From Rossellomorea marisflavi (GTDB lineage Bacteria > Bacillota > Bacilli > Bacillales > Bacillaceae_B): DNA of 64,000 nt. The notes under the pieces were generated by a model. It saw nothing but the letters and a program-made list of their open reading frames with translations, had not been told where the DNA came from and ran no database searches. Of the stretch, positions 1 through 64,000 are shown piece by piece; the first letter of the stretch is position 1, and every line of letters starts with the position of its first letter. The stretch lies in the NCBI RefSeq assembly GCF_009806575.1, contig NZ_CP047095.1:3166001-3230000 (forward strand), in the 5' to 3' direction. The translations under genes and the position numbers were made by a program.

Positions 1-139
1 ATTTTTGCGAGAATCATGTAAGTAAGTGACAGGTCATACTATTTGAATATACTAAATTGTTTGATTATTTCGTTATTGAACGCACTTATCCCTTCTTACC
101 AACACAATCAACAAGCATGAATGAAACGGAGGAAAGTAT

Positions 140-1477
140 ATGAATAAGAAAGCGCTTCCATTTAGTGGTGTAATGGCAATAGGCTTGATGCTGTTCGCAC
201 TCTTTTTCGGAGCCGGGAATATGATATTCCCTCCATTTTTAGGCCAGCAGGCCGGTGATCACGTATGGACGGCCATCCTGGGATTCTTGATAACAGGGGT
301 GGGGCTTCCTCTTCTGGGCGTCATCGCAATTGCCAAATCCGGCGGCGACCTTCAGTCCCTTGCGAGCAGGGTACATCCCGTTTTCGGCGTCGCCTTCACC
401 GTCATCCTATATTTAGCCATCGGTCCCTTCTTTGGAATACCACGGACCGGGACGGTGACCTATGAAATAAGCGTTCTGCCGTTCTTACCGGAAGGATTGA
501 CCGATAGCCGGATGCCGATGATCATCTTCTCGCTCATCTTCTTCTCCTTGACCGCTTGGCTCAGTCTGAATCCGTCCAAGCTGGTCGACCGGATCGGGAA
601 GATTTTGACTCCTTCACTACTGATCATCCTTGCCGTCCTAGTCGTAAAGAGTATCGTCACGCCGATGGGGAAACTTGGTACACCAATGGAAGCCTATCAG
701 AACGGTCCGCTTTTCAAAGGATTCATCGAAGGGTATCTGACAATGGATACCATTGCGGCACTCGTCTTCGGAATCGTGGTCATCAACTCCATTAAAGACC
801 ATGGAATCACCTCCAAGGCCAGTATTTCGGCCATCACCATGAAAGCCGGCGTGATTGCGGCTACAGGTCTTGCCCTCGTCTACCTGTCCCTCAGCTATAT
901 CGGGGCAAGTGGGACCGATGCCATTGGGCAACAGGCAAATGGCGGCGCACTCCTTGCCGCAGCATCCGAAGAACTGCTGGGGTCGTTCGGGATCATCGTC
1001 CTTGGCCTGGCCATCCTTTTTGCCTGTCTGACGACATCGATCGGACTGGTATCGGCGAGTGCGCAGTATTTTTCCAAACTGCTTCCGATCCCTTACAAAG
1101 CTTTGGTGTTCATCATTTCATTGTTCAGTATGATCATTTCCAACATCGGATTGACGCAGCTGATTTCCATATCCGTTCCGGTGCTGATTTTCATTTATCC
1201 AATGGCTATCGTATTGATCATTCTTTCGTTCTTCCACAATCTGTTCAGAGGGTATCGCCCCGTGTATATCACGGCGCTGACATTGACCGCCTTCGTCAGT
1301 TTGTTCGACGGCCTGAAAGAAGCCGGAATCGAAGTGACAGCCGTCAGGGACTGGCTCGCCTTCCTTCCCCTCTACGCAGAAGGGATCGGCTGGATCACCC
1401 CGGCAATCTTCGGGGCCTTGATCGGCTTCTTGATCTCATTGATTATCGGAACGAGCAAACGATTGATTCAAGCGTAA
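140..1477 (+). CDS. brnQ: Branched-chain amino acid:cation symporter (LIVCS family)
   Basis: This 445-residue polytopic membrane protein imports leucine, isoleucine and valine, probably with sodium. The N-terminal signature around FFGAGNMIFPPFLG (residues about 22-35) is typical of BrnQ/BraB carriers. About twelve hydrophobic segments run to the C-terminus, and the length is normal for the family. The ATG at 140 follows a GGAGG-type ribosome site. It is transcribed alone, followed by a strong terminator and facing ezrA. In B. subtilis a brnQ-type gene (braB) also sits next to ezrA, which supports the call. Only 139 bases of upstream sequence lie in the window, so its control region may be incomplete. 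Confidence 0.93.
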   Translation: MNKKALPFSGVMAIGLMLFALFFGAGNMIFPPFLGQQAGDHVWTAILGFLITGVGLPLLGVIAIAKSGGDLQSLASRVHPVFGVAFTVILYLAIGPFFGIPRTGTVTYEISVLPFLPEGLTDSRMPMIIFSLIFFSLTAWLSLNPSKLVDRIGKILTPSLLIILAVLVVKSIVTPMGKLGTPMEAYQNGPLFKGFIEGYLTMDTIAALVFGIVVINSIKDHGITSKASISAITMKAGVIAATGLALVYLSLSYIGASGTDAIGQQANGGALLAAASEELLGSFGIIVLGLAILFACLTTSIGLVSASAQYFSKLLPIPYKALVFIISLFSMIISNIGLTQLISISVPVLIFIYPMAIVLIILSFFHNLFRGYRPVYITALTLTAFVSLFDGLKEAGIEVTAVRDWLAFLPLYAEGIGWITPAIFGALIGFLISLIIGTSKRLIQA

Positions 1478-1487
1478 TCGTGACACG

Positions 1488-1519
1488 GCCCGCCCCGGCA
1501 TCATCGGGGCGGGCTTTTT
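1488..1519 (+). terminator. Rho-independent terminator after brnQ
   Basis: A perfect 10-bp stem (GCCCGCCCCG / CGGGGCGGGC) with a 7-base loop is followed by five T residues. It lies 10 bases after the brnQ stop codon. Confidence 0.85.
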
Positions 1520-1621
1520 GCTGCTGTTTGAGGAGGCACCTGTGAGTATCGTATTGTCCCTCTTATATCCCGCGATCCGACCGTTACGAACCCATGAATG
1601 AGTCTTATGTAGACAGCATAA

Positions 1622-1670
1622 AAAAAAGCAGCCCCCTCGCCCGTATTCACGGTGAAGGGGGACTGCTTCT
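1622..1670 (-). terminator. Terminator after ezrA
   Basis: Read on the minus strand, GCAGTCCCCCTTCACC pairs with GGGCGAGGGGGCTGC and is followed by a run of T. It sits directly after the ezrA stop codon. Confidence 0.8.
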
Positions 1671-1671
1671 T

Positions 1672-3360
1672 TTATTTCGTTTCAAGCATCTTCTCGATCT
1701 TCTTCAGCGCACCCGGCTCCACCTTTTCCAAGGTGGTGGCCGCTTCTTCCAGCGCCCTCCGGTATTCATACTGCCTGAATGCTTCCTCGGCGTTCCTGAG
1801 GCCGTCATGGACGGATGAATAGCGGCTGCGGTAGCGATTCCCGTACTGGATCACCCGTTCAGAGAGGATGACATCTTCGATGAGTTCATCGGTCTTCTTA
1901 TAGAAATGGTCCACGGTGTCTTCTGCTGCAAGCAATGTTTCCTGAACAAATTTCATATTCAGCGGTTTCTCTGTGAGACTGACATTCACCTGCTCAATTT
2001 TATTATGGACTTCATCAAGAAGATCTTTGTATCCTTGCGGGAGCCCCGGCGCGTTGCTTTTGGAAATCATGCGGCTCGCTTCAGCCACCTTTTTCTTCAG
2101 CTCCTGGATTTTTTCCCTGGTGGCAAGCTCATCTTTCCTCATCGTTTGAAGATAAAGATTGAATTCTTCCTGCTCCCTGTTCAGTTCGTCCAGACTGCTC
2201 CGGATATCTTTCAGTTCATCACTCAGATTGGAGTACGGGGCACCCTGCCCTTCTTCCTTCTTCATGATCTGTTCATGTCGTTTGGAAAGCTGGATGATCT
2301 TGTGTTCCAGATCCTTGGGGATCGTGAGTGCTTCGTCCCGCAGATGGTACGCCTGCTGGACAATCCTGAGCTCAGCCTGGATGTCTTCATTCTCTTCCTT
2401 GGCCTTGATGAGACTCTCCGTCGTGGCATCTTTGTACTGCCCGATGAAATGCTTGGCGTGTACTTCCTTTTCCAGGATATCGTAGAACGATTCAATCGTT
2501 TCCTTCATTTCCTTCAGGCCGTCTTCCACGCCTTCCACCTTCAGTTCCCCGAGGTCGGTGACGTGGGACGCAAGGGATGCCTTCAATGCGGCGGCCTTCT
2601 CTTCGACCTCCACGTGATCAAGGATATACCCTTCTTCCTTCATCCCCTCATATCCTGCTTCAAGCTCCGAAATCTGGACCGGCAGGACGTTTTCACACTC
2701 TGTGAGCAGTTTCGGGATGGCCTCCATCTTATAGGCGGTTTCCCTCATTTTCTCAGAGAGTCCAAGGACCATCTCACGTGCTTCGATATAGTTCCCCTGT
2801 TCGGTCAATTCCTCGAATCGTTCGATCTGCTTGCCCATCTCATCCAGGATGGTTTCGATCGGTTTAGCCGTGGAACCATATGTATGGCGATAAGCGAGAA
2901 GCTGCTTCTTGCTTTTGCGGTATTCTTCCTGAAGCGTCTGGATCTCTTCCCTGTTCTTCTCCTCACTGCCGATCAGTTCATCGAGTTCCTTCAGGATCGT
3001 CTCGATCTTTGCTTCGGTACCGGTGAGGATCTCATGGATACGGGAAAGGGTGGCTTTTGTTTTGTTGAACCGGAACTTATCCGTATGCTCCTCTGCATCG
3101 AATAGAAGTTCTTCCACTTCAGGGAGCTGCACGGCTACGATCTCATCCCAACCCTGTCTCCAGCGTTCGAATAATTCCTCGGTCTGCCCGGTCATGTTCA
3201 GTTGTTTGACTTTGGAAAGTTCATCCGAGACAGGACGATTCATGATATCGATCTTCCAGGATTCGTAGCGATCGACCTCTGCATAATATTTCTTCCTGAC
3301 AAAGAATCCCGTCAGGAAGACAATCAATACTAGTAGTATTCCACCGATGATGTACTGCAT
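1672..3360 (-). CDS. ezrA: Septation ring formation regulator EzrA
   Basis: EzrA is a membrane-anchored negative regulator of FtsZ ring assembly and a divisome partner in Firmicutes. The product has one N-terminal membrane segment (about residues 3-22), the basic stretch FFVRKKYYAE, and then more than 500 residues of charged coiled-coil/spectrin-like repeats. The stretch MTGQTEELFERWRQGWDEI matches the EzrA family. I chose the ATG at 3360 because the G-rich ribosome site then lies about 6 bases away; an ATG one codon upstream (3363) and another start at 3378 are possible. Divergent from hisJ. This neighbourhood (brnQ, ezrA, hisJ, refZ) is conserved with B. subtilis. Confidence 0.95.
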   Translation of the reverse strand: MQYIIGGILLVLIVFLTGFFVRKKYYAEVDRYESWKIDIMNRPVSDELSKVKQLNMTGQTEELFERWRQGWDEIVAVQLPEVEELLFDAEEHTDKFRFNKTKATLSRIHEILTGTEAKIETILKELDELIGSEEKNREEIQTLQEEYRKSKKQLLAYRHTYGSTAKPIETILDEMGKQIERFEELTEQGNYIEAREMVLGLSEKMRETAYKMEAIPKLLTECENVLPVQISELEAGYEGMKEEGYILDHVEVEEKAAALKASLASHVTDLGELKVEGVEDGLKEMKETIESFYDILEKEVHAKHFIGQYKDATTESLIKAKEENEDIQAELRIVQQAYHLRDEALTIPKDLEHKIIQLSKRHEQIMKKEEGQGAPYSNLSDELKDIRSSLDELNREQEEFNLYLQTMRKDELATREKIQELKKKVAEASRMISKSNAPGLPQGYKDLLDEVHNKIEQVNVSLTEKPLNMKFVQETLLAAEDTVDHFYKKTDELIEDVILSERVIQYGNRYRSRYSSVHDGLRNAEEAFRQYEYRRALEEAATTLEKVEPGALKKIEKMLETK

Positions 3361-3582
3361 CATAAGCCCCCTGTTCAACTATTCAGTAACATTTATCTAA
3401 AGTTAAGTTTCGTAAAATTTATCTCATTGCTATAATGATACCATGTTAACGACATTTTTTGACTATTAAATTCGAATTTTACTCGATAAAAAGTCATAAT
3501 CGGCAGTTTTTCCGTCGAATGGACGATTTTTCGCCATATGACGGGCAAAATCTTAGCCGATTAAGGAATAGGAGGCTTGTCC

Positions 3583-4380
3583 ATGTTCAAACGGGATGGT
3601 CATATCCATACCCCATTCTGTCCGCACGGAAGCAAGGATGCCATGGAAGAATATGTCGAAAGACTCATCACACTCGGATACACCCACGCCACGTTCACAG
3701 AGCACGCTCCCCTTCCCAGGGACTTCATCGATCCTGCGCCGGAAAGGGACAGCGCTATGCATGTCGGGCAGATGGAAGACTATCTGAATGAAATCGACCG
3801 TTTAAAACGGAAATATGGTGACCGCATCGTGATTTTTGCTGGCCTCGAGGTGGATTATATTGAGGGATATGAAGCAGGGACAAAAGAGCTGCTGGAGAAA
3901 TACGGTCCATCCCTCGACGACTGCATCCTCTCGGTTCACTTCTTGAAGAAAGACGGGGTTTGGTACTGCCTGGACTATAGTGAGGAGATCTTCGGCAGGA
4001 TGACGGAAGCATACGGCGGAGTCGATGCGGTCCATGAAGAGTATTACAGAGCCGTCCTTTCTTCCATCCATTCGGACCTCGGTCTCTATAAACCGAAGCG
4101 GATCGGTCATATGACACTCGCGAACAAATTCCAGAAGCTCTACCCGACGACCCGATCCTTTTCCAAGGATATTTTAGGCATCCTGCAGGCCATTCTCACT
4201 AACGGAATGGAACTTGATTATAACGGGGCCGGTATAATCAAGCCGCACTGCGGCGAATCCTATCCGCCCGAACCGGTCATCCGGCAGGCATATGGGATGG
4301 GAATCCCCATCGTATACGGATCTGATGCCCATACGGTCAGCGGCCTTGATCAAGGAAGGAGCCGGATGACGTTCCTCTGA
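3583..4380 (+). CDS. hisJ: Histidinol-phosphatase, PHP family
   Basis: This PHP-domain phosphatase dephosphorylates L-histidinol phosphate in histidine biosynthesis. The metal-binding motif HIHTPFCPHG lies at residues about 6-15, a conserved EH follows (FTEHAPLP), and the C-terminal motif YGSDAH is present. The length of 265 residues is normal for the family. GGAGG at 3571-3575 gives correct spacing to the ATG at 3583; the in-frame TTG at 3577 is too close. It is not near other his genes, as in B. subtilis where hisJ (ytvP) stands apart. Its stop codon is only a few bases from the convergent refZ stop, with no clear terminator between. Confidence 0.92.
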   Translation: MFKRDGHIHTPFCPHGSKDAMEEYVERLITLGYTHATFTEHAPLPRDFIDPAPERDSAMHVGQMEDYLNEIDRLKRKYGDRIVIFAGLEVDYIEGYEAGTKELLEKYGPSLDDCILSVHFLKKDGVWYCLDYSEEIFGRMTEAYGGVDAVHEEYYRAVLSSIHSDLGLYKPKRIGHMTLANKFQKLYPTTRSFSKDILGILQAILTNGMELDYNGAGIIKPHCGESYPPEPVIRQAYGMGIPIVYGSDAHTVSGLDQGRSRMTFL

Positions 4381-4383
4381 ATC

Positions 4384-5028
4384 TCAGACGAGCATCTCTT
4401 TTTCAAACGGTTCGTTCCTTTGTTCTACGAGCATCAGCCTGATCCACTGATCGATCTGCTGATAGTAATGGTCCACAAAATAGAATTCCTGGGGAAAAAG
4501 CTGCCATACCTCCCTCAGCTGTTGGCTGTTGAGAAACGGGAAGGTCAGCATCGACTTCAGCTGAATGATGAGGAAATTCACCGGCTGCTTCTTGAAAGAG
4601 TGATCCATCATCCCCTTTTCAAACAGGCACTTCAAGTAGAAGCGCTCCTTCATCAGATAGGAAGCGATGATTTCCCTTACGACCTGGGAGTCGATGGACA
4701 CTTCCCTCCAGATGAACCGGGTAAGCTGATGGTTCTCACTCTGAAACTTCAGGAGTTTGTAGACGGCACGTTTCAGGCACACTTCTGCATCGATGTACGG
4801 GAGGGCCGCTGCCTCCTCCTCCAAAAAGCGGAGATAGGGTTCAAAGAAGTGCGTGAAGCAGGCTTCAAGAAGCCCCTGTTTCCCTTTAAAATAATAGGAG
4901 ATCGTCGCCGGGTTGACATCGGCCTTGCCGGCGATATCCCTGACAGACGTTCCATCGAATCCATGGTCATTGAATAATGAAACAGCAGCAGCAAAAATCG
5001 CGTCTTTTGTACTTATGAGCTTCTTCAT
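4384..5028 (-). CDS. refZ: TetR-family FtsZ regulator RefZ (YttP)
   Basis: This 214-residue TetR-type DNA-binding protein has a helix-turn-helix at about residues 25-50 (GTSVRDIAGKADVN, ISYYFKGKQGLLEA). In B. subtilis RefZ binds motifs near the origin during sporulation and tunes FtsZ ring position. The assignment rests on the N-terminal HTH and on the position between hisJ and ytsP, exactly as in B. subtilis. The C-terminal half is a ligand/dimer domain that I cannot assign further. A TetR regulator of other function is the alternative but is unlikely given the synteny. Confidence 0.85.
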   Translation of the reverse strand: MKKLISTKDAIFAAAVSLFNDHGFDGTSVRDIAGKADVNPATISYYFKGKQGLLEACFTHFFEPYLRFLEEEAAALPYIDAEVCLKRAVYKLLKFQSENHQLTRFIWREVSIDSQVVREIIASYLMKERFYLKCLFEKGMMDHSFKKQPVNFLIIQLKSMLTFPFLNSQQLREVWQLFPQEFYFVDHYYQQIDQWIRLMLVEQRNEPFEKEMLV

Positions 5029-5269
5029 TCGAATCCCTCGTTTCGTTTGATTGGCCGGTAGAGAACGGAATGGATTGAAGATTTCTTGGAAATATGCTAA
5101 AACTGATTCAATACGTTCGTGAGGTTCCCGTTCGGGGGACCTGCAGCGTTACAACATGTATTCGTCCATCGCGGCCGATTCCCTCCTTTTACTTATCGAC
5201 ATAATCCATCGGGTGAAGGGGAAACAGGGTGTTGACGGATCAATTTGTGTAGAATAGGGGGAGTTTGTG

Positions 5270-5755
5270 TTGTTTAAAGTAGAAAAATATGAGGATTCAA
5301 AAGATAAAGGGTACACACTCGTCACCAAGCAGCTGAGTGCGCTGCTTGAAGGAGAGCCGAATGTCATCGCGAACCTCAGCAACGCTTCTGCGTTGTTGAA
5401 TCAATTCCTCGACCGCACCAATTGGGTAGGCTTCTATCTCTATGAAGAAGAAAGCAATGAACTCGTCCTGGGGCCGTTCCAGGGGCTGCCGGCATGTGTG
5501 CGCATCCCACTGGGCAAAGGCGTATGCGGCACGGCCGCATCGGAACGGAAGACGATGCTCGTCGAGGATGTCCATGCATTTCCCGGCCATATTGCCTGCG
5601 ATGCTGCTTCACAATCAGAGATTGTCGTGCCGATCGTGAAGGGTGACAAGCTGATCGGCGTCCTCGATATCGACAGCCCTGAAAAAGCCCGATTCGACGA
5701 AGAAGATCAACATTATCTTGAACGCTTTGTGGAAGAGCTTGTGCGTCACGTTTGA
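5270..5755 (+). CDS. ytsP: GAF-domain free methionine-(R)-sulfoxide reductase (YtsP)
   Basis: This is a single GAF domain of the fRMsr family, which reduces free methionine-R-sulfoxide with thioredoxin. Three conserved cysteines are present at residues 76, 86 and 110 (PACVRIPLGKGVCG and HIACDAASQSE), matching the family catalytic set. A TTG start at 5270 is preferred: it lies 6 bases after GGGGGAG and aligns with B. subtilis YtsP; a GTG one codon upstream is too close. It is divergent from refZ and shares a bidirectional terminator with megL. Activity is inferred from the family. Confidence 0.9.
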   Translation: MFKVEKYEDSKDKGYTLVTKQLSALLEGEPNVIANLSNASALLNQFLDRTNWVGFYLYEEESNELVLGPFQGLPACVRIPLGKGVCGTAASERKTMLVEDVHAFPGHIACDAASQSEIVVPIVKGDKLIGVLDIDSPEKARFDEEDQHYLERFVEELVRHV

Positions 5756-5767
5756 TAGGATAGAAAA

Positions 5768-5798
5768 AAGGAGGGAGCCGATCCGGCTGCCCTCCTTT
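5768..5798. terminator. Bidirectional terminator between ytsP and megL
   Basis: AAAGGAGGGaGCCG and CGGCtgCCCTCCTTT form a long stem with A- and T-runs on both sides, serving the two convergent genes. Confidence 0.85.
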
Positions 5799-5800
5799 CT

Positions 5801-6988
5801 TTATTTCCCAATCCGATTCAGTGCGTTCTCAAGGTCCTCCCAGATATCTTCATAGGCTTCCAGTCCTACCGAAAGCCTGAGGAGCGTATCGGTGATCCCC
5901 ATCTTCATGCGCATTTCTTCCGGTACCACGGCGTGCGTCATCGTTGCCGGATGCTGGATGAGGGATTCGGCATCACCGAGGCTCACGGCTATTTTGATCA
6001 TCTTCAGCTCATCCATGAGCCTCTGCGCGTCTTCCTTGCCTCCCTTGATGGTAAACGAAATCATCCCACCCGGCTTTTTCATCTGCTTGGTCATGATGTG
6101 ATGCTGTGGATGTTCCACCTGCCCCGGGAAGATGACCGTTTCCACCAGTGGATGGTGCTTAAGTTGCTCCGCCACTTTTGAAGCACTCTCACAGTGGCGG
6201 TCCATCCTCACAGCCAGGGTCTTCAATCCCCGCAGCAGGAGCCACGCATCGAAGGGGGAGATGATGCCGCCGATATCCTTTTGGGTGGTCATGCGGATCG
6301 TTGACATCCGTTCCTGATTCCCCACGACGATCCCTGCTATCACATCCCCATGACCCCCTATATATTTGGTGGCGCTGTGGATGACCAGATCACAGCCAAA
6401 TTCAAGGGGACGCTGAAGGTATGGCGAGCAAAAGGTATTGTCCACCACCACCGGAATTCCTTTTTCCTTTGCAATTGTTGAAACAAGCTCCAAATCGATA
6501 AGCTGCATCGTAGGGTTGATCGGCGTCTCTACGTAGATGCATGTCGTCCGGTCCGTGAGCTTCGAGCGGATTTCCTCCTCCGTGTCCATCGGGGAAAAAT
6601 CATGGCTTATCCCAAATTTCTCTTCCATCAGCTCCAAAAGACCGAACGTGCACCCATATACCCCTTGCGAGCACACGATATGGTCGCCTGCCTTCGTCAA
6701 TGAAAACAGCACAGCCGAAACCGCCGCCATCCCTGAACCGAATGCAAGCGCCGCTTCTCCTCCCTCCAAGGAAGCCATCCGCTCCTCGAGAATCGAAACC
6801 GTCGGATTCCCGAGTCTTGAATATATATATCCTTCCTCATCCCCTGCAAAGCGCCTTTCCCCCTGCTTTGCTGTTTGGAATGTATAGGTGGATGTCTGAT
6901 AAAGCGGCGGAGCAAGACTGTCCGAATGCTCCACCGAAGAATAACCTTCATGAATGACCCTGGTCTCAAATCGTTTGCGTTCTTTCAT
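5801..6988 (-). CDS. megL: Methionine gamma-lyase / cystathionine gamma-lyase family PLP enzyme
   Basis: This 395-residue Cys/Met-metabolism PLP enzyme probably cleaves methionine to methanethiol, 2-oxobutyrate and ammonia. The PLP lysine lies in SATKYIGGHGD. YSRLGNPT and FGSGMAA are the usual cofactor and substrate loops. The cysteine in GVYGCTFGLL corresponds to the active-site cysteine that marks methionine gamma-lyase rather than cystathionine lyases or synthases. GGAGGG precedes the ATG by about 8 bases. A cre-like box inside an inverted repeat lies about 55 bases upstream. This gene is not in the equivalent B. subtilis position as I remember it. Substrate choice is inferred from one residue context. 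Confidence 0.8.
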   Translation of the reverse strand: MKERKRFETRVIHEGYSSVEHSDSLAPPLYQTSTYTFQTAKQGERRFAGDEEGYIYSRLGNPTVSILEERMASLEGGEAALAFGSGMAAVSAVLFSLTKAGDHIVCSQGVYGCTFGLLELMEEKFGISHDFSPMDTEEEIRSKLTDRTTCIYVETPINPTMQLIDLELVSTIAKEKGIPVVVDNTFCSPYLQRPLEFGCDLVIHSATKYIGGHGDVIAGIVVGNQERMSTIRMTTQKDIGGIISPFDAWLLLRGLKTLAVRMDRHCESASKVAEQLKHHPLVETVIFPGQVEHPQHHIMTKQMKKPGGMISFTIKGGKEDAQRLMDELKMIKIAVSLGDAESLIQHPATMTHAVVPEEMRMKMGITDTLLRLSVGLEAYEDIWEDLENALNRIGK

Positions 6989-7031
6989 TTCTCTCTATCC
7001 CTCCTCTGTCTATACTTCTAGAATATGCGAA

Positions 7032-7067
7032 AACACATTAAAAAGAAAGCGTTTACATTAATGTGTT
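7032..7067 (-). promoter_or_regulatory. cre-like box inside a 10-bp inverted repeat upstream of megL
   Basis: AACACATTAA (7032-7041) and TTAATGTGTT (7058-7067) are perfect inverted repeats. The 16 bases between them, 7042-7057, read AAAGAAAGCGTTTACA, which fits the CcpA cre consensus with one mismatch. Operator function is inferred. Confidence 0.45.
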
Positions 7068-7220
7068 AAAGGAAGCATCTCGCCCTGATTTTGACCCCTG
7101 ACCGTCCCTGCCGGAATGATCCCACCGTACCCGGGGCTTACCAAGATGTCCTTCCCCCTACTGCTCCGTCAGCGATACACCTCACACATACGAAAAAGCC
7201 CGCCGGAGTTCCGGCGGGTA

Positions 7221-9023
7221 CTATGCATACGTGGTTCGATCTTCAAGGACCACTTGGTTCTTGCCATTATTCTTGGCAATATAAAGTGCTTCATCCGCCC
7301 GCTTCACGAGCTTCTCCACCGTGACCGCAGAACGTTTGCGATGCCACGAGGCCACTCCGCAAGAAAGGGTCACCCTGGGGGAGGTCTTTTCAGAGATCCC
7401 TTCGACAAGGGCCCTTCCGATCAAAGCACCGATCGATTGTCCGACACAAGGAAGATAGACGGCCAGTTCTTCGCCGCCCCACCGGGCAACATATCCGCTT
7501 TCACCCACCACTTCCTTCATCAGATCCGCCACCTGGACGAGCACTTCATCACCAACCTGGTGACCGAACCGGTCATTGACGGATTTGAAATCATCGATAT
7601 CGACAAGAAGCAGGGTGCCGTGGTCATCCTGTTCCATGGACGCATCCATCTTTTCTCCAAGATAGGCCCTGGCATAAAGATTGGTCATCTGATCGGTGAT
7701 GACCAGCTCCTCCAATTTCTCCCGAAGCCTTGCATTCGTGATGGCAAGGGTGGAATGATGGATGAAGGATTGAAACAGCTTATACATATCGAATGAGAAG
7801 CGATAGGCCTCCCGGTGAAGGACGAGGCAGAAGCCAAGGAGGCTTCCATCATGCAGCATCGGAACCGCCATCAGGGAAGAAAAGGGTTCTCCATCACTCA
7901 CCTGTTCGTTCATCTCGCCGATGAAGATGGCTTCCCTGCTTTGCTTCATCCTCTCCTGCACAAATTCCACATACTGCTTTCCGGAGGGAAGCCCGAACAG
8001 ATCCGAGCTCTCCTCCGCGACTGTCACGGCTCCGTCCTCGAAAAGGACAAAGCCGATATGTTCCGTCTGGAAGGATCTCTCCACCTGCTTCCTCAAAAAC
8101 TGGAGGGTGTCGGACATCCTCAGGTTCAAGTTCAACTGGTGGGAGGTCTCGTTGATCAGCTGAAGATCGGAAATGACTTTCCTGGATTGTTCGTAAAGTT
8201 TGGCATTCTCGAGGGCGCTTCCCGCCGTATAAGCAAGGAGCCTTACAAATTCGATTTTATGATCGGTCAGCACCGATACAGGATTGAGCTTCACTTCGAG
8301 TACCCCATAGATCCCTTGAGTCCCTTTCAGGGGTGCATAGAGGACCTGCTCACCCCAGCATTTCATTTCCCCGCTGACAAATACATGCATGGAGGCCTCA
8401 TTCGCTTTGTCCAAATCAAAATGACGGATCGAATGGGCTTCATTCCCAACGGGATCGTTCGCCAGGAGCAGCGTGAATACATCCTGGGGGAAAACGCGCT
8501 TCAGGGTCTCCATCGTCACAGCAAGGAGCTTCCTTACATCCCGGGTGGAGTGGAAAATCTCCGTCACGTTGAATAGTTCCCTGTATCTGCGTTCATCTTC
8601 ATGCACCGTCTGAATCGCACGGGTATGAAGCAGGAAGCGATTGCTCACCTCCCATATCTGCTTCAGCTGGGCGGGCTCCACTTCTTCACCACCGCTCCAA
8701 AAGAGCAGCGAGCTGCCGCTACCCTGATGGTCAGCAAACGCGAACCCCTCAAGGATTCCCTCATGTGCCCCTTCATAGCGAATCAAGAAAGGATCCAGAT
8801 ACCGGATTTCCTCTTCCCGGATCGAGGGGGGAACGTCCCCTGTCTCCCCGGAACCATATAATAGATAGGCGTCATCCGAATGGATATACAGATATACTTT
8901 CTTGCAGTCCCAGGACTCTTTCATGATTCTGAGCCATCCTTCTATATAAGTGGATGGTTCCCCATCATAGATCAAGTCGAAAAGATTCGATTTATACGTT
9001 AATATTACTTCATTGTCAGTCAT
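7221..9023 (-). CDS. ytrP: GAF-GGDEF domain protein (YtrP), putative diguanylate cyclase
   Basis: The 600-residue product has an N-terminal sensory part, one or two GAF-like domains in the middle (about residues 140-420), and a C-terminal GGDEF domain with the active-site loop RWGGEEL. GGDEF domains make cyclic di-GMP from two GTP. No RxxD inhibitory site is visible just before the loop, so feedback inhibition may be absent. There is no membrane segment or signal peptide, so it should be cytoplasmic. The ATG at 9023 has GAGGGG 4-5 bases upstream; the longer TTG form at 9044 has no good site. B. subtilis ytrP also precedes rpsD. Confidence 0.88.
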   Translation of the reverse strand: MTDNEVILTYKSNLFDLIYDGEPSTYIEGWLRIMKESWDCKKVYLYIHSDDAYLLYGSGETGDVPPSIREEEIRYLDPFLIRYEGAHEGILEGFAFADHQGSGSSLLFWSGGEEVEPAQLKQIWEVSNRFLLHTRAIQTVHEDERRYRELFNVTEIFHSTRDVRKLLAVTMETLKRVFPQDVFTLLLANDPVGNEAHSIRHFDLDKANEASMHVFVSGEMKCWGEQVLYAPLKGTQGIYGVLEVKLNPVSVLTDHKIEFVRLLAYTAGSALENAKLYEQSRKVISDLQLINETSHQLNLNLRMSDTLQFLRKQVERSFQTEHIGFVLFEDGAVTVAEESSDLFGLPSGKQYVEFVQERMKQSREAIFIGEMNEQVSDGEPFSSLMAVPMLHDGSLLGFCLVLHREAYRFSFDMYKLFQSFIHHSTLAITNARLREKLEELVITDQMTNLYARAYLGEKMDASMEQDDHGTLLLVDIDDFKSVNDRFGHQVGDEVLVQVADLMKEVVGESGYVARWGGEELAVYLPCVGQSIGALIGRALVEGISEKTSPRVTLSCGVASWHRKRSAVTVEKLVKRADEALYIAKNNGKNQVVLEDRTTYA

Positions 9024-9345
9024 TTTTCCCCTCACCCACACCAAAGGTTTGTCTTATACAACAGCTGCAACAGCCGGTAGTGGCAATGGCAACGACGCTG
9101 GCGGCCCTTGATCCCTTACTCCGCCGCCAGGCACACTTCCCGGCATCAGATAACTAAAAAATCAGAAAACAATACCCATTAGCCTCTCCGAAAACGAAGG
9201 GGCCGATCGGAAGATGCTTTACCATCTTCCCCTTTGTGGACGACGTTCGTACTTTTCTATAAACGTCATTATAGCATAGTAAGTGACTTATGGACTAGAT
9301 TGATCTTCAGGTATGATGGGTTTTTGGATAGGTCCAAATCCCTCC
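9024..9345. other. Intergenic region between ytrP and the rpsD promoter
   Basis: I see no gene here. It contains an 8-bp stem (CTGGCGGC / GCCGCCAG, about 9096-9128) and a short hairpin, GGAAGATG / CATCTTCC, at 9209-9230 with a 6-base loop. Their roles are unknown. The ytrP promoter should lie in this stretch but I could not identify it. Confidence 0.5.
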
Positions 9346-9374
9346 TTGACTTCTGGCACTCCGCATCATATAAT
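9346..9374 (+). promoter_or_regulatory. SigA promoter of rpsD
   Basis: TTGACT (9346-9351), a 17-base spacer and TATAAT (9369-9374) give a near-consensus vegetative promoter, as expected for a ribosomal protein gene. Transcription should start near 9381. Confidence 0.85.
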
Positions 9375-9380
9375 ATTCTT

Positions 9381-9564
9381 TGTGTAAAATAATGCAGCTT
9401 CAGTGAAGTCCCTTATGACCGTATTTTGTTCCTCTTACCACGAGGTGTATCTCGTAACCCGCTGCTGCTAGGGCGAAGGTACATGAAAACAAAATGCACA
9501 TATTGGCTGTTCACAGGTGTTTTTATTTTACAACAAAATAAAAACAATAAAGGAGGAGTCATTC
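9381..9564 (+). promoter_or_regulatory. rpsD leader RNA (expected S4 autoregulatory leader)
   Basis: About 180 bases of untranslated leader lie between the inferred start site and rpsD. In B. subtilis the rpsD leader binds S4 and represses its own translation. The leader is rich in potential stems. A 12-bp AT-rich hairpin, TGTTTTTATTTT (9518-9529) with its complement (9535-9546), ends just before the AGGAGGAG ribosome site. I did not reconstruct the pseudoknot, so S4 binding is inferred from position. Confidence 0.6.
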
Positions 9565-10167
9565 ATGGCTCGATATACTGGCCCAAGCTGGAAACTATCC
9601 CGTCGTCTTGGAATCTCTCTAAGCGGAACGGGTAAAGAACTAGAAAAGCGTCCTTACGCTCCAGGACAACATGGTCCTAACCAACGTAAAAAAATCTCTG
9701 AGTATGGTCTTCAACTTCAAGAGAAACAAAAACTTCGTCACATGTACGGAGTAACTGAGCGTCAATTCCGCAACTTGTTCGATCAAGCTGGCAAACTACA
9801 AGGTAAGCACGGTGAAAACTTCATGGCGCTACTTGAGTGCCGTCTTGATAACGTTGTGTACCGTCTTGGTCTTGCCCGTACTCGTCGTCAAGCTCGTCAG
9901 CTTGTCAACCACGGTCACGTAACAGTGAACGGTTCACGCGTAGATATCCCATCTTTCCGCGTACTACCAGGACAAGTCATCTCAGTTCGTGAAAAATCAC
10001 GCAACCTTGACATCATCAAAGAAGCGATGGAAGTGAACAGCTTTGTTCCTGAATTCCTTACTTTCGATGCTGACAAGCTTGAAGGTACATTCACACGCGT
10101 TCCTGAGCGTTCTGAACTACCAGCTGAAATCAATGAAGCTCTTATCGTTGAGTTCTACTCTCGTTAA
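9565..10167 (+). CDS. rpsD: 30S ribosomal protein S4
   Basis: This is the 200-residue primary rRNA-binding protein that starts 30S body assembly. The N-terminus [14 protein letters not shown] is diagnostic, and the S4 RNA-binding domain lies at about residues 90-155 ([24 protein letters not shown]). AGGAGGAG precedes the ATG at 9565. The gene uses a restricted set of codons unlike its neighbours, as expected for high expression. It is a single-gene unit with its own promoter, leader and terminator. Confidence 0.98.
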
Positions 10168-10180
10168 TGAGCAAAAAGAG

Positions 10181-10222
10181 TCCCTTGGAATGTTGTTTTC
10201 AACGTTTCAGGGGATTTTTTCT
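10181..10222 (+). terminator. Terminator after rpsD
   Basis: A 15-bp stem with G-T wobbles (TCCCTTGGAATGTTG / CAACGTTTCAGGGGA), a TTTT loop and a following T-run lie 13 bases after rpsD. Confidence 0.85.
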
Positions 10223-10920
10223 GTTTGGAAAACGTCACCGGACGAGAATCCCATTGTCCCCTAGTCTAGTGTTATGCAAATAATCACCTCTTCCAGCACG
10301 CTTCCGCTATCCTATGCATCCCCACTACCGGATCCCTCTTCTCCACCATGGCTGACAGCTCATGATCAACTTCCGGTTCTTCAGCGCCTCCATTTCCGCC
10401 ATCCCCTGCAACCCTGAGCCTCGCGCACATATCATCAATCTTCTTTTCCTTCTTCACAATCTTTACGATCTTTAAGTTCTTCTTTATGTTTCCATCTTCA
10501 TTCCATTTCTCTTTCACATCCATTTCATAAGTCTTTCACATCCATTTCACAAGGCGTTTCAATAGGATACAGCGTTGAGATCTGTAAGGAAGAAAACAAA
10601 TCCTGCTCCGCCATCTTTTCCGTGCAACGCCATCGATCATCATGTCTTCATTCTTCCATATGCCCATGCCCCATCCACCTGATCTCCTATCTTATATATA
10701 GGTTCTGCCTGCAAGAAAGGGTACCCCCTTAGAAATCTTCCGGCTGGGGAAGCAGATCCTCAATGCGCTGATGACATCCCTCTCTAGTGAGAGCACATGA
10801 GAACGATCGATGCCTCACTCCATTCCCCTCCTCTCGATTGGCATGTATGCTAAAATGAAATCAGGTAATTTCAGTAAAAAACGCTGCAGGATGAGGGTAA
10901 TGACTCGTCCGTATAGGAGG
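10223..10920. other. Long intergenic stretch with no convincing gene
   Basis: About 700 bases lie between rpsD and a small membrane gene. A 79-codon open frame on the minus strand (10284-10523) reads as lysine-rich then glutamate-rich protein. It has no ribosome site, and an in-frame stop lies just upstream. A 17-bp direct repeat, CTTTCACATCCATTTCA, occurs at 10511 and 10533 over the start of that frame. It may be a gene remnant. Near 10840-10860 an extended -10 (TGCTAAAAT) could serve the downstream small gene. Confidence 0.4.
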
Positions 10921-10927
10921 TGATGCA

Positions 10928-11116
10928 ATGACCCTATGGCTTTGTTTAGGGCTTATCGCCCTTTCGACGGTGTTGGGTTCTGTCATGAACGACAAAAAAC
11001 TCAACGCACGCCAGAAGAAACGCACGGCAATCTGGATGATCGGCTCGTCCGTCTCATTGGCCGCCGCACTGGCAATCGTTGAATATAGCGATACGATCGC
11101 GGCATGGCTGTCGTAA
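10928..11116 (+). CDS. Small (62-residue) membrane protein, function unknown
   Basis: I do not recognise this protein. It has two hydrophobic segments (about residues 2-19 and 35-52) around a short basic loop (NDKKLNARQKKR), giving a helical-hairpin membrane topology. It is very likely real: AGGAGGTGAT, a full complement of the 16S rRNA 3' end, precedes the ATG. The frame ends just before a strong bidirectional terminator shared with tyrS. It stands alone between rpsD and tyrS. Confidence 0.75.
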   Translation: MTLWLCLGLIALSTVLGSVMNDKKLNARQKKRTAIWMIGSSVSLAAALAIVEYSDTIAAWLS

Positions 11117-11131
11117 CGTCGGATGACGCAA

Positions 11132-11160
11132 AAAGGACTTCCCATCCCGGGAAGTCCTTC
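11132..11160. terminator. Bidirectional terminator between the small membrane gene and tyrS
   Basis: AAGGACTTCCC and GGGAAGTCCTT pair around a short loop, with A-rich and T-rich flanks on both strands. Confidence 0.85.
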
Positions 11161-11181
11161 TTCATATTAACTTTCGTTCAT

Positions 11182-12465
<1,284 letters not shown>

Positions 12466-12475
12466 TTAGCGCATA

Positions 12476-12720
12476 AAAAAAGCCCCTGCACAAATATGCA
12501 GGGACGCTGTTCGCGCGGTACCACCCAAATTAAGGACAAGCTGTCCTTCACTCTTTTGAAATAACGGCTCTTACCGTTTGCTGCTACTTGGGTTCACAAC
12601 AAAAGCTCCGGGAGGTAATTCGTCTGCGTGCCGTGCCGATTTTCACCACCCATCGGCTCTCTGGCTGTTACGGAAAACACAAACTACTCGTTCCCATCAT
12701 TGCCTAACATTTTTCATTCA
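12476..12720 (-). promoter_or_regulatory. Tyrosine-specific T-box riboswitch leader of tyrS
   Basis: Read on the minus strand, the conserved T-box sequence GGGTGGTACCGCG occurs at about 12514-12526. It is followed by a terminator stem, CCCTGCA/TGCAGGGG, and a T-run (12476-12503). A stem I region with GAGAGCCGATGGGTGG-type sequence lies near 12645-12665. A UAC tyrosine codon at 12617-12615 lies in the expected specifier position. Uncharged tRNA-Tyr should favour the antiterminator. Confidence 0.9.
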
Positions 12721-12730
12721 CTCTATATGG

Positions 12731-12759
12731 TTTTTATCATATTCCGCCCGAATAGTCAA
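12731..12759 (-). promoter_or_regulatory. SigA promoter of the tyrS leader
   Basis: On the minus strand TTGACT (12759-12754), a 17-base spacer and TAAAAA (12736-12731), preceded by TGA, form a good vegetative promoter upstream of the T-box. Confidence 0.7.
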
Positions 12760-12854
12760 CGACTCCCCCTTCAGCCGTCAGACTTTTTTCCACTTTTTCC
12801 GACCGCATTCACCCTATTATGCTATAATGGGAATGTTCTGGAGGGGATGAATAA

Positions 12855-15785
12855 ATGAACGAAAAATGGAAATTATTTCTCGACAAAATAGATCCTATAC
12901 TGAAGCCTTTCCGAAGTCCGACATTCCAAAAGCGGACCCGGATTACATATGGAGTGCTGTGGAACCTGCTGCTGATCATCATGGTCACGGCCGTCCTCGG
13001 TTTTGCCTTCGCCGGTGGAGTCGGGGCCGGCTACTTTGCCTCCCTGGTCAAAGATGAGCCTCTGCGTCCCTATGAAGAAATGAAAGATGATATCTATAAC
13101 TATGAAGAAACCTCCCAGCTCTACTTTGCCGATGATGTGTATCTCGGAAAGCTCCGCACCGACCTCGAGCGTGAAGAAGTGAAGCTGAAGGATGTATCGG
13201 TGGACTTGCAGCATGCCGTCATCGCAACGGAGGATGAGTACTTCGAAGAGCATGACGGAGTGGTACCGAAAGCCATCGTGCGGGCAGTCATGCAGGAATT
13301 CACCAATTCCTCCACCCAATCAGGCGGAAGCACACTCACCCAGCAGCTCATCAAAAACCAGATCCTCACGAATGAAGTGTCCTTCGAACGGAAGGCAAAA
13401 GAAATCCTCCTTGCCATGAGGCTGGAGCGATTCTTCGACAAAGAAGAGATCTTGGAGGCCTACCTCAATATGGCCACTCTTGGCCGGAATTCATCAGGTC
13501 AGAATATTGCCGGCGTCGAGACTGCTGCCGAGGGGATCTTCGGTGTGAAAGCAAAAGATCTTTCCCTTCCGCAAGCCGCCTTCATCGCAGGGCTTCCACA
13601 AGCGCCCTTCACCTACACGCCCTATACCAATCGGGGTGAGCTGAAGGAAGACCTGGAAGCTGGATTGAAGCGAAAAAACACCGTGCTGTTCCGGATGCAT
13701 CGCGAAGGGTACATTACAAAGAAGCAATATGATGAAGCGGTCGCCTACGACTTGAAGAAGGATTTCATCAAGAAGAAAAAATCTCCACAGGAAAAGTATC
13801 CTTGGCTCATGGCCGAACTGGAAGAGCGCTCCATCGAGATCTTGACAGAAGTCCTTGCCGAAAAGGACGGCTATTCTAAAGAAGACCTGGAAAATAGCGA
13901 TAAGCTGACGAAGGAATACAAAATCCAGGCTGACCGCAAGATCCGCTCCGGTGGATACAAGATCCACTCGACGATCAACAAAAAGATTTACGATCAGATG
14001 CAAAAAACGAAAGACGAGTACAATATGTACGGGATCACCAAAACAAAAACCGTGACCAATGAAGAGACCGGAAAAGAAGAAACCGTGGAAGAACCCGTTC
14101 AGGTCGGTGCCATCATGATCGAGAACAAGAGCGGACGGATCATCAGTTTCGTGGGTGGAAGGGACTTCAAACTGGAGCAGACCAACCACGCCACCCATTC
14201 CCATCGTTCCAACGGTTCGACGATGAAACCTCTCCTCTCTTACGCACCTGCCCTTGAATATGGAACGATTTCGCCAGGGACACCGATCCCTGATGTGGAA
14301 TTCTCCGCTGCAAGCGGTAGCGGAGCAGCCTGGTCACCGAAGAACTACTCCTTCAATGAGAAGGGGCTGTATCCGGCACGCTACGCCCTTGCCGAATCCT
14401 TGAATATCTCGGCTGCACGGAATTACATCAATATCTATGACCGCGATCCGTTCAATCAATTCCTGATGAAAATGGGCTTCGATTCCCTTACAAAACGGGA
14501 TAATAACCTTGCCCTTACCCTGGGAGCAGCTTCTCAGGGAGTAACGGTGGAAGAAAACGTCAATGCCTACACCACCTTCGCAAACGGTGGAAAGTTCGTT
14601 GATGCGTATATGATTGAGAAAATCGAGGATTCCGATGGAAAAACGGTTTATGAACATAAGTCGAAACCGGTCGACGTCTTCAGCCCTCAGACCGCCTATC
14701 TGACTTTGGATATGATGAGGGATACACTGGATTACAGCCTTGGGACAGGACGCTACGCCAAGCAGTTCCTGAATTTCTCCTCCGACTGGGCAGGAAAATC
14801 GGGCACAAGTCAGGATTACCATGATTCATGGTTCGTTGCATCCAATCCGAGCATCACATTCGGTACCTGGTTTGGATATGATCAGCCTTCTCCACTGAAG
14901 ACACCTGATTCCGATGCCATCTATGGCCATTATGGACAGCGTACGATCCGCCTTTGGGCCCGACTGCTGAATGACACGAGGGACCTTGATCCGAAACTGA
15001 TCGATCCCGATGAGTCATTCAAGGAACCGGACGGGATCGTAAGACGTTCGTACTGCTCGATCTCAGGCATGCTTCCTTCCGAGGCATGCAGCAAAGCCGG
15101 TCTGGTGAAGACCGATCTGTTCAATGCCAAATATGTGCCGACGAAGACCGATGACAGCCTCGTGATGAGCAAGTACGTCGTCGCAGGTGGCAAGAAGTAT
15201 ATGGCCTTACCGGAAACGCCTGACGAGTTCGCCGAACAGGGGGTCATCCTGAATCCCGACTTCGTCAAGAGGATCTTCGGCAAGGTACCAGGGGATGCCA
15301 GCAAGCTCATCCCAGACGGAGACGCACGCTTCAAGAACGTCCTCGTCGCCGAGAATAAACTGTCTGATGATGGTCAGGCCCCTGGAGGAGTAAAAGCCTC
15401 CGCAGGCGGCAGCTCCGTTTCCTGGACATCGTCCGGAAGCAGTGATGTGGTCGGCTACCGCGTATACAGTTCATCAGGTAAGAAGGTGGCAAGCGTCAAG
15501 TCCGGGGGCTCTTTATCGGCAAGCGTAGGAAATGGTTCTTACTACGTCGTTGCTGTGGATGTGGCAGGAAAAGAGTCCAAGCCATCCAACACGGTCCAGA
15601 TCGGCAGTTCGAAGCCGAAGGCAAAACCGACGAACGCAAAACCGGAAGAGAAAAAGCCGGAAAAACCGGATGAACCGAAAAAGCCGGAGGAGACAGATGA
15701 TGGTCAATCAGACGATTCCTCTGATCCGCCGGCTGAAGAAAAACCAGATCCCCCTGCCGAACCCGATAAGCCGGCAGAAGAATAA
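12855..15785 (+). CDS. Class A penicillin-binding protein (transglycosylase/transpeptidase) with FN3 domain
   Basis: This 976-residue bifunctional enzyme polymerises and cross-links peptidoglycan outside the membrane. Visible in order are a membrane anchor (about 33-60), a GT51 transglycosylase domain with EDEYFEEHDG (126-135, catalytic Glu126) and GGSTLTQQLIKN (157-168), and a transpeptidase domain. The transpeptidase motifs are S455-T-M-K, S515-L-N and K648-S-G-T. A fibronectin type III-like module follows at about 843-915, then a low-complexity Pro/Lys/Glu tail. GGAGGGG precedes the ATG. It is not closely PonA-like; it resembles the PBP1A/2-type enzymes of Bacilli, and I leave the symbol open. 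Confidence 0.92.
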   Translation: MNEKWKLFLDKIDPILKPFRSPTFQKRTRITYGVLWNLLLIIMVTAVLGFAFAGGVGAGYFASLVKDEPLRPYEEMKDDIYNYEETSQLYFADDVYLGKLRTDLEREEVKLKDVSVDLQHAVIATEDEYFEEHDGVVPKAIVRAVMQEFTNSSTQSGGSTLTQQLIKNQILTNEVSFERKAKEILLAMRLERFFDKEEILEAYLNMATLGRNSSGQNIAGVETAAEGIFGVKAKDLSLPQAAFIAGLPQAPFTYTPYTNRGELKEDLEAGLKRKNTVLFRMHREGYITKKQYDEAVAYDLKKDFIKKKKSPQEKYPWLMAELEERSIEILTEVLAEKDGYSKEDLENSDKLTKEYKIQADRKIRSGGYKIHSTINKKIYDQMQKTKDEYNMYGITKTKTVTNEETGKEETVEEPVQVGAIMIENKSGRIISFVGGRDFKLEQTNHATHSHRSNGSTMKPLLSYAPALEYGTISPGTPIPDVEFSAASGSGAAWSPKNYSFNEKGLYPARYALAESLNISAARNYINIYDRDPFNQFLMKMGFDSLTKRDNNLALTLGAASQGVTVEENVNAYTTFANGGKFVDAYMIEKIEDSDGKTVYEHKSKPVDVFSPQTAYLTLDMMRDTLDYSLGTGRYAKQFLNFSSDWAGKSGTSQDYHDSWFVASNPSITFGTWFGYDQPSPLKTPDSDAIYGHYGQRTIRLWARLLNDTRDLDPKLIDPDESFKEPDGIVRRSYCSISGMLPSEACSKAGLVKTDLFNAKYVPTKTDDSLVMSKYVVAGGKKYMALPETPDEFAEQGVILNPDFVKRIFGKVPGDASKLIPDGDARFKNVLVAENKLSDDGQAPGGVKASAGGSSVSWTSSGSSDVVGYRVYSSSGKKVASVKSGGSLSASVGNGSYYVVAVDVAGKESKPSNTVQIGSSKPKAKPTNAKPEEKKPEKPDEPKKPEETDDGQSDDSSDPPAEEKPDPPAEPDKPAEE

Positions 15786-15786
15786 A

Positions 15787-15821
15787 GAAAGGCCCCCTCA
15801 TCCGAGATGAGGGGGCCTTTC
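15787..15821. terminator. Bidirectional terminator between the PBP gene and acsA
   Basis: AGAAAGGCCCCCTCATC pairs with GATGAGGGGGCCTTTCT, with A/T runs on either side, between two convergent genes. Confidence 0.9.
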
Positions 15822-15828
15822 TTCGCTA

Positions 15829-17547
15829 TCAATCTTCCATCGTACTCAGGTCACCAGTCGGGAGATCGAGCTCCCATGCTTTCAGGACGCGCCTCATGAT
15901 CTTACCGCTCCTGGTCTTCGGAAGCTTATCCCGGAACTCGATTTCACGGGGTGCTGCGTGGGCAGCGAGTCCTTTTTTGACGAAGGTGCGGATTTCTTCC
16001 TTCAGCTCATCACTGATCTCATACCCGTCGCGGAGGGCGATGAACGCCTTGATGATTTCCCCGCGGACCGGATCGGGCTTCCCGATCACGCCGGCTTCTG
16101 CGACTGCCGGATGCTCAACGAGTTTGCTCTCCACTTCAAACGGACCGACGCGCTCACCCGACGTCATGATCACATCATCGACACGGCCCTGGAACCAGAA
16201 GTATCCTTCTTCATCCATGTAGGCGGAGTCCCCCGATACATACCAGTCACCCGGCATGAAGTAGGAATCATATTTCTGCGGGTTATTCCAGATCTGGCGC
16301 ATCATGGACGGCCAGCCTTTTTTGATGGCAAGATTCCCCATCCGGTTCGGCGGCAGTTCGTTCCCCTGATCATCGACGATTGCAGCCTTCACACCAGGGA
16401 ACGGCTTGCCCATGGACCCCGGCTTGACTTCGATGCTCGGGTAGTTGCAGATGAGCTGCCCGCCCGTTTCCGTCATCCACCACGTGTCATGGATACGAAG
16501 ATTGAACACCTTCATCCCCCAGCGCACCACTTCCGGATTCAGGGGTTCCCCGACGCTCAGGATATGACGGAGGGAGCCAAGATCGAATTGCTTCACGATC
16601 TCATCCCCTGCCCCCATGAGCATGCGGAATGCAGTCGGGGCGCTGTACCATACGGTGACACCGTAGTCTTCAATCGTTTTATACCAATGCTCGGGTTTGA
16701 AGCGGCCACCGACGATGACATTCGAGGCGCCGGCGAGCCACGGACCGAAGATTCCGTACGATGTCCCTGTCACCCACCCGGGATCTGCGGTGCACCAGTA
16801 CACATCTTCCTCCTGAAGGTCGAGGACCCATTTCGATGTCTGATAGTGCTGGAGCATGGCATTATGGACATGAAGCACGCCTTTCGGTTTCCCGGTTGAA
16901 CCCGACGTATAGTGAAGGATCAATCCATCCTCCCTGTCCACCCACTCGACAGATAGCTTCTTCGAGGCATCCTTGAACTTCGCCATGAAGTCGATGTGCA
17001 CAGCATCTTCCTTGACCCCATCCCCGATGAGGAATACATGTTTCAATTGGGGCAGTTGATCTACAGGCACCCGCTCCAGGAGCTCCGGAGTGGTGACAAG
17101 CACCTTGGCTCCGCTGTCCTCGAGACGATCCCTGACCGCTCCTTCCATGAAGGCTTCGAATAATGGACCGACAATGGCACCGAGCTTGATGGCGCCAAGG
17201 ATGCTGAAATAAAGTTCAGGTGACCGTGGCATGAAGATGAACACCCGGTCCCCCTTTTCTACATCCCCGAAGTTCTTCAGTACATTCGCTGCCTGGTTGG
17301 ACAGCTTTTTCATATCGGCAAACGTATATTTTTCATTCCGCTCAGGGTCCCGGTAGTACAGGGCCACCTTATTTTTACGGTGGGTCTCCGCATGACGGTC
17401 GATGGCTTCATGAGCCAAATTGACCCGGCCGGTTTCTGACCATGAAAATTCCTTCTCTACCTCTTTCCAGTCAAATGATTCATATGCTTGATCATAATCT
17501 GCGAGATTATAATCCCCCTTCGTTACTGGTAGCGCTTCCACTTTCAT
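15829..17547 (-). CDS. acsA: AMP-forming acetyl-CoA synthetase
   Basis: AcsA activates acetate to acetyl-AMP and then acetyl-CoA. The adenylate-forming motif YTSGSTGKPKG is clear, and the C-terminal PKTRSGKIMRR contains the catalytic lysine. Starting at the ATG at 17547 gives 572 residues and puts that lysine at position 549, the same length and site as in B. subtilis, where AcuA acetylates it. GGGGG lies 8 bases upstream of this ATG; the ATG at 17553 is too close. It is divergent from acuABC, which encodes its acetylase and deacetylase. Confidence 0.97.
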   Translation of the reverse strand: MKVEALPVTKGDYNLADYDQAYESFDWKEVEKEFSWSETGRVNLAHEAIDRHAETHRKNKVALYYRDPERNEKYTFADMKKLSNQAANVLKNFGDVEKGDRVFIFMPRSPELYFSILGAIKLGAIVGPLFEAFMEGAVRDRLEDSGAKVLVTTPELLERVPVDQLPQLKHVFLIGDGVKEDAVHIDFMAKFKDASKKLSVEWVDREDGLILHYTSGSTGKPKGVLHVHNAMLQHYQTSKWVLDLQEEDVYWCTADPGWVTGTSYGIFGPWLAGASNVIVGGRFKPEHWYKTIEDYGVTVWYSAPTAFRMLMGAGDEIVKQFDLGSLRHILSVGEPLNPEVVRWGMKVFNLRIHDTWWMTETGGQLICNYPSIEVKPGSMGKPFPGVKAAIVDDQGNELPPNRMGNLAIKKGWPSMMRQIWNNPQKYDSYFMPGDWYVSGDSAYMDEEGYFWFQGRVDDVIMTSGERVGPFEVESKLVEHPAVAEAGVIGKPDPVRGEIIKAFIALRDGYEISDELKEEIRTFVKKGLAAHAAPREIEFRDKLPKTRSGKIMRRVLKAWELDLPTGDLSTMED

Positions 17548-17582
17548 CGACATATCCCCCTTGTGAATGAAATGACATTTCC

Positions 17583-17611
17583 ATTATAGTATAAATATAA
17601 TATATTCTCAA
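17583..17611 (-). promoter_or_regulatory. SigA promoter of acsA
   Basis: On the minus strand TTGAGA (17611-17606), a 17-base spacer and TATAAT (17588-17583) are seen, about 36 bases before the chosen acsA start. Confidence 0.8.
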
Positions 17612-17727
17612 TTTTTTAAAAAATGAGACTAGAGAAGAATGAAGGAAAGATGACGGCAAACGTTGATCTGGCGAGCTTCTTAAAATATTCCAGAATAACG
17701 ATTGGTGATAGAATGATAGAAAAGTCA

Positions 17728-17741
17728 TGAAAGCGCTATCT
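17728..17741 (+). promoter_or_regulatory. CcpA-binding cre site upstream of acuABC
   Basis: TGAAAGCGCTATCT matches the cre consensus and lies immediately upstream of the acuA -10 (TATACT, 17750-17755), overlapping the -35 region. In B. subtilis acsA and acuABC are repressed by CcpA through cre boxes in this intergenic region. Repression by glucose is inferred. Confidence 0.75.
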
Positions 17742-17787
17742 CTTTCATGTATACTGGTACTGAGGAAATTCAATAGGTGGTGGCCAC

Positions 17788-18420
17788 ATGGAATTAAAAA
17801 TGACCTATAATGCAACAGAACTTAAGACAACCAAAGGCAGGATCGTCGTCGAGGGACCCATCTCGTCCGAAGAGCTGGCCAAACTCGATTTCCATGAAGA
17901 CCTGACGGCATTCAGGCCTGCTCCGCAGCAGCATAAAGCCCTGATCGAAATCGCCCAGCTCCCGGAAGGAAGGATCATCATCGCACGGGATGAGAACCAG
18001 ATTGTGGGCTATGTTACATATCTCTACCCGGATCCCCTGGAGCGCTGGTCGCAGGGAAAGATGAAGAATCTCATCGAGCTCGGTGCGATTGAAGTGATCC
18101 CGAAGTTCCGCGGGGCATCCGTCGGCAAGACCCTCCTGAAGGTATCCATGATGGATGACCATATGGAGGATTTCATCATCATCACAACCGAATATTATTG
18201 GCACTGGGACCTGAAGGGGACGGGTCTCAATGTGTGGGAATACCGGAAAGTGATGGAGAAGATGATGAACGCAGGAGGTTTGGAATATTTCGCGACGGAT
18301 GACCCGGAGATCAGCTCCCATCCCGCGAACTGCCTCATGGCGCGTATCGGGGAGCGCGTGGACCCCGACTCCATCCAACAGTTCGATCAGCTCCGATTCA
18401 TGAATCGTTTTATGTACTAG
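17788..18420 (+). CDS. acuA: Protein lysine acetyltransferase AcuA (GNAT)
   Basis: AcuA acetylates the catalytic lysine of AcsA and switches it off. The 210-residue product has a GNAT core with the acetyl-CoA loop around EVIPKFRGASVGKTLL (about residues 103-118). Conserved family stretches EDLTAFRPAPQQHKALIEIA and YLYPDPLERWSQGKM are present. GGTGG precedes the ATG by 7 bases. It is first in acuA-acuB-acuC, 18 bases before acuB, behind a cre box. Confidence 0.95.
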   Translation: MELKMTYNATELKTTKGRIVVEGPISSEELAKLDFHEDLTAFRPAPQQHKALIEIAQLPEGRIIIARDENQIVGYVTYLYPDPLERWSQGKMKNLIELGAIEVIPKFRGASVGKTLLKVSMMDDHMEDFIIITTEYYWHWDLKGTGLNVWEYRKVMEKMMNAGGLEYFATDDPEISSHPANCLMARIGERVDPDSIQQFDQLRFMNRFMY

Positions 18421-18438
18421 CCAAAGGGGGAAGCGACC

Positions 18439-19086
18439 ATGATCATTGAAGAGATCATGAAATCAAACGTAGAAACGCTCAGACCGGATGACTCAATCGA
18501 AACCGCCATCAGACTCATGAGGGGAAAGAAAATCAAGCATATCCCGATTGTGGATGATGAGATGAAGATACTCGGGATCATCAGCGACAGGGACGTCAAA
18601 GACGCTGCACCGTCGATCCTTAATGAACAATCTGCTGATTTCACATTGAAGAACCCTGTCAGGCAGATCATGCAGCAGCAGGTCATCACCGGGCATCCCC
18701 TGGATTTCGTCGAAGAAGTGGCCGCGCTCTTTTATGAGCACCGCATCAGCTGCCTCCCGATCCTGAAGGCCGACAAGCTGGTCGGGATCATTACGGAAAC
18801 CGACCTGCTTTATACCCTCACCCAATTGACCGGGGCGAATCAGCCGGGGTCCCAGATCGAAGTGAAGGTACCTCACCGGGCAGGCATCCTTTACGAAGTG
18901 GCCGGGATCATCCGCAAGCATAATGCGAACATCCTGAGTGTCCTTGTGTATCCCGATAAACAGGATGAGCAGCAGAAGGTCCTTGTCTTCCGCGTCCAGA
19001 CGATGAATCCCACCCGCGTCATCGAGGAGATCAAACAGGAAGGATACAGCGTGTTATGGCCGAACATGCCGGGAATGCCATCATGA
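18439..19086 (+). CDS. acuB: AcuB, CBS-pair and ACT domain protein
   Basis: The 215-residue protein has two CBS motifs (about residues 1-130; HIPIVDDEMKILGIISDRDV and CLPILKADKLVGIITETDLL) and a C-terminal ACT domain (about 138-210). CBS pairs bind adenine nucleotides, so it probably senses energy state for the AcsA switch. Its biochemical role has not been defined as far as I know. AAAGGGGG precedes the ATG. Its stop overlaps the acuC start by four bases, which suggests translational coupling. Confidence 0.93.
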   Translation: MIIEEIMKSNVETLRPDDSIETAIRLMRGKKIKHIPIVDDEMKILGIISDRDVKDAAPSILNEQSADFTLKNPVRQIMQQQVITGHPLDFVEEVAALFYEHRISCLPILKADKLVGIITETDLLYTLTQLTGANQPGSQIEVKVPHRAGILYEVAGIIRKHNANILSVLVYPDKQDEQQKVLVFRVQTMNPTRVIEEIKQEGYSVLWPNMPGMPS

Positions 19087-20261
19087 AGGATTCCGTCTTC
19101 ATTTACTCGGATGACCTACTCGGCTACCGCTTCTCCGATAACCATCCTTTCAACCAGATGCGCCTGACCCTCACCCTGGATCTGCTCAGGGAATCCGGTG
19201 CCATTGAAGAGGATGAAATCGTCAAGCCCCGGGCCGCCACGGTGGAAGAGCTCCAATTGAACCATGATGCGGCCTATGTCCAGGCCATCAAGAAAGCCGG
19301 TAAAGGGGAACTTCCCCCCGAGCAGGCAGAGAGCTATGGAATCGGCACCGAGGATACGCCGATCTTCCCGGGCATGCACGAGGCCAGCTCCTTCCTGGTG
19401 GGCGGTACCCTGGAAGCGGTCGATCAGGTGATGAGCGGCAAGGCCAAGCACGCCCTTCATCTCGGAGGAGGCCTTCACCACGGGTTCAAAGGAAAGGCAT
19501 CGGGCTTCTGCATTTACAATGATAGCTCCGTCGCCATACGATACCTTCAGGAAAAGTACAAAGCAAGGGTCCTCTATGTGGATACGGATGCCCACCACGG
19601 AGACGGGGTTCAGTGGTCCTTTTATGATGATCCCGATGTCTGCACCCTCTCCCTGCATGAAACGGGACGCTATCTGTTCCCGGGTACGGGAAATGTGAAT
19701 GAGCGGGGACACGGGAAGGGCTATGGATACTCCTTCAACATCCCCCTTGATGCGTTCACCGAGGATGAGTCATTCTTGGATGCCTATGAATCCGCGATCC
19801 GGGAGGTAGCCGAGTTCTTCAAACCGGATGTGATACTGACCCAGAACGGAGCGGATGCCCATTATTATGATCCCCTCACCCATCTTTCCACCACCATGAA
19901 GACGTACCGTGAAATCCCCAGGATCGCACACGAACTTGCCCACACGTACTGTGACGGGAGATGGATTGCCGTAGGCGGAGGTGGATACGACATATGGCGG
20001 GTGGTGCCCAGGGCATGGTCGTTCATCTGGCTTGAAATGACGGGAAGGACCGTCGGAGGCTCCCTTCCTTCCACCTGGTATGATCGCTGGAAGACGAAAT
20101 CCGGTATCACGCTCCCTAGGGACTGGATGGATCCGCCGGGAATTTACACACCCATTCCCAGGAAGGCAGAGATCACAGAGAAAAATAAGCAGAATGTGGA
20201 TAAGGCCCTCTACCCGATCCGGCAGCAGTTGGGAAAAGGAGCGGGTCATGAAACTGGCTGA
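19083..20261 (+). CDS. acuC: AcuC, class I histone deacetylase-like protein deacetylase
   Basis: AcuC removes the acetyl group from AcsA and restores its activity. Class I HDAC motifs are clear: HLGGGLHHG and the metal/charge-relay stretch DTDAHHGDGVQ, with a later conserved GGGGYD. The ATG at 19083 forms an ATGA overlap with acuB and matches the family N-terminus (MKDSVFIYSD); an ATG at 19056 would add nine residues. The length of 392 residues is normal. A strong hairpin follows. Confidence 0.95.
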   Translation: MKDSVFIYSDDLLGYRFSDNHPFNQMRLTLTLDLLRESGAIEEDEIVKPRAATVEELQLNHDAAYVQAIKKAGKGELPPEQAESYGIGTEDTPIFPGMHEASSFLVGGTLEAVDQVMSGKAKHALHLGGGLHHGFKGKASGFCIYNDSSVAIRYLQEKYKARVLYVDTDAHHGDGVQWSFYDDPDVCTLSLHETGRYLFPGTGNVNERGHGKGYGYSFNIPLDAFTEDESFLDAYESAIREVAEFFKPDVILTQNGADAHYYDPLTHLSTTMKTYREIPRIAHELAHTYCDGRWIAVGGGGYDIWRVVPRAWSFIWLEMTGRTVGGSLPSTWYDRWKTKSGITLPRDWMDPPGIYTPIPRKAEITEKNKQNVDKALYPIRQQLGKGAGHETG

Positions 20262-20269
20262 AGACATGC

Positions 20270-20298
20270 ACGCAGCAGATTGACTGCTGCGTATTTTT
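20270..20298 (+). terminator. Terminator after acuABC
   Basis: ACGCAGCAG and CTGCTGCGT form a perfect 9-bp stem with a 5-base loop, followed by ATTTTTGATT, 8 bases after the acuC stop. Confidence 0.8.
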
Positions 20299-20348
20299 GA
20301 TTATAGGTCAGGATTCTTCCTTTTTGAAAGGAAACAAGGAACAACAAA

Positions 20349-20380
20349 AAATCCGATTCCCCTTAAAAGGAATCGGATTT
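20349..20380 (-). terminator. Terminator after helD
   Basis: AAATCCGATTCC and GGAATCGGATTT form a perfect 12-bp stem, with a T-run on the minus strand side. Confidence 0.85.
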
Positions 20381-20385
20381 TTCCA

Positions 20386-22716
20386 TTATCGCACACTATC
20401 CCCGGTCCTGATCAGACCCTCTGTGATGGCGTTTTCCATGAAGGGACTCGGTTCCCCCATGGTGTAGACCTGCAGTTCATGCATGGCCCGTGTACAGGCG
20501 GTGTAGAAGAGCCTGCGCACATCTTCTGTCCCGTAACAGTCCTCTGATGCATCATAGATGATGACGGCGTCGAACTCGATGCCTTTGGAAAGGTACGCTG
20601 GTACGATCACGACACCCTGATCATGTTCAAGCGTCCCTTTCGTGAGAAGGGTGACATCACCAAGATCGGAAAGGGCACTGAATGCCTCCGCGCTCTCTCT
20701 CGCCGTTTTACAGATGATGGCGATGCTCTCATGGCCCGATTCACGGTAATGATCGACTTTTGAGCGGACGGCCTGATGCAGTCCGGCCCGGTTTGACACC
20801 CGATCAAGTGATGGTGTTTCTCCACTTCGATCAAACGGGATGATGGCTTCACCATCAGGAATGAGCGTGCGGGTGAATTCTATGATGGGTTTCGTCGACC
20901 GGTAGCTCCTCTTGAGGCTTATGGTGTCTGTTTCCCCTTCACCATACAGCCCTGTCAGCATGCGGAAATCCGCTTGCCCGCTGGCGTGGGAGAAGATGGC
21001 CTGATTGAAGTCACCGAGGATCGTCATCCTGGCAGCGGGGAACATGCGCTTCAAAAACTCGAACTGGAACGGTGAATAATCCTGGGCCTCATCAATGACA
21101 AGATGCCTGACCGAGCTATTGATCTGGAAGCCCAGGATCAATTCTTTCAAGAAGAGGAATGGGGTGGCATCTTCATGGTACAGGCGCCCGTCATCGATGG
21201 CTTTTGCCGTCAATGCGCCGATGCCTTTCCAATGGGTCTCTTCTTCTTGAACGAGGGTGTTAAAAAGGGCTTTGTAAATGGCCACAAAGTCAATGAATCC
21301 GAATTCCCTGACATAGGTGCGCACCGGCTTCATTTTCTGTTGAACGATCAACCGGGCCAGCTGATCGGGCTCGACCTCGTAGTCCCCCACCTCTTCACGT
21401 TCATACCCCTTCCTCAGTGCGAGATGAGTCCGCGCATTGTGATAGGCGTGTTCACTCAGCATTTCCATGGCATCCTGCACCCATGGCTTCCTTCTCTCCC
21501 GGCGCGTTACCTCCTTCAGCTTCTTCAAGATCCATTCCTGCAAGGCTTCCAGTCGATTCGAAAACTTGAGATCCAGGGCTGTTTGATAAAACCGGTCGCG
21601 GATTTCCCCTGCCGTCACCACCGGTTCACCCCTGAAGACGATATCCTTGAACGTCATGCCGTCTGTATCCAATGTGCTCCGATATGCAAGGACCGACTGG
21701 ATAAAGGCTTTAGAAGCCTTATGACCGATGGCAGAAAGCCTCTCAGCATAAAAGGGTTCACCTTGACCGCCAAGGACGAACTCAAGCTGATCATACGCAT
21801 CCTCCACAGTAAAAGAATCACCGAGCCGGTGATCCAGGTATTCCTGGAAGGTGACCTGATGCATGTTTTCCTCCCCAAGCTCCGGCAGGACATTGGAGAC
21901 GTACCGGCTGAACAGGGAGTTCGGGGAGAAGAGGACGATCTGATCCGCATCGATGCGATCCCTGTACTTGTAGAGAAGATAAGCGATCCGCTGAAGGGCG
22001 GCCGACGTCTTCCCGCTACCGGCTGCCCCGTGGACGATGAGGAGCCTGCCCTGGTCATGCCGGATGATTCGGTTTTGATCCTGTTGGATGGTCGCTACGA
22101 TGCTGTGCATCTTTTGATCTTTTCCTCTTCCCAAGACCTGCTGAAGGATCTCATCCCCGATGGTGAGACTGGTGTCGAAAAGGGATTCAAGTACTCCCTC
22201 ACGGATGAGGTACTGCCACTTCCCGTTCAATTCTCCCTTGATGACCCCACCGGGTGTATCATAAGCAGCTGGCCCAGGCTGATCATCATAATAGACGCTT
22301 GAGATCGGCGCCCTCCAATCATAGATCAGGAAATTCTCACCGGTTTCGTCGGTGAGGGATGAGACGCCGATATAGACCTTTTCCTCTGATTCATTTCCGT
22401 CCTCTGTGAAATCGATCCTTCCGAAGTATGGAATTTTTTTCATTCTCTCGAGAGTGGACAGGCGTTTAGAGGCATGCCTGTGGCTGCTCTGACTGGAGGA
22501 CAGGGCCTGAGCCTCCTGGCGAAGACCGATGATCGTCTCCAGGTAGTCATCGAAGCTGTCCGTATTCACCTTGACTTCATCCCAGAAATGTTTACGCGTG
22601 TGAATCACTTCCTGTTTGCGCCTGGAGGTTTCTTCTTTCAATTTTTCAATTTCACCGTTAATCTCCTCCAGCACATGATCGACACGACGTTGCTCTTTTC
22701 TGTACTCGGCATTCAT
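20386..22716 (-). CDS. helD: RNA polymerase recycling helicase HelD (UvrD-like)
   Basis: HelD is a superfamily 1 motor that binds RNA polymerase and releases it from stalled complexes in Gram-positive bacteria. The product has an N-terminal coiled coil (about 1-90), then Walker A GAAGSGKT in HGAAGSGKTSAAL and Walker B VIDEAQDYSPFQF. The conserved YDWRAPISSVYYD lies before the motor domain, as in HelD rather than UvrD or PcrA. The ATG at 22716 has GAGGAG about 8 bases upstream; a GTG three codons earlier overlaps that site. The length of about 776 residues matches B. subtilis HelD. It is a lone gene with its own terminator. Confidence 0.9.
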   Translation of the reverse strand: MNAEYRKEQRRVDHVLEEINGEIEKLKEETSRRKQEVIHTRKHFWDEVKVNTDSFDDYLETIIGLRQEAQALSSSQSSHRHASKRLSTLERMKKIPYFGRIDFTEDGNESEEKVYIGVSSLTDETGENFLIYDWRAPISSVYYDDQPGPAAYDTPGGVIKGELNGKWQYLIREGVLESLFDTSLTIGDEILQQVLGRGKDQKMHSIVATIQQDQNRIIRHDQGRLLIVHGAAGSGKTSAALQRIAYLLYKYRDRIDADQIVLFSPNSLFSRYVSNVLPELGEENMHQVTFQEYLDHRLGDSFTVEDAYDQLEFVLGGQGEPFYAERLSAIGHKASKAFIQSVLAYRSTLDTDGMTFKDIVFRGEPVVTAGEIRDRFYQTALDLKFSNRLEALQEWILKKLKEVTRRERRKPWVQDAMEMLSEHAYHNARTHLALRKGYEREEVGDYEVEPDQLARLIVQQKMKPVRTYVREFGFIDFVAIYKALFNTLVQEEETHWKGIGALTAKAIDDGRLYHEDATPFLFLKELILGFQINSSVRHLVIDEAQDYSPFQFEFLKRMFPAARMTILGDFNQAIFSHASGQADFRMLTGLYGEGETDTISLKRSYRSTKPIIEFTRTLIPDGEAIIPFDRSGETPSLDRVSNRAGLHQAVRSKVDHYRESGHESIAIICKTARESAEAFSALSDLGDVTLLTKGTLEHDQGVVIVPAYLSKGIEFDAVIIYDASEDCYGTEDVRRLFYTACTRAMHELQVYTMGEPSPFMENAITEGLIRTGDSVR

Positions 22717-22866
22717 AGCATTCACTCCTCGGAATCTTTTAGATAAGGGTTGACACGGATCGTGTTTGCACTGTATAATTATAATAAGGATAACTAATAC
22801 CTAAATTAAACAACAGCGCATATCTATCTAACTTTATCACATAATCCGTTTGGTGACAATATAAAA

Positions 22867-22902
22867 AAAGAGTGGCGTTCATGAAAATGAACGCCACTCT
22901 TT
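22867..22902. terminator. Terminator after motS
   Basis: AAAGAGTGGCGTTCAT pairs with ATGAACGCCACTCTTT around a GAAA loop, with A and T runs on the two sides. Confidence 0.9.
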
Positions 22903-22904
22903 TT

Positions 22905-23570
22905 TTAGTTTTCTTTGTATGCCGGGTCGGTCACGATGATTTCCACCCTGCGATTCTTCTGCATATGGGCATCGGAATCATTCGGTTCCACAGGCATGGT
23001 ATCTCCGTAGCCGATGGCGATGAACCGCTCAGGATCCAGTCCATTTTCGTTCACCAGGTACCGGATGACACTGCTGGCCCTGGCCGTTGAAAGTTCCCAG
23101 TTCGATGGATAACGATAGGTGGAGATGGGGCGATTATCGGTATGTCCTTCCACGTCCACCTTGTTCGGCAGTTCTTCAAGGAGCCCTGCGACCATATCGA
23201 GGAACGGAAAGGCAGAGTCAAGGACTTCGGCATCTCCGGTTTCAAAAAGGGCCTGCTCTTGAAGAACGAGGACGACACCCCTGTCCGTCCGCTCAGCCTT
23301 GATGGCATCCTCCATATCATGTTCCTTCAGATAGGCCTTCACATCTTTCAGGACCACATCAAGATCACTTGTACTCCCATCCGGAATGATGGACGCACCC
23401 TGAAATGAATCGACAATGGATTCGAACTTCCCCTTATCGATCTGCGACATGGAGAAAAGCAGGATGAAAAATACCAGGATCAGGGTGACCATATCCGAAA
23501 ATGTGACCATCCAGGCAGGAGTCCGCGGGGATTCTTCTTCCTTACCCCTACGCTTCATCAACGGAATCAC
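22905..23570 (-). CDS. motS: Flagellar stator protein MotS (sodium-type MotB homolog)
   Basis: MotS anchors the MotPS stator to peptidoglycan and carries the ion-binding aspartate. The single membrane segment lies at about residues 24-42 (FSDMVTLILVFFILLFSM). It includes the conserved Asp, with valine and leucine in the positions associated with sodium-type stators. The C-terminal OmpA-like domain shows GHTDNRPI, NWELSTARA and NRRVEII. A GTG at 23570 and an ATG at 23558 are both possible starts; either overlaps motP. In B. subtilis MotPS is the second, sodium-driven stator, encoded just downstream of ccpA as here. Confidence 0.93.
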   Translation of the reverse strand: MIPLMKRRGKEEESPRTPAWMVTFSDMVTLILVFFILLFSMSQIDKGKFESIVDSFQGASIIPDGSTSDLDVVLKDVKAYLKEHDMEDAIKAERTDRGVVLVLQEQALFETGDAEVLDSAFPFLDMVAGLLEELPNKVDVEGHTDNRPISTYRYPSNWELSTARASSVIRYLVNENGLDPERFIAIGYGDTMPVEPNDSDAHMQKNRRVEIIVTDPAYKEN

Positions 23571-24357
23571 GATCCTTCAATCGATATGTATGCAGCTCTT
23601 CACCTGACAGGAAGACCGTCAATTTTTCTTCAAGGACCCTCGGGTTCTGCCCTGATTGAAGGCCCATCACGGCCTCGATGACGATCTGTTTCATGAACAC
23701 TTCCTTTTCAGTCTTCATGGCAAGCTTCGATGCCATGGGGATGAAGACCAGGTTCGCAAGGAGCGTCCCATACAGGGTCGTCAGCAGGGCAACGGCCATA
23801 TTGGGTCCGAGGGATGACGGGTCGCTGAGGTTCTGGAGCATGAGGACGAGTCCGATCAGAGTTCCGATCATCCCCCATGCAGGGGCGTATTCCCCTGCTT
23901 TATCTAGCAGTCTCTTATTCTTGCGATGACGCTCTTCAATGGCAATGATCTCGGTATTCAGGATATCCGTGATGACATCCGATTCGATTCCATCCACGGC
24001 CAGAAGGACTCCCTTCCTGATGAATGGATCACGGATTTCTTCGACCTCGGTTTCCAGGGAAAGAAGCCCTTCCCTTCTCGCTTTGTCAGAAAGGGATACA
24101 AATGTGGAAATCAAGCCTTGTGTATCATGTTCCTGCACCCTGAACGACTCTGCCATCACTCTTCCCAGCTGCTTCAGTTCATTGAAGGAAAAGCTGACCA
24201 GCATGGCTCCGATCAAGCCGCCGATGACCACCAGGATGGACGGAATGTTGATAAAGGATCCAAAACTATCTGGACCTGCATTGGTAAGGATGGCAACACC
24301 GACGAATACAATCCCCAAAACGACGCCTAAAGGTGTAAGCATATCAAGCTTCTTCAT
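23548..24357 (-). CDS. motP: Flagellar stator protein MotP (sodium-type MotA homolog)
   Basis: MotP forms the pentameric ring of the MotPS stator. Four membrane segments are visible (about residues 8-24, 32-52, 150-170 and 180-205). The MotA/TolQ/ExbB proline-rich signature appears in AGEYAPAWGMIGTLIGLVLM. The start at 24357 matches the family N-terminus (MKKLDMLTPLG), with GGGAG upstream. Its 3' end overlaps motS. It lies about 100 bases downstream of ccpA, behind a hairpin known in B. subtilis to limit motPS transcription. Confidence 0.93.
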   Translation of the reverse strand: MKKLDMLTPLGVVLGIVFVGVAILTNAGPDSFGSFINIPSILVVIGGLIGAMLVSFSFNELKQLGRVMAESFRVQEHDTQGLISTFVSLSDKARREGLLSLETEVEEIRDPFIRKGVLLAVDGIESDVITDILNTEIIAIEERHRKNKRLLDKAGEYAPAWGMIGTLIGLVLMLQNLSDPSSLGPNMAVALLTTLYGTLLANLVFIPMASKLAMKTEKEVFMKQIVIEAVMGLQSGQNPRVLEEKLTVFLSGEELHTYRLKDRDSVDEA

Positions 24358-24384
24358 CATGACTCTCCCTGCAAAAAAAATAAA

Positions 24385-24422
24385 ATCCTGCCTTCCGGTC
24401 AAAAGAGGACGGAAGGCAGGAT
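24385..24422 (-). terminator. Stem-loop between ccpA and motPS
   Basis: ATCCTGCCTTCCG and CGGAAGGCAGGAT pair perfectly over 13 bp with a 12-base loop, followed on the minus strand by TTTTATTTTTTTT. It lies between the ccpA stop and the motP ribosome site, so motPS must be expressed by read-through of this element or from a promoter that I do not see. Confidence 0.9.
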
Positions 24423-24456
24423 CAGCCTTCCAGACCTATCTAACCAGTTTACAGCA

Positions 24457-25455
24457 TTATTTGGTTGAATTTCTGTATTCAATGCGGTGAGGAAGTACAA
24501 CGGCTGCTTCATCGACCGTTTCCTTGTTCATGTATTTCGTCAAGAGTCTCATGGCCACGGCACCTATATCATAAAGCGGCTGCACGACGGACGTGAGCTG
24601 CGGACGCACCATGAGGGCAAGCCTTGTATTATCGAACGAGATGATTTCCACTTCATCCGGAATGGAAACACCCGCATCCTGCGCTCCGTGTACGACACCG
24701 AGGGCCGTTTCATCATTCCCTACGAAGACGGCAGTCGGCTTGTCCGATAGCTCAGAGAACTTCTGCCATGCTTCAAGTCCTGAATCATACGTGTATTCCC
24801 CTTCGATGACCAGTTCATCATTGTATTCGATTCCTGCTTGCGCAAGGGCTTCACGGTATCCTTCAAGCTTGAACTTCATATTGATCGTGTCATGGAACGG
24901 ACCGCTTACGAATCCGATGCGTTCATGCCCCTTATCGAGGAGATCCTTCACGGCATCGTAAGTCGCCGCTTTGTAGTCGATGTTGACGGAAGGGACTTTA
25001 TTCGTCTCTTCAACCGCTCCAGCAAGGACGATCGGCACTGGTGAACGCTCGAATTCCTGTACATGTTCTTCGGATATATGTCCGCCGAGGAACAGGATGC
25101 CGTCCACTTGTTTCCCGAGCATCGTATTGAGGAGATGAAGCTCCTTCTCTGCATTCTGATCAGAGTTGCTCAAGATGATGTTGTACTTGTACATGGTGGC
25201 GATGTCTTCGATCCCTCGGGCAAGCTCCGCGTAGAAGATGTTGGAGATATCAGGGATGATGACTCCGACAGTCGTCGTCTTCTTGCTCGCGAGACCACGT
25301 GCAACCGCATTCGGACGGTAGCCGAGTCGATCGATGACCTCAAGTACCTTCTTCCTTGTTGCAGGCTTAACGTTGGGATTTCCATTGACCACACGTGAAA
25401 CCGTGGCCATTGATACATTTGCTTCTCTTGCTACGTCATATATTGTCACGTTCAT
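24457..25455 (-). CDS. ccpA: Catabolite control protein A
   Basis: CcpA is the LacI-family regulator that binds cre boxes together with HPr-Ser-P. The N-terminal helix-turn-helix [20 protein letters not shown] is identical in type to B. subtilis CcpA, followed by the hinge and a periplasmic-binding-like domain. The ATG at 25455 gives the family N-terminus, with AAAGGAG upstream; a GTG at 25464 would be too close to that site. The product is 332 residues. It sits between aroA and motPS as in B. subtilis. Likely targets in this window are acsA/acuABC, megL and the peptide transporter. Confidence 0.97.
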
Positions 25456-25686
25456 TGCAAACACGCTCCTTTACTCATAACCATTTACCTTATTTTACAC
25501 CAAATAAACCTGGAGAGCGATTACAGGACTTTGTTACATTATGCACAAGTTACCATCCACTCATAAGTTCGATTAGTGTATACAGTATATTTATCTGCAA
25601 TCACGTACATAATCATACGATAGTATATTTATTCCTGCAATGACTCTGCATCAATTTGTGAAAAAAATTCCATGAAAACGGAAAAA

Positions 25687-25711
25687 ACGGACCCTCATAA
25701 GGAGGATCCGT
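25687..25711 (-). terminator. Terminator after aroA
   Basis: On the minus strand ACGGATCCTC pairs with GAGGGTCCGT, followed by TTTTTTCC, just after the aroA stop. Confidence 0.8.
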
Positions 25712-25726
25712 CCATTTCTTCCTTGA

Positions 25727-26803
25727 TTATACTGTGATTGTTCTTCCTTTGAATACTTCATTGTAGAATGTATCGAATTGGTCGAGATCCATCTGCTGGG
25801 CAGAATCGGACAAGGCGACGGCCGGGTCCGGATGCACTTCTGCCATGACGCCGTCTGCACCGATGGCAAGGGCTGCCTTGGCTGTCGGGAGAAGGAGGTC
25901 CCTGCGTCCTGTGGAGTGGGTCACGTCTACGAATACCGGAAGATGCGTTTCCTGCTTCAGGATCGGCACCGCGGAGATATCAAGGGTGTTACGGGTTGCT
26001 TTCTCATACGTCCTGATTCCGCGCTCACATAGGATGATGTCTCCATTCCCTTGTGAAATGATGTACTCAGCCGCATTGATGAATTCCTCGATCGTTGCCG
26101 AAAGTCCGCGCTTCAACAGTACAGGCTTCTTAACAGCACCGGCTGCTTTCAAAAGTTCGAAGTTCTGCATATTGCGGGCACCGATCTGGATGACGTCGAT
26201 GTACTCGACAGCCTGTTCGATATCGGCCGGATTGACAATTTCGCTGATGACGGCCAAGCCGTACTCATCGGCGACCCTCTTCAAAATCTTCAAGCCTTCC
26301 ATTCCAAGTCCCTGGAAGTCATAAGGGGACGTACGCGGTTTGAATGCTCCCCCGCGGAGAAGCTTCAGGCCTTTTGCTTTGACGGCTTTCGCCACTTCCG
26401 CCACCTGCTCGTAAGATTCCACGGCACATGGACCGAATACGAAGTGAGGATTTCCATCCCCGATGGCTTCTCCGTTGATATTCACGATGGTATCTTCCGG
26501 TTTCTTTTTACGGGAAACAAGAAGGGCCTTCGAATGGTCATCCTTCTGCAGTTCTAATCCTGCTTTGAATATTTCCTTGAAAATATGTTCAACAGTCGAG
26601 TCTTTCAACGGACCGTCATTGTTTTCTTTGATCAGGTTCAACATTCCCCTTTCACGAACAGGATCATAGCGGTATACTCCTTGAGTCTCCTTGACACGCC
26701 CGATTTCTTGAACGAGCTTGGCCCGCTCATTGATGATGTCCAGTAGTTTCAGATTCAGTTCGTCGACTTGATTCCTTAATTGATCGAGCTCTTGATTACT
26801 CAC
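25727..26803 (-). CDS. aroA: Bifunctional chorismate mutase / DAHP synthase
   Basis: This 358-residue enzyme opens the shikimate pathway by joining PEP and erythrose 4-phosphate. An AroQ-type chorismate mutase domain (about residues 1-85; [20 protein letters not shown]) precedes a KDSA/DAHP-like synthase domain with [25 protein letters not shown] and [10 protein letters not shown]. The mutase domain confers feedback control by prephenate or chorismate in B. subtilis. The GTG start at 26803 has AAAGGGTG upstream and gives exactly the B. subtilis length. It is monocistronic upstream of ccpA. Confidence 0.96.
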
Positions 26804-26891
26804 AATACAGCACCCTTTCTTTTTTTCCTGTTCATACGTAAAACCTGTTATAGTTTTAAGGAAGTATGATACATTTTTGATGTTGAAACTT

Positions 26892-26920
26892 ATTATAATA
26901 GAACATATCTCAAATGTCAC
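26892..26920 (-). promoter_or_regulatory. SigA promoter of aroA
   Basis: On the minus strand GTGACA (26920-26915), a 17-base spacer and TATAAT (26897-26892) form a good vegetative promoter. Confidence 0.75.
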
Positions 26921-26941
26921 GAAGAAATTCTTTTTTGATTA

Positions 26942-26957
26942 AACGCTTTTAAGCGTT
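26942..26957. promoter_or_regulatory. Palindromic operator-like dyad between aroA and the FtsA-like gene
   Basis: AACGCTT TT AAGCGTT is a perfect 7-2-7 dyad, with AT-rich extensions on both sides. It lies upstream of the aroA -35 and about 12 bases upstream of a TATACT -10 candidate (26970-26975) for the divergent gene. It is not a good cre match. The binding protein is unknown. Confidence 0.4.
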
Positions 26958-27003
26958 AAAGTATGTAAGTATACTATGAGACTGGGCTGAAGCAGGTGAA
27001 TAA

Positions 27004-29157
27004 TTGGTGAAAAAAAATCAAAAAATCTTTGCACTGGACATCGGTACCCGCTCAGTGGTGGGCATCATCATGGAAGAAATGGAAGACCATTTTCAGGTGA
27101 GTGATATTTTAATAGAGGAGCACCGGGAGCGGGCCATGCTGGACGGACAGATCCACGATGTACCTGCAGTAGCTGCCGTCATAACCTCGATCAAGAGCCG
27201 TCTCGAAGATGTCCACGGTCCTCTGAGTAAAGTATGCGTCGCGGCTGCCGGAAGGGCCCTGAGGACCGAAACGGCCTCCATTACCTCGGCCATCAAAGGC
27301 AAACCGCTCCTCAAAAAAGACGACGTCCTCCATCTTGAACTCGGGGCTGTCCAGGAGGCACAGGCGAAAGCTGCCGGGGAAGATGCCGGTCATCACTATT
27401 ATTGTGTGGGATACTCAGTGCTCTACTACCGTCTGGACGGCGAAGAGATCGGCAGCCTCATCGACCAACAGGGGGATGAAGCGAGCGTGGAGATCATCGC
27501 CACCTTCCTTCCGCGGGTGGTCGTGGATTCACTGCTTGCGGCACTTCACCGGTCGGGACTGGAATTGGAAGCCCTAACCCTTGAACCGATCGCAGCCATC
27601 AACGTCCTGATACCGCCTTCCATGCGAAGGCTGAATGTCGCTCTCGTCGATGTCGGCGCCGGAACATCGGATGTAGCCCTGACGAATCACGGGACGGTCA
27701 CGGCCTATGGCATGGTGCCGACAGCCGGGGATGAAATCACGGAAGCACTCAGCCGGGACCTGCTCCTCGACTTCCCCCTTGCAGAAAAGGCGAAGCGGCA
27801 GCTCCATGATTGTCCTTCCATCGAAGTGACGGATATTCTCGGATTTGAAACCGTCATTCCAACCGAAGAGGTGCTGTCTCGCATCGGCCCTTCCATTGAT
27901 CGCCTGGCAAACGAGATTTCGGAGGAAATCCTTCGTTTGAACAACATGAAGGCACCGCAGGCAGTGATGCTCGTAGGTGGTGGCAGCCTGACACCTGGAC
28001 TTCCCTCCAAGCTCGCCGCTGTCCTCGGCCTGCCGGAAAACCGCGCAGCAGTCAGGGGAGTGGAAGCCATCCAGCGCGTGAAGCTTCAGGGGCATATGTT
28101 GAAAGGTCCCGAGCTGGTCACCCCCATCGGCATTGCCATCGCTGCAAAGGAGACCCCCGTCCAATATGTGACGGTGGATGTGAACGGGCATGCCGTTCGG
28201 ATGTTCGAAGTGAAAAATCTGACGGTGGGAGACTGCATCCTCTCGGCAGGCGTCAAAGTTCAGGACCTTCATGGCAAGCCCGGGAAGGCAATTTCCGTCA
28301 CGGTCAACGGGCAGACCCTCTCCCTCCCCGGAAGTCACGGAGAGCCCCCTTCCCTTTTCAAAAACGATCAGGCCTGTTCATTTGACGACGGAGTCGGGAA
28401 TCAGGATCGCCTCCTTGTCGAAAAGGGGAGGGATGGCGACGAAGCCGTTGTGACCATAGGAGAACTCATGGATGCGGGTTCAGGTAAGCGGATCTACCTT
28501 CAAGATCGGGAACTCCACCTCGAACCGGCAATCACGCTAAACGGTTCCCCTGCCGGGAAAGATACCGTACTGAAAGACGGGGATACCATTGACATCACCT
28601 TTATCGAGACGGTCGCAGATGCCCTTTCGCAGCTCGGATACCATGATTGGATTTCCTCCCTGAGACCATTCCACCTCTCCTTGAATGGAAAAGAGACGTA
28701 TTTCCCTGCTTTTAACGGGAAGCTGTTACGTAACGGACAGGAAGTAAAACCGACTGCCATGATCCACAATCTGGATCGCATCTCATTCGAAGCTCCGGCC
28801 CAACCTACCCTCGAACATCTCCTGATCAAAAAGAAGATGGTGCTGACAAAGTCGATTACCATCTCTTTCAACGGGGAAGATGTACTACTCGAAAAGGTCT
28901 TTGCCACCGTGAAAAGGAATGGGAAGGAATTATCCGGTGAAGACCTCGTATTCTCAGGGGATGAACTCATGATCCAAGAGTCGGAAACGTCTCCATTCAT
29001 CTTTCAGGATGTGTTTAATTTCGTGGAAATCGACATGCCGACAAATACGCGGGGGAGCTTCCTCCTCTTGAGAAACAAACTGGAAACCACCTTCTTTGAA
29101 GAAATCAGGGACGGTGATCTATTAGAGATCGTCTGGCCTGAAATCAAAGTCCGATAG
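27004..29157 (+). CDS. FtsA-like actin-fold protein with repeated C-terminal beta domains
   Basis: The 717-residue protein starts with an FtsA/PilM-type ATPase: phosphate-1 loop ALDIGTRSVVG (10-20), an SHS2-like insert (about 70-180), phosphate-2 LVDVGAGTSDVAL (214-226) and adenosine motif VMLVGGGSLTPGL (321-333). From about residue 385 to the end there are diverged repeats. The clearest are 556-595 and 617-657, both with a beta strand, NG, then RNG(Q/K)E and a D-x-(I/L) strand; weaker copies lie near 388 and 508. No C-terminal amphipathic helix like that of FtsA is evident. It starts at TTG 27004 or GTG 27007 after AGGTGAA. A role in division or envelope assembly is inferred only from the fold. 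Confidence 0.85.
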   Translation: MVKKNQKIFALDIGTRSVVGIIMEEMEDHFQVSDILIEEHRERAMLDGQIHDVPAVAAVITSIKSRLEDVHGPLSKVCVAAAGRALRTETASITSAIKGKPLLKKDDVLHLELGAVQEAQAKAAGEDAGHHYYCVGYSVLYYRLDGEEIGSLIDQQGDEASVEIIATFLPRVVVDSLLAALHRSGLELEALTLEPIAAINVLIPPSMRRLNVALVDVGAGTSDVALTNHGTVTAYGMVPTAGDEITEALSRDLLLDFPLAEKAKRQLHDCPSIEVTDILGFETVIPTEEVLSRIGPSIDRLANEISEEILRLNNMKAPQAVMLVGGGSLTPGLPSKLAAVLGLPENRAAVRGVEAIQRVKLQGHMLKGPELVTPIGIAIAAKETPVQYVTVDVNGHAVRMFEVKNLTVGDCILSAGVKVQDLHGKPGKAISVTVNGQTLSLPGSHGEPPSLFKNDQACSFDDGVGNQDRLLVEKGRDGDEAVVTIGELMDAGSGKRIYLQDRELHLEPAITLNGSPAGKDTVLKDGDTIDITFIETVADALSQLGYHDWISSLRPFHLSLNGKETYFPAFNGKLLRNGQEVKPTAMIHNLDRISFEAPAQPTLEHLLIKKKMVLTKSITISFNGEDVLLEKVFATVKRNGKELSGEDLVFSGDELMIQESETSPFIFQDVFNFVEIDMPTNTRGSFLLLRNKLETTFFEEIRDGDLLEIVWPEIKVR

Positions 29158-29167
29158 GGTCAAAATG

Positions 29168-29205
29168 AAACGCCGCGGATCCCTGTAATGGGGTCTGCGG
29201 CGTTT
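29168..29205. terminator. Terminator after the FtsA-like gene
   Basis: AAACGCCGCGGATCCC pairs with GGGGTCTGCGGCGTTT with wobble pairs around a 6-base loop. It can serve both convergent genes. Confidence 0.85.
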
Positions 29206-29228
29206 TACTCATTATGGGGCCTAGCTTA

Positions 29229-29720
29229 TCATGAACCGATTTTCCCCGGAACAGGGCTTGGTCGATCAACCGGATGAACCGACCCTTGATCGGATGAAAC
29301 AGTTTGAGTCCCTTGATCCTCCCTGATTTCTTCACCCGCTTCCTTCACCTTCATACCGATGTCCTGAAGGTCTTCTGCGGCGTCCTTAGTCGATGCGATG
29401 AGCTCTGAAGACTGTTCTTTAACCGGTTCGATAATATCATCACTGACTCTTTCGTACAGGGCTTGCGCGTCATTGATGGCGTCCTTCAGAACAGCGGAGG
29501 CTGACTTCAGGCGTCCCTGCCAATCATTCATCACCCCGGATGGATCCTCCCTTACACGATCCACCATGCCCATGGTTGAATCCTTCCATGACGTCGTCTT
29601 CGTCGCCACCCTCCGTCGGGTGCCTGAGTCCAGCATGGCAATGGCTCCGCCTACTGCCGCGCCGAGCATGATGCCTTTCATCAACTTTCCACTTCTCGAA
29701 CGGGTTCTCGTTGAATTCAT
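29229..29720 (-). CDS. YtxH-like general-stress protein (additional copy)
   Basis: The 163-residue product has a glycine/alanine hydrophobic N-terminal segment (GIMLGAAVGGAIAMLDSG) like YtxH. It continues with a long amphipathic helical region rich in Ala, Lys, Glu and Asp, and a short hydrophilic tail. It is not the ytxH ortholog, which lies at 30257-30697, so this is a second family member. AAGGAGG lies 11-13 bases before the ATG. A SigB-type promoter lies 40-64 bases upstream, and a terminator separates it from ytxJ, so it is its own transcription unit. The function of the family is unknown; stress induction is inferred. Confidence 0.8.
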   Translation of the reverse strand: MNSTRTRSRSGKLMKGIMLGAAVGGAIAMLDSGTRRRVATKTTSWKDSTMGMVDRVREDPSGVMNDWQGRLKSASAVLKDAINDAQALYERVSDDIIEPVKEQSSELIASTKDAAEDLQDIGMKVKEAGEEIREDQGTQTVSSDQGSVHPVDRPSPVPGKIGS

Positions 29721-29759
29721 TGGATTGGGTTCCTCCTTGAATAATCGTTATATAAACCC

Positions 29760-29784
29760 TTTCCCTCTCGACAAGAAAGTAAAC
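29760..29784 (-). promoter_or_regulatory. SigB-type promoter of the extra ytxH-like gene
   Basis: On the minus strand GTTTAC (29784-29779), a 13-base spacer and GGGAAA (29765-29760) are seen. The -35 is one base off the SigB consensus and the -10 is two bases off; the spacing equals that at ytxG. Confidence 0.5.
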
Positions 29785-29815
29785 CCTGGCACAAGCGCGT
29801 CAGTCACCGTGAAAA

Positions 29816-29841
29816 CAAAAAAAGCCCTTATAGGCTTTTTT
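29816..29841 (-). terminator. Terminator after ytxJ
   Basis: AAAAAAGCC and GGCTTTTTT form a short stem with a T-run, just after the ytxJ stop. Confidence 0.65.
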
Positions 29842-29853
29842 GTTCGATGCCGA

Positions 29854-30168
29854 TTATAGTTTATCAAGTTCCTTCTCTGTAATGTTCCAGTGGGAAGCAT
29901 TCCATCCCGGTTTCCCGTCGATGAAAAGGAAGGCTTGAGGAGACTCATGCTTGATGCCGAATTTCTCCGCTATATGATTGGATAGTTCCTTCGCTTCCTG
30001 AACAGCCAGGTAATACCCCTCTTCTTCCCCATGCTTGTTTAAGAACGATTGGTACTCATTGAACGCATTGCCGCTGATCGGACATGTCAGACTGTGCTTC
30101 ATGAAGAAGAAGCGGGATTGACTCTCTGTGAGATTTTCAAATTCTTGTACGGTTTCTATCTTTTTCAT
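29854..30168 (-). CDS. ytxJ: YtxJ, bacillithiol-system monothiol redox protein
   Basis: The 104-residue thioredoxin-fold protein has the single-cysteine motif TCPIS at about residues 29-33, as in the YtxJ family linked to bacillithiol chemistry. The later SPQAFLF is the cis-proline region. AAGGAAG precedes the ATG. It is third in ytxG-ytxH-ytxJ, a SigB/SigH-controlled operon in B. subtilis. A hairpin between ytxH and ytxJ should reduce its expression relative to ytxGH. Confidence 0.92.
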   Translation of the reverse strand: MKKIETVQEFENLTESQSRFFFMKHSLTCPISGNAFNEYQSFLNKHGEEEGYYLAVQEAKELSNHIAEKFGIKHESPQAFLFIDGKPGWNASHWNITEKELDKL

Positions 30169-30196
30169 TTTTCAACTTCCTTTCAGCATAATAAAA

Positions 30197-30225
30197 ACGG
30201 TGAAGTCATCATATCACTTCACCGT
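30197..30225 (-). terminator. Stem-loop between ytxH and ytxJ (terminator or attenuator)
   Basis: ACGGTGAAGT and ACTTCACCGT form a perfect 10-bp stem, followed on the minus strand by TTTTTATT. Confidence 0.75.
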
Positions 30226-30256
30226 TCCTTCAATCAATGATCACGCGTTTACGAAA

Positions 30257-30697
30257 TCAGTTGTTGTATGTTTTTTCTGTTTCATCAAAGGCTTTTTTCG
30301 TTTCTTCAAGCTTTTGATTCACATCGTCCTTCACTTCTGAGACCGCTTCTTTAATGTCTTCCTCGGCATTTGAGCGATATGATTTGATTTTGCCAACTAC
30401 CTGGTTGGACTGCTCTTGAACCGTCTTCGTCAAAGAAGAAGACTTCTCCTTGGCAGCCGCAGCCAATTCGTTGCTCTTTTCAACGGCCGTGTCTTTCCAC
30501 TGGCTCGTCTTTTCTTTCCAGGCGCCTGCCTGTTCGTTGATATCGCTGCGAAGATCTTTACCGGATTTTGGAGCGAGCAGAAGAGCTGTTGCAGCTCCGA
30601 CGATACCGCCGATCAACGTGCCGATGATGAAATCTTTTGAATTGATGTTGCTGTCATTCGTTTGATTTGGATTTTGCTGATTGTACTGCTGTGTCAT
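30257..30697 (-). CDS. ytxH: General stress protein YtxH
   Basis: The product of about 146 residues has an N-terminal Gln/Asn-rich stretch and one hydrophobic segment (FIIGTLIGGIVGAATALLLA, about residues 24-43). A long charged amphipathic helix follows (to the end). YtxH is a SigB-regulated protein of unknown biochemical role, probably membrane-associated. The ATG at 30697 has GAGGGG about 10 bases upstream; an ATG at 30706 is too close to it. It follows ytxG by 16 bases. Confidence 0.9.
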   Translation of the reverse strand: MTQQYNQQNPNQTNDSNINSKDFIIGTLIGGIVGAATALLLAPKSGKDLRSDINEQAGAWKEKTSQWKDTAVEKSNELAAAAKEKSSSLTKTVQEQSNQVVGKIKSYRSNAEEDIKEAVSEVKDDVNQKLEETKKAFDETEKTYNN

Positions 30698-30713
30698 AAT
30701 GTTCATTCCCCTC

Positions 30714-31205
30714 TCAATTATAAGATCTAGCTCTTTTTATCATTTTTTCCCTTGCGCCGATGTCATCGGAAACAGGTACGGGAGGTTGTTCAACCGCCTT
30801 CCGCTCTTTCCACTTGCCCCTCAGTTCCATCAGCGCATTGCCCCACTGAACCACCTGGGAAATCCTGCCTTGATTACGTTCGAGTTCAGACGAGATGTTC
30901 GTGCTGACCTTCTTCACAGACGTATTAAGGTTCTGGATCGAATGTCCGACATCCCTCACTGCATAAACGACCGTATTCAAGTCTTCGGATTTCTTTTGGA
31001 TGTCCTCTGCCAGAAGATTCGTTTTATGTAGCAATTCAGTAGACTCTTTCGTGATTCCCTGCAGCTGCCCTTCCAGGCCGTTCAGGGTCGTCGACACACT
31101 GTCGAGCGTCGTCCCTAGGGACTTCAATGTCTTCATGAGGCTGATCACAAGGACGAAGAACGCCACCGCAATGACTGCGACACTAAGATAAAGAATGATT
31201 TCCAT
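30714..31205 (-). CDS. ytxG: YtxG, DUF948 membrane-associated stress protein
   Basis: The 163-residue product has an N-terminal membrane segment (about residues 3-25). A coiled-coil region follows in which Thr, Ser and Leu recur every few residues ([20 protein letters not shown]), typical of DUF948. A hydrophilic C-terminus ends it. First gene of ytxG-ytxH-ytxJ, behind a near-perfect SigB promoter and a GGAGGTG ribosome site. Molecular function unknown. Confidence 0.92.
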
Positions 31206-31233
31206 CTGCTACACCTCCGTATATAGAAATTCT

Positions 31234-31258
31234 TTACCCTTATATGAATTCATTAAAC
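31234..31258 (-). promoter_or_regulatory. SigB promoter of ytxGHJ
   Basis: On the minus strand GTTTAA (31258-31253), a 13-base spacer and GGGTAA (31239-31234) match the SigB consensus except for one base. B. subtilis ytxGHJ is SigB-dependent. Confidence 0.8.
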
Positions 31259-31401
31259 ATTATACTAGTATTTCTTCCTTTTCTCTCTTAATTCCTCTTT
31301 TTACTTTCAAAAAAATATCTGTATATTCAAAACGGCAGATGGCGCATGGATGAAGGATTTGGGGTAAAATAGAAAGGAATACATACCTAGGGGGAAACAC
31401 A

Positions 31402-32517
31402 ATGAAAGATCCAAGGATCCAGAAACTAGCAAAGAACCTGATCAATTACTCCGTCCAGCTCCAACCCGGCGAAAAGGTGCTGATCGAAAACTTCGGACTT
31501 GAGCGCGAACTCGTCACCGCCCTTGTGAAGGAAGCCTATGAAGCAGGCGGCTACCCGTTCGTCACACTGAAGGATGCAGCTGTCGACCGCTCCCTCCTCA
31601 TGGGTGCACAGGAAGAACAGTACGACATGATGGCGGACTTCGAAGCCCGTAAGATGGAGCAGATGGATGCCTACATCGGTCTGCGCTCGGGAGAGAACAT
31701 CAACGAGCAGTCCGATGTACCGGATGAGAAGATGAGGATCCACGGCAACACCATCGGCAAGAAGGTCCACAGGGAGATCCGTGTACCGAAGAAAAAATGG
31801 GTCGTGCTCCGCTATCCGACTTCATCCATGGCCCAGCTTGCCAAAATGAGCACAGAAGCGTTCGAGGATTTCTACTTCGATGTATGCAACCTCGACTATA
31901 GCAAGATGGATGCGGCCATGGACAGCCTCGCCGATCTCATGAACAGGACGGATCGCGTACGCCTGACGGGGGAAGGCACTGACCTGACGTTTTCCATCAA
32001 GGATATACCAGCGGTCAAATGCGCGGGCCGGTTGAATATTCCTGACGGGGAAGTGTACAGCGCCCCGGTGAAAGACTCCGTCAACGGCGTGATCTCCTAT
32101 AACACGCCATCGCCTTATAACGGCTTCACATTCGAAAACGTCAAGCTCACGTTCAAGGATGGGAAGATCGTCGAGGCGGAAGCAAATGATTCGGACCGGA
32201 TCAACAAGATCTTCGATACGGATGAAGGAGCACGCTATGTGGGTGAATTCGCCATCGGCGTCAACCCGTTCATCCAGCATCCGATGCAGGACATCCTATT
32301 TGATGAGAAGATCGACGGCAGCTTCCATTTCACCCCTGGTGAATGCTATGAGGATGCGTATAACGGCAACCATTCCAATATCCATTGGGACATGGTCATG
32401 ATCCAGCGTCCTGAATATGGTGGAGGAGAAATCTATTTTGATGACGTGCTCATCAGGAAAGATGGACGGTTCGTCATCCCGGAACTTGAAGGATTGAATC
32501 CGGAAAACTTGAAATGA
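31402..32517 (+). CDS. ampS: M29-family aminopeptidase (AmpS/PepS type)
   Basis: This 371-residue metallo-aminopeptidase is of the thermophilic aminopeptidase family M29. The C-terminal metal-binding region (NIHWDMVMIQRPEYGGGEIYFDD) and the conserved EFAIGVNP and HFTPGECYEDA stretches are visible, as are the early YSVQLQPGEKVLIE and SGENINEQSDV. The first ATG after GGGGG was taken. There is no signal peptide, so it should be cytoplasmic, releasing N-terminal residues from peptides. It is convergent with murC. Confidence 0.92.
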   Translation: MKDPRIQKLAKNLINYSVQLQPGEKVLIENFGLERELVTALVKEAYEAGGYPFVTLKDAAVDRSLLMGAQEEQYDMMADFEARKMEQMDAYIGLRSGENINEQSDVPDEKMRIHGNTIGKKVHREIRVPKKKWVVLRYPTSSMAQLAKMSTEAFEDFYFDVCNLDYSKMDAAMDSLADLMNRTDRVRLTGEGTDLTFSIKDIPAVKCAGRLNIPDGEVYSAPVKDSVNGVISYNTPSPYNGFTFENVKLTFKDGKIVEAEANDSDRINKIFDTDEGARYVGEFAIGVNPFIQHPMQDILFDEKIDGSFHFTPGECYEDAYNGNHSNIHWDMVMIQRPEYGGGEIYFDDVLIRKDGRFVIPELEGLNPENLK

Positions 32518-32524
32518 CCAAAAT

Positions 32525-32560
32525 AAAAGCCATCCGCGAATTCACTCGCGGATGGCTTTT
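32525..32560. terminator. Bidirectional terminator between ampS and murC
   Basis: AAAAGCCATCCGCGA and TCGCGGATGGCTTTT form a perfect 15-bp stem with a 6-base loop. Confidence 0.9.
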
Positions 32561-32574
32561 TGACGTACGCAGGA

Positions 32575-33888
32575 TTATTCTGCAATCTGTTCGTTCAATA
32601 CTGTTTCATAGGACTGCTGGAATTTCTGGATATCCCCTGCGCCCATGAAGATCAATACGCTGTCTTCATGATGAAGAAGAGCGGTTGTATCACGCTCATC
32701 GATGATTTCACACCCATCGATCTTCGTTTCAAGATCATGGATGGAAAGCTTTCCGTGATTTTCACGGGCCGAACCGAAGATTTCGCACAGATACACCTTA
32801 TCAGCAAGCTGAAGGCTTTCAGCGAACTCTGAAAGGAATGTCTGCGTCCTTGTGAACGTATGCGGCTGGAAGACAGCGACAATATCCTTATTCGGATACT
32901 TTTGACGGGCCGAATCGAGGGTGGCTGTGATCTCGGTCGGATGGTGGGCATAATCGTCCACCAAAATCTGTCCGCCTACCTTCTTCTCAGAGAAACGGCG
33001 TTTGACGCCTTCGAATGTTTGCAGTCTTTCCTGCACGATCTCTGTATCAAGCTCCTCGTAGTGACAAAGGGCAATGACAGACAGGGCGTTCAGGATGTTA
33101 TGATCTCCGTATGTCGGGATCTTGAATGACGCATAGAATTCATTGCGAACGAACACATCGAATGATGTACCATTCTCATCATGGGCGACATTGCGTGCCT
33201 GGAAGTCATTCTCCTCGGCAAATCCGTAAAATACGACCGGTACCCTTGCCTGGATCTTTTGGAGTTGCTCATCATCACCACAAGCGATGATCCCCTTCTT
33301 CACCTGCATGGCCATTTCCTGGAATGCAGAGAATACGTCGTCGATATTGGCGAAGTAATCCGGATGATCGAAGTCGATATTCGTCATGATGGCATAGTCA
33401 GGGAAGTATGAAAGGAAATGACGTCGGTATTCACATGCTTCGAATACGAAGTAATTCGCATCCACTTCCCCTTTCCCCGTTCCGTCACCGATCAGGAATG
33501 AAGTCGGCTTAGCCCCTCGGATCACGTGTGCGAGGAGACCTGTCGTAGACGTCTTCCCATGTGCCCCCGTGACTGCTACGCTTGTGAATTCCTGCATGAA
33601 GTCACCAAGGAATTTATGATAGCGCGTTACAGGCAGGCCAAGTTCTTTGGCTGTCACGATTTCCTCATGTGTATCGGGGAATGCATTTCCGGCGATCACA
33701 TGCATATCTCCGCCGATGTTTTCCTTTTGGAAAGGAAGGATTTTAATGTTGGCATCGTCCAACGCTTTTTGGGTGAAAAAGTATTTTTCTACATCGGAAC
33801 CCTGGACCTGATAATCCATATCATGAAGGATCTGGGCTAATGCGCTCATGCCCGAACCTTTGATTCCTACGAAATGATATATCGTCAT
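32575..33888 (-). CDS. murC: UDP-N-acetylmuramate--L-alanine ligase
   Basis: MurC adds L-alanine to UDP-MurNAc, the first peptide step of peptidoglycan precursor synthesis. The ATP-binding loop [10 protein letters not shown] (about residues 107-116), the N-terminal Rossmann motif [14 protein letters not shown] and the C-terminal [10 protein letters not shown] are clear. Length of 437 residues is normal. GGAGG precedes the ATG. A separate transcription unit next to sftA, as in B. subtilis. Confidence 0.97.
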
Positions 33889-34029
33889 AATAGAACCTCC
33901 AACAATCGTCTATCTTAAAAACATTATATGAAATCATGATTTTTTTGCCATTAAGGACCAATGGTGAACACTGTCAACTTGAAACATTATACCACCTTTT
34001 AAAAACTGTGACCATGAAGAAGGAAATTT

Positions 34030-34662
34030 TCAGTCAGTTAGAATGAATTCCGGCGCTTCTTCTTTAAGGAACGCCCTCCATAAACCACCATTTTCTTGAT
34101 ACCTTCGACCGTATCGCTTCTTCATCGTGTCCACAAGATCAGGCGATCCCGCTTCAAAGACGGGACCTAGGGTCCATTCATGGGTCACCAGAGGGACTTT
34201 CCTCACAAAATAGGTCCTGTCCTTCTTGACATCCGACATTCCCCTTAAGCGGACAGGCTCCCGGTGATCGCCCAATAAAGGCATGCAGATGGGCTCTCCG
34301 CCCTCATGGCCTTCAATGGAAACAGGTTCCCATGGCACTGTCATCATCACTGCACCCAGGGTCTTCTTAGAAGGCGAAAGGGACCGGGTCTGGAGAAACT
34401 GAAAGAACAGTGTCGTCCCCTTGATCGTCTTGTAATCAAATAAAAGCCATTCTGAAAATACGTTTTCAGTAAGGCTGTCTCTTGCCACCGGGGCGAACCG
34501 TTTAGTGAAGATCATCTTTGCCCTGACGATTTCCCGGATGTTGGTTTCTTGCCGACAGAACTCCATCGCGGAATCGTACACCGCACGTGTCTGTTCCTCT
34601 GCTATCAATTGTTTACGATGACGGTACTCCGTCAGATCCAGCAATTCTCTCTGTGCGTCCAT
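34030..34662 (-). CDS. Uncharacterised protein of about 210 residues
   Basis: I do not recognise a named family. The product is soluble and basic. A notable stretch is FSEWLLFDYKTIKGTTLFFQFL (about residues 69-90; aromatic W-x-x-FDY then G-x-TLF), a pattern I have seen in small proteins of unknown role, sometimes with SEC-C or plaque-type domains. The C-terminal half contains several beta strands and HEW/GPVFEAG. The ATG at 34662 has AGGTG about 6 bases upstream; a GTG at 34671 overlaps that site. Lies between murC and sftA as a lone minus-strand gene. Confidence 0.7.
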   Translation of the reverse strand: MDAQRELLDLTEYRHRKQLIAEEQTRAVYDSAMEFCRQETNIREIVRAKMIFTKRFAPVARDSLTENVFSEWLLFDYKTIKGTTLFFQFLQTRSLSPSKKTLGAVMMTVPWEPVSIEGHEGGEPICMPLLGDHREPVRLRGMSDVKKDRTYFVRKVPLVTHEWTLGPVFEAGSPDLVDTMKKRYGRRYQENGGLWRAFLKEEAPEFILTD

Positions 34663-34751
34663 TCTGCTCACCTATCCACTCGTTGTCCTCCACGCCGGTC
34701 CCGTTATCCTCTGGTATAGTACCCCCATGGGGATCATCTGAAACGGCCAGG

Positions 34752-34803
34752 AAAAAAGAGTATCCTGCCGATGACATCTTCCAATCGATTCACCAACAGG
34801 ATA
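34752..34803 (-). terminator. Probable terminator after sftA
   Basis: GTATCCTG (on the minus strand) pairs with CAGGATAC across a long, internally paired loop and is followed by CTCTTTTTTCC. Confidence 0.55.
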
Positions 34804-34827
34804 CCACATATTACCTTATGCTTCCAC

Positions 34828-37465
34828 TCAGACGAGCGTTTCCAGCTCGGTCTCGGAGATCAGCACATCCCTCGGCTTGCTTCCCCTTGCTTCTGAGATG
34901 ATGCCATTATTCTCCATCATTTCCATCAGTCTTGCTGCACGGTTGTAGCCGATCCGGAATCGCCTTTGAAGGGAAGATGCCGAGGCACCCCCCTGATCGA
35001 CGACAAATTCACATGCTTCAAGAAATAATTCATCTTCTTCTTCTGTGACCTGTGCTTTCTTCAGGAGTTCATCCTGTTCAAAAAGATAATGGGGTGCACG
35101 CTGGTCCCTGACATGGGAGATGATTTCATCGATTTCGTCATCAGAGACGAACGTACCTTGAAGCCGGACCGGCTTGGATGACCCATTTTCGAGGAACAGC
35201 ATATCCCCGCGCCCGAGTAACCGTTCCGCTCCGCTTCCATCTATGATGGTCCGTGAGTCGACGGCAGATGAGACGGAGAACGCAACCCTTGTCGGTACGT
35301 TCGCTTTGATCAGTCCGGTAATGACATCGACTGAAGGTCGCTGGGTCGCGATGATGAGATGGATTCCGCATGCCCTCGCTTTTTGGGCGATGCGACAGAT
35401 GGCTTCTTCCACATCTGCAGGTGACATCATCATCAGGTCGGCAAGCTCGTCGATGACGATGACGAGATACGGAAGCTTATCGCTGTACTGCTTGTTCCTG
35501 GTGGCAAGTTCATTGAATCGCTTGATATCCCTTACTCCTGTATGGGCGAAGAGTTCGTACCTGCGCTCCATCTCTTCGACGGCCCACTTCAATGCGGCTG
35601 TCGCAGCCTTTACATCGGTGATGACGGGGCTGACAAGATGCGGGATGCGGTTATAAGGAGCAAGCTCCACCATCTTCGGATCGATCAGCATCATCTTCAG
35701 CTCGTCGGGAGATGATTTATACAGGAGACTGACGAGGATCGAGTTGATGCACACGCTCTTACCGGAACCGGTGGCCCCGGCAATCAGCCCGTGGGGCATC
35801 TTGCTAAGATCCGTGACGATCGGCTGCCCGGAAATATCAAGACCGAGGGCAGCTGTAAGCGGTGAGTCCGCCTCTTGGAATGCAGGGCTCGCAATGACTT
35901 CGCTGATGCAGACAGGACGGCTGTCCCGATTCGGCACCTCGATCCCGATCGTATGCTTACCCGGGATGGGCGCTTCGATCCTGATATCCTTGGCAGCGAG
36001 GCTCAGCTTGATATCATCTGAAAGGTTCGTGATTTTGTTTACTTTCACCCCTGGTTCAGGCTGTACCTCAAACCGGGTGACGGACGGTCCCTGTGTCACA
36101 TTCACGACCTTCGCCCTCACGTTGAAATTCAGAAGGGTCTCATCGAGGAGTGCACTCTGGGTGTCCAGCCATTCTTCACTCATCGTTTTGGATACAGGGG
36201 GATTCAAGTATTCAAGAGTCGGAAACTCGTACTCATTCAACGTCTTGGTGGAAGAACTGAGCTCACTGTAGCTCTTTACGGCATCCTCCCCTTGAACGAT
36301 TCCCTGCTCCATTTCAGGTTCACTTTCATGATGCTCTTCCACGACTTCTGTCACCTGTGGGTTTTGAACCCTAGGTTCGGGAGAAGGACCAGGCTGCTGC
36401 CGGCGCTCGGACATACTCCGCTTATCCTGATTCAGCATGAGGACATTGAACGGAAGATGCGACCGTTTCTTCTGTTTCCGTTCTTCCTGGAACTCCTCTA
36501 CAGGCATGGCGTTTTCTGCTTCTGCATCATGTTTTGAAACAGCCGCATCCCTATCCTCTCGGGATTCTGCATGCAAAGGGGCGATATGTTCTTCCGTGTT
36601 CACAACCGGCGTAACGTGTTCCACGTACTCATCGGAAGGAGCTGATTCCGCTTGATCTTCAAACCGGACATCTTCCCTTTCCCCAGAGCCCCGATAGATG
36701 CAGGGGCATCCGTTATGTCCAATGTTCCTGTCGCATCGAAAACCTCTTCGTCAACGGCTGGGGATGACAGATCTTCTGACCTTTCTTCTGTCACTGTTTC
36801 GGTAATCGGCGCCACATCATGTTCTTCTGAAGGGCTCTTGAATTCATGTAATTCAAAATCCACCGCTTCTTCCGATCGGGCTTCGACCTCCGGTACATCA
36901 TGATGGGCAGGCGGGGCGGGCAGGGGCTCCTCCCTCACATCCGGTACATTGACCGAAGCAGGTGTCTGACCATGTAAAAAGTTGCCCAGTTCGTACTCGA
37001 CTTCTTGCTTTTTGATCGGCCGCTCCCTGAATCCATAGATCGGTGAAGGGATTTCCGTCGGCTTGAACGGTCTGATCCCCTTCCCTTTCTGTACTTTTGA
37101 AGTGACCGTTTTAGACGGTGCGGACGTTGATTGGTGTACAGGTTTGGGTTGTGCCTCCTTGCGTGGACGCTCCACCCGTTCTTTCTCACGCTTAGGGCGT
37201 TCGGGCTGCTTTTCCGTGACTTCTTTCTTATCACGGTCCCGGGTCCGTCTTTCCCGGCTCCCCCCTTCCCCATCACCGATCAAAGGAAAACGGAAATTCC
37301 CTTTCGGATATTGATAGGTCATCCGCGCCTCGACATCACGCTGATAGGGGGCCGACTGACTCCCCCCTGCTTCGGGGCAGGGCGATGCACCTCGTCTTCC
37401 ACATATTCTTCATAACTATCATCAACATCAGAAAATTTCCCGATTATCTTCTTAATCCAACTCAC
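34828..37465 (-). pseudogene. sftA: DNA translocase SftA (FtsK/SpoIIIE family), two frameshifts in this sequence
   Basis: SftA is the soluble FtsK-type motor that clears chromosomal DNA from the division septum. The motor is intact (34828-36624): Walker [14 protein letters not shown], Walker [13 protein letters not shown], and a C-terminal winged-helix gamma domain. The N-terminal linker is read in three frames. A GTG at 37465 opens MSWIKKIIGKFSDVDD, as in SftA. A shift at the six-base C run 37362-37367 leads to QSAPYQRDVEARMTYQYPKG. A second shift in 36674-36689 joins [17 protein letters not shown] to the motor. One added G at each site restores a protein of about 879 residues. Sequencing error is as likely as inactivation. 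Confidence 0.85.
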
Positions 37466-37598
37466 GTCAATCACTCTTTCCTTCATACTTACTATCATTC
37501 TATCAGTTCACCGGAAAAATTCGAGACATTTCACCATAAAATGAACATTGTTAGAAAAATGTGTCGAAACCAACATCCATGTAAATAGAATGTAACAA

Positions 37599-38102
37599 GA
37601 AAAGCGCAGGGGGCTTGCCCTGAGGCGACAAGCATAAGGCGAAGATCTCGGAAAGGCGTTCTGTGCCTTTTTGAGATCTTTGACTTATGACCTCGAGCCT
37701 TAAGCACCCGGAGCTGGACATGAAGAAAAGCGGAGGCGGGTTGGGCTGACCCGACAAGCATAAGGCGAAGGCACCGGAAAGGCGTTCTATGCCTTTTTGG
37801 GGTCTTTGACTTATGACCTCGAGGGGCAACCCGCCGGAGCTGGACATATAGAAAAGCGCAGGGGGCTTGCCCTGAGGCGACAAGCATAAGGCGAAGGCAC
37901 CGGAAAGGCGTTCTGTGCCTTTTTGGGATCTTTGACTTATGACCTCGAGCCTCAAGCACCCGGAGCTGGACACGAAGAAAAGCGGAGGGGGCTCGACCTG
38001 AGGCGACAAGCATAAGGCGAAGATCTCGGAAAGGCGTTCTTGGCCTTTTTGAGATCTTTGACTTATGACCTCGAGCCTCAAGCACCCGGAGCTGGACATG
38101 CA
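37599..38102 (+). repeat. Array A: four tandem 126-bp structured repeat units
   Basis: Units start at 37599, 37725, 37851 and 37977, each exactly 126 bp. Each begins GAAAAGCG and ends near CCGGAGCTGGACA. Constant parts include GACAAGCATAAG and CTTATGACCTCGAG, whose CATAAG/CTTATG can pair. Variable arms change in matching fashion: GGCGGGT with ACCCGCC in unit 2; TGAGGC with GCCTCA in unit 4; AAGATCTC with GAGATCTT in units 1 and 4. The period is a multiple of three, which leaves long open frames of no biological meaning. Lies between sftA and ytpR. Confidence 0.9.
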
Positions 38103-38131
38103 GAAGATCGAAAAGATTCATCAACCAAACA

Positions 38132-38160
38132 AAAAAAACCGGACCACATCAGGCCCGGGT
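38132..38160 (-). terminator. Terminator after ytpR
   Basis: CCGGGCC and GGTCCGG pair (one wobble) around a 6-base loop, followed on the minus strand by TTTTTTTT. Confidence 0.75.
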
Positions 38161-38170
38161 GAACATGCAA

Positions 38171-38776
38171 TTATCCTTTGAACGCTTGTCCCACTTCGTA
38201 TTGATTGTCGAGGACGAGGATTCCTTTTTCTTGGGGAGCATCCGGTAGGTCGAGTTCTTTGGCAGAGCAGATCATGCCGGAAGAAGGCACTCCGCGAAGC
38301 TCTGCATCTTTGATGACCATCCCGCTCGGCATAACGGCGCCGACTTTTGCCACAACCACTTTTTGTCCTTGATCCACATTCGGGGCTCCGCAGACGATTT
38401 GAAGTGTTTCGTCACCGATCTCCACCTTGCAGATATTGAGCTTGTCAGCATTGGGATGCTTTTCTTTTTCTGCTACGTACCCGACGACGAACTTAGGGGT
38501 GAAATCTCCTTCAAGCACATCTTCAAAGCCGTTTTTAGCGATGGCTTCGTTGATGCTCTTCAGCTTCTCATCATCCATCTCCACTTGACCTTTCGCTTCA
38601 AGGCTTAGATAAGCGGAAGCGTTGAACAGATTGTAACCGACGGTTTCACCGGATTCTTCATTGAACAGGCGGGCTGCATCGCCTTTTCTTTCATGACCGA
38701 CGCTTCCTTCGAATGTCGGATCCATTGTGATGATGAGGGTATCGCCGATGCCCTCCAGATTATAAAATACGTTCAT
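38171..38776 (-). CDS. ytpR: YtpR, tRNA-binding (OB-fold) domain protein
   Basis: The 201-residue protein has an N-terminal DUF4479-type domain and a C-terminal tRNA-binding OB fold of the EMAP/PheT type. Visible motifs are [34 protein letters not shown] and [11 protein letters not shown]. It resembles the N-terminal domain of PheRS beta, but no synthetase domain is present. Function unknown; tRNA binding is inferred. AAGGGAG precedes the ATG, five bases after the ytpQ stop, so ytpQ and ytpR are cotranscribed. Confidence 0.95.
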
Positions 38777-38781
38777 GTATG

Positions 38782-39582
38782 TTACTCCCTTTCTTTTTTA
38801 CGATTTTTAGCTAGTATGAAGATCGGCTCAAGCTCTCCTTCATCGTATACGAAGGACAGCGCAGTGATGGGAACATTCCCGTTGGTGAAGAAGCTCATGG
38901 TCATTTGCGCGAGGACGTCATAGCCGGTCTCATTCCGCATATCCCCGATGATCAACACATCCTGGTGGGGAACCGATACCGTCATCTCCCCTGATACTGT
39001 TTCCTTCATATCCCGTAAAAAGGATTCGTTCAGGATCCTGCTCGCGTCGTAGCCATCATTTTGATTCAGGAAATAGAATGTATTCCCTGCCACTTCATCT
39101 TTTTTCATGGCGGTCGGGAGACGCCTCACATTGAAGAGGGCGATTTCCCTGAGCTGTTCCCGTGTCCACCCTTCCGATTTCATCATCCGCTCATCGATCA
39201 GGCGATAGGTGCTTCCTGAATCGAGTGCGTAATAGATCCTTGTCTCGGCTGTATGATCATCTGTGATCAACGGGATGTCATCGGGGGATTCCGTTGCAAA
39301 GGAAGTGGACCGGATGACAGGGAAGATATTCTGTTCATGTTTGTTCGGCTTTTCTTCGCCCATGGCATTCAATGCTTCCTCTACATAGTAGACCACTTCG
39401 TCGATGATGGTTTTGTTGTTTTCCTTCCACTTGGACACGATGGGGGGAAGTGCGACTGTCATCCCCTTCTTTGTGTCCTTCCGCTCGATGCGGAGTGTTT
39501 CTTTTTCCCGGTCGTATGTAATCAGGCGTTCAGATGACTGGAGCCGGTCCTGAAGTTGTTTTTTTAATTTTTTTGTGTCCAT
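38782..39582 (-). CDS. ytpQ: YtpQ, DUF1444 protein
   Basis: This conserved Firmicute protein of unknown function has about 266 residues. It is cytoplasmic and rich in charged residues, with no membrane segment. The family assignment rests on conserved stretches such as LALNVRRLP-like [14 protein letters not shown] and on position between ytpP and ytpR. AAGGAGG precedes the ATG at 39582 by 8 bases. It is the first gene of a ytpQ-ytpR pair, since a terminator separates it from ytpP. Confidence 0.9.
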
Positions 39583-39751
39583 GGTGTAACCTCCTTCCAC
39601 ATGCGGTCTCGCTTCTGCTATTTTACATGAAAAGCTCCGGATTTCAAAAGGAAATCACGAAATGTCCTCGCTGTACCATCCGACACCACAGGCAGAAGGC
39701 GGTCGCATCATATCTGCTTGGCTGGACTCATTCAGTGTAACCAGCAGAAAA

Positions 39752-39781
39752 AAAGGAATTCCTCCAATGGGGAATTCCTTT
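39752..39781 (-). terminator. Terminator after ytpP
   Basis: AAAGGAATTCC and GGAATTCCTTT form a perfect 11-bp stem, followed by TTTTTTCTG on the minus strand. Confidence 0.85.
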
Positions 39782-39789
39782 CGATCCAC

Positions 39790-40104
39790 TTAGCCAAGCT
39801 GATTCATGAAATTCTCGATTTCTTCTTTCGTTTTGCGGTCCTTGCTGACGAAACGCCCCAGTTCCTTGCCGTCTCCGAATGCCAGGAAGCTCGGGATCCC
39901 AAAGATATCGTTTTCGATGCAGATATCGATGAATTGATCGCGATCCACGTAAATGAACGTGAATTCGCTGTACTCACTTTCGATTTCAGGAAGGATCGGT
40001 TCGATGATCCGGCAGTCCGGACACCAATCCGCCGAGAACATGAATACATGCTTCCCATTCGCCTTCAACTCGTGAAATTCCTCTTCTGATGCCAGTTTTC
40101 GCAT
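39790..40104 (-). CDS. ytpP: YtpP, thioredoxin-like protein
   Basis: The 104-residue thioredoxin fold has active site WCPDC (about residues 28-32) and the cis-proline region FGIPSFLAF. The CPDC motif differs from classic CGPC thioredoxin, so it is probably a specialised dithiol protein. GGAGG precedes the ATG at 40104. It starts one base after the stop of the PTS-IIC-like gene, so the two are translationally linked. Confidence 0.93.
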
Positions 40105-40105
40105 G

Positions 40106-41140
40106 TTACTTACCTCCAATATCAAGCGTTAATTGATCGGGTTTGATCAACCCTAGTTTACGCATATATTCAGATAGTAACAGGCTGATGAGGGCAGGTC
40201 CAATGATATGCAACACGAGGACCTGGATCAGGACACCCGTACTGAACCCCATGGTCTGGAACGTCATGATCTGACCGACCAATCCGCTTGTCCCCATTCC
40301 GGCTCCCGCTGCATTATTCTCCATCACCCAGATCGTCGTCCCGATCGGGGCGAGGATCATACCCGCCAGTGTCGGCGGCAGGAGGATGAGGGGATTGCGC
40401 AGGATATTCGGCACCTGGAGCATCGAGGTCCCGATGCCTTGAGCAAGCAGACCACCAAACCGGTTCTCCCTATAGCTTATGACCGCGAACCCGACCATCT
40501 GAGCGGCACAGCCGATCGTTGCTGCACCTGCAGCCACTCCATTCAAATCGAGCATGAGGGCGATGGCGGCACTTGAGATCGGTGCCGTCAGGGCGAGACC
40601 CATGAGCATGGCCACGAGGATCCCCATCAAAATCGGCCGCTGCTCTGTTGCCCAGCTGATCCATCCGCCGAACATCGTCATGAATGTCGAAATACCCGGT
40701 CCGATGAAGGAAGCCGCCGCAAACCCTGTGAGAATGGTCGTAAACGGGGTGACGATGATATCAAGCTTCGTCGTTTTACTGATCAGCTTCCCGACTTCCA
40801 CAGACAGGACCGCCGCCACATACGCACCGGCCGGTCCACCGAGTGCCGCACCGGCTGCCCCCGTAACGACTGCCGAGAAAAGCACGAGCGGCGGAGCCCC
40901 GAGTCCATAGGCAATGGCCGCACCGATGGCAGGACCCATCATGGAAGAAGCCACGCCTCCCATCTCGATCAAAAACTGTTGCAATCCATCTGGCAGAAAC
41001 CCTGCCTGTTCCCCGATCGTCTTCATGATCAAACCGATGATCAGGGAACTGAATAACCCAAGAGCCATATAGCTCAAGGCATCTATTACATATACCCTCG
41101 CCGAGGGGTTAACGCCCTTTTTAGCTAGCCATTCCTTCAT
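40106..41140 (-). CDS. PTS-IIC-like membrane protein (PTS_EIIC_2 family)
   Basis: The 344-residue product has about ten membrane segments rich in Gly and Ala ([40 protein letters not shown]). It looks like the EIIC_2 family of putative phosphotransferase permeases. No EIIA or EIIB partner lies nearby, so sugar transport through the PTS cannot be assumed. The ATG at 41140 has AAAGGGG about 8 bases upstream, and longer forms lack a site. It is cotranscribed with ytpP. Confidence 0.8.
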
Positions 41141-41223
41141 GTTGCTTCCCCTTTCAACCCTTACTCTTTTACTAGTGTAAAGACACATGTATCGTTTGTC
41201 CAGATAAAAATACACACAAAAAA

Positions 41224-41250
41224 AAGATCCGATCGCATGGATCAGATCTT
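41224..41250 (-). terminator. Probable terminator after the lipoprotein gene
   Basis: AAGATC(TGATC) and GATCGGATCTT pair on the minus strand with a short loop, followed by a T-run. It abuts the lipoprotein stop codon. Confidence 0.6.
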
Positions 41251-41749
41251 AGGAAGTCTTCACGGAAGTCGCCATCTTCATCATCATTTTTGCATGATCA
41301 GACAGATCGCCTTCATCTGACTGGGTGGAAACCTTCGTCCCCCCCACCCCGACGATGAGCTCAAATTTTTCAGAATCGGGGATGCTCTTGATGATGTAAT
41401 ACCCCAACCCGTCCCTTCCTTGGAACGTTCCTTTTTTCACCACGTCGGTTTCATCTTCAAGGGACGTTTTATATAGAAGGTCGCTGTCCTTATCTTCTTG
41501 GGGATTGTTGAACAGGATGAACGTATCCGACCCTTTCTTGATGATCACATTATGAGAAGTCTCTTTTTCCACTTCGGCTCCGAAGGGCAGGTAGAATTCG
41601 ATGTCCCCTGCTTTCTCTTTCGCTTCTGCCTTATGATCGACCATATCTTCTACGACTTTCGCCGTTTTATCCTTCTCTTCGTCAATTGAGGTGCTGCACC
41701 CTGCTAACGTAAGGGCAAGAATGAATAAAACCGATAAATAGCGCTTCAT
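41249..41749 (-). CDS. Putative lipoprotein of unknown function
   Basis: The 166-residue product has a lipoprotein signal: basic MKRY, hydrophobic core, and lipobox LAGC with Cys at residue 18. The mature part is charged (EEKDKTAKVVEDMVDHK) and then beta-rich. It should be anchored outside the membrane. AGGAGG precedes the ATG. I recognise no named family. It is a single gene upstream of the PTS-IIC-like gene, separated by a weak terminator. Confidence 0.8.
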   Translation of the reverse strand: MKRYLSVLFILALTLAGCSTSIDEEKDKTAKVVEDMVDHKAEAKEKAGDIEFYLPFGAEVEKETSHNVIIKKGSDTFILFNNPQEDKDSDLLYKTSLEDETDVVKKGTFQGRDGLGYYIIKSIPDSEKFELIVGVGGTKVSTQSDEGDLSDHAKMMMKMATSVKTS

Positions 41750-41920
41750 TCTCCGTCATCCTCCTTTATTCTGCTAAACCTACGCTTATGATACCCTCAC
41801 AAAGTCCCAATGACAACCCGTTTTCTTACAGGTATGCTGTTTTTGCTGGGAAGAAAGGTTAATTTTGACTCGGATGGGGTAAATCGTGTAGGAAACAGTA
41901 ACAGATAGGGGATGATCACA

Positions 41921-42364
41921 ATGAATATGACGGTATACCTGGCAGGGGAGATACATAGTACCTGGAGGGATGATGTCAAAAGCGAAGCGGAGAAAAGGGG
42001 ACTGAACATCCAGTTCTCAGGACCGATGGAAAATCATGACCGTTCCGATTCCATCGGGGAAGAAATTCTTGGCACTCAGCCGAACGCCATCCTGAAAGAT
42101 GAGGCAGCTTCTGCCTTCAATAATTTGCGCACCAAGATCCTGATGGAAAAAGCAGATCTCGTCATCGCTTACTTCGGAGAAGAATACAAACAGTGGAATT
42201 CAGCCATGGATGCCGGCATTGCCCTCGCGAAGGACAAGCCGTTGATCCTGATCCGTCCGGAAAAGCTCCACCATCCGCTGAAAGAAATTTCCCGGCGGGC
42301 AGATGTGACGGTTTCCACGATTGAACAGGCTCTTCAAGCCATCACCTATATTTTTGAAGAATAA
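41921..42364 (+). CDS. ytoQ: YtoQ family protein
   Basis: The 147-residue protein has the YtoQ signature: VYLAGEIHSTWR at the start, FSGPMENHDRSD, then IAYFGEEYKQWN and IRPEKLHHPLKE. The fold is probably like nucleoside 2-deoxyribosyltransferases. Its substrate is not known. The ATG at 41921 lies 9 bases after AGGGG; an ATG at 41912 is too close. It stands alone, divergent from the lipoprotein gene. Confidence 0.92.
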   Translation: MNMTVYLAGEIHSTWRDDVKSEAEKRGLNIQFSGPMENHDRSDSIGEEILGTQPNAILKDEAASAFNNLRTKILMEKADLVIAYFGEEYKQWNSAMDAGIALAKDKPLILIRPEKLHHPLKEISRRADVTVSTIEQALQAITYIFEE

Positions 42365-42418
42365 TGATTCCATCGCCTGCCCTCTTATCCTGGGCGGGCG
42401 AATTTGTTCTCTGCCGGG

Positions 42419-42446
42419 TGTAAAGCGCTTACAAAATAGTTTGACA
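42419..42446 (+). promoter_or_regulatory. cre-like box next to an upstream promoter of the peptide transporter
   Basis: The near-palindrome TGTAAAGCGCTTACA (42419-42433) resembles a cre site with an extra central base. It ends 7 bases before TTGACA (42441-42446), which has a TATTAG -10 candidate at 17-base spacing. CcpA binding is inferred. Confidence 0.4.
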
Positions 42447-42517
42447 ATTCAAAAACGAATAAATATTAGTAATATATAGAAATAAATGGTATAATTAAAA
42501 TTTTATTAATTTCTTTT

Positions 42518-42546
42518 TGACTTTATAAAAATCTTAAAATATTATA
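42518..42546 (+). promoter_or_regulatory. SigA promoter proximal to the peptide transporter gene
   Basis: TTGACT (42518-42523), a 17-base spacer and TATTAT (42541-42546) form a strong vegetative promoter about 25 bases before the start codon. Confidence 0.7.
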
Positions 42547-42570
42547 GTAAAAGAATAAGGAGGTTGTAAT

Positions 42571-44064
42571 ATGTCATCATCGAATAAACAGAAAATTGTG
42601 GAAAGTGTACCTCAGACCGGGTTCTTCGGTCACCCCAAAGGGTTGTTCACATTATTCTTCACAGAATTCTGGGAGCGTTTTTCATACTACGGTATGAAAG
42701 CCATCCTTGTATATTATATGTACTACGAGGTATCAAAAGGCGGACTCGGCATCGAGGAAGGTACTGCGCTCGCCATCGTTTCCATCTACGGTTCCCTGGT
42801 GTATATGTCAGGGGTCATCGGAGGGTGGCTGGCCGACCGGGTATTCGGGACGTCGAAGGCCGTCTTCTACGGCGGGATCTTCATCATGTTCGGGCATATC
42901 GCCCTTGCATTCCCGGGGAACTTCTCCATGTTCATTGTTTCCATGGTACTGATCGTCATCGGTACTGGGTTGCTTAAACCGAACGTATCAACCGTCGTCG
43001 GTGAAATGTACAGTCAGGAAGATACACGCCGCGACTCGGCTTTCAGCATCTTCTACATGGGTATCAACCTTGGTGGATTCGTTTCACCACTCGTTGTGGG
43101 TAGCCTTCAAAAGAACTACGGCTTCCACTGGGGATTTGCGGCAGCAGCCATCGGGATGTTCCTCGGACTTGTCGTGTTCATGGTAAGCAAACGTTCTACA
43201 TTGGGACTTGCCGGTACGTATGTGCCGAACCCGCTGACAGCAGCCGAGAAAAAGAAATACGGTTGGATTACGGCGGTGGTCGTGATTGTCCTGGCCGTCA
43301 TCCTTGGGTGGACCATTCCAGCCGGAATCTTCACGCTGAATGTATTCATTAATATTGTCGGAATCTTCGGTGTGGTGGTACCTCTTGCGTACTTCCTAAT
43401 CATGTACTACAGCCCTAAAACATCGGCACAGGAACGCTCACAGGTAATCGCCTATATCCCGCTATTCATTGCTGCGGTCATGTTCTGGTCCATCCAGGAA
43501 CAGGGTGCAACCATCCTTGCAACATACGCTGATAAAAAGACACAGCTCGATCTTTTCGGGTTTGAGATCTCACCTGCGTGGTTCCAATCCCTTAACCCGT
43601 TGTTCATCCTTCTCCTTGCACCGGTATTTGCCTGGTTATGGGTGAAGCTCGGTAACCGCCAACCGATCATCCCGCGTAAATTCTCATGGGGTCTGATCTT
43701 TGCAGGTCTTTCATTCCTTGTCATCCTCATTCCAGGATACTTCACTCCTGATGGCGGACTCGTGAATCCGATCTGGCTCGTACTCAGTTATTTCATCGTT
43801 GTCATCGGGGAACTTCTCCTTTCGCCTGTCGGCCTTTCTGCGACAACGAAGCTTGCTCCTCAAGCCTTCTCTGCACAAACCATGAGCCTTTGGTTCCTGG
43901 CACCTGCTGCGGCACAGGCGTTGAATGCACAGCTCGTCAGATTCTACTCGCCGGCAACAGAAAATGTGTATTTCGGTACCATCGGTGGTGTGTCCATCGT
44001 ATTGGGCCTCATCCTCTTCCTGATTGGTCCTAAGATCCAGACCTACATGAAGGGAATTAAATAA
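42571..44064 (+). CDS. dtpT: POT-family proton-dependent di-/tripeptide transporter
   Basis: The 497-residue permease has 12-14 membrane segments and the POT signatures EFWERFSYYGMKAI (about residues 30-43) and FSIFYMGINLGGFVSPL. POT carriers bring in di- and tripeptides with protons. TGLLKPNVSTVVGEMY is also typical. AAGGAGG precedes the ATG. Single gene with two candidate promoters and a possible cre box, so nutrient control is likely. It is close to DtpT of Lactococcus by motif. Confidence 0.95.
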   Translation: MSSSNKQKIVESVPQTGFFGHPKGLFTLFFTEFWERFSYYGMKAILVYYMYYEVSKGGLGIEEGTALAIVSIYGSLVYMSGVIGGWLADRVFGTSKAVFYGGIFIMFGHIALAFPGNFSMFIVSMVLIVIGTGLLKPNVSTVVGEMYSQEDTRRDSAFSIFYMGINLGGFVSPLVVGSLQKNYGFHWGFAAAAIGMFLGLVVFMVSKRSTLGLAGTYVPNPLTAAEKKKYGWITAVVVIVLAVILGWTIPAGIFTLNVFINIVGIFGVVVPLAYFLIMYYSPKTSAQERSQVIAYIPLFIAAVMFWSIQEQGATILATYADKKTQLDLFGFEISPAWFQSLNPLFILLLAPVFAWLWVKLGNRQPIIPRKFSWGLIFAGLSFLVILIPGYFTPDGGLVNPIWLVLSYFIVVIGELLLSPVGLSATTKLAPQAFSAQTMSLWFLAPAAAQALNAQLVRFYSPATENVYFGTIGGVSIVLGLILFLIGPKIQTYMKGIK

Positions 44065-44070
44065 GTCAAA

Positions 44071-44097
44071 AAAGCAGCCTCTTCATGAGGCTGCTTT
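44071..44097. terminator. Terminator after dtpT
   Basis: AAAGCAGCCTC and GAGGCTGCTTT form a perfect 11-bp stem with a 5-base loop and a T-run. Confidence 0.85.
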
Positions 44098-44111
44098 TAT
44101 TTATTCAGTGC

Positions 44112-44342
44112 TTACCAATCCTTATTACATCCGTGGTTCCGGTTTCCTTCATTGCGCCTGCATCCGCCATAGTTCCTGTTTCCTTCATTACGTCTGCAGC
44201 CTCCACGATCACCATCACAGCGATTGCGCCTGCAACAGCAGCGGTTACCGAATAGGAATTTGTCCCAATCACAGCAGAAGTTGAAGCCCCAACAACAGTT
44301 ACGGCGACACCCGCCTTCATTGTGTCCTTTATAGCATCCCAT
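44112..44342 (-). CDS. Cysteine-rich repeat protein, probable spore coat component
   Basis: The 76-residue product has 13 cysteines and is rich in Arg, Asn and Gly. Near the C-terminus GGCRRNEGNRN occurs twice in tandem. I do not recognise a named family, but the composition is like small cross-linked coat proteins. AAGGGGGG lies 8-9 bases before the ATG. A good SigK-type promoter precedes it, which supports late mother-cell expression. An overlapping 94-codon frame (44105-44389) lacks a good ribosome site and I rejected it. Coat location is inferred. Confidence 0.7.
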   Translation of the reverse strand: MGCYKGHNEGGCRRNCCWGFNFCCDWDKFLFGNRCCCRRNRCDGDRGGCRRNEGNRNYGGCRRNEGNRNHGCNKDW

Positions 44343-44400
44343 GTGTTTTTGCCCCCCTTGTACAAGAGATTTACCGCATGCTTTCGCATCCGATCTACTC

Positions 44401-44429
44401 TATCCTATGAGGATGGGCTCTAATTGGTA
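44401..44429 (-). promoter_or_regulatory. SigK-type promoter of the cysteine-rich gene
   Basis: On the minus strand TACC (44429-44426), a 16-base spacer and CATAGGATA (44409-44401) fit the SigK pattern AC - N16 - CATAnnnTA. The start site would lie near 44395, about 50 bases before the start codon. Confidence 0.6.
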
Positions 44430-44438
44430 TGGGCCGAG

Positions 44439-44966
44439 TCATATATTCCCGCGTTTATCTCTGTTTCTTCCATCATATTCCCACTGCCCGATCAAGAGTT
44501 TAACGACATGGATGAACATCGCTTCCCTCGTCACCAGACCGTTCGTGAATACCCCTACCGCCCCTTCTCGATGACGCACACCTTCCCGTTTCGTATATGC
44601 ATCCATCAATGGCCCAAGCTCTCCGCCTCCGCGAAGTTTATAGGCAATCTCGTCAGGTAGTAGAATCCGTGCCCCTCCTGCTACAAATTCGCGGCCATCG
44701 GCGTCTACCAAGGCTCCCCAGTTACAGAGGAAAAGTCCCGATGACGTGTCGACGACCCCGCCTTCCAGACCGATGCCTGCGTGAAACGCCCCGATACTGT
44801 TCCTCGCCCGGTTCACCGCCCCTCTGATCGTCTCTTCATCAGAAAACGGCTGTGCACTGACCCCGGATTCCGCCTCTATTGGATAGACTGTTGCACCGGG
44901 ACCGATTGCCTTCTGAATCGCTGAAACCTTCGCCGGATTTGTCGTCCCTACTCCGATATTCTTCAT
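44439..44966 (-). CDS. yjjX: YjjX/DUF84-type inosine/xanthosine triphosphatase
   Basis: The 175-residue product matches DUF84 (YjjX) proteins, which hydrolyse non-canonical ITP and XTP. The N-terminal GTTNPAKVSAIQKA is the substrate-binding start, followed by SGVSAQPFSDEET and GIEGG-like GIGLEGGVV. The ATG at 44966 gives the usual N-terminus (MKNIGVGTTNPAK); ATGs at 44981 and 44987 would extend it. Role in nucleotide-pool cleaning is inferred from the family. Confidence 0.88.
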   Translation of the reverse strand: MKNIGVGTTNPAKVSAIQKAIGPGATVYPIEAESGVSAQPFSDEETIRGAVNRARNSIGAFHAGIGLEGGVVDTSSGLFLCNWGALVDADGREFVAGGARILLPDEIAYKLRGGGELGPLMDAYTKREGVRHREGAVGVFTNGLVTREAMFIHVVKLLIGQWEYDGRNRDKRGNI

Positions 44967-44993
44967 TTCCTTCCCCCCCATTTTCATAAAAGA

Positions 44994-45019
44994 AGACCGC
45001 CACGATTATCGGGCGGTCT
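44994..45019 (-). terminator. Terminator after ytoP
   Basis: GACCGCC and GGCGGTC pair around a 10-base loop, with TTCTTTT following on the minus strand. Confidence 0.7.
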
Positions 45020-45025
45020 CATCAA

Positions 45026-46098
45026 TCATCCGTTATTCCGGATCGTTTCCACTGTGGAACGGTCACACTGTTTCACGAGCTTTACGATCAATTCTTTCGC
45101 TGCAGCGTAATCATCGATATGGATCATGGACGCATGCGTATGGATGTACCGCGAGCAAATACCGACGACCGCACTCGGCACCCCTTCATTGGACATGTGA
45201 ACACGGCCTGCATCCGTCCCCCCTTGGGAGACGAAGTATTGATAAGGGATGGAGTTCGTTTCCGCCGTATCAAGGACGAATTCCCTCATGCCCCTGTGCG
45301 TGACCATGGAACGGTCGAGGATCCGGAGAAGGGCCCCTTTCCCGAGCTGTCCAAATTCATTTTTATCCCCTGACATATCATTGGCCGGGCTGGCATCAAG
45401 GGCAAAGAATAGATCCGGATTGATCATGTTGGCCGCCGTCTGCGCCCCCCTCAATCCTACTTCCTCCTGAACGGTGGCACCTGAGTACAGCGTGTTTGGA
45501 AGCTGCTCACCATGGAGTTCCTTCAGAAGCTCGATGGACAATCCGCAGCCGTAACGGTTATCCCATGCTTTCGCGAGGATCTTCTTCTCGTTGGCCATCG
45601 GTGTGAACGGACAGATCGGTACGATCTGCTGGCCCGGTTTGATGCCGATCCGGAGGGCATCCTCTTTGTCATCGGCCCCGATATCAATGAGCATGTTCTT
45701 GATATCCATCGGCTTCGAACGCTGAGCTTCTCCCAGGAGATGCGGGGGATGCTTCCGATTACACCGGTGATCGGTCCGTTGTCTGTGATGATCTGGACGC
45801 GCTGGGCGAGGAGGACCTGGCTCCACCAGCCGCCGAGGGTCTGAAAGCGCAGCATCCCGTTCTCCGTGATGGAGGTCACCATGAAGCCCACTTCATCCAT
45901 ATGTCCGGCCACCATGACAACCGGACCATTGCCGTCCCCCTTCCTCACTCCGAATACGCCACCCAACCGATCCTGTACGAGCTCATCCGAATAGGCGGAG
46001 AGCTGTTCTTTCATGAAAGCCCTCACGGCATGTTCATTACCGGGAGCACCCGGGAGTTCTGTCAGCGTTTTGAATAGTTCCAATGTATCCTGATTCAT
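45026..46098 (-). pseudogene. ytoP: M42-family aminopeptidase YtoP, one frameshift in this sequence
   Basis: YtoP is a cobalt/zinc glutamyl aminopeptidase-like enzyme of family M42. The N-terminal half (to about 45749) shows [15 protein letters not shown] and the metal motif [11 protein letters not shown], ending in ITGVIGSIP. The C-terminal half, in another frame, continues [17 protein letters not shown], then [19 protein letters not shown] and IHTHASMI. Adding one G to the five-G run 45744-45748 joins the two and gives 357 residues, the B. subtilis length. Both halves keep all expected motifs, so sequencing error is as likely as real loss. Confidence 0.9.
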
Positions 46099-46288
46099 TT
46101 CATTTACCCCATTTCGTTTTCACATCTTTATGTATACATCCATTTTACAGAACTTTCTCACCTCTTACCACCGATTGGATTCAAATATGATTCTCTTTTT
46201 TCCGTGTTCTTTGTTAGAATGGTCTTAGCAGGTTGAAAATATAGGGAAGACATCTTTGTCTTTACCGGGCTTTTGGAGGGAAGAGTGG

Positions 46289-46600
46289 ATGAACTGGAAA
46301 TCGTTTGCAATCGGAGCGGCTGTCGGAGCTGTCGGGGGGATCGTCCTCAGCAGTGCCGCAAAGGATCATAAGACCGTTTCTCCGGAGAAGGTACTGAAGG
46401 AAGTAAAAGAACGCTTTAAACTAGACGGGAAGATCGACGGCTCATGGATCAGCATGAAGCCCGAAACCTTCAAGCAGCATACATTTGAAACACAGGTGTT
46501 CAAAGGCGGCATTTCACGCAGGGTCGACGGGGAACTGGAGCAGTTCGAATTCATCGCCGATGTGAAGAATGGGACCATTCTGGATGTTTACCCCTTATGA
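46289..46600 (+). CDS. ytzB: YtzB, small PepSY-type protein
   Basis: The 103-residue product has an N-terminal hydrophobic segment (FAIGAAVGAVGGIVLSSAA, about residues 5-23) and a short domain that resembles PepSY. GGAGGG lies about 9 bases before the ATG at 46289; an earlier start at 46256 has no site. In B. subtilis ytzB also lies between ytoP and ytnP. It is probably membrane-anchored with the domain outside. Function unknown. Confidence 0.88.
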   Translation: MNWKSFAIGAAVGAVGGIVLSSAAKDHKTVSPEKVLKEVKERFKLDGKIDGSWISMKPETFKQHTFETQVFKGGISRRVDGELEQFEFIADVKNGTILDVYPL

Positions 46601-46604
46601 CTGA

Positions 46605-46636
46605 AAAGATCCAAAGCCATCCGGCTTTGGATCTTT
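46605..46636. terminator. Bidirectional terminator between ytzB and ytnP
   Basis: AAAGATCCAAAGCC and GGCTTTGGATCTTT form a perfect 14-bp stem around a 4-base loop. Confidence 0.9.
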
Positions 46637-46642
46637 CTCATT

Positions 46643-47488
46643 TCATCGTCTCTCTCGTTCCACCGATTCCGTCACTTTCCCGGCTTCGTCCCACTTCAGG
46701 GCACGATACACGGCATCATGATAAAAGAGGAACCAGTATCCCCCTTCGATCGCCTGATGGATCCACTTTTCCTTGGCTCCGATCGACGTCATTGGATAAT
46801 CATCATACGCGAGTACCCATAGTGGATTTTTATGGGCGTGTGTCGGCATGAGGTCGGCCATATGAATCAGCGTTTCGCCACCTGTTTCAAGGAGGATGAT
46901 GGCATGCCCGTCACTATGCCCCCCCGTATGGACCATCGTGATGCCAGGCAGTACTTCCTTCTGTCCCTCAAAGGGCACCACCTGATGTTCCACGGCCTCC
47001 CAGTTTTCTTTCCAATATGTATTCTTCGAACGGATATTGGGATTCCTCATTTCATCCCATTCCACCTGTGATGTATGGATGACAGCGTTCGGGAAGGTCG
47101 AACGATATCCCTCACCGTCTCGTTTCGTCAACCCGCATGCATGGTCAAAATGCATATGCGTCATCAGGATCACATCGATCTCTTCCGGCGATACCCCGAG
47201 CGCCTGAAGATCGGAATCAAGTGCAGATTCTTCTTCCACCCCATAATTCCGCTTTTGTTTGTCTGTCAACTTGCCTTTTCCGATGCCAGACTCGATCAAT
47301 ACGTTCTTGCCATTCCAACGGAAAAAGATCGGATCCGTTCTCAGCTCGATTTGATTGCGCTCATTCACAGCATACTTCTTGGACCAAAGCGGCTTTGGCA
47401 CGACCCCGAACATGGCTCCCCCATCCATGAAGGTCACACCGCCGTTCAGCCAGTGAAATGTTGTATCACCAATCATCCGTTTTTCCAT
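46643..47488 (-). CDS. ytnP: Metallo-beta-lactamase-fold lactonase YtnP
   Basis: The 281-residue protein has the metal motif [10 protein letters not shown] (about residues 110-119; HxHxDH) and a later [12 protein letters not shown]-type second site. B. subtilis YtnP hydrolyses N-acyl-homoserine lactones and interferes with Streptomyces signalling. The length equals YtnP. GGGAGG precedes the ATG. No signal peptide, so it is cytoplasmic. Quorum-quenching activity here is inferred from the family. Confidence 0.92.
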
Positions 47489-47562
47489 TTCTTCATTCCT
47501 CCCTTATTGTTCCCCATTAGTGTAGCATAAGTAGGCTGCGTGAATCCGGCAGACATGAAAAA

Positions 47563-47600
47563 AAGGCTGCAGAAGCCGGTAAACGGCAGACTGCAGCCTT
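47563..47600 (-). terminator. Terminator after trmB
   Basis: AAGGCTGCAG and CTGCAGCCTT pair perfectly over 10 bp, with inner GCCG/CGGC pairing and a T-run on the minus strand. Confidence 0.85.
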
Positions 47601-47604
47601 CTGA

Positions 47605-48249
47605 TCATGAGTGTTGGAATTGAGCTTCCACCCGGTAGATCCGGTCCCCTTTTGCAGAGAACTTTTCTTCGTATTCCGTCATGATATTCCCTTCCATCCC
47701 GCTGTTATGGAGATCGAGGCTCAAGTAGTTCAGACGGAGCCCGTACCAGGAAAAGCTTTTCAAGGAATACTCGAACAACCCCTGGTTATCGGTCTTGAAA
47801 TGGATTTCCCCGTTCTCAACCAGGATATCCTCATACAGCTTGAGGAAATGTTCATATGTGAGTCTGCGCTTCTCATGACGGGCCTTTGGCCAAGGATCCG
47901 AGAAGTTCAGATACACCCGTCCTACTTCACCATCATCGAAGAATTCCTTCAGATCCCTTGCATCGACATTCAATAGCTTCACATTGCTGACATTTTCCTC
48001 AAGGATCCGGTCGAGGGCCGTCACGAGGACACTCTCGTAGAGTTCGATCCCGATATAGTTGATCTCAGGGTTTTGTTTCCCCATACCGGTGACGAATTGA
48101 CCTTTTCCTGTTCCTACCTCTATATGGATGGGGTTGTCGTTCCCAAAGAACTCATTCCATTTCCCTTTCAGTTGATCGGGCTCCGCCACTACTATGCCGG
48201 AATGTTCACTGAGCTTTTCAGCTGCCCATGGTTTGTAACGCACACGCAT
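47605..48249 (-). CDS. trmB: tRNA (guanine-N7)-methyltransferase
   Basis: TrmB makes m7G46 in tRNA from SAM. The 214-residue product has the SAM motif [10 protein letters not shown] (about residues 43-52), the conserved [11 protein letters not shown], and [15 protein letters not shown], which is diagnostic. GAGGTG precedes the ATG at 48249. A lone gene downstream of ytzH on the other strand. Confidence 0.97.
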
Positions 48250-48384
48250 GTAGACACCTCTTTTTTCCATTTTTCACGTCCGGTCCGGCAAGCTTCACGC
48301 TTGTCCCCCGGTACGCCATTCGAACAAAAACATACCACGACCACCATGGTTGTGCAAGATGAAATCCATTGAAGCCGCGCATAA

Positions 48385-48427
48385 TAAAAAAAGGAATCCA
48401 CACACTATCAGTGAATTCCTTCTCTTC
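48385..48427 (-). terminator. Hairpin with minus-strand T-run in the ytzH leader
   Basis: AAGGAATTCAC and GTGGATTCCTT pair on the minus strand with one wobble, followed by seven T. It would stop minus-strand transcription from ytmP through ytzH before trmB. Confidence 0.5.
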
Positions 48428-48460
48428 CTGAATTCAATCCTAAAAGAAAGGGTGGCTTCC

Positions 48461-48739
48461 ATGCCTCTCAACGCTCAAAATCAAATGCAATTATTATCCG
48501 ATATCCTAAGCAACCATCAAACGGACTGCTGCGGCTCCGTATCCGAATGCGAACAGCTCGAGAGACTGGTCAAGTCCCTCATGGTCAACGCAGACATCCA
48601 CGAGAACGTCAAACCCGTCCTCGAAGAGATCTACCGGTACAGCCAAAGCGGCATCTCGTCTTCCGACCTTGCCAATCACATCACCACGAACAAGGACAAT
48701 CTGTCCCAGTGGGTGTCGGACATGAATCAATACTCATGA
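48461..48739 (+). CDS. ytzH: YtzH, small conserved Bacillus protein
   Basis: The 92-residue product starts MPLNAQNQMQLLSDIL and contains TDCCGSVSECEQLERLVKSL, with a CC and a third Cys, as in B. subtilis YtzH. It is helical and soluble. The ATG at 48461 has AAAGGGTGG upstream; longer forms are not supported. Its stop abuts that of the convergent ytmP with no room for a terminator. Function unknown. Confidence 0.9.
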   Translation: MPLNAQNQMQLLSDILSNHQTDCCGSVSECEQLERLVKSLMVNADIHENVKPVLEEIYRYSQSGISSSDLANHITTNKDNLSQWVSDMNQYS

Positions 48740-49513
48740 TCAGATGATTTCGTGCAGATATTCGATCCAGTGATTCATTTCGTGAAAGCGCCCTTTGGCT
48801 TTATGCCATTGCATGAACAGGATCGTCTGGGCGACCACATACCATTTCATGCGCAGCTTCAGGCTGTCCGTCAATTCCGTTCCGTATTGAAGGAGCCAGT
48901 CCTCCCATTGATCTTCAGGGATATACCAATAGAGGAGCAGACCGACATCAAAGGCGGGATCTGCAATCATGGCACCGTCCCAATCAATGAGGTAAAGCTG
49001 GTTCTGTTCGGAAAGGAGCCAGTTGTTATGATTGACGTCGCCATGGCAGACGACATATTCACCTTGACGGACTTCATCCAGGCCTTCCTGAAGGAAACTC
49101 ATCGCTTTCCTGACATCGGGCAATGTTAGAAGGTCGAATTCAAGACTGGTCTCAAGTTCCGTCAACATATGATCAGGCTGAAAAGGCTCTGTGCCGAGGC
49201 GCTCAAGCATCGTCAAGAGAGGTTTTGATGTATGGATTTTTTTCAGCAGACGGGCAACCCTGTCTTTCTTCATTTCTGCGGGTTTCAGTTCTCTGCCATT
49301 CAACCAGTGCTGAGCCGTGATGACATCCCCGTTTTCCAGACGCTTCGTCCAGACAAGCTTAGGCGTGATGCCTTCAGCGGACAAAACCGCCAAAAACGGT
49401 GATGAATTCCGCTTGAGGAATAGCCTCTGTTCCTGGTATTGGGCAAAGAAGGCTTCCCCCGTGGCACCGCCCGCAGGGACGATCTCCCAATCTTGGTCAA
49501 ATAAGTGTTCCAA
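48740..49513 (-). CDS. ytmP: YtmP, aminoglycoside phosphotransferase/choline kinase-fold protein
   Basis: The product has a protein-kinase-like fold of the APH/choline kinase group. The catalytic loop CHGDVNHNNWLL and the metal-binding IDWDGAMIADPAFD are present. The substrate is unknown. A TTG start at 49513 gives MEHLFDQDWEIVPAGGATGE, as in B. subtilis YtmP, with AGAAGG 8 bases upstream; a GTG at 49522 overlaps that site. Length is about 257 residues. Convergent with ytzH. Confidence 0.9.
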   Translation of the reverse strand: MEHLFDQDWEIVPAGGATGEAFFAQYQEQRLFLKRNSSPFLAVLSAEGITPKLVWTKRLENGDVITAQHWLNGRELKPAEMKKDRVARLLKKIHTSKPLLTMLERLGTEPFQPDHMLTELETSLEFDLLTLPDVRKAMSFLQEGLDEVRQGEYVVCHGDVNHNNWLLSEQNQLYLIDWDGAMIADPAFDVGLLLYWYIPEDQWEDWLLQYGTELTDSLKLRMKWYVVAQTILFMQWHKAKGRFHEMNHWIEYLHEII

Positions 49514-49644
49514 TATATTCACCTTCTATTGGTCCTTTGTCATGTTTATATGATTGTTCATATTTCATCTCAATAAAATAAAAAAGATAGCTATTGGGCA
49601 ATAAGATCAATAGCCATCTATGTTTAATTTTATCGTCATATTCC

Positions 49645-51801
49645 CTATTCGTCAAGCTTACCTGGAATCGACTGCATCACCGCAACCGAGACCGTCAGCG
49701 GGGCGACCTCCAGTTGGTCTCCTTCGATGGTGAACAGACCGTCGGCATCCGCACGATCCCCTTTTGCCAGGCACCGCCACCGCTCGCCTTCTCCAAGTGC
49801 GAAAGAGGCCGGTTCCGTTCCGCCGTTGAAGGCCAGAATCATCTCACTCCACGGACCGTAGTCCCCGACTTCCGAGTAGCGGATGACCACGGATTGATGT
49901 TCAGCCGAAACGACGCTCACATGCTCCCTGATCAACCGTGCTTCCGGGAACCTGAAGGCGCCGTGAGCTTTCCGGATATCGATCAACCCCCGTACATACG
50001 CAATGGCTTTTTCATGTTCTTCCCTGCGCGTCCAATCAAGCTGATTGATCCGGACCGGGGCATTGTAGCTGTTCTCATGCCCTCCCTTTGTCCGGTAAAA
50101 CTCCTGACCGGCGTGAATGAACGGGATCCCCTGTGAAAGGAGGACCATCGCGGTGCCGAGGGACTGCCGCTTGAACAGCTCCTCCTCGCTCTCATGCATG
50201 CACGCCTTCATCTTATCCCATAGGGTGTGATTATCATGGGATTCGATGTAGTTGACGGATTGGATGGGCCCATCGAAGATCCCCTGGTCCCGGCTCTGGA
50301 TGCCGACGCTTCCCGAAAGGACCTGGGCCACCTGCTTCTCAAGGCCGCTATGCCCAAGGATGAATCCTTTATCATGGAGATTGAAGGTGCTCCCCTTGAC
50401 GGTATCCCTGAACCAATCATTGAACTGTCCCACATCCGGGATGGACCGTGCATTGCGGAGGTTCGCCTTTTCTTCCTGGGGGATAGGGGTATTCAGGTCC
50501 CACCCTTCCCCGATGACGATGAGACCCGAGTCCCTCGCAAGATCCGACACCTCATTCATCGTCGTCACATCCAGGATCCCCATGAGATCGAACCGGAAGC
50601 CGTCGAACCCGTATTCATTGATCCAAAAGCGGATGGAATCCTTGATGAACTTCCTCGCCATGAGCCGCTCCGAAGCAAAATCGTTCCCTACCCCGGTTCC
50701 ATTCGAAGGCAACCCATTTTCCCCATGGCGGAAAAAGTACCCCGGCACGATTTTTTCAAAAGAGGATTCTTCCCTTATGAACACATGGTTGTATACGACA
50801 TCCATGATGACCCTGATTCCCTCATCATGGAGATTGTTCACCACTTCTTTCAATTCCCTTATCCGAACCAGTGGCTCACCGGGATCCGAGCTGTAGCTGC
50901 CTTCCGGGACGTTGAAGAATAATGGGTTGTATCCCCAGTTATACTCTTCATCGGATGGATCATCCGGCACGCCCCCGAAGTCATTGACAGGTAGAAGCTC
51001 CACATGCGTGATGCCGAGCTCCTTGAGATAGTCGACTCCGCTTGAGTATCCACCCGGCGTCTTTGTTCCACGCTCGGAAAAGGCACCGTAGCGCCCCCTT
51101 GCTTTCATGCCGCCTTCACTACCGGCGGAAAAGTCCCGCACATGGAGCTCATAGATGATGGCATCGACGGGGGAGGCAACTGGCGGAAGGGATGTACACG
51201 GAGGTCCGAGTTCAGTCGCGACCACACCCCAGCGGCTGTTGAAGGACACGGCAACGACATAGGGATCGAGAGCTTCCTTCCAGACGAGATTGATGCAGGT
51301 GAGATAGGAATAAAAGGATCCTTCCACGTCTTCTTGGATCTCCAGGGTCCACACCCCTTTATCTTCCCGCGTCATGTCATGTTCTGCTTCCTCACCGTTT
51401 TTTGAGATCAGCTTGAGTTTGACCGCTGACGACGTAGGGGCCCATAGTTTAAACCGGAACCCGCCTTCCACTTTCCGTACCCCAAGGTCTTCGCCTTCGT
51501 AGTAGTAGCGCTCATCGAATGCAGCCGTCCTGATGACGGCCCCGACTTGAAGGTCGGTCCTGATCCCGTTCGCATCGACCACTTCGCAGGCCTTTTCCAG
51601 ATCGAGTTCTCCAGGTAGAGACGTCACGATTTTCATTGCGTGCTCAAGCTGGATCTCTTCCTCTATCTCAAGGGGGATGGTTGTATCGCCCCTCACAACG
51701 CTGAATTCCCTCTCACCACCGGCTTGATCATGCGGGATGATGAGTGTGATGGTCTTGAATGTATCCATGAACGCTTCGTATTGACGCCTGATATTGAACA
51801 C
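49645..51801 (-). CDS. amyX: Type I pullulanase (glycogen/pullulan debranching)
   Basis: AmyX cleaves alpha-1,6 links in pullulan and branched glucans. An N-terminal CBM48-like region (about 100-180) precedes a GH13 barrel: pullulanase motif YNWGYNPLFF, region I IMDVVYNHV, region II GFRFDLMG (nucleophile Asp), GEGWD (acid Glu) and IESHDNHTLWD. There is no signal peptide, so it acts inside the cell. The GTG at 51801 has GAGGG about 7 bases upstream and gives the B. subtilis-like N-terminus; an ATG at 51819 would overlap ytlR. Last gene of ytlP-ytlQ-ytlR-amyX. Confidence 0.95.
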   Translation of the reverse strand: MFNIRRQYEAFMDTFKTITLIIPHDQAGGEREFSVVRGDTTIPLEIEEEIQLEHAMKIVTSLPGELDLEKACEVVDANGIRTDLQVGAVIRTAAFDERYYYEGEDLGVRKVEGGFRFKLWAPTSSAVKLKLISKNGEEAEHDMTREDKGVWTLEIQEDVEGSFYSYLTCINLVWKEALDPYVVAVSFNSRWGVVATELGPPCTSLPPVASPVDAIIYELHVRDFSAGSEGGMKARGRYGAFSERGTKTPGGYSSGVDYLKELGITHVELLPVNDFGGVPDDPSDEEYNWGYNPLFFNVPEGSYSSDPGEPLVRIRELKEVVNNLHDEGIRVIMDVVYNHVFIREESSFEKIVPGYFFRHGENGLPSNGTGVGNDFASERLMARKFIKDSIRFWINEYGFDGFRFDLMGILDVTTMNEVSDLARDSGLIVIGEGWDLNTPIPQEEKANLRNARSIPDVGQFNDWFRDTVKGSTFNLHDKGFILGHSGLEKQVAQVLSGSVGIQSRDQGIFDGPIQSVNYIESHDNHTLWDKMKACMHESEEELFKRQSLGTAMVLLSQGIPFIHAGQEFYRTKGGHENSYNAPVRINQLDWTRREEHEKAIAYVRGLIDIRKAHGAFRFPEARLIREHVSVVSAEHQSVVIRYSEVGDYGPWSEMILAFNGGTEPASFALGEGERWRCLAKGDRADADGLFTIEGDQLEVAPLTVSVAVMQSIPGKLDE

Positions 51802-51805
51802 CTGC

Positions 51806-52741
51806 TCACCCTCTTCCATTCATCATTTTCCAACTGGACGGGAGCACCCTGATGCCCATGCGTCCATTCAATGCAAGGATCCCGCATGATTCTCCATCAG
51901 CATGGACTTCGGGATCCCCCTCCGCCTGCACGACCATTTCCTCCGTGCGGAATGTATGAACTTCTCTAAACACCGTGTGTTTTCCCACAAACACAGAAAG
52001 AAAGACCGCAATGAGCTTAAGGCGGCCGAGTCCGGCCACGACAGTCACATCCAGCATGCCGTCACCCGGATGGGCATCGGGGGCGATCTTCATGCCGCCT
52101 CCAAAATACGGATGGTTGGATACTGTCATGAACCAGACCTTATCGTACGTCATTTCCTCCCTATCGCTCCGGACCCGCAGGGAGAAGGGCTGGAACGTAA
52201 GGGCTTCCCTCACCAGAATGATGGGATAGATCAGCTTCCCGAGGGAAACCCGGTTAAGCCGTTTCTTCCATGGGGAATGATTGGCACGTCCCGCTACCCG
52301 GGCATCGAATCCTATTCCTATATTATTCACAAAGTGCCCATTCGGCTCCGCAGGGAGTTGAAATTCACCTGCATCCATCAAGGAGGCGTGGCCCGATCCG
52401 GATTTTATGCGGTTTTCAGCCTCACGTGGCTTCCGCGGCCAATCGTACCCCCTTGCAAAATCATTCCCGCTTCCTGAAGGAATATACCCGATGATCACCT
52501 GAGGGAAACCAATCGACGCGCTGATGATGGATTTCATCGTCCCGTCACCGCCCACCCCGACAAGGAGAAGGGTTTCGTCGGGATATCTCTCCACAAGATC
52601 CCGGACCACCCGCTTCACTTCAGATGGATGCCGGGTGACGAAGGACTCATGGGTGATCCCTTCTTCCATGCGGAACCGTTCCCATGCTTCTGTACTCCCC
52701 CGGTTTTTCGCCTTGGGATTGACGAGGTAGAAGGTCTTCAC
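51806..52741 (-). CDS. ytlR: YtlR, diacylglycerol/lipid kinase family protein
   Basis: The 311-residue product has the DAGK catalytic domain: NPKAKNRG at the start, GVGGDGTMKSII (about residues 62-73) and PSGSGNDFARGY. It should phosphorylate a lipid such as diacylglycerol; the exact substrate is not known. The GTG at 52741 forms a GTGA overlap with the ytlQ stop, with GGGGA upstream. Part of the ytlP-ytlQ-ytlR-amyX operon. Confidence 0.92.
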   Translation of the reverse strand: MKTFYLVNPKAKNRGSTEAWERFRMEEGITHESFVTRHPSEVKRVVRDLVERYPDETLLLVGVGGDGTMKSIISASIGFPQVIIGYIPSGSGNDFARGYDWPRKPREAENRIKSGSGHASLMDAGEFQLPAEPNGHFVNNIGIGFDARVAGRANHSPWKKRLNRVSLGKLIYPIILVREALTFQPFSLRVRSDREEMTYDKVWFMTVSNHPYFGGGMKIAPDAHPGDGMLDVTVVAGLGRLKLIAVFLSVFVGKHTVFREVHTFRTEEMVVQAEGDPEVHADGESCGILALNGRMGIRVLPSSWKMMNGRG

Positions 52742-53691
52742 TGCTCTTCCCCAACGAACCGATCCTCATCCATGCCGATCCGTTTAAAGGACGTTGAATG
52801 GCCATAGTCCAGAATGGCCTGGGCAGCCTTGAGCTGCACGCCCTTGATGGGAGAAGAAATGGAACGCTGAGATTCGAACCACCCTTCATGCTTCCGTTTG
52901 TCCAAAAGATGCACATGGTGGGGAGCCTGTGGATAATCGATGTACCCATTGCGGCAGATGACGCCTTTAAGTATGGGAAGGTCCACACCGGCAAAGCGGA
53001 GGATCTGACCGATGATCGTTTCCATCCTTTGCAGGGTGATCAGGGGATTCAACACCTTCTCTTCCTGCTGTCCCCACTTCTTGAGCCAAAAATGCTCCTT
53101 GCCCCCGATGTACGCCGTGCCCTCCTCAAACTCCAGGAAAGTGAGACACCAGACGGCCGTCGGAGTGATGAAGATCGTTTCGAATTCGACGGGGGCTTTC
53201 TTGATCTTAAGAATCGGGTGATAGAGCACCAATATATTATCAGGGAACCGCTGGAGAAGATACTTCAACCGTTCATCATAGTAATAGCTGTTATCCACAT
53301 ACGAACGATGTGATATGGTCGAACTTGCCCACTTCAGCTGGAAATCCATGATATTCTCGAGAAACACCTGCTTCAATTCGTCTTCCGTTGAAGCTTCCAC
53401 CCTTTCGGCATCAATGGCGAACTCCTCTTCATCATCACTTTCTGCATATATGGTCAAATCCTCGATCTCTTCTTGATCCCCCCTTCTTTTAAAGAAGGAA
53501 AACAAGCGATCTTTTACGGTTTCTTTCTCCTCCATCGCACTATGTGACTCCTCATGGGTGTCACCATTTTCCCAATGATCCTTCATTTTTTCCCACTGCT
53601 GTTTTTTCAGCCGGACAAATTGGGTAGGATAGCGGTAAAGATCCATTTCATATCTGGAAATGTAGTCCTGCAGTTTAATGAGCTGTGCCAT
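52738..53691 (-). CDS. ytlQ: YtlQ, conserved protein with NERD-like region
   Basis: The 317-residue protein has a charged N-terminal half with acidic low complexity (about 75-105). A C-terminal domain has beta strands and hydrophobic cores (ILVLYHPILKIKK, IFITPTAVWCLTFLEFE), a pattern like NERD-type nuclease-related domains, though I could not confirm catalytic residues. No membrane segment. AGAGGAG precedes the ATG. It overlaps ytlP by 17 bases and ytlR by 4, so expression is tightly coupled. Confidence 0.85.
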   Translation of the reverse strand: MAQLIKLQDYISRYEMDLYRYPTQFVRLKKQQWEKMKDHWENGDTHEESHSAMEEKETVKDRLFSFFKRRGDQEEIEDLTIYAESDDEEEFAIDAERVEASTEDELKQVFLENIMDFQLKWASSTISHRSYVDNSYYYDERLKYLLQRFPDNILVLYHPILKIKKAPVEFETIFITPTAVWCLTFLEFEEGTAYIGGKEHFWLKKWGQQEEKVLNPLITLQRMETIIGQILRFAGVDLPILKGVICRNGYIDYPQAPHHVHLLDKRKHEGWFESQRSISSPIKGVQLKAAQAILDYGHSTSFKRIGMDEDRFVGEEQ

Positions 53692-54259
53692 GAGGTTCTC
53701 CTCTTTCTCCCGGTGTCAGCCCTTTCAATGGGAACGTCGCCACCGGCTCGTATTTTGGGATATGTTCCAGTCGTGTCCGGTACAGGACAACTTGTTCTAC
53801 GGGAAATTCGGTATGAAGTGGTTCGATTTCTGGAGAACGCTCATCGAATGCATACTCTCCCCCCCATTTACGCGCCACGGTGATGTGGGGAGCAAACGGT
53901 CGGGGATCCAACTCGTATCCCGCCTCCAGGCATGCCCCATAAACGGCCGCCCTCAGACGGGTGAGCTCATCGGAAGGGGCCACCCCCATCCAGAAGATGC
54001 GCGGTGCTTCCCTGCGCCCGAAAACGTCAAAGTCACTGAAGGTCAATGTGAAAGGTTCATGCAACCTTGCCACTTGCCTCACCTTGGACTTCACCAGGTC
54101 CAGGGCATCCTCCCCGGAACCCCCAAGGAATGCCAGTGTTAAATGGAAGTCCTGATGATGGACCGGCTTTTTGAATGGAAATGCTTCTGCCTGATCCGCC
54201 AAACGGAGCTTTTCTTCTTCCGGAAGGGGGAGGGCAAAGAAATAATGAGGCTGTCGCAT
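53675..54259 (-). CDS. thpR: RNA 2',3'-cyclic phosphodiesterase (ThpR, YtlP)
   Basis: This two-histidine (2H) phosphoesterase is of the LigT/ThpR family, which opens 2',3'-cyclic phosphates in RNA. Both HxT motifs are visible: HLTLAFLG (about residues 42-49) and HITVARKWGG. The ATG at 54259 has GAAAGGA upstream and matches the family start MRQPHYFFALPLP; an upstream start at 54325 is not supported. First gene of the ytlP-ytlQ-ytlR-amyX operon. Confidence 0.92.
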   Translation of the reverse strand: MRQPHYFFALPLPEEEKLRLADQAEAFPFKKPVHHQDFHLTLAFLGGSGEDALDLVKSKVRQVARLHEPFTLTFSDFDVFGRREAPRIFWMGVAPSDELTRLRAAVYGACLEAGYELDPRPFAPHITVARKWGGEYAFDERSPEIEPLHTEFPVEQVVLYRTRLEHIPKYEPVATFPLKGLTPGERGEPHGTAH

Positions 54260-54432
54260 ATCATCCGTCCTTTCTTGATGTATATCCATCATAGCAAAAT
54301 GTGAGAACCTAGAGAACCAGTGCATGGGGAAATACTCGGGAAATGACCCGCAAAGCTGATTTATTTGATAGAATTTATAGGATTTAGTAGGATAGAAAGT
54401 AACGATAAGACCAGATGGAAAGGATGTTCATC

Positions 54433-55362
54433 ATGAAAGTTGTGCAAAACATCGCTGATTTAATCGGGGACACCCCCCTTGTGAAATTGAATCGATTGGC
54501 TCCTGCAGAAGGGGCGGATGTATACGTCAAGCTGGAATTCTATAATCCGAGCAAGAGTGTGAAGGACCGGGCCGCCTACCATATGATCATAGAAGCGGAA
54601 AAAGCCGGATTATTGAAGGAAGGGGCCACCATCATCGAACCGACGAGCGGCAACACCGGCATCGGCCTCGCCATGAACGCAGCCGCAAGAGGGTACAGGG
54701 CGATCCTCGTGATGCCCGATACGATGACGCAGGAACGGATCAATCTTCTCAAGGCGTACGGAGCCGAAGTGGTTCTCACCCCGGGTGATGAGAAGATGCC
54801 TGGCGCAATCGCCAAAGCCAAGGAACTGACGGAAGCCATCGAGAACAGCTTCATGCCCATGCAGTTCGAGAATCACGCCAATCCCGACGCCCACAGGCAA
54901 TCGACCGCCATCGAAATCGCAGAAGCCATGAAACAAATCGGCAAGCCCCTTGCTGCATTTGTAGCAACTGCCGGTACGGGCGGTACGATCACCGGAACAG
55001 GGGAAGGCTTGAGGACGTACTACCCCGACCTCGACATCCACGTCGTGGAACCGGCAGGATCACCCGTCCTCTCAGGAGGGAAACCGGGCAAGCATAAACT
55101 CGTTGGTACAAGCCCGGGCTTTGTACCCGAAATCCTGAATACGGATATCTACAATGAAATCCACAGAATCGAAGATGAACAAGCCTATGATATTGCCAGG
55201 AGGATGGCAAGCGAAGAAGGGATCCTTGTCGGTCCATCTTCAGGCGCGGCCTGCTATGCTGCCATCGAAGTGGCGAAGAAGCTTTCTCCTGATCAGGTCG
55301 TCGTTTGCATCGCATGCGATACGGGAGAACGTTACCTTTCCAGCGATTTGTTCCGTTTTTGA
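54433..55362 (+). CDS. ytkP: Cysteine synthase (O-acetylserine sulfhydrylase), YtkP type
   Basis: The 309-residue PLP enzyme makes cysteine from O-acetylserine and sulfide. The PLP lysine lies in KSVKDRAAYHM (about residue 41), with the substrate loop PTSGNTGIGLAMNAA and the phosphate loop TAGTGGTITG. The ATG at 54433 follows AAAGGATG; the longer form at 54415 lacks a site. It is likely a CysK paralog, since B. subtilis has cysK elsewhere. Followed by a perfect terminator. Confidence 0.93.
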   Translation: MKVVQNIADLIGDTPLVKLNRLAPAEGADVYVKLEFYNPSKSVKDRAAYHMIIEAEKAGLLKEGATIIEPTSGNTGIGLAMNAAARGYRAILVMPDTMTQERINLLKAYGAEVVLTPGDEKMPGAIAKAKELTEAIENSFMPMQFENHANPDAHRQSTAIEIAEAMKQIGKPLAAFVATAGTGGTITGTGEGLRTYYPDLDIHVVEPAGSPVLSGGKPGKHKLVGTSPGFVPEILNTDIYNEIHRIEDEQAYDIARRMASEEGILVGPSSGAACYAAIEVAKKLSPDQVVVCIACDTGERYLSSDLFRF

Positions 55363-55440
55363 TTTAAGGAGACCATCAAAGGGATCATCGGCTGATCGGT
55401 GCCTGATATATAGACCCCACCTCAAACTTGCCAATAAGAA

Positions 55441-55470
55441 AGGACCCTCCGTCTGCAGACGGAGGGTCCT
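55441..55470. terminator. Terminator after ytkP
   Basis: AGGACCCTCCGTCTG continues into its exact complement, giving a 30-base perfect palindrome followed by a T-run. Confidence 0.9.
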
Positions 55471-55481
55471 TTTTCGTGCAC

Positions 55482-55760
55482 TCATTTCAATGAACGGTAG
55501 TGAAGGATGAAGCGCTCGGGTGAAGATTTGATGATGAACGTCCGCACACCGATGATGGTGTGGAGATACAAGAAACAGTATCCTGCCGATAGCGACCTGC
55601 TGGTCACATCGAACACATCGCCTATGACGAATACATTCGAAGGGGTCTCGATTCGGTCCTTGTATAAATGGATGTATCCGACCGTCTCGATCGTTTTCTG
55701 CGTCTCTTCCTCAATGCGGCGTTCTGTCTGCATGAAAGGCTGCGAAAAAATGGCTTTCAT
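55482..55760 (-). CDS. Uncharacterised 92-residue beta-rich protein downstream of dat
   Basis: I do not recognise the family. The product is probably all-beta with amphipathic strands (GYIHLYKDRIETPSNVFVIG, YCFLYLHTIIGVRTFII) and could have a PH-like fold. GGGAG precedes the ATG at 55760. It lies 13 bases after the dat stop, so it is cotranscribed with dat. It ends close to the convergent ytkP terminator. Confidence 0.75.
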   Translation of the reverse strand: MKAIFSQPFMQTERRIEEETQKTIETVGYIHLYKDRIETPSNVFVIGDVFDVTSRSLSAGYCFLYLHTIIGVRTFIIKSSPERFILHYRSLK

Positions 55761-55773
55761 CGGATTCTCCCGA

Positions 55774-56631
55774 TCAATGGACCACAGGAGCCTCTTGCCC
55801 GATCCGCTTTTTGAAAGCCTCCTGGAGCTTTCTCGTGACGGCCCCCGGACGCCCCTCCCCTACAAGGCAATCACCGATCTTCACGACAGGCATCACCTCG
55901 GACGTGGTGCTTGCGATGAAGACTTCATCTGCAGACGACAGCTCGTCGAGGGTGAAGGCGTCTTCCTGGAATGGAATTCCTTCTTTGCCGGCAAGGTCCC
56001 GGATCACCCTTCTTGTTATACCGTTCAAAATCAGGTTTGTGGCAGGATGGGTCCTCACTACTCCGTCTTTCACGATGAAGGCATTGGAAGAAGAGCCTTC
56101 TGTCACAAGATCGCCCCTGTGCAGGATCGCCTCGAAATGACCTTCAGAAGCAGCTTCTTCCTTGGCCAGAAGGTTGCCGAGAAGATTCAGGCTCTTGATG
56201 TCACACCGCAACCAGCGAATATCTTCTACGAGCTTCACCGTAACTCCCTGATCCATCTGAGATTGTGGTACGGGCACTTCCTTCGTATAGGCGACCACAC
56301 TGCCTTTGACGTCAGATGCCGGGAAGTGATGCTGACGGGAAGCGACCCCGCGTGTGGCCTGTAGGTACACAATCCCGTCATGGATCGAATTGGCTTCGAT
56401 CAAACGGTGGATTAATCCGGTAAGCTCATCCATCTCATGGGGGATATGGAGCTTGATCTTCTCTGCGCTCTGATAGAACCGTTCCATATGCTCTTTCATG
56501 GTGAACGTCTTCCCACCATAGACCCTGACAACTTCATAGATTCCATCGCCAAACTGGTATCCGCGGTCTTCGATATCGACTTTCGCTTCTTTCCGATCCA
56601 TCAATACACCATTCACAAATACTGTTTCCAT
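55774..56631 (-). CDS. dat: D-amino acid aminotransferase
   Basis: This class IV PLP aminotransferase makes D-glutamate and D-alanine for peptidoglycan. The 285-residue product starts METVFVNG and shows EDRGYQFGDGIYEVVR. The catalytic lysine lies in CDIKSLNLLGNLLAK, and TEGSSSNAFIV is the cofactor loop. GGGGAG precedes the ATG. First in a pair with the 92-residue gene and upstream of nothing else on this strand until pepV. Confidence 0.95.
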   Translation of the reverse strand: METVFVNGVLMDRKEAKVDIEDRGYQFGDGIYEVVRVYGGKTFTMKEHMERFYQSAEKIKLHIPHEMDELTGLIHRLIEANSIHDGIVYLQATRGVASRQHHFPASDVKGSVVAYTKEVPVPQSQMDQGVTVKLVEDIRWLRCDIKSLNLLGNLLAKEEAASEGHFEAILHRGDLVTEGSSSNAFIVKDGVVRTHPATNLILNGITRRVIRDLAGKEGIPFQEDAFTLDELSSADEVFIASTTSEVMPVVKIGDCLVGEGRPGAVTRKLQEAFKKRIGQEAPVVH

Positions 56632-56673
56632 CCTGCACTCCCCTTTTTATAGTCTGTCGTTAGATTGCGCTCC

Positions 56674-58089
56674 TCATCGGGAGGATTGTTCACATGTCAA
56701 TTCGTAGATGGCCTGGGCATAGATCGCCGTCGCTTTCAGCAAATCTTCAATATACATATATTCATCTTTTTGGTGAGCGATGTCTTCGCGTCCCGGGAAC
56801 AAGGCACCGAAGGCCACGCCGGTTTCCAGGCTCCTTGCGTAGGTGCCTCCGCCGATGCTGAGGAGCTCCGCTTTCTCACCCGTTTGATCTTCATAGACCT
56901 TTTGCAGGGTCCGGACGAAGTCATCGTCTGCCGAAACATGATGAGGTTCACTGTCATCAAAGTTTTCAATGCTGTACCCTTCGACTGAATCAAGGATCTT
57001 TCGGCCTTTATCCATATCGAATGTGACAGGATAGCGCATATTGAGCCCGGTGCGGCCTCCATCTTCTTCAGAGAAGCGGAGTTTGCCGACATTGATGGTC
57101 AAATCGCCGGTGATATCATCCGTGAAGCTCACCCCAAGCTGGACACCACGTGAATCCTTAAAGAAATGCTTGGACGTGAATCCAAAGAAATCAGCCTCAT
57201 AAGGAGCGAGGGGCAGCTTGCTGAGGAACGCCGCCAGATAAAGGCCCGCGTTCTTGCCATTATCAGGCTCCATCCCGTGGGACGATACTCCTTCCATCGT
57301 GATGACAAGCTCCCCGTTTTCCATGAAGCAGTCACCCTTGATGCCTTCATCCTTCGTGAAGGTATCAAAGTATTGGACCCATTTCGTATGATCTTCATCC
57401 ATGCGAAGTACAGCTTTTGCATGATCCGGCACCATATTGTAGCGTCGGCCGGATTCGAAGTGCTTCACGCGGATTCCTTCGGCTTCTGCATCCCGTGTTT
57501 TCTCCTGAACGAGATCATAATCTGCAATCCCTTTTTCAGCATAGATGATCGGGAAGTCGGCATCAGGCGCAAAGCCCATCGTCGGCATTTCTTCATTCTC
57601 GAAGTAGTGATCGACACATCTCCAATCGCTTTCTTCATCCGTGCCGATGATCATGCGGATCCTCTTATTGAACGGGACGCCGAGTTCCTTCACGATCTTC
57701 ATGGCATAATACGCCGCCATGGTCGGTCCCTTGTCATCGATGGCCCCACGTGCAAAGATTTTCCCGTCTTTTATTTCGCCGCCGAACGGATCGACACTCC
57801 AGCCATCCCCTTCAGGAACCACATCGACGTGGCAGAGGATCCCGAGAAGGTCCTCCCCTTCCCCGAACTCAAGATGCCCGGCAAGATTGCCGACATTCTT
57901 CGGTGTAAACCCATCCTTTTCCCCAAGTGAAAGCATATAGTCCAATGCTTCCTTCACTCCTTTACCAAGGGGAGCTTCTTCCGTAGCATCTTCTTCATCC
58001 ATGACGCTTTTAATTTGCAAGAATTTCTGGAGATCCTTCAGTAAATCTTCCTTCCGGTTTTCCACTTCATTCATCCAGTTAATTGTCAT
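56674..58089 (-). CDS. pepV: M20-family dipeptidase PepV (YtjP)
   Basis: PepV cleaves dipeptides with a two-metal centre. The metal motifs are visible: CHVDVVPEGDGW, GAIDDKGPTMAAYYA, GTDEESDWRC and the later APDADFPIIYAEKG, with GGGTYAR near the end. The ATG at 58089 has an AGGTG-type site upstream and gives MTINWMNEVENRKEDLL; a longer form starting at 58158 lacks a site. Length is 471 residues. Cytoplasmic. Lies upstream of dat on the same strand but separated by 42 bases. Confidence 0.95.
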   Translation of the reverse strand: MTINWMNEVENRKEDLLKDLQKFLQIKSVMDEEDATEEAPLGKGVKEALDYMLSLGEKDGFTPKNVGNLAGHLEFGEGEDLLGILCHVDVVPEGDGWSVDPFGGEIKDGKIFARGAIDDKGPTMAAYYAMKIVKELGVPFNKRIRMIIGTDEESDWRCVDHYFENEEMPTMGFAPDADFPIIYAEKGIADYDLVQEKTRDAEAEGIRVKHFESGRRYNMVPDHAKAVLRMDEDHTKWVQYFDTFTKDEGIKGDCFMENGELVITMEGVSSHGMEPDNGKNAGLYLAAFLSKLPLAPYEADFFGFTSKHFFKDSRGVQLGVSFTDDITGDLTINVGKLRFSEEDGGRTGLNMRYPVTFDMDKGRKILDSVEGYSIENFDDSEPHHVSADDDFVRTLQKVYEDQTGEKAELLSIGGGTYARSLETGVAFGALFPGREDIAHQKDEYMYIEDLLKATAIYAQAIYELTCEQSSR

Positions 58090-58444
58090 CCTAACACCTG
58101 CTCTATATGTAATAGTTTCGTTCCCTCCCATTTTATACTGTTTGCCTTCTAAAACCAAACAGGAACAACAAGAAAATCCTCAGCAATATACATGTTTTTT
58201 CATACACAAACATATTCTAGAACCAATCCCATCCATTTAAATGGATGGAATCGAACAATTCCCTAGATATTTTTCTGGAATAGCGTTACAATATAGTTGT
58301 CTGACATTTCAAATTTAAAAATGACCCGGAACGGCGGTCAACACAAAAGGGGTTGTCTAAAGCGCTTAGTACATAGGTAGCACGTGTGGTGCACAGTTGA
58401 CACTGTAGTCTTTGCCTTTGGAATAATGATGAGGGAGTGGTTTT
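58090..58444. other. Intergenic region between pepV and ytzE, with a 20-bp palindrome
   Basis: No gene is seen. A perfect 20-bp palindrome, CCATCCATTTAAATGGATGG, lies at 58229-58248. A TTGACA lies near 58402 with a poorly spaced -10, and AGCGCTT occurs near 58362. The promoter for ytzE should be here. No other feature is clear. Confidence 0.5.
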
Positions 58445-58666
58445 TTGAAACCTTCAACCAATCGTATGCTAACTAGAATCAAGGCTGTATACATGTACAT
58501 CAATAAGAAAGGTACAGTAACAACTCAAGATCTTGTAGACGAATTTGGCATTACTCCACGCACCATACAAAGAGATCTCAACGTATTGGCCTACAACGAC
58601 CTGGTCGAAAGCCCAAGCCGGGGGCACTGGACCACAACCACCAAAAAAGTAAAAATGACAAGTTGA
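58445..58666 (+). CDS. ytzE: YtzE, short DeoR-type helix-turn-helix protein
   Basis: The 73-residue product is a lone DeoR-like winged helix (MKPSTNRMLTRIKAVYMYI, then TTQDLVDEFGITPRTIQRDL) without an effector domain. The sequence is close to B. subtilis YtzE. A TTG start at 58445 follows GAGGGAG. The DNA target and function are unknown. Its stop is 5 bases before the structured repeat array B, so the array would form its 3' untranslated region. Confidence 0.92.
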   Translation: MKPSTNRMLTRIKAVYMYINKKGTVTTQDLVDEFGITPRTIQRDLNVLAYNDLVESPSRGHWTTTTKKVKMTS

Positions 58667-58671
58667 TTATA

Positions 58672-59263
58672 GAAAAGCGGAGGCGGGTCGATCTGACCCG
58701 ACAAGCATAAGACGAAACCCCCGGAAAGGCGTTCCTTGCCTTTTCGGGGGTTTTGGCTTATGACCTCGAGGGGCAACCCGCCGGAGCTGGACACATAGAA
58801 AAGCGGAGGGGCTTGGCCCTGAGGTGACAAGCATAAGACAGAAATCCCGGGAAGGCGCCCTTTGCCTTTTCGGGATTTTTGGCTTATGACCTCGAGCCTC
58901 AAAGCCCCGGAGCTGGACATATAGAAAAGCGGAGGCGGGTCGATCTGACCCGACAAGCATAAGACGAAACCCCCGGAAAGGCGTTCCTTGCCTTTTCGGG
59001 GGTTTTGGCTTATGACCTCGAAGGGCAACCCGCCGGAGCTGGACACATAGAAAAGCGGAGGCGGGTCGATCTGACCCGACAAGCATAAGACGAAACCCCC
59101 GGAAAGGCGTTCCTTGCCTTTTCGGGGGTTTTGGCTTATGACCTCGAGGGGCAACCCGCCGGAGCTGGACACATAGAAAAGCGGAGGGGCTTCGCCCTGA
59201 GGCGACAAGCATAAGACAGAAATCCCGGGAAGGCGCCCTTTGCCTTGTCGGATTTCTGGCTTA
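58672..59263 (+). repeat. Array B: four full and one truncated 126-bp structured repeat units
   Basis: Units start at 58672, 58798, 58924, 59050 and 59176; the first four are exactly 126 bp and the last stops at about 59263. They are the same family as array A. Units 1, 3 and 4 are nearly identical (one base differs in unit 3). Units 2 and 5 are a second variant. The outer arms swap together: GGCGGGT/ACCCGCC against GGGGCTT/AAGCCCC. The inner arms swap too: AAACCCCCG/CGGGGGTTT against AAATCCCG/CGGGATTT. The array is in the same orientation as ytzE. Confidence 0.9.
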
Positions 59264-59798
59264 TATCGAGAAGTACAATCCGATCCTTTATTTGCGACTT
59301 TTTGTTGTTACAGGCGATCGTAGTGGATTGTTTGTAAACCTCCCCATTATTAAAGCAATATGAAAGGCCGAATGGTGTCAAATTCCCCAATCGACATAAA
59401 ACGACTTTCTTCGCACTCACTTTTTGAGGATTTTCTCTTCCTTCCCACCAAACTCAGAGCCTGAGAACAACCTTACTTGCGAATTCAAAAGATTTATTTT
59501 CGACTTTTCTGAATTTATTTGTGGCATTTTAAATTTTATTTGCGAATGACTTTTGCCGGGCCCTTTCTATTTGCGATTAACCGCCCTTACGTACGAAACC
59601 GTTCTTTAATCTACCATTCACCTGCACGAACGTACGATACTCCCGACTCCCCTGTCCTCTCCACGCTTCGTGTTCGTGCACGACCAACACACACATTCCT
59701 TCGCCACTAATTTGCCGGGCATACTTGTTTCTCACTTCACGTTTATCAACTCCTGCGTTCTACATGTATACCAGCCATGCATCCACTCCCTCACGAAA
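59264..59798. other. Intergenic stretch downstream of array B
   Basis: I see no gene in this 530-base stretch. ATTTGCGA occurs at 59290, 59538 and 59569, with CTTGCGA at 59476; CGTACGA occurs twice near 59590 and 59632. The base composition changes between AT-rich and balanced parts. Purpose unknown. Confidence 0.5.
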
Positions 59799-59827
59799 AA
59801 AAAAAGCGACCCCATCAGGAGCCGCCT
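59799..59827 (-). terminator. Terminator after ytzG
   Basis: GCGGCTCC and GGGGTCGC pair (two wobbles) around TGAT, followed by ten T on the minus strand. Confidence 0.75.
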
Positions 59828-59831
59828 TCAT

Positions 59832-60548
59832 TCATTCCGGTTTATATTCTTTCAGCATCGTCACTTCTTCTTCCGTCAGTTCCCGGTACTCCCCGAGCTC
59901 GAGGTCCCCGAGTCCAAGCGGTCCCATGGAGATGCGCTTCAAGTAGGTCACTTTCTTCCCAACAGCTTCGAACATCCTTTTCACCTGATGGAATTTGCCT
60001 TCGGTGATCACGAGTTCGATTTCCGATTGAGGAGCGGATTCAAGGATCGTCAGTTTACCGGGCTTGGTTTCATACCCATCATCGAGGGTCACGCCGGCGG
60101 CGAAGGCCTTCACGTCGGATTCCGTCACCTCGCCCTCGATGCGGGCATAGTAGGTTTTCGGTACGTGCCGCTTCGGTGAAAGAAGCTGGTGGGACAGCTG
60201 TCCATCGTTTGTAAGAAGGAGCAGCCCCTCCGTGTCCTTATCAAGCCTGCCGACTGGAAATGGTTCAAAGATCTGGTCTTCCATCTGAAGGAGATCGATG
60301 ACCGTTTCGTCGTTCTGATCCTCCGTTGCGGAAATGACGCCTGGCGGCTTGTGCATGAGGAGGTAGATGAACTCCCTATACTGCACTTCTTCTCCGTACA
60401 GGACGACGGTGTCGGTTTCGGGATTCACATGGTTCTTCCCGTCCTTGACGACTTCTCCGTTTACTTGAAGTCCGCCTTCCTTCAGCAGCTTCTTGACTTC
60501 TTTCCTGCTTCCGTAGCCCATATTGGCCAGCATTTTATCTATACGCAT
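59832..60548 (-). CDS. ytzG: RsuA-family 16S rRNA pseudouridine synthase (YtzG)
   Basis: The 238-residue product has an N-terminal S4 domain (MRIDKMLANMGYGSRKEVKKLL) and a catalytic domain with the motif GRLDKDTEGLLLLTNDG, whose Asp is catalytic. RsuA/RluE/RluF enzymes make pseudouridine in rRNA; the site is inferred to be 16S. AAGGAG precedes the ATG. It follows ytgP by 56 bases that contain a hairpin. Confidence 0.93.
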   Translation of the reverse strand: MRIDKMLANMGYGSRKEVKKLLKEGGLQVNGEVVKDGKNHVNPETDTVVLYGEEVQYREFIYLLMHKPPGVISATEDQNDETVIDLLQMEDQIFEPFPVGRLDKDTEGLLLLTNDGQLSHQLLSPKRHVPKTYYARIEGEVTESDVKAFAAGVTLDDGYETKPGKLTILESAPQSEIELVITEGKFHQVKRMFEAVGKKVTYLKRISMGPLGLGDLELGEYRELTEEEVTMLKEYKPE

Positions 60549-60573
60549 GATGCGTCACTCTCCTTCTAATTGA

Positions 60574-60599
60574 AAAGGGGATGAGTGATCATCCCCTTT
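60574..60599 (-). terminator. Stem-loop between ytgP and ytzG (terminator or attenuator)
   Basis: AAAGGGGATGA and TCATCCCCTTT form a perfect 11-bp stem with a 4-base loop, followed by TTCAATT on the minus strand. Confidence 0.7.
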
Positions 60600-60604
60600 G
60601 TGGT

Positions 60605-62224
60605 TTATCCGATTCGTAATTTGCTTCGCAAGCGGGTAATGCGCTCTCCGAATAGCTTATCCGCGAGCCTGCTCCTCATGCTGATGTAGAAGTACACGAG
60701 TCCGCCGACACCGCCGCAGATGGCGACGATGAAGATCGACTGGAATCCGGAAGCCGGGTTCAGGAATTTCACAAGCAGCCAGTAGATGGCCAGTACGACG
60801 ATTGCCATGACGATATTGATCGCGGCGATGAAAGCCGTCCTCCTGATGATGAGCCTGAACTGATACCGAGCGTATTTCTTGATCACGTAGAGATTGATCA
60901 GGATCGCCACGGCATAGCCGATGGAGGTGGCGAGGACCGCCCCTTCCGTTTCAAACAGTTTGATGAGGGGGATGTTGAGGCTGAGCTTCAATAATAACCC
61001 CACAAGCAAGCTGAAAATCGTGAATTTCTGCTCATCGATCCCCTGCAGGATCGCCGCCGTGACGGCAAACAGAGAGAATAGGATGGCGACCGGTGCATAC
61101 GCCCGGAGTACGGATGTACCAAGGGCATCGCTGTGATAGAACATCGTATACGTCGGTTCGGCAAGGAGCGCAATGCCAAGTGCTGCCGGCACGGTCAGGA
61201 ACAAGAGGATCTGGAATGTCTGATCGATATTCCGTCTCATCGTCTTCCGGTCACCGCTCGTATAAGATGAGGTGATCAATGGGATCAGCGTCATGGAAAA
61301 GGCCGTCGCGAGCGACACCGGTATGATGACCAATTTATGCGTGTAGAAATTCAAGACGGCGAATGCGTGGTCTGAAACCCTGGCATTTCCGATATCCGCC
61401 ATGGCGGTATTGAACGTGATCTGATCCACGAGCTGGAAGAGCGGGTTCGCCAGTCCGACGAAGATGAACGGGACGGAGTACGCGATGATCTCTTTGTACA
61501 TGGAGCGCAGGGAAACCTGCACCTGCCCTTTGTCTTCGAGCATGAGCTCGTCCAGCTGCGGCTTCCGTTTGAACCAGTACCAGATGAGGACGACCAGGCT
61601 TGCGATCCCTCCGATGAAGGCGGCGAATGTGGCGACGCTGATCGCCGTCGTCACGGTGCCGTTCATGATATTCAAGACGACATAGATCCCTCCGAGGAGG
61701 AAGATGATCCGGACGATCTGTTCAACGACCTGGGAGAGCGCCGTCGGTCCCATGGATTGATACCCCTGGAAGAACCCCCGGATCAGACTCATGAACGGGA
61801 TGATGATCAGGGCGAAGCTCACGGCCCTGATGACCGTTGTCACCTGAGCGACCGTGATGACCTGGTCATCGCTCTTGATGGTCATCTCGGCGAAGATCGG
61901 TGCGAAGGCATACATGATGAGGAAGGAGACGATCCCCGTGATAGTCATGAGGAAAAGGCCCGACTTGAACAGCCGCCTTCCTACCGCATACTCCTCTATG
62001 GCATTATATTTTGATACGAACTTTGACACAGCAAGCGGCACTCCGGCCGTCGCCACCGTCAAAAATATAGTGTAAGGAACATAGCCGTACTGATAAAGGG
62101 AGGCCCCTTCTTCATGTCCCCTCAATAAACGATCGAACGGTATAACATAAAAAAGACCCAAAAACTTGGAAATAAAGGTCCCGAGCGTCAAAATAAACGT
62201 TCCGCGAATTAGTTTTGATGACAT
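60605..62224 (-). CDS. murJ: Lipid II flippase YtgP (MurJ-type, MOP superfamily)
   Basis: The 539-residue polytopic protein has about 14 membrane segments, starting FILTLGTFISKFLGLFYVIP. In B. subtilis YtgP is the MurJ-type lipid II flippase, partly redundant with Amj; it moves peptidoglycan precursors across the membrane. The family match (SpoVB/MOP group) is clear from the N-terminal LRGHEEGASLYQYGYVPYT. GAGAGGG precedes the ATG. It is upstream of ytzG, divergent from ytfP. Confidence 0.9.
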   Translation of the reverse strand: MSSKLIRGTFILTLGTFISKFLGLFYVIPFDRLLRGHEEGASLYQYGYVPYTIFLTVATAGVPLAVSKFVSKYNAIEEYAVGRRLFKSGLFLMTITGIVSFLIMYAFAPIFAEMTIKSDDQVITVAQVTTVIRAVSFALIIIPFMSLIRGFFQGYQSMGPTALSQVVEQIVRIIFLLGGIYVVLNIMNGTVTTAISVATFAAFIGGIASLVVLIWYWFKRKPQLDELMLEDKGQVQVSLRSMYKEIIAYSVPFIFVGLANPLFQLVDQITFNTAMADIGNARVSDHAFAVLNFYTHKLVIIPVSLATAFSMTLIPLITSSYTSGDRKTMRRNIDQTFQILLFLTVPAALGIALLAEPTYTMFYHSDALGTSVLRAYAPVAILFSLFAVTAAILQGIDEQKFTIFSLLVGLLLKLSLNIPLIKLFETEGAVLATSIGYAVAILINLYVIKKYARYQFRLIIRRTAFIAAINIVMAIVVLAIYWLLVKFLNPASGFQSIFIVAICGGVGGLVYFYISMRSRLADKLFGERITRLRSKLRIG

Positions 62225-62451
62225 AGTATCCCTCTCAATTTACCTTGTTGCACTTATTCTCAAAAAAGAGACTTGGAATAAACACTCTAAAATTTACACA
62301 CTATGAGTAGTTTACTACTGTATGAAACGAATGACAATTTTTTTCGGATGGTTGTTTTTCAAAACAAGCCCATTTAAAATAAAGAGAACCTTAATGGGTC
62401 TTTTTCCATTCAAACAAACAATCTTAATCAGAATAGAAGTTGGTGTAATCA

Positions 62452-63720
62452 ATGAAAAAAACATATGATGTCATCGTCATCGGCGGGGGTCCCTCCGGTC
62501 TGATGGCAAGTATCGCCGCTGCAGAAAAGGGTTCCCGGGTCCTCCTGATCGACAAGGGGACGAAGCTCGGCCGGAAGCTCGCCATTTCAGGCGGCGGGCG
62601 ATGCAATGTAACGAACCGGCTCCCCGTGGACGAAATCATCAAGCATATCCCGGGGAACGGCCGCTTCCTCTACAGCGCGTTCTCTGAATTCAGCAATGAA
62701 GATATCATTTCCTTCTTCGAGAATCTCGGGATCGCCCTTAAGGAGGAGGACCACGGCCGGATGTTCCCGGTTTCCAACCGTGCCATGGATGTCGTCGAAG
62801 CCCTCCTCGATCAGATGAAAAGGCTCGACGTCCAGATCCGTACAAGTACGACCGTGGATGAGATCCTGTATGAAGACGGCGCAACCGTCGGCGTAAGACT
62901 GAAGGACGGGGATGAACTCGGCGCTGCTGCCGTCGTCGTTGCCGTAGGCGGTAAATCCGTTCCCCATACCGGATCGACCGGGGACGGTTACCCGTGGGCA
63001 GAGAAGGCAGGCCATACCGTCACCGACCTCTTCCCGACGGAAGTCCCCCTCACTTCCGATGAACCCTTCGTCAAGCGCAAGGAGCTTCAGGGCCTATCCC
63101 TTCGCTCCGTCGCGCTCAGCGTATTGAATCCAAAAGGCAAAAAGATCATCACCCACCGCATGGATATGATCTTCACCCATCTCGGGGTCTCGGGTCCCGC
63201 CGTCCTCCGGTGCAGTCAGTATGTGGTCAAGGCGATGAAGAAATGGAACCTCACCCATGTCACCATGGAAGTGGATTCCTTCCCGGATGAGCACGAAGAA
63301 CAGCTGTTCCAGCGCCTCCACAAGCAGGTGAAGACCGATGGGAAAAAGTCGGCTAAAAACCTGTTCAAGGGCCTCGTGCCAGAGCGCTACCTTCATTTTC
63401 TAATGGAGAAGTCCGGGATCGACCTCGATGAGAAGGGTGATCACCTCGCAGTCGATCACCTCCGCCAATTCGCCCGGTTGCTGAAGCACTTCACATTCAC
63501 CGTGAACGGGACCCTATCCATCGATAAGGCCTTCGTCACAGGTGGTGGCGTGTCGATCAAGGAGATCGAACCGAAGACGATGGCATCCAAAAAGATGAAT
63601 GGACTCTTCTTCTGTGGAGAGGTGCTTGATATTCACGGCTATACCGGTGGGTATAATATCACCTCCGCACTCGTCACCGGCCGTCTAGCAGGGTCCAATG
63701 CAGCCCTTGCGCAGTCCTAA
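62452..63720 (+). CDS. ytfP: HI0933-family flavoprotein YtfP
   Basis: This 422-residue NAD(P)/FAD-dependent oxidoreductase is of unknown substrate. The FAD-binding motif [17 protein letters not shown] (about residues 6-22) starts it. The HI0933 signature [14 protein letters not shown] follows near residue 43, and [17 protein letters not shown] lies near the C-terminus. The ribosome site is weak. It is divergent from ytgP, as in B. subtilis. Confidence 0.92.
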
Positions 63721-63814
63721 ATGAACTGCAAAGAGGTGGGCACAAAACGAAAAAGGTGCCATGTAATGACGAATACGATCAGTCTAGGTGCCTTATGCCG
63801 CTCATGATTTCCGT

Positions 63815-63925
63815 GCAAGACTTCGCTTTCCGCGGGTACTCCTCGGCAAGCCTGCGGGGTCTCACATCAGCTACTCTACCCGCAGGGTCTTCGTCTCGCA
63901 CTCCAATCAACCGCTGGAAACAATG
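63815..63925. repeat. Imperfect palindromic intergenic repeat of a type common in Bacillaceae
   Basis: The stretch contains CGCTTTCCGCGGG, CTGCGGGGTCTCA and CCCGCAGGGTCTTCG. CTGCGGG pairs with CCCGCAG across a 20-base loop. I recall similar sequences in many Bacillus genomes, but no search was run. Confidence 0.5.
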
Positions 63926-63953
63926 AAATATAGATGAGCATGAATGACTACAA

Positions 63954-64000
63954 TAACCCGAATGTATTTGCCTTTCCGCAAGCAAATACATTCGGGTTTT
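63954..64000 (+). terminator. Long hairpin at the window edge
   Basis: AACCCGAATGTATTTGC pairs perfectly with GCAAATACATTCGGGTT around a 10-base loop, followed by TT at the end of the window. It may be a terminator shared with a gene beyond the edge. Confidence 0.6.

Follow-up and report, generated by a model that had tools for sequence, protein, structure and literature searches.

The BOX repeats of S. pneumoniae, together with RUP and SPRITE, are described as small intergenic repeats that can fold if transcribed; BOX is composed of tandem modules whose number varies between strains, its present rate of movement is given as low, and in 36 CDSs a BOX repeat supplies the 3′ end and the stop codon (PMC3049150). 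The bcr repeats of the B. cereus group are described as intergenic, partly MITE-like and often located in UTRs and operons, some of them with conserved secondary structure (PMC3446304). REP and REPIN sequences, which go with RAYT genes, are dispersed palindromes (PMC3733652). Tandem repeats of constant size and varying sequence are reported from Bacillus, with main sizes of 52 and 20–21 nt and no mention of hairpin, stem or palindrome in the text searched (PMC8161180), and a list of 104 structured RNAs names Bacillaceae-1 (PMC2864571).

Here, we show that two arrays of 126-bp units in a 64,000-nt window of the Rossellomorea marisflavi genome are not a local RNA gene but members of a large, dispersed mobile family that extends across many Bacillus-related genera. 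By analogy, this is most likely a mobile structured-repeat family of the same kind as the BOX repeats of pneumococcus or the bcr repeats of B. cereus. As far as the published descriptions can be compared, it shares with BOX an intergenic location, multiple copies, foldability, tandem units of varying number, low present movement and placement at gene 3′ ends; with bcr, compared by description and not by sequence, it shares intergenic location, a partly MITE-like character and structure. It differs from both in breadth, in repetition of the whole unit and in its one-sided ends. BOX consists of boxA, boxB and boxC modules and bcr is described for the B. cereus group, whereas the present family repeats an entire folded unit, spans many genera of an order and includes incomplete copies that lack the 3′ side, with no target-site duplication established. 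Its constant size and varying sequence also recall the Bacillus tandem repeats.

The original prediction held that all full units of both arrays are exactly 126 bp and differ in matched pairs of stem arms, so that they would form a structured RNA or DNA element under selection for its fold. Tandem Repeats Finder confirmed a period of 126 at both sites, 37597–38105 (4.0 copies) and 58669–59251 (4.6 copies), and the arm pairs that had been quoted are present in the sequence as written. The exception to the matched differences is unit A3, the fourth stem of which combines a left arm like that of A2 with a right arm like those of A1 and A4, leaving two mismatches. The fixed length applies to the full units of both arrays, but not to the genome at large: in the 23 arrays of R. 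marisflavi, adjacent hits are spaced by 126 in only 22 of 41 intervals, and by 122–128 in the other 19, except for two of 100 and 419. The last unit of array B stops after about 95 nt. Array B starts 5 nt past the TGA of a small frame encoding a DeoR-like protein; array A, unlike array B, has no sense frame with a stop codon at its start. Antisense frames of 197 and 205 codons cross the arrays, and we rejected a protein-coding reading because unit lengths of 123–128 nt in other arrays break any shared frame.

Table 1. Repeat units and adjacent frame in the window (array A, 37599–38102, four units; array B, 58672–59270, four units and one 3′-shortened unit)
Feature	Position	Strand	Basis
Array A, unit A1	37599..37724	+	Tandem Repeats Finder and sequence reading
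Array A, unit A2	37725..37850	+	Tandem Repeats Finder and sequence reading
Array A, unit A3 (fourth stem broken)	37851..37976	+	Tandem Repeats Finder and sequence reading
Array A, unit A4	37977..38102	+	Tandem Repeats Finder and sequence reading
Array B, unit B1	58672..58797	+	Tandem Repeats Finder and sequence reading
Array B, unit B2	58798..58923	+	Tandem Repeats Finder and sequence reading
Array B, unit B3	58924..59049	+	Tandem Repeats Finder and sequence reading
Array B, unit B4	59050..59175	+	Tandem Repeats Finder and sequence reading
Array B, last unit, 3′ side missing (model positions 1–99)	59176..59270	+	Sequence reading
Small DeoR-like helix-turn-helix frame before array B	58466..58666	+	Open frame 58433–58666; start codon not settled

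Each unit forms one long hairpin that starts with GAAAAGC and ends with GGAGCTGGACA plus a short linker, and contains two fixed internal loops, GGA/GGA and GACAAG/ACCTCGA, with variable stems between them. For six + strand units the fold z-scores lay between −3.1 and −6.5, and in no case did any of 200 shuffles fold as well; the single minus strand that was folded also scored well (z −5.5). In a MAFFT alignment of 63 diverse units, from which the structure itself was derived and for which the pair controls leave common descent in, 26 of 37 pairs showed changes on both sides, 365 cells were double-changed as compared to 122 after shuffling and at most 104 with slid partners, 95.8% of cells paired as compared to 79.7% after shuffling, and none of 500 shuffles reached any of five covariation measures. 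The corresponding values for 147 distinct units, which came mostly from other genomes, were 94.9% pairing, 35 of 37 pairs and 1146 double-changed cells, obtained by alignment to the model, which leans towards that model. Compensatory changes in the helices, the mark of a structured RNA, are present in both alignments. When pairs with a wobble as their commonest state are left out, G-T exceeds A-C by 38 to 12 among the 63 units and by 105 to 20 among the 147, and therefore the + strand is the strand that folds. As a side observation, L170 in the sister species (G043) carries short variants of the unit that lack the inner hairpin and are joined at CGACAATACCCTCGAG.

Three of the pairs are mostly G-T (45, 47 and 50 of 63 units), which bears on whether mobile machinery is needed at all. 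Copying between the arms of palindromes is known in general, and units recombine freely inside arrays, so that arrays might arise and spread by homologous recombination alone, their arms covarying as each copies the other. Arm copying would remove wobbles, yet these three pairs have kept them; the internal loops are constant and unmatched, G-T exceeds A-C, and recombination by itself does not place units behind unrelated genes. We consider this explanation highly improbable.

The family is widely dispersed. BLAST detected 59 matches in 23 arrays of the R. marisflavi genome (G000), and in a first search 22 of 24 relatives of the genus contained 29–62 matches each, two (G009 and G011) had none, and 3 of 16 genomes of other genera had a match. 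A covariance model (R1), applied with strict filters and to no more than 11 candidates per genome, detected the family in 84 of 116 genera and in 220 of the 299 genomes sampled from the order. Sampling of the class gave 41 matching genomes out of 299, 19 from the same order (R. marisflavi itself included) and 22 from others, 20 of the latter belonging to one family. An exact core pattern occurred, among the matches listed (80 of at least 120 stretches), in records of Rossellomorea, Jeotgalibacillus, Siminovitchia, Peribacillus, Cytobacillus, Neobacillus, Metabacillus, Gottfriedia, Sutcliffiella, Heyndrickxia and others. These covariance-model and core-pattern matches bear out the earlier remark that similar sequences occur in other Bacillaceae. 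Phages and plasmids were rejected as the main route of carriage: blastn with unit B1 returned no phage record and one plasmid record, and the exact core pattern one viral contig.

The search of Rfam that had been proposed as a check assigned the arrays to no family. With the whole window as query at the gathering threshold nothing matched over the arrays, and a search of 58600–59300 with E up to 10 returned 20 rows, all under gathering scores and without RF01690; membership in an Rfam family such as Bacillaceae-1 (RF01690) was thus rejected at the gathering score. The one Rfam match in the window at this threshold is a T-box leader at 12497–12709 on the minus strand (140 bits). Text searches of open-licence PMC papers found no description of this repeat. 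The original prediction had named a match to a known transposable element, with ends that explain the palindromes, as grounds for abandoning it; no such match was found, yet the idea of a mobile element behind that reservation was largely right. Both the fold and its covariation are real and strong and recur in many genera, but they do not reveal a conserved RNA at these two sites; each unit is one copy of a mobile family that is dispersed.

Mobility is evident from occupied and empty sites, as expected of a MITE. Arrays lie directly behind the stop codon at 2 of 30 orthologous loci of mnmA, 12 of 30 of a YhcN-like lipoprotein gene and 11 of 30 of the gene preceding array B, and units in both directions occur within 1.45 kb downstream of ytpR, the neighbor of array A, at 9 of 30 loci. 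The clearest pair is L298 (G003), with two units after the stop codon, and L299 (G042), with none; their flanks are 93.6–94.9% identical and show no obvious target loss. Alignment of the G021 and G001 locus gave a clean left side and differing right flanks. All 23 sites of R. marisflavi are occupied, by units or part of one, in sister species G043 as well, and thus no recent movement is seen there. The number of full units nevertheless differs at 15 of the 20 sites compared between these species, and at L004/L159 a single unit carries different arms, showing that the sites are old and that the units turn over fast.

Covariation across the family had been taken as strong evidence of selection on the fold, and for copies fixed in place this holds only in weak form. 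Among 19 of 31 orthologous unit pairs, those with identity of about 0.92 or more, 24 base pairs were broken by one change as compared to 31.4 expected without constraint (P about 0.02) and 15 were kept as compared to 10.3 expected (P 0.08), outcomes affected by unit exchange and by the identity cut. In the same pairs, 15 new G-T stood against 5 new A-C, and paired positions changed about half as fast as unpaired ones (0.032 as compared to 0.070). Lowering the cut to 0.88 raised the number of unit pairs to 22, in which base pairs were broken 31 times, kept through one-sided changes 19 times and kept through double changes 9 times; the stricter cut had dropped three pairs with 8 double-kept changes and therefore works against compensatory changes. 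Upkeep of the fold in fixed copies is weak, not strong, which is in keeping with a fold that serves chiefly in spreading and leaves room for a role in the host.

Such a role could also account for where the arrays are found. From 211 deduplicated arrays we left out 72 that came from ortholog searches with chosen neighborhoods, and 8 of the remaining 139 lacked a 400-bp flank, leaving 131. Of these, 38 start between −3 and +6 nt from the stop codon of a sense frame 100 codons or longer, compared with one array in the following 10-nt bin and one whose 3′ end falls in the corresponding bin relative to an antisense stop; the independent stop-adjacent sites are fewer than this count, because some arrays are orthologous (e.g., L008, L010, L032). 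Frames of at least 70 codons gave 45 of 131 arrays at −3 to +6 nt as compared to 0–4 at nine shifted positions, and frames of at least 50 codons 49 as compared to 1–14. The contrast narrows when all stops within 60 nt are counted (53 sense and 23 antisense, at least 70 codons). A terminator follows the array in 8 of 38 stop-adjacent cases, 7 of 93 others and 2 of 126 control stretches by a strict scan, and in 11 of 38 and 10 of 93 by a looser one. The pair L298/L299 had suggested insertion before host terminators that resemble the unit start, which was not borne out: a match of at least 6/7 to GAAAAGC opens the terminator in 2 of 8 stop-adjacent and 1 of 7 other arrays and in 40 of 302 background cases. 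Separately, arrays L029, L312 and L313 start a few nucleotides behind the 3′ end of a putative tRNA gene.

Sense orientation directly after stop codons, the terminators that follow some arrays and, in orthologous copies, the shortfall of broken pairs, the surplus of G-T over A-C changes and the slower change of paired positions would suit a structured RNA selected by the host. In that case + strand RNA within 3′ UTRs or between cistrons would protect the ends of mRNAs, act as an insulator between genes or serve as a protein-binding site. In B. cereus, transcripts with bcr3 repeats are described as having a longer mRNA half-life (PMC3446304). The patchy occupation of orthologous genes (2, 12 or 11 of 30 genomes), the free variation of unit number and arm type between sister species, and the 24 pairs broken in 19 orthologous unit pairs argue against this, as does the orientation of 11 of the 23 R. 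marisflavi arrays, which are antisense to both neighbors. We therefore consider selection by the host unlikely as the main explanation, without regarding it as negligible.

The ends of the copies are one-sided. In four genomes (BLAST matches of 59, 50 and 79), 39 of 188 matches lacked the 3′ part, defined by a start at 6 or lower and an end below 115, and 2 of 188 lacked the 5′ part. Scoring for a partial unit at the 3′ terminus gave 90 of 138 arrays, as well as 15 control stretches lying 200 nt beyond; this score overstates real partial units because some, as at the array-B locus and L298, are partly host sequence resembling the unit start. At the 5′ end, among the 93 arrays away from stop codons, the unit is immediately preceded by A or C in 83, and the next base upstream is A or T in 82. 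The right flank often begins like a unit. Other short repeated motifs were noted behind arrays, TTTCGCCC-like in G021 (L379) and ATTTGCGA-like in the window at about 59280–59600. A fixed 5′ end, a variable 3′ end and a folding + strand favor one-ended copying of the + single strand.

The same ends could be read from the opposite strand. If a SINE-like retroposon produced a minus-strand RNA ending at the terminator-like CTTTTC and inserted at A-rich sites by target-primed reverse transcription, truncation on the 3′ side of the + strand would be the usual 5′ truncation of the RNA, and one constant and one variable end, the A-rich start and the tandem units would all be expected. The wobble asymmetry, on the other hand, indicates that it is the + strand that folds. 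PF00078 (RVT_1) gave 43 matches in 15 of 31 genomes of the genus and none in the other 16; the present-day R. marisflavi genome is among those without a match, although a reverse transcriptase may have been present in the past, and in 30 loci fetched from the 43 matches no unit lay within 1.5 kb. A retroposon origin thus seems quite improbable.

A REP-like element served by a chromosomal RAYT (Y1 transposase) would be consistent with the folded single strand, on which such enzymes act, and with the dispersed palindromes; PF01797 (RAYT-like) gave 80 matches, present in all 31 genomes of the genus. The units, however, are about 126 bp long and do not begin with GTAG or CGTC as compared with REP/REPIN (PMC3733652), and none was found within 1.5 kb of the RAYT-like gene in 30 loci fetched from the 80 matches. 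The RAYT-like genes of R. marisflavi and G043 (L338, L326) are followed by other, tandem palindromes, GGTGCCAGGCAC, which are perhaps the repeats proper to that gene. We consider service by this RAYT improbable. An autonomous partner was not found among the 30 PF01797 and 30 PF00078 loci of the genus, and both enzymes were rejected as partners on the lack of linkage in the loci fetched.

We think it probable that the units represent copies of a mobile element that is non-autonomous and intergenic, measures about 123 bp plus a short linker, and spreads as a folded + single strand by machinery acting in trans. The + strand would fold into the long hairpin with its fixed internal loops, and this folded single strand, either RNA or single-stranded DNA, would be recognized by the spreading machinery. 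Mainly copies that keep the fold would then spread, from which covariation across the family would follow. A new insertion would start at GAAAAGCG behind an A/T-rich site, often in sense orientation just past a stop codon, and would extend over one or more units before ending at a variable 3′ position. Unit number and arm type would then be altered by recombination between units, and old copies would decay slowly. In this picture the fold and its covariation, the strand asymmetry, the dispersal, the occupied and empty sites, the constant 5′ and variable 3′ ends, the adjacency to stop codons and the turnover of units are observed; the single-stranded intermediate, one-ended copying and an enzyme acting in trans are inferred.

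A second structured repeat of about 124 nt, TTGATTGGAGCGGAAGG...CCTGGAGCGGAAATCAA, which we call element 2, gave 37 hits in 31 loci (L110, L106, L284, L175, L230 and others), 21 of them near full length, and has a GGA/GGA motif near its ends similar to that of the 126-bp unit. In several genomes a 126-bp unit lies inside element 2 (L112, L105, L107, L296, L302). These composites appear, tentatively, to be absent from G003, as suggested by BLAST anchors 97–148 nt from the array; global alignments of L296/L297 and L302/L305 were poor. It is conceivable, though rather unlikely, that the 126-bp family is a new kind of bacterial mobile element, in which a folded + single strand is copied one-endedly from a fixed unit start to any point and directed in the sense orientation behind stop codons by an enzyme unlinked to known transposons or retroelements, and that element 2 could share this machinery.

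Annotation, genome assembly and transcript models are all affected by a structured repeat that Rfam lacks and that occurs in most of the genera sampled in a large bacterial order; for annotation, the effect is illustrated by the long antisense frames that cross both arrays. Moreover, one-sided placement after stop codons, together with constant 5′ and variable 3′ ends, provides clear predictions on how small bacterial repeats move.
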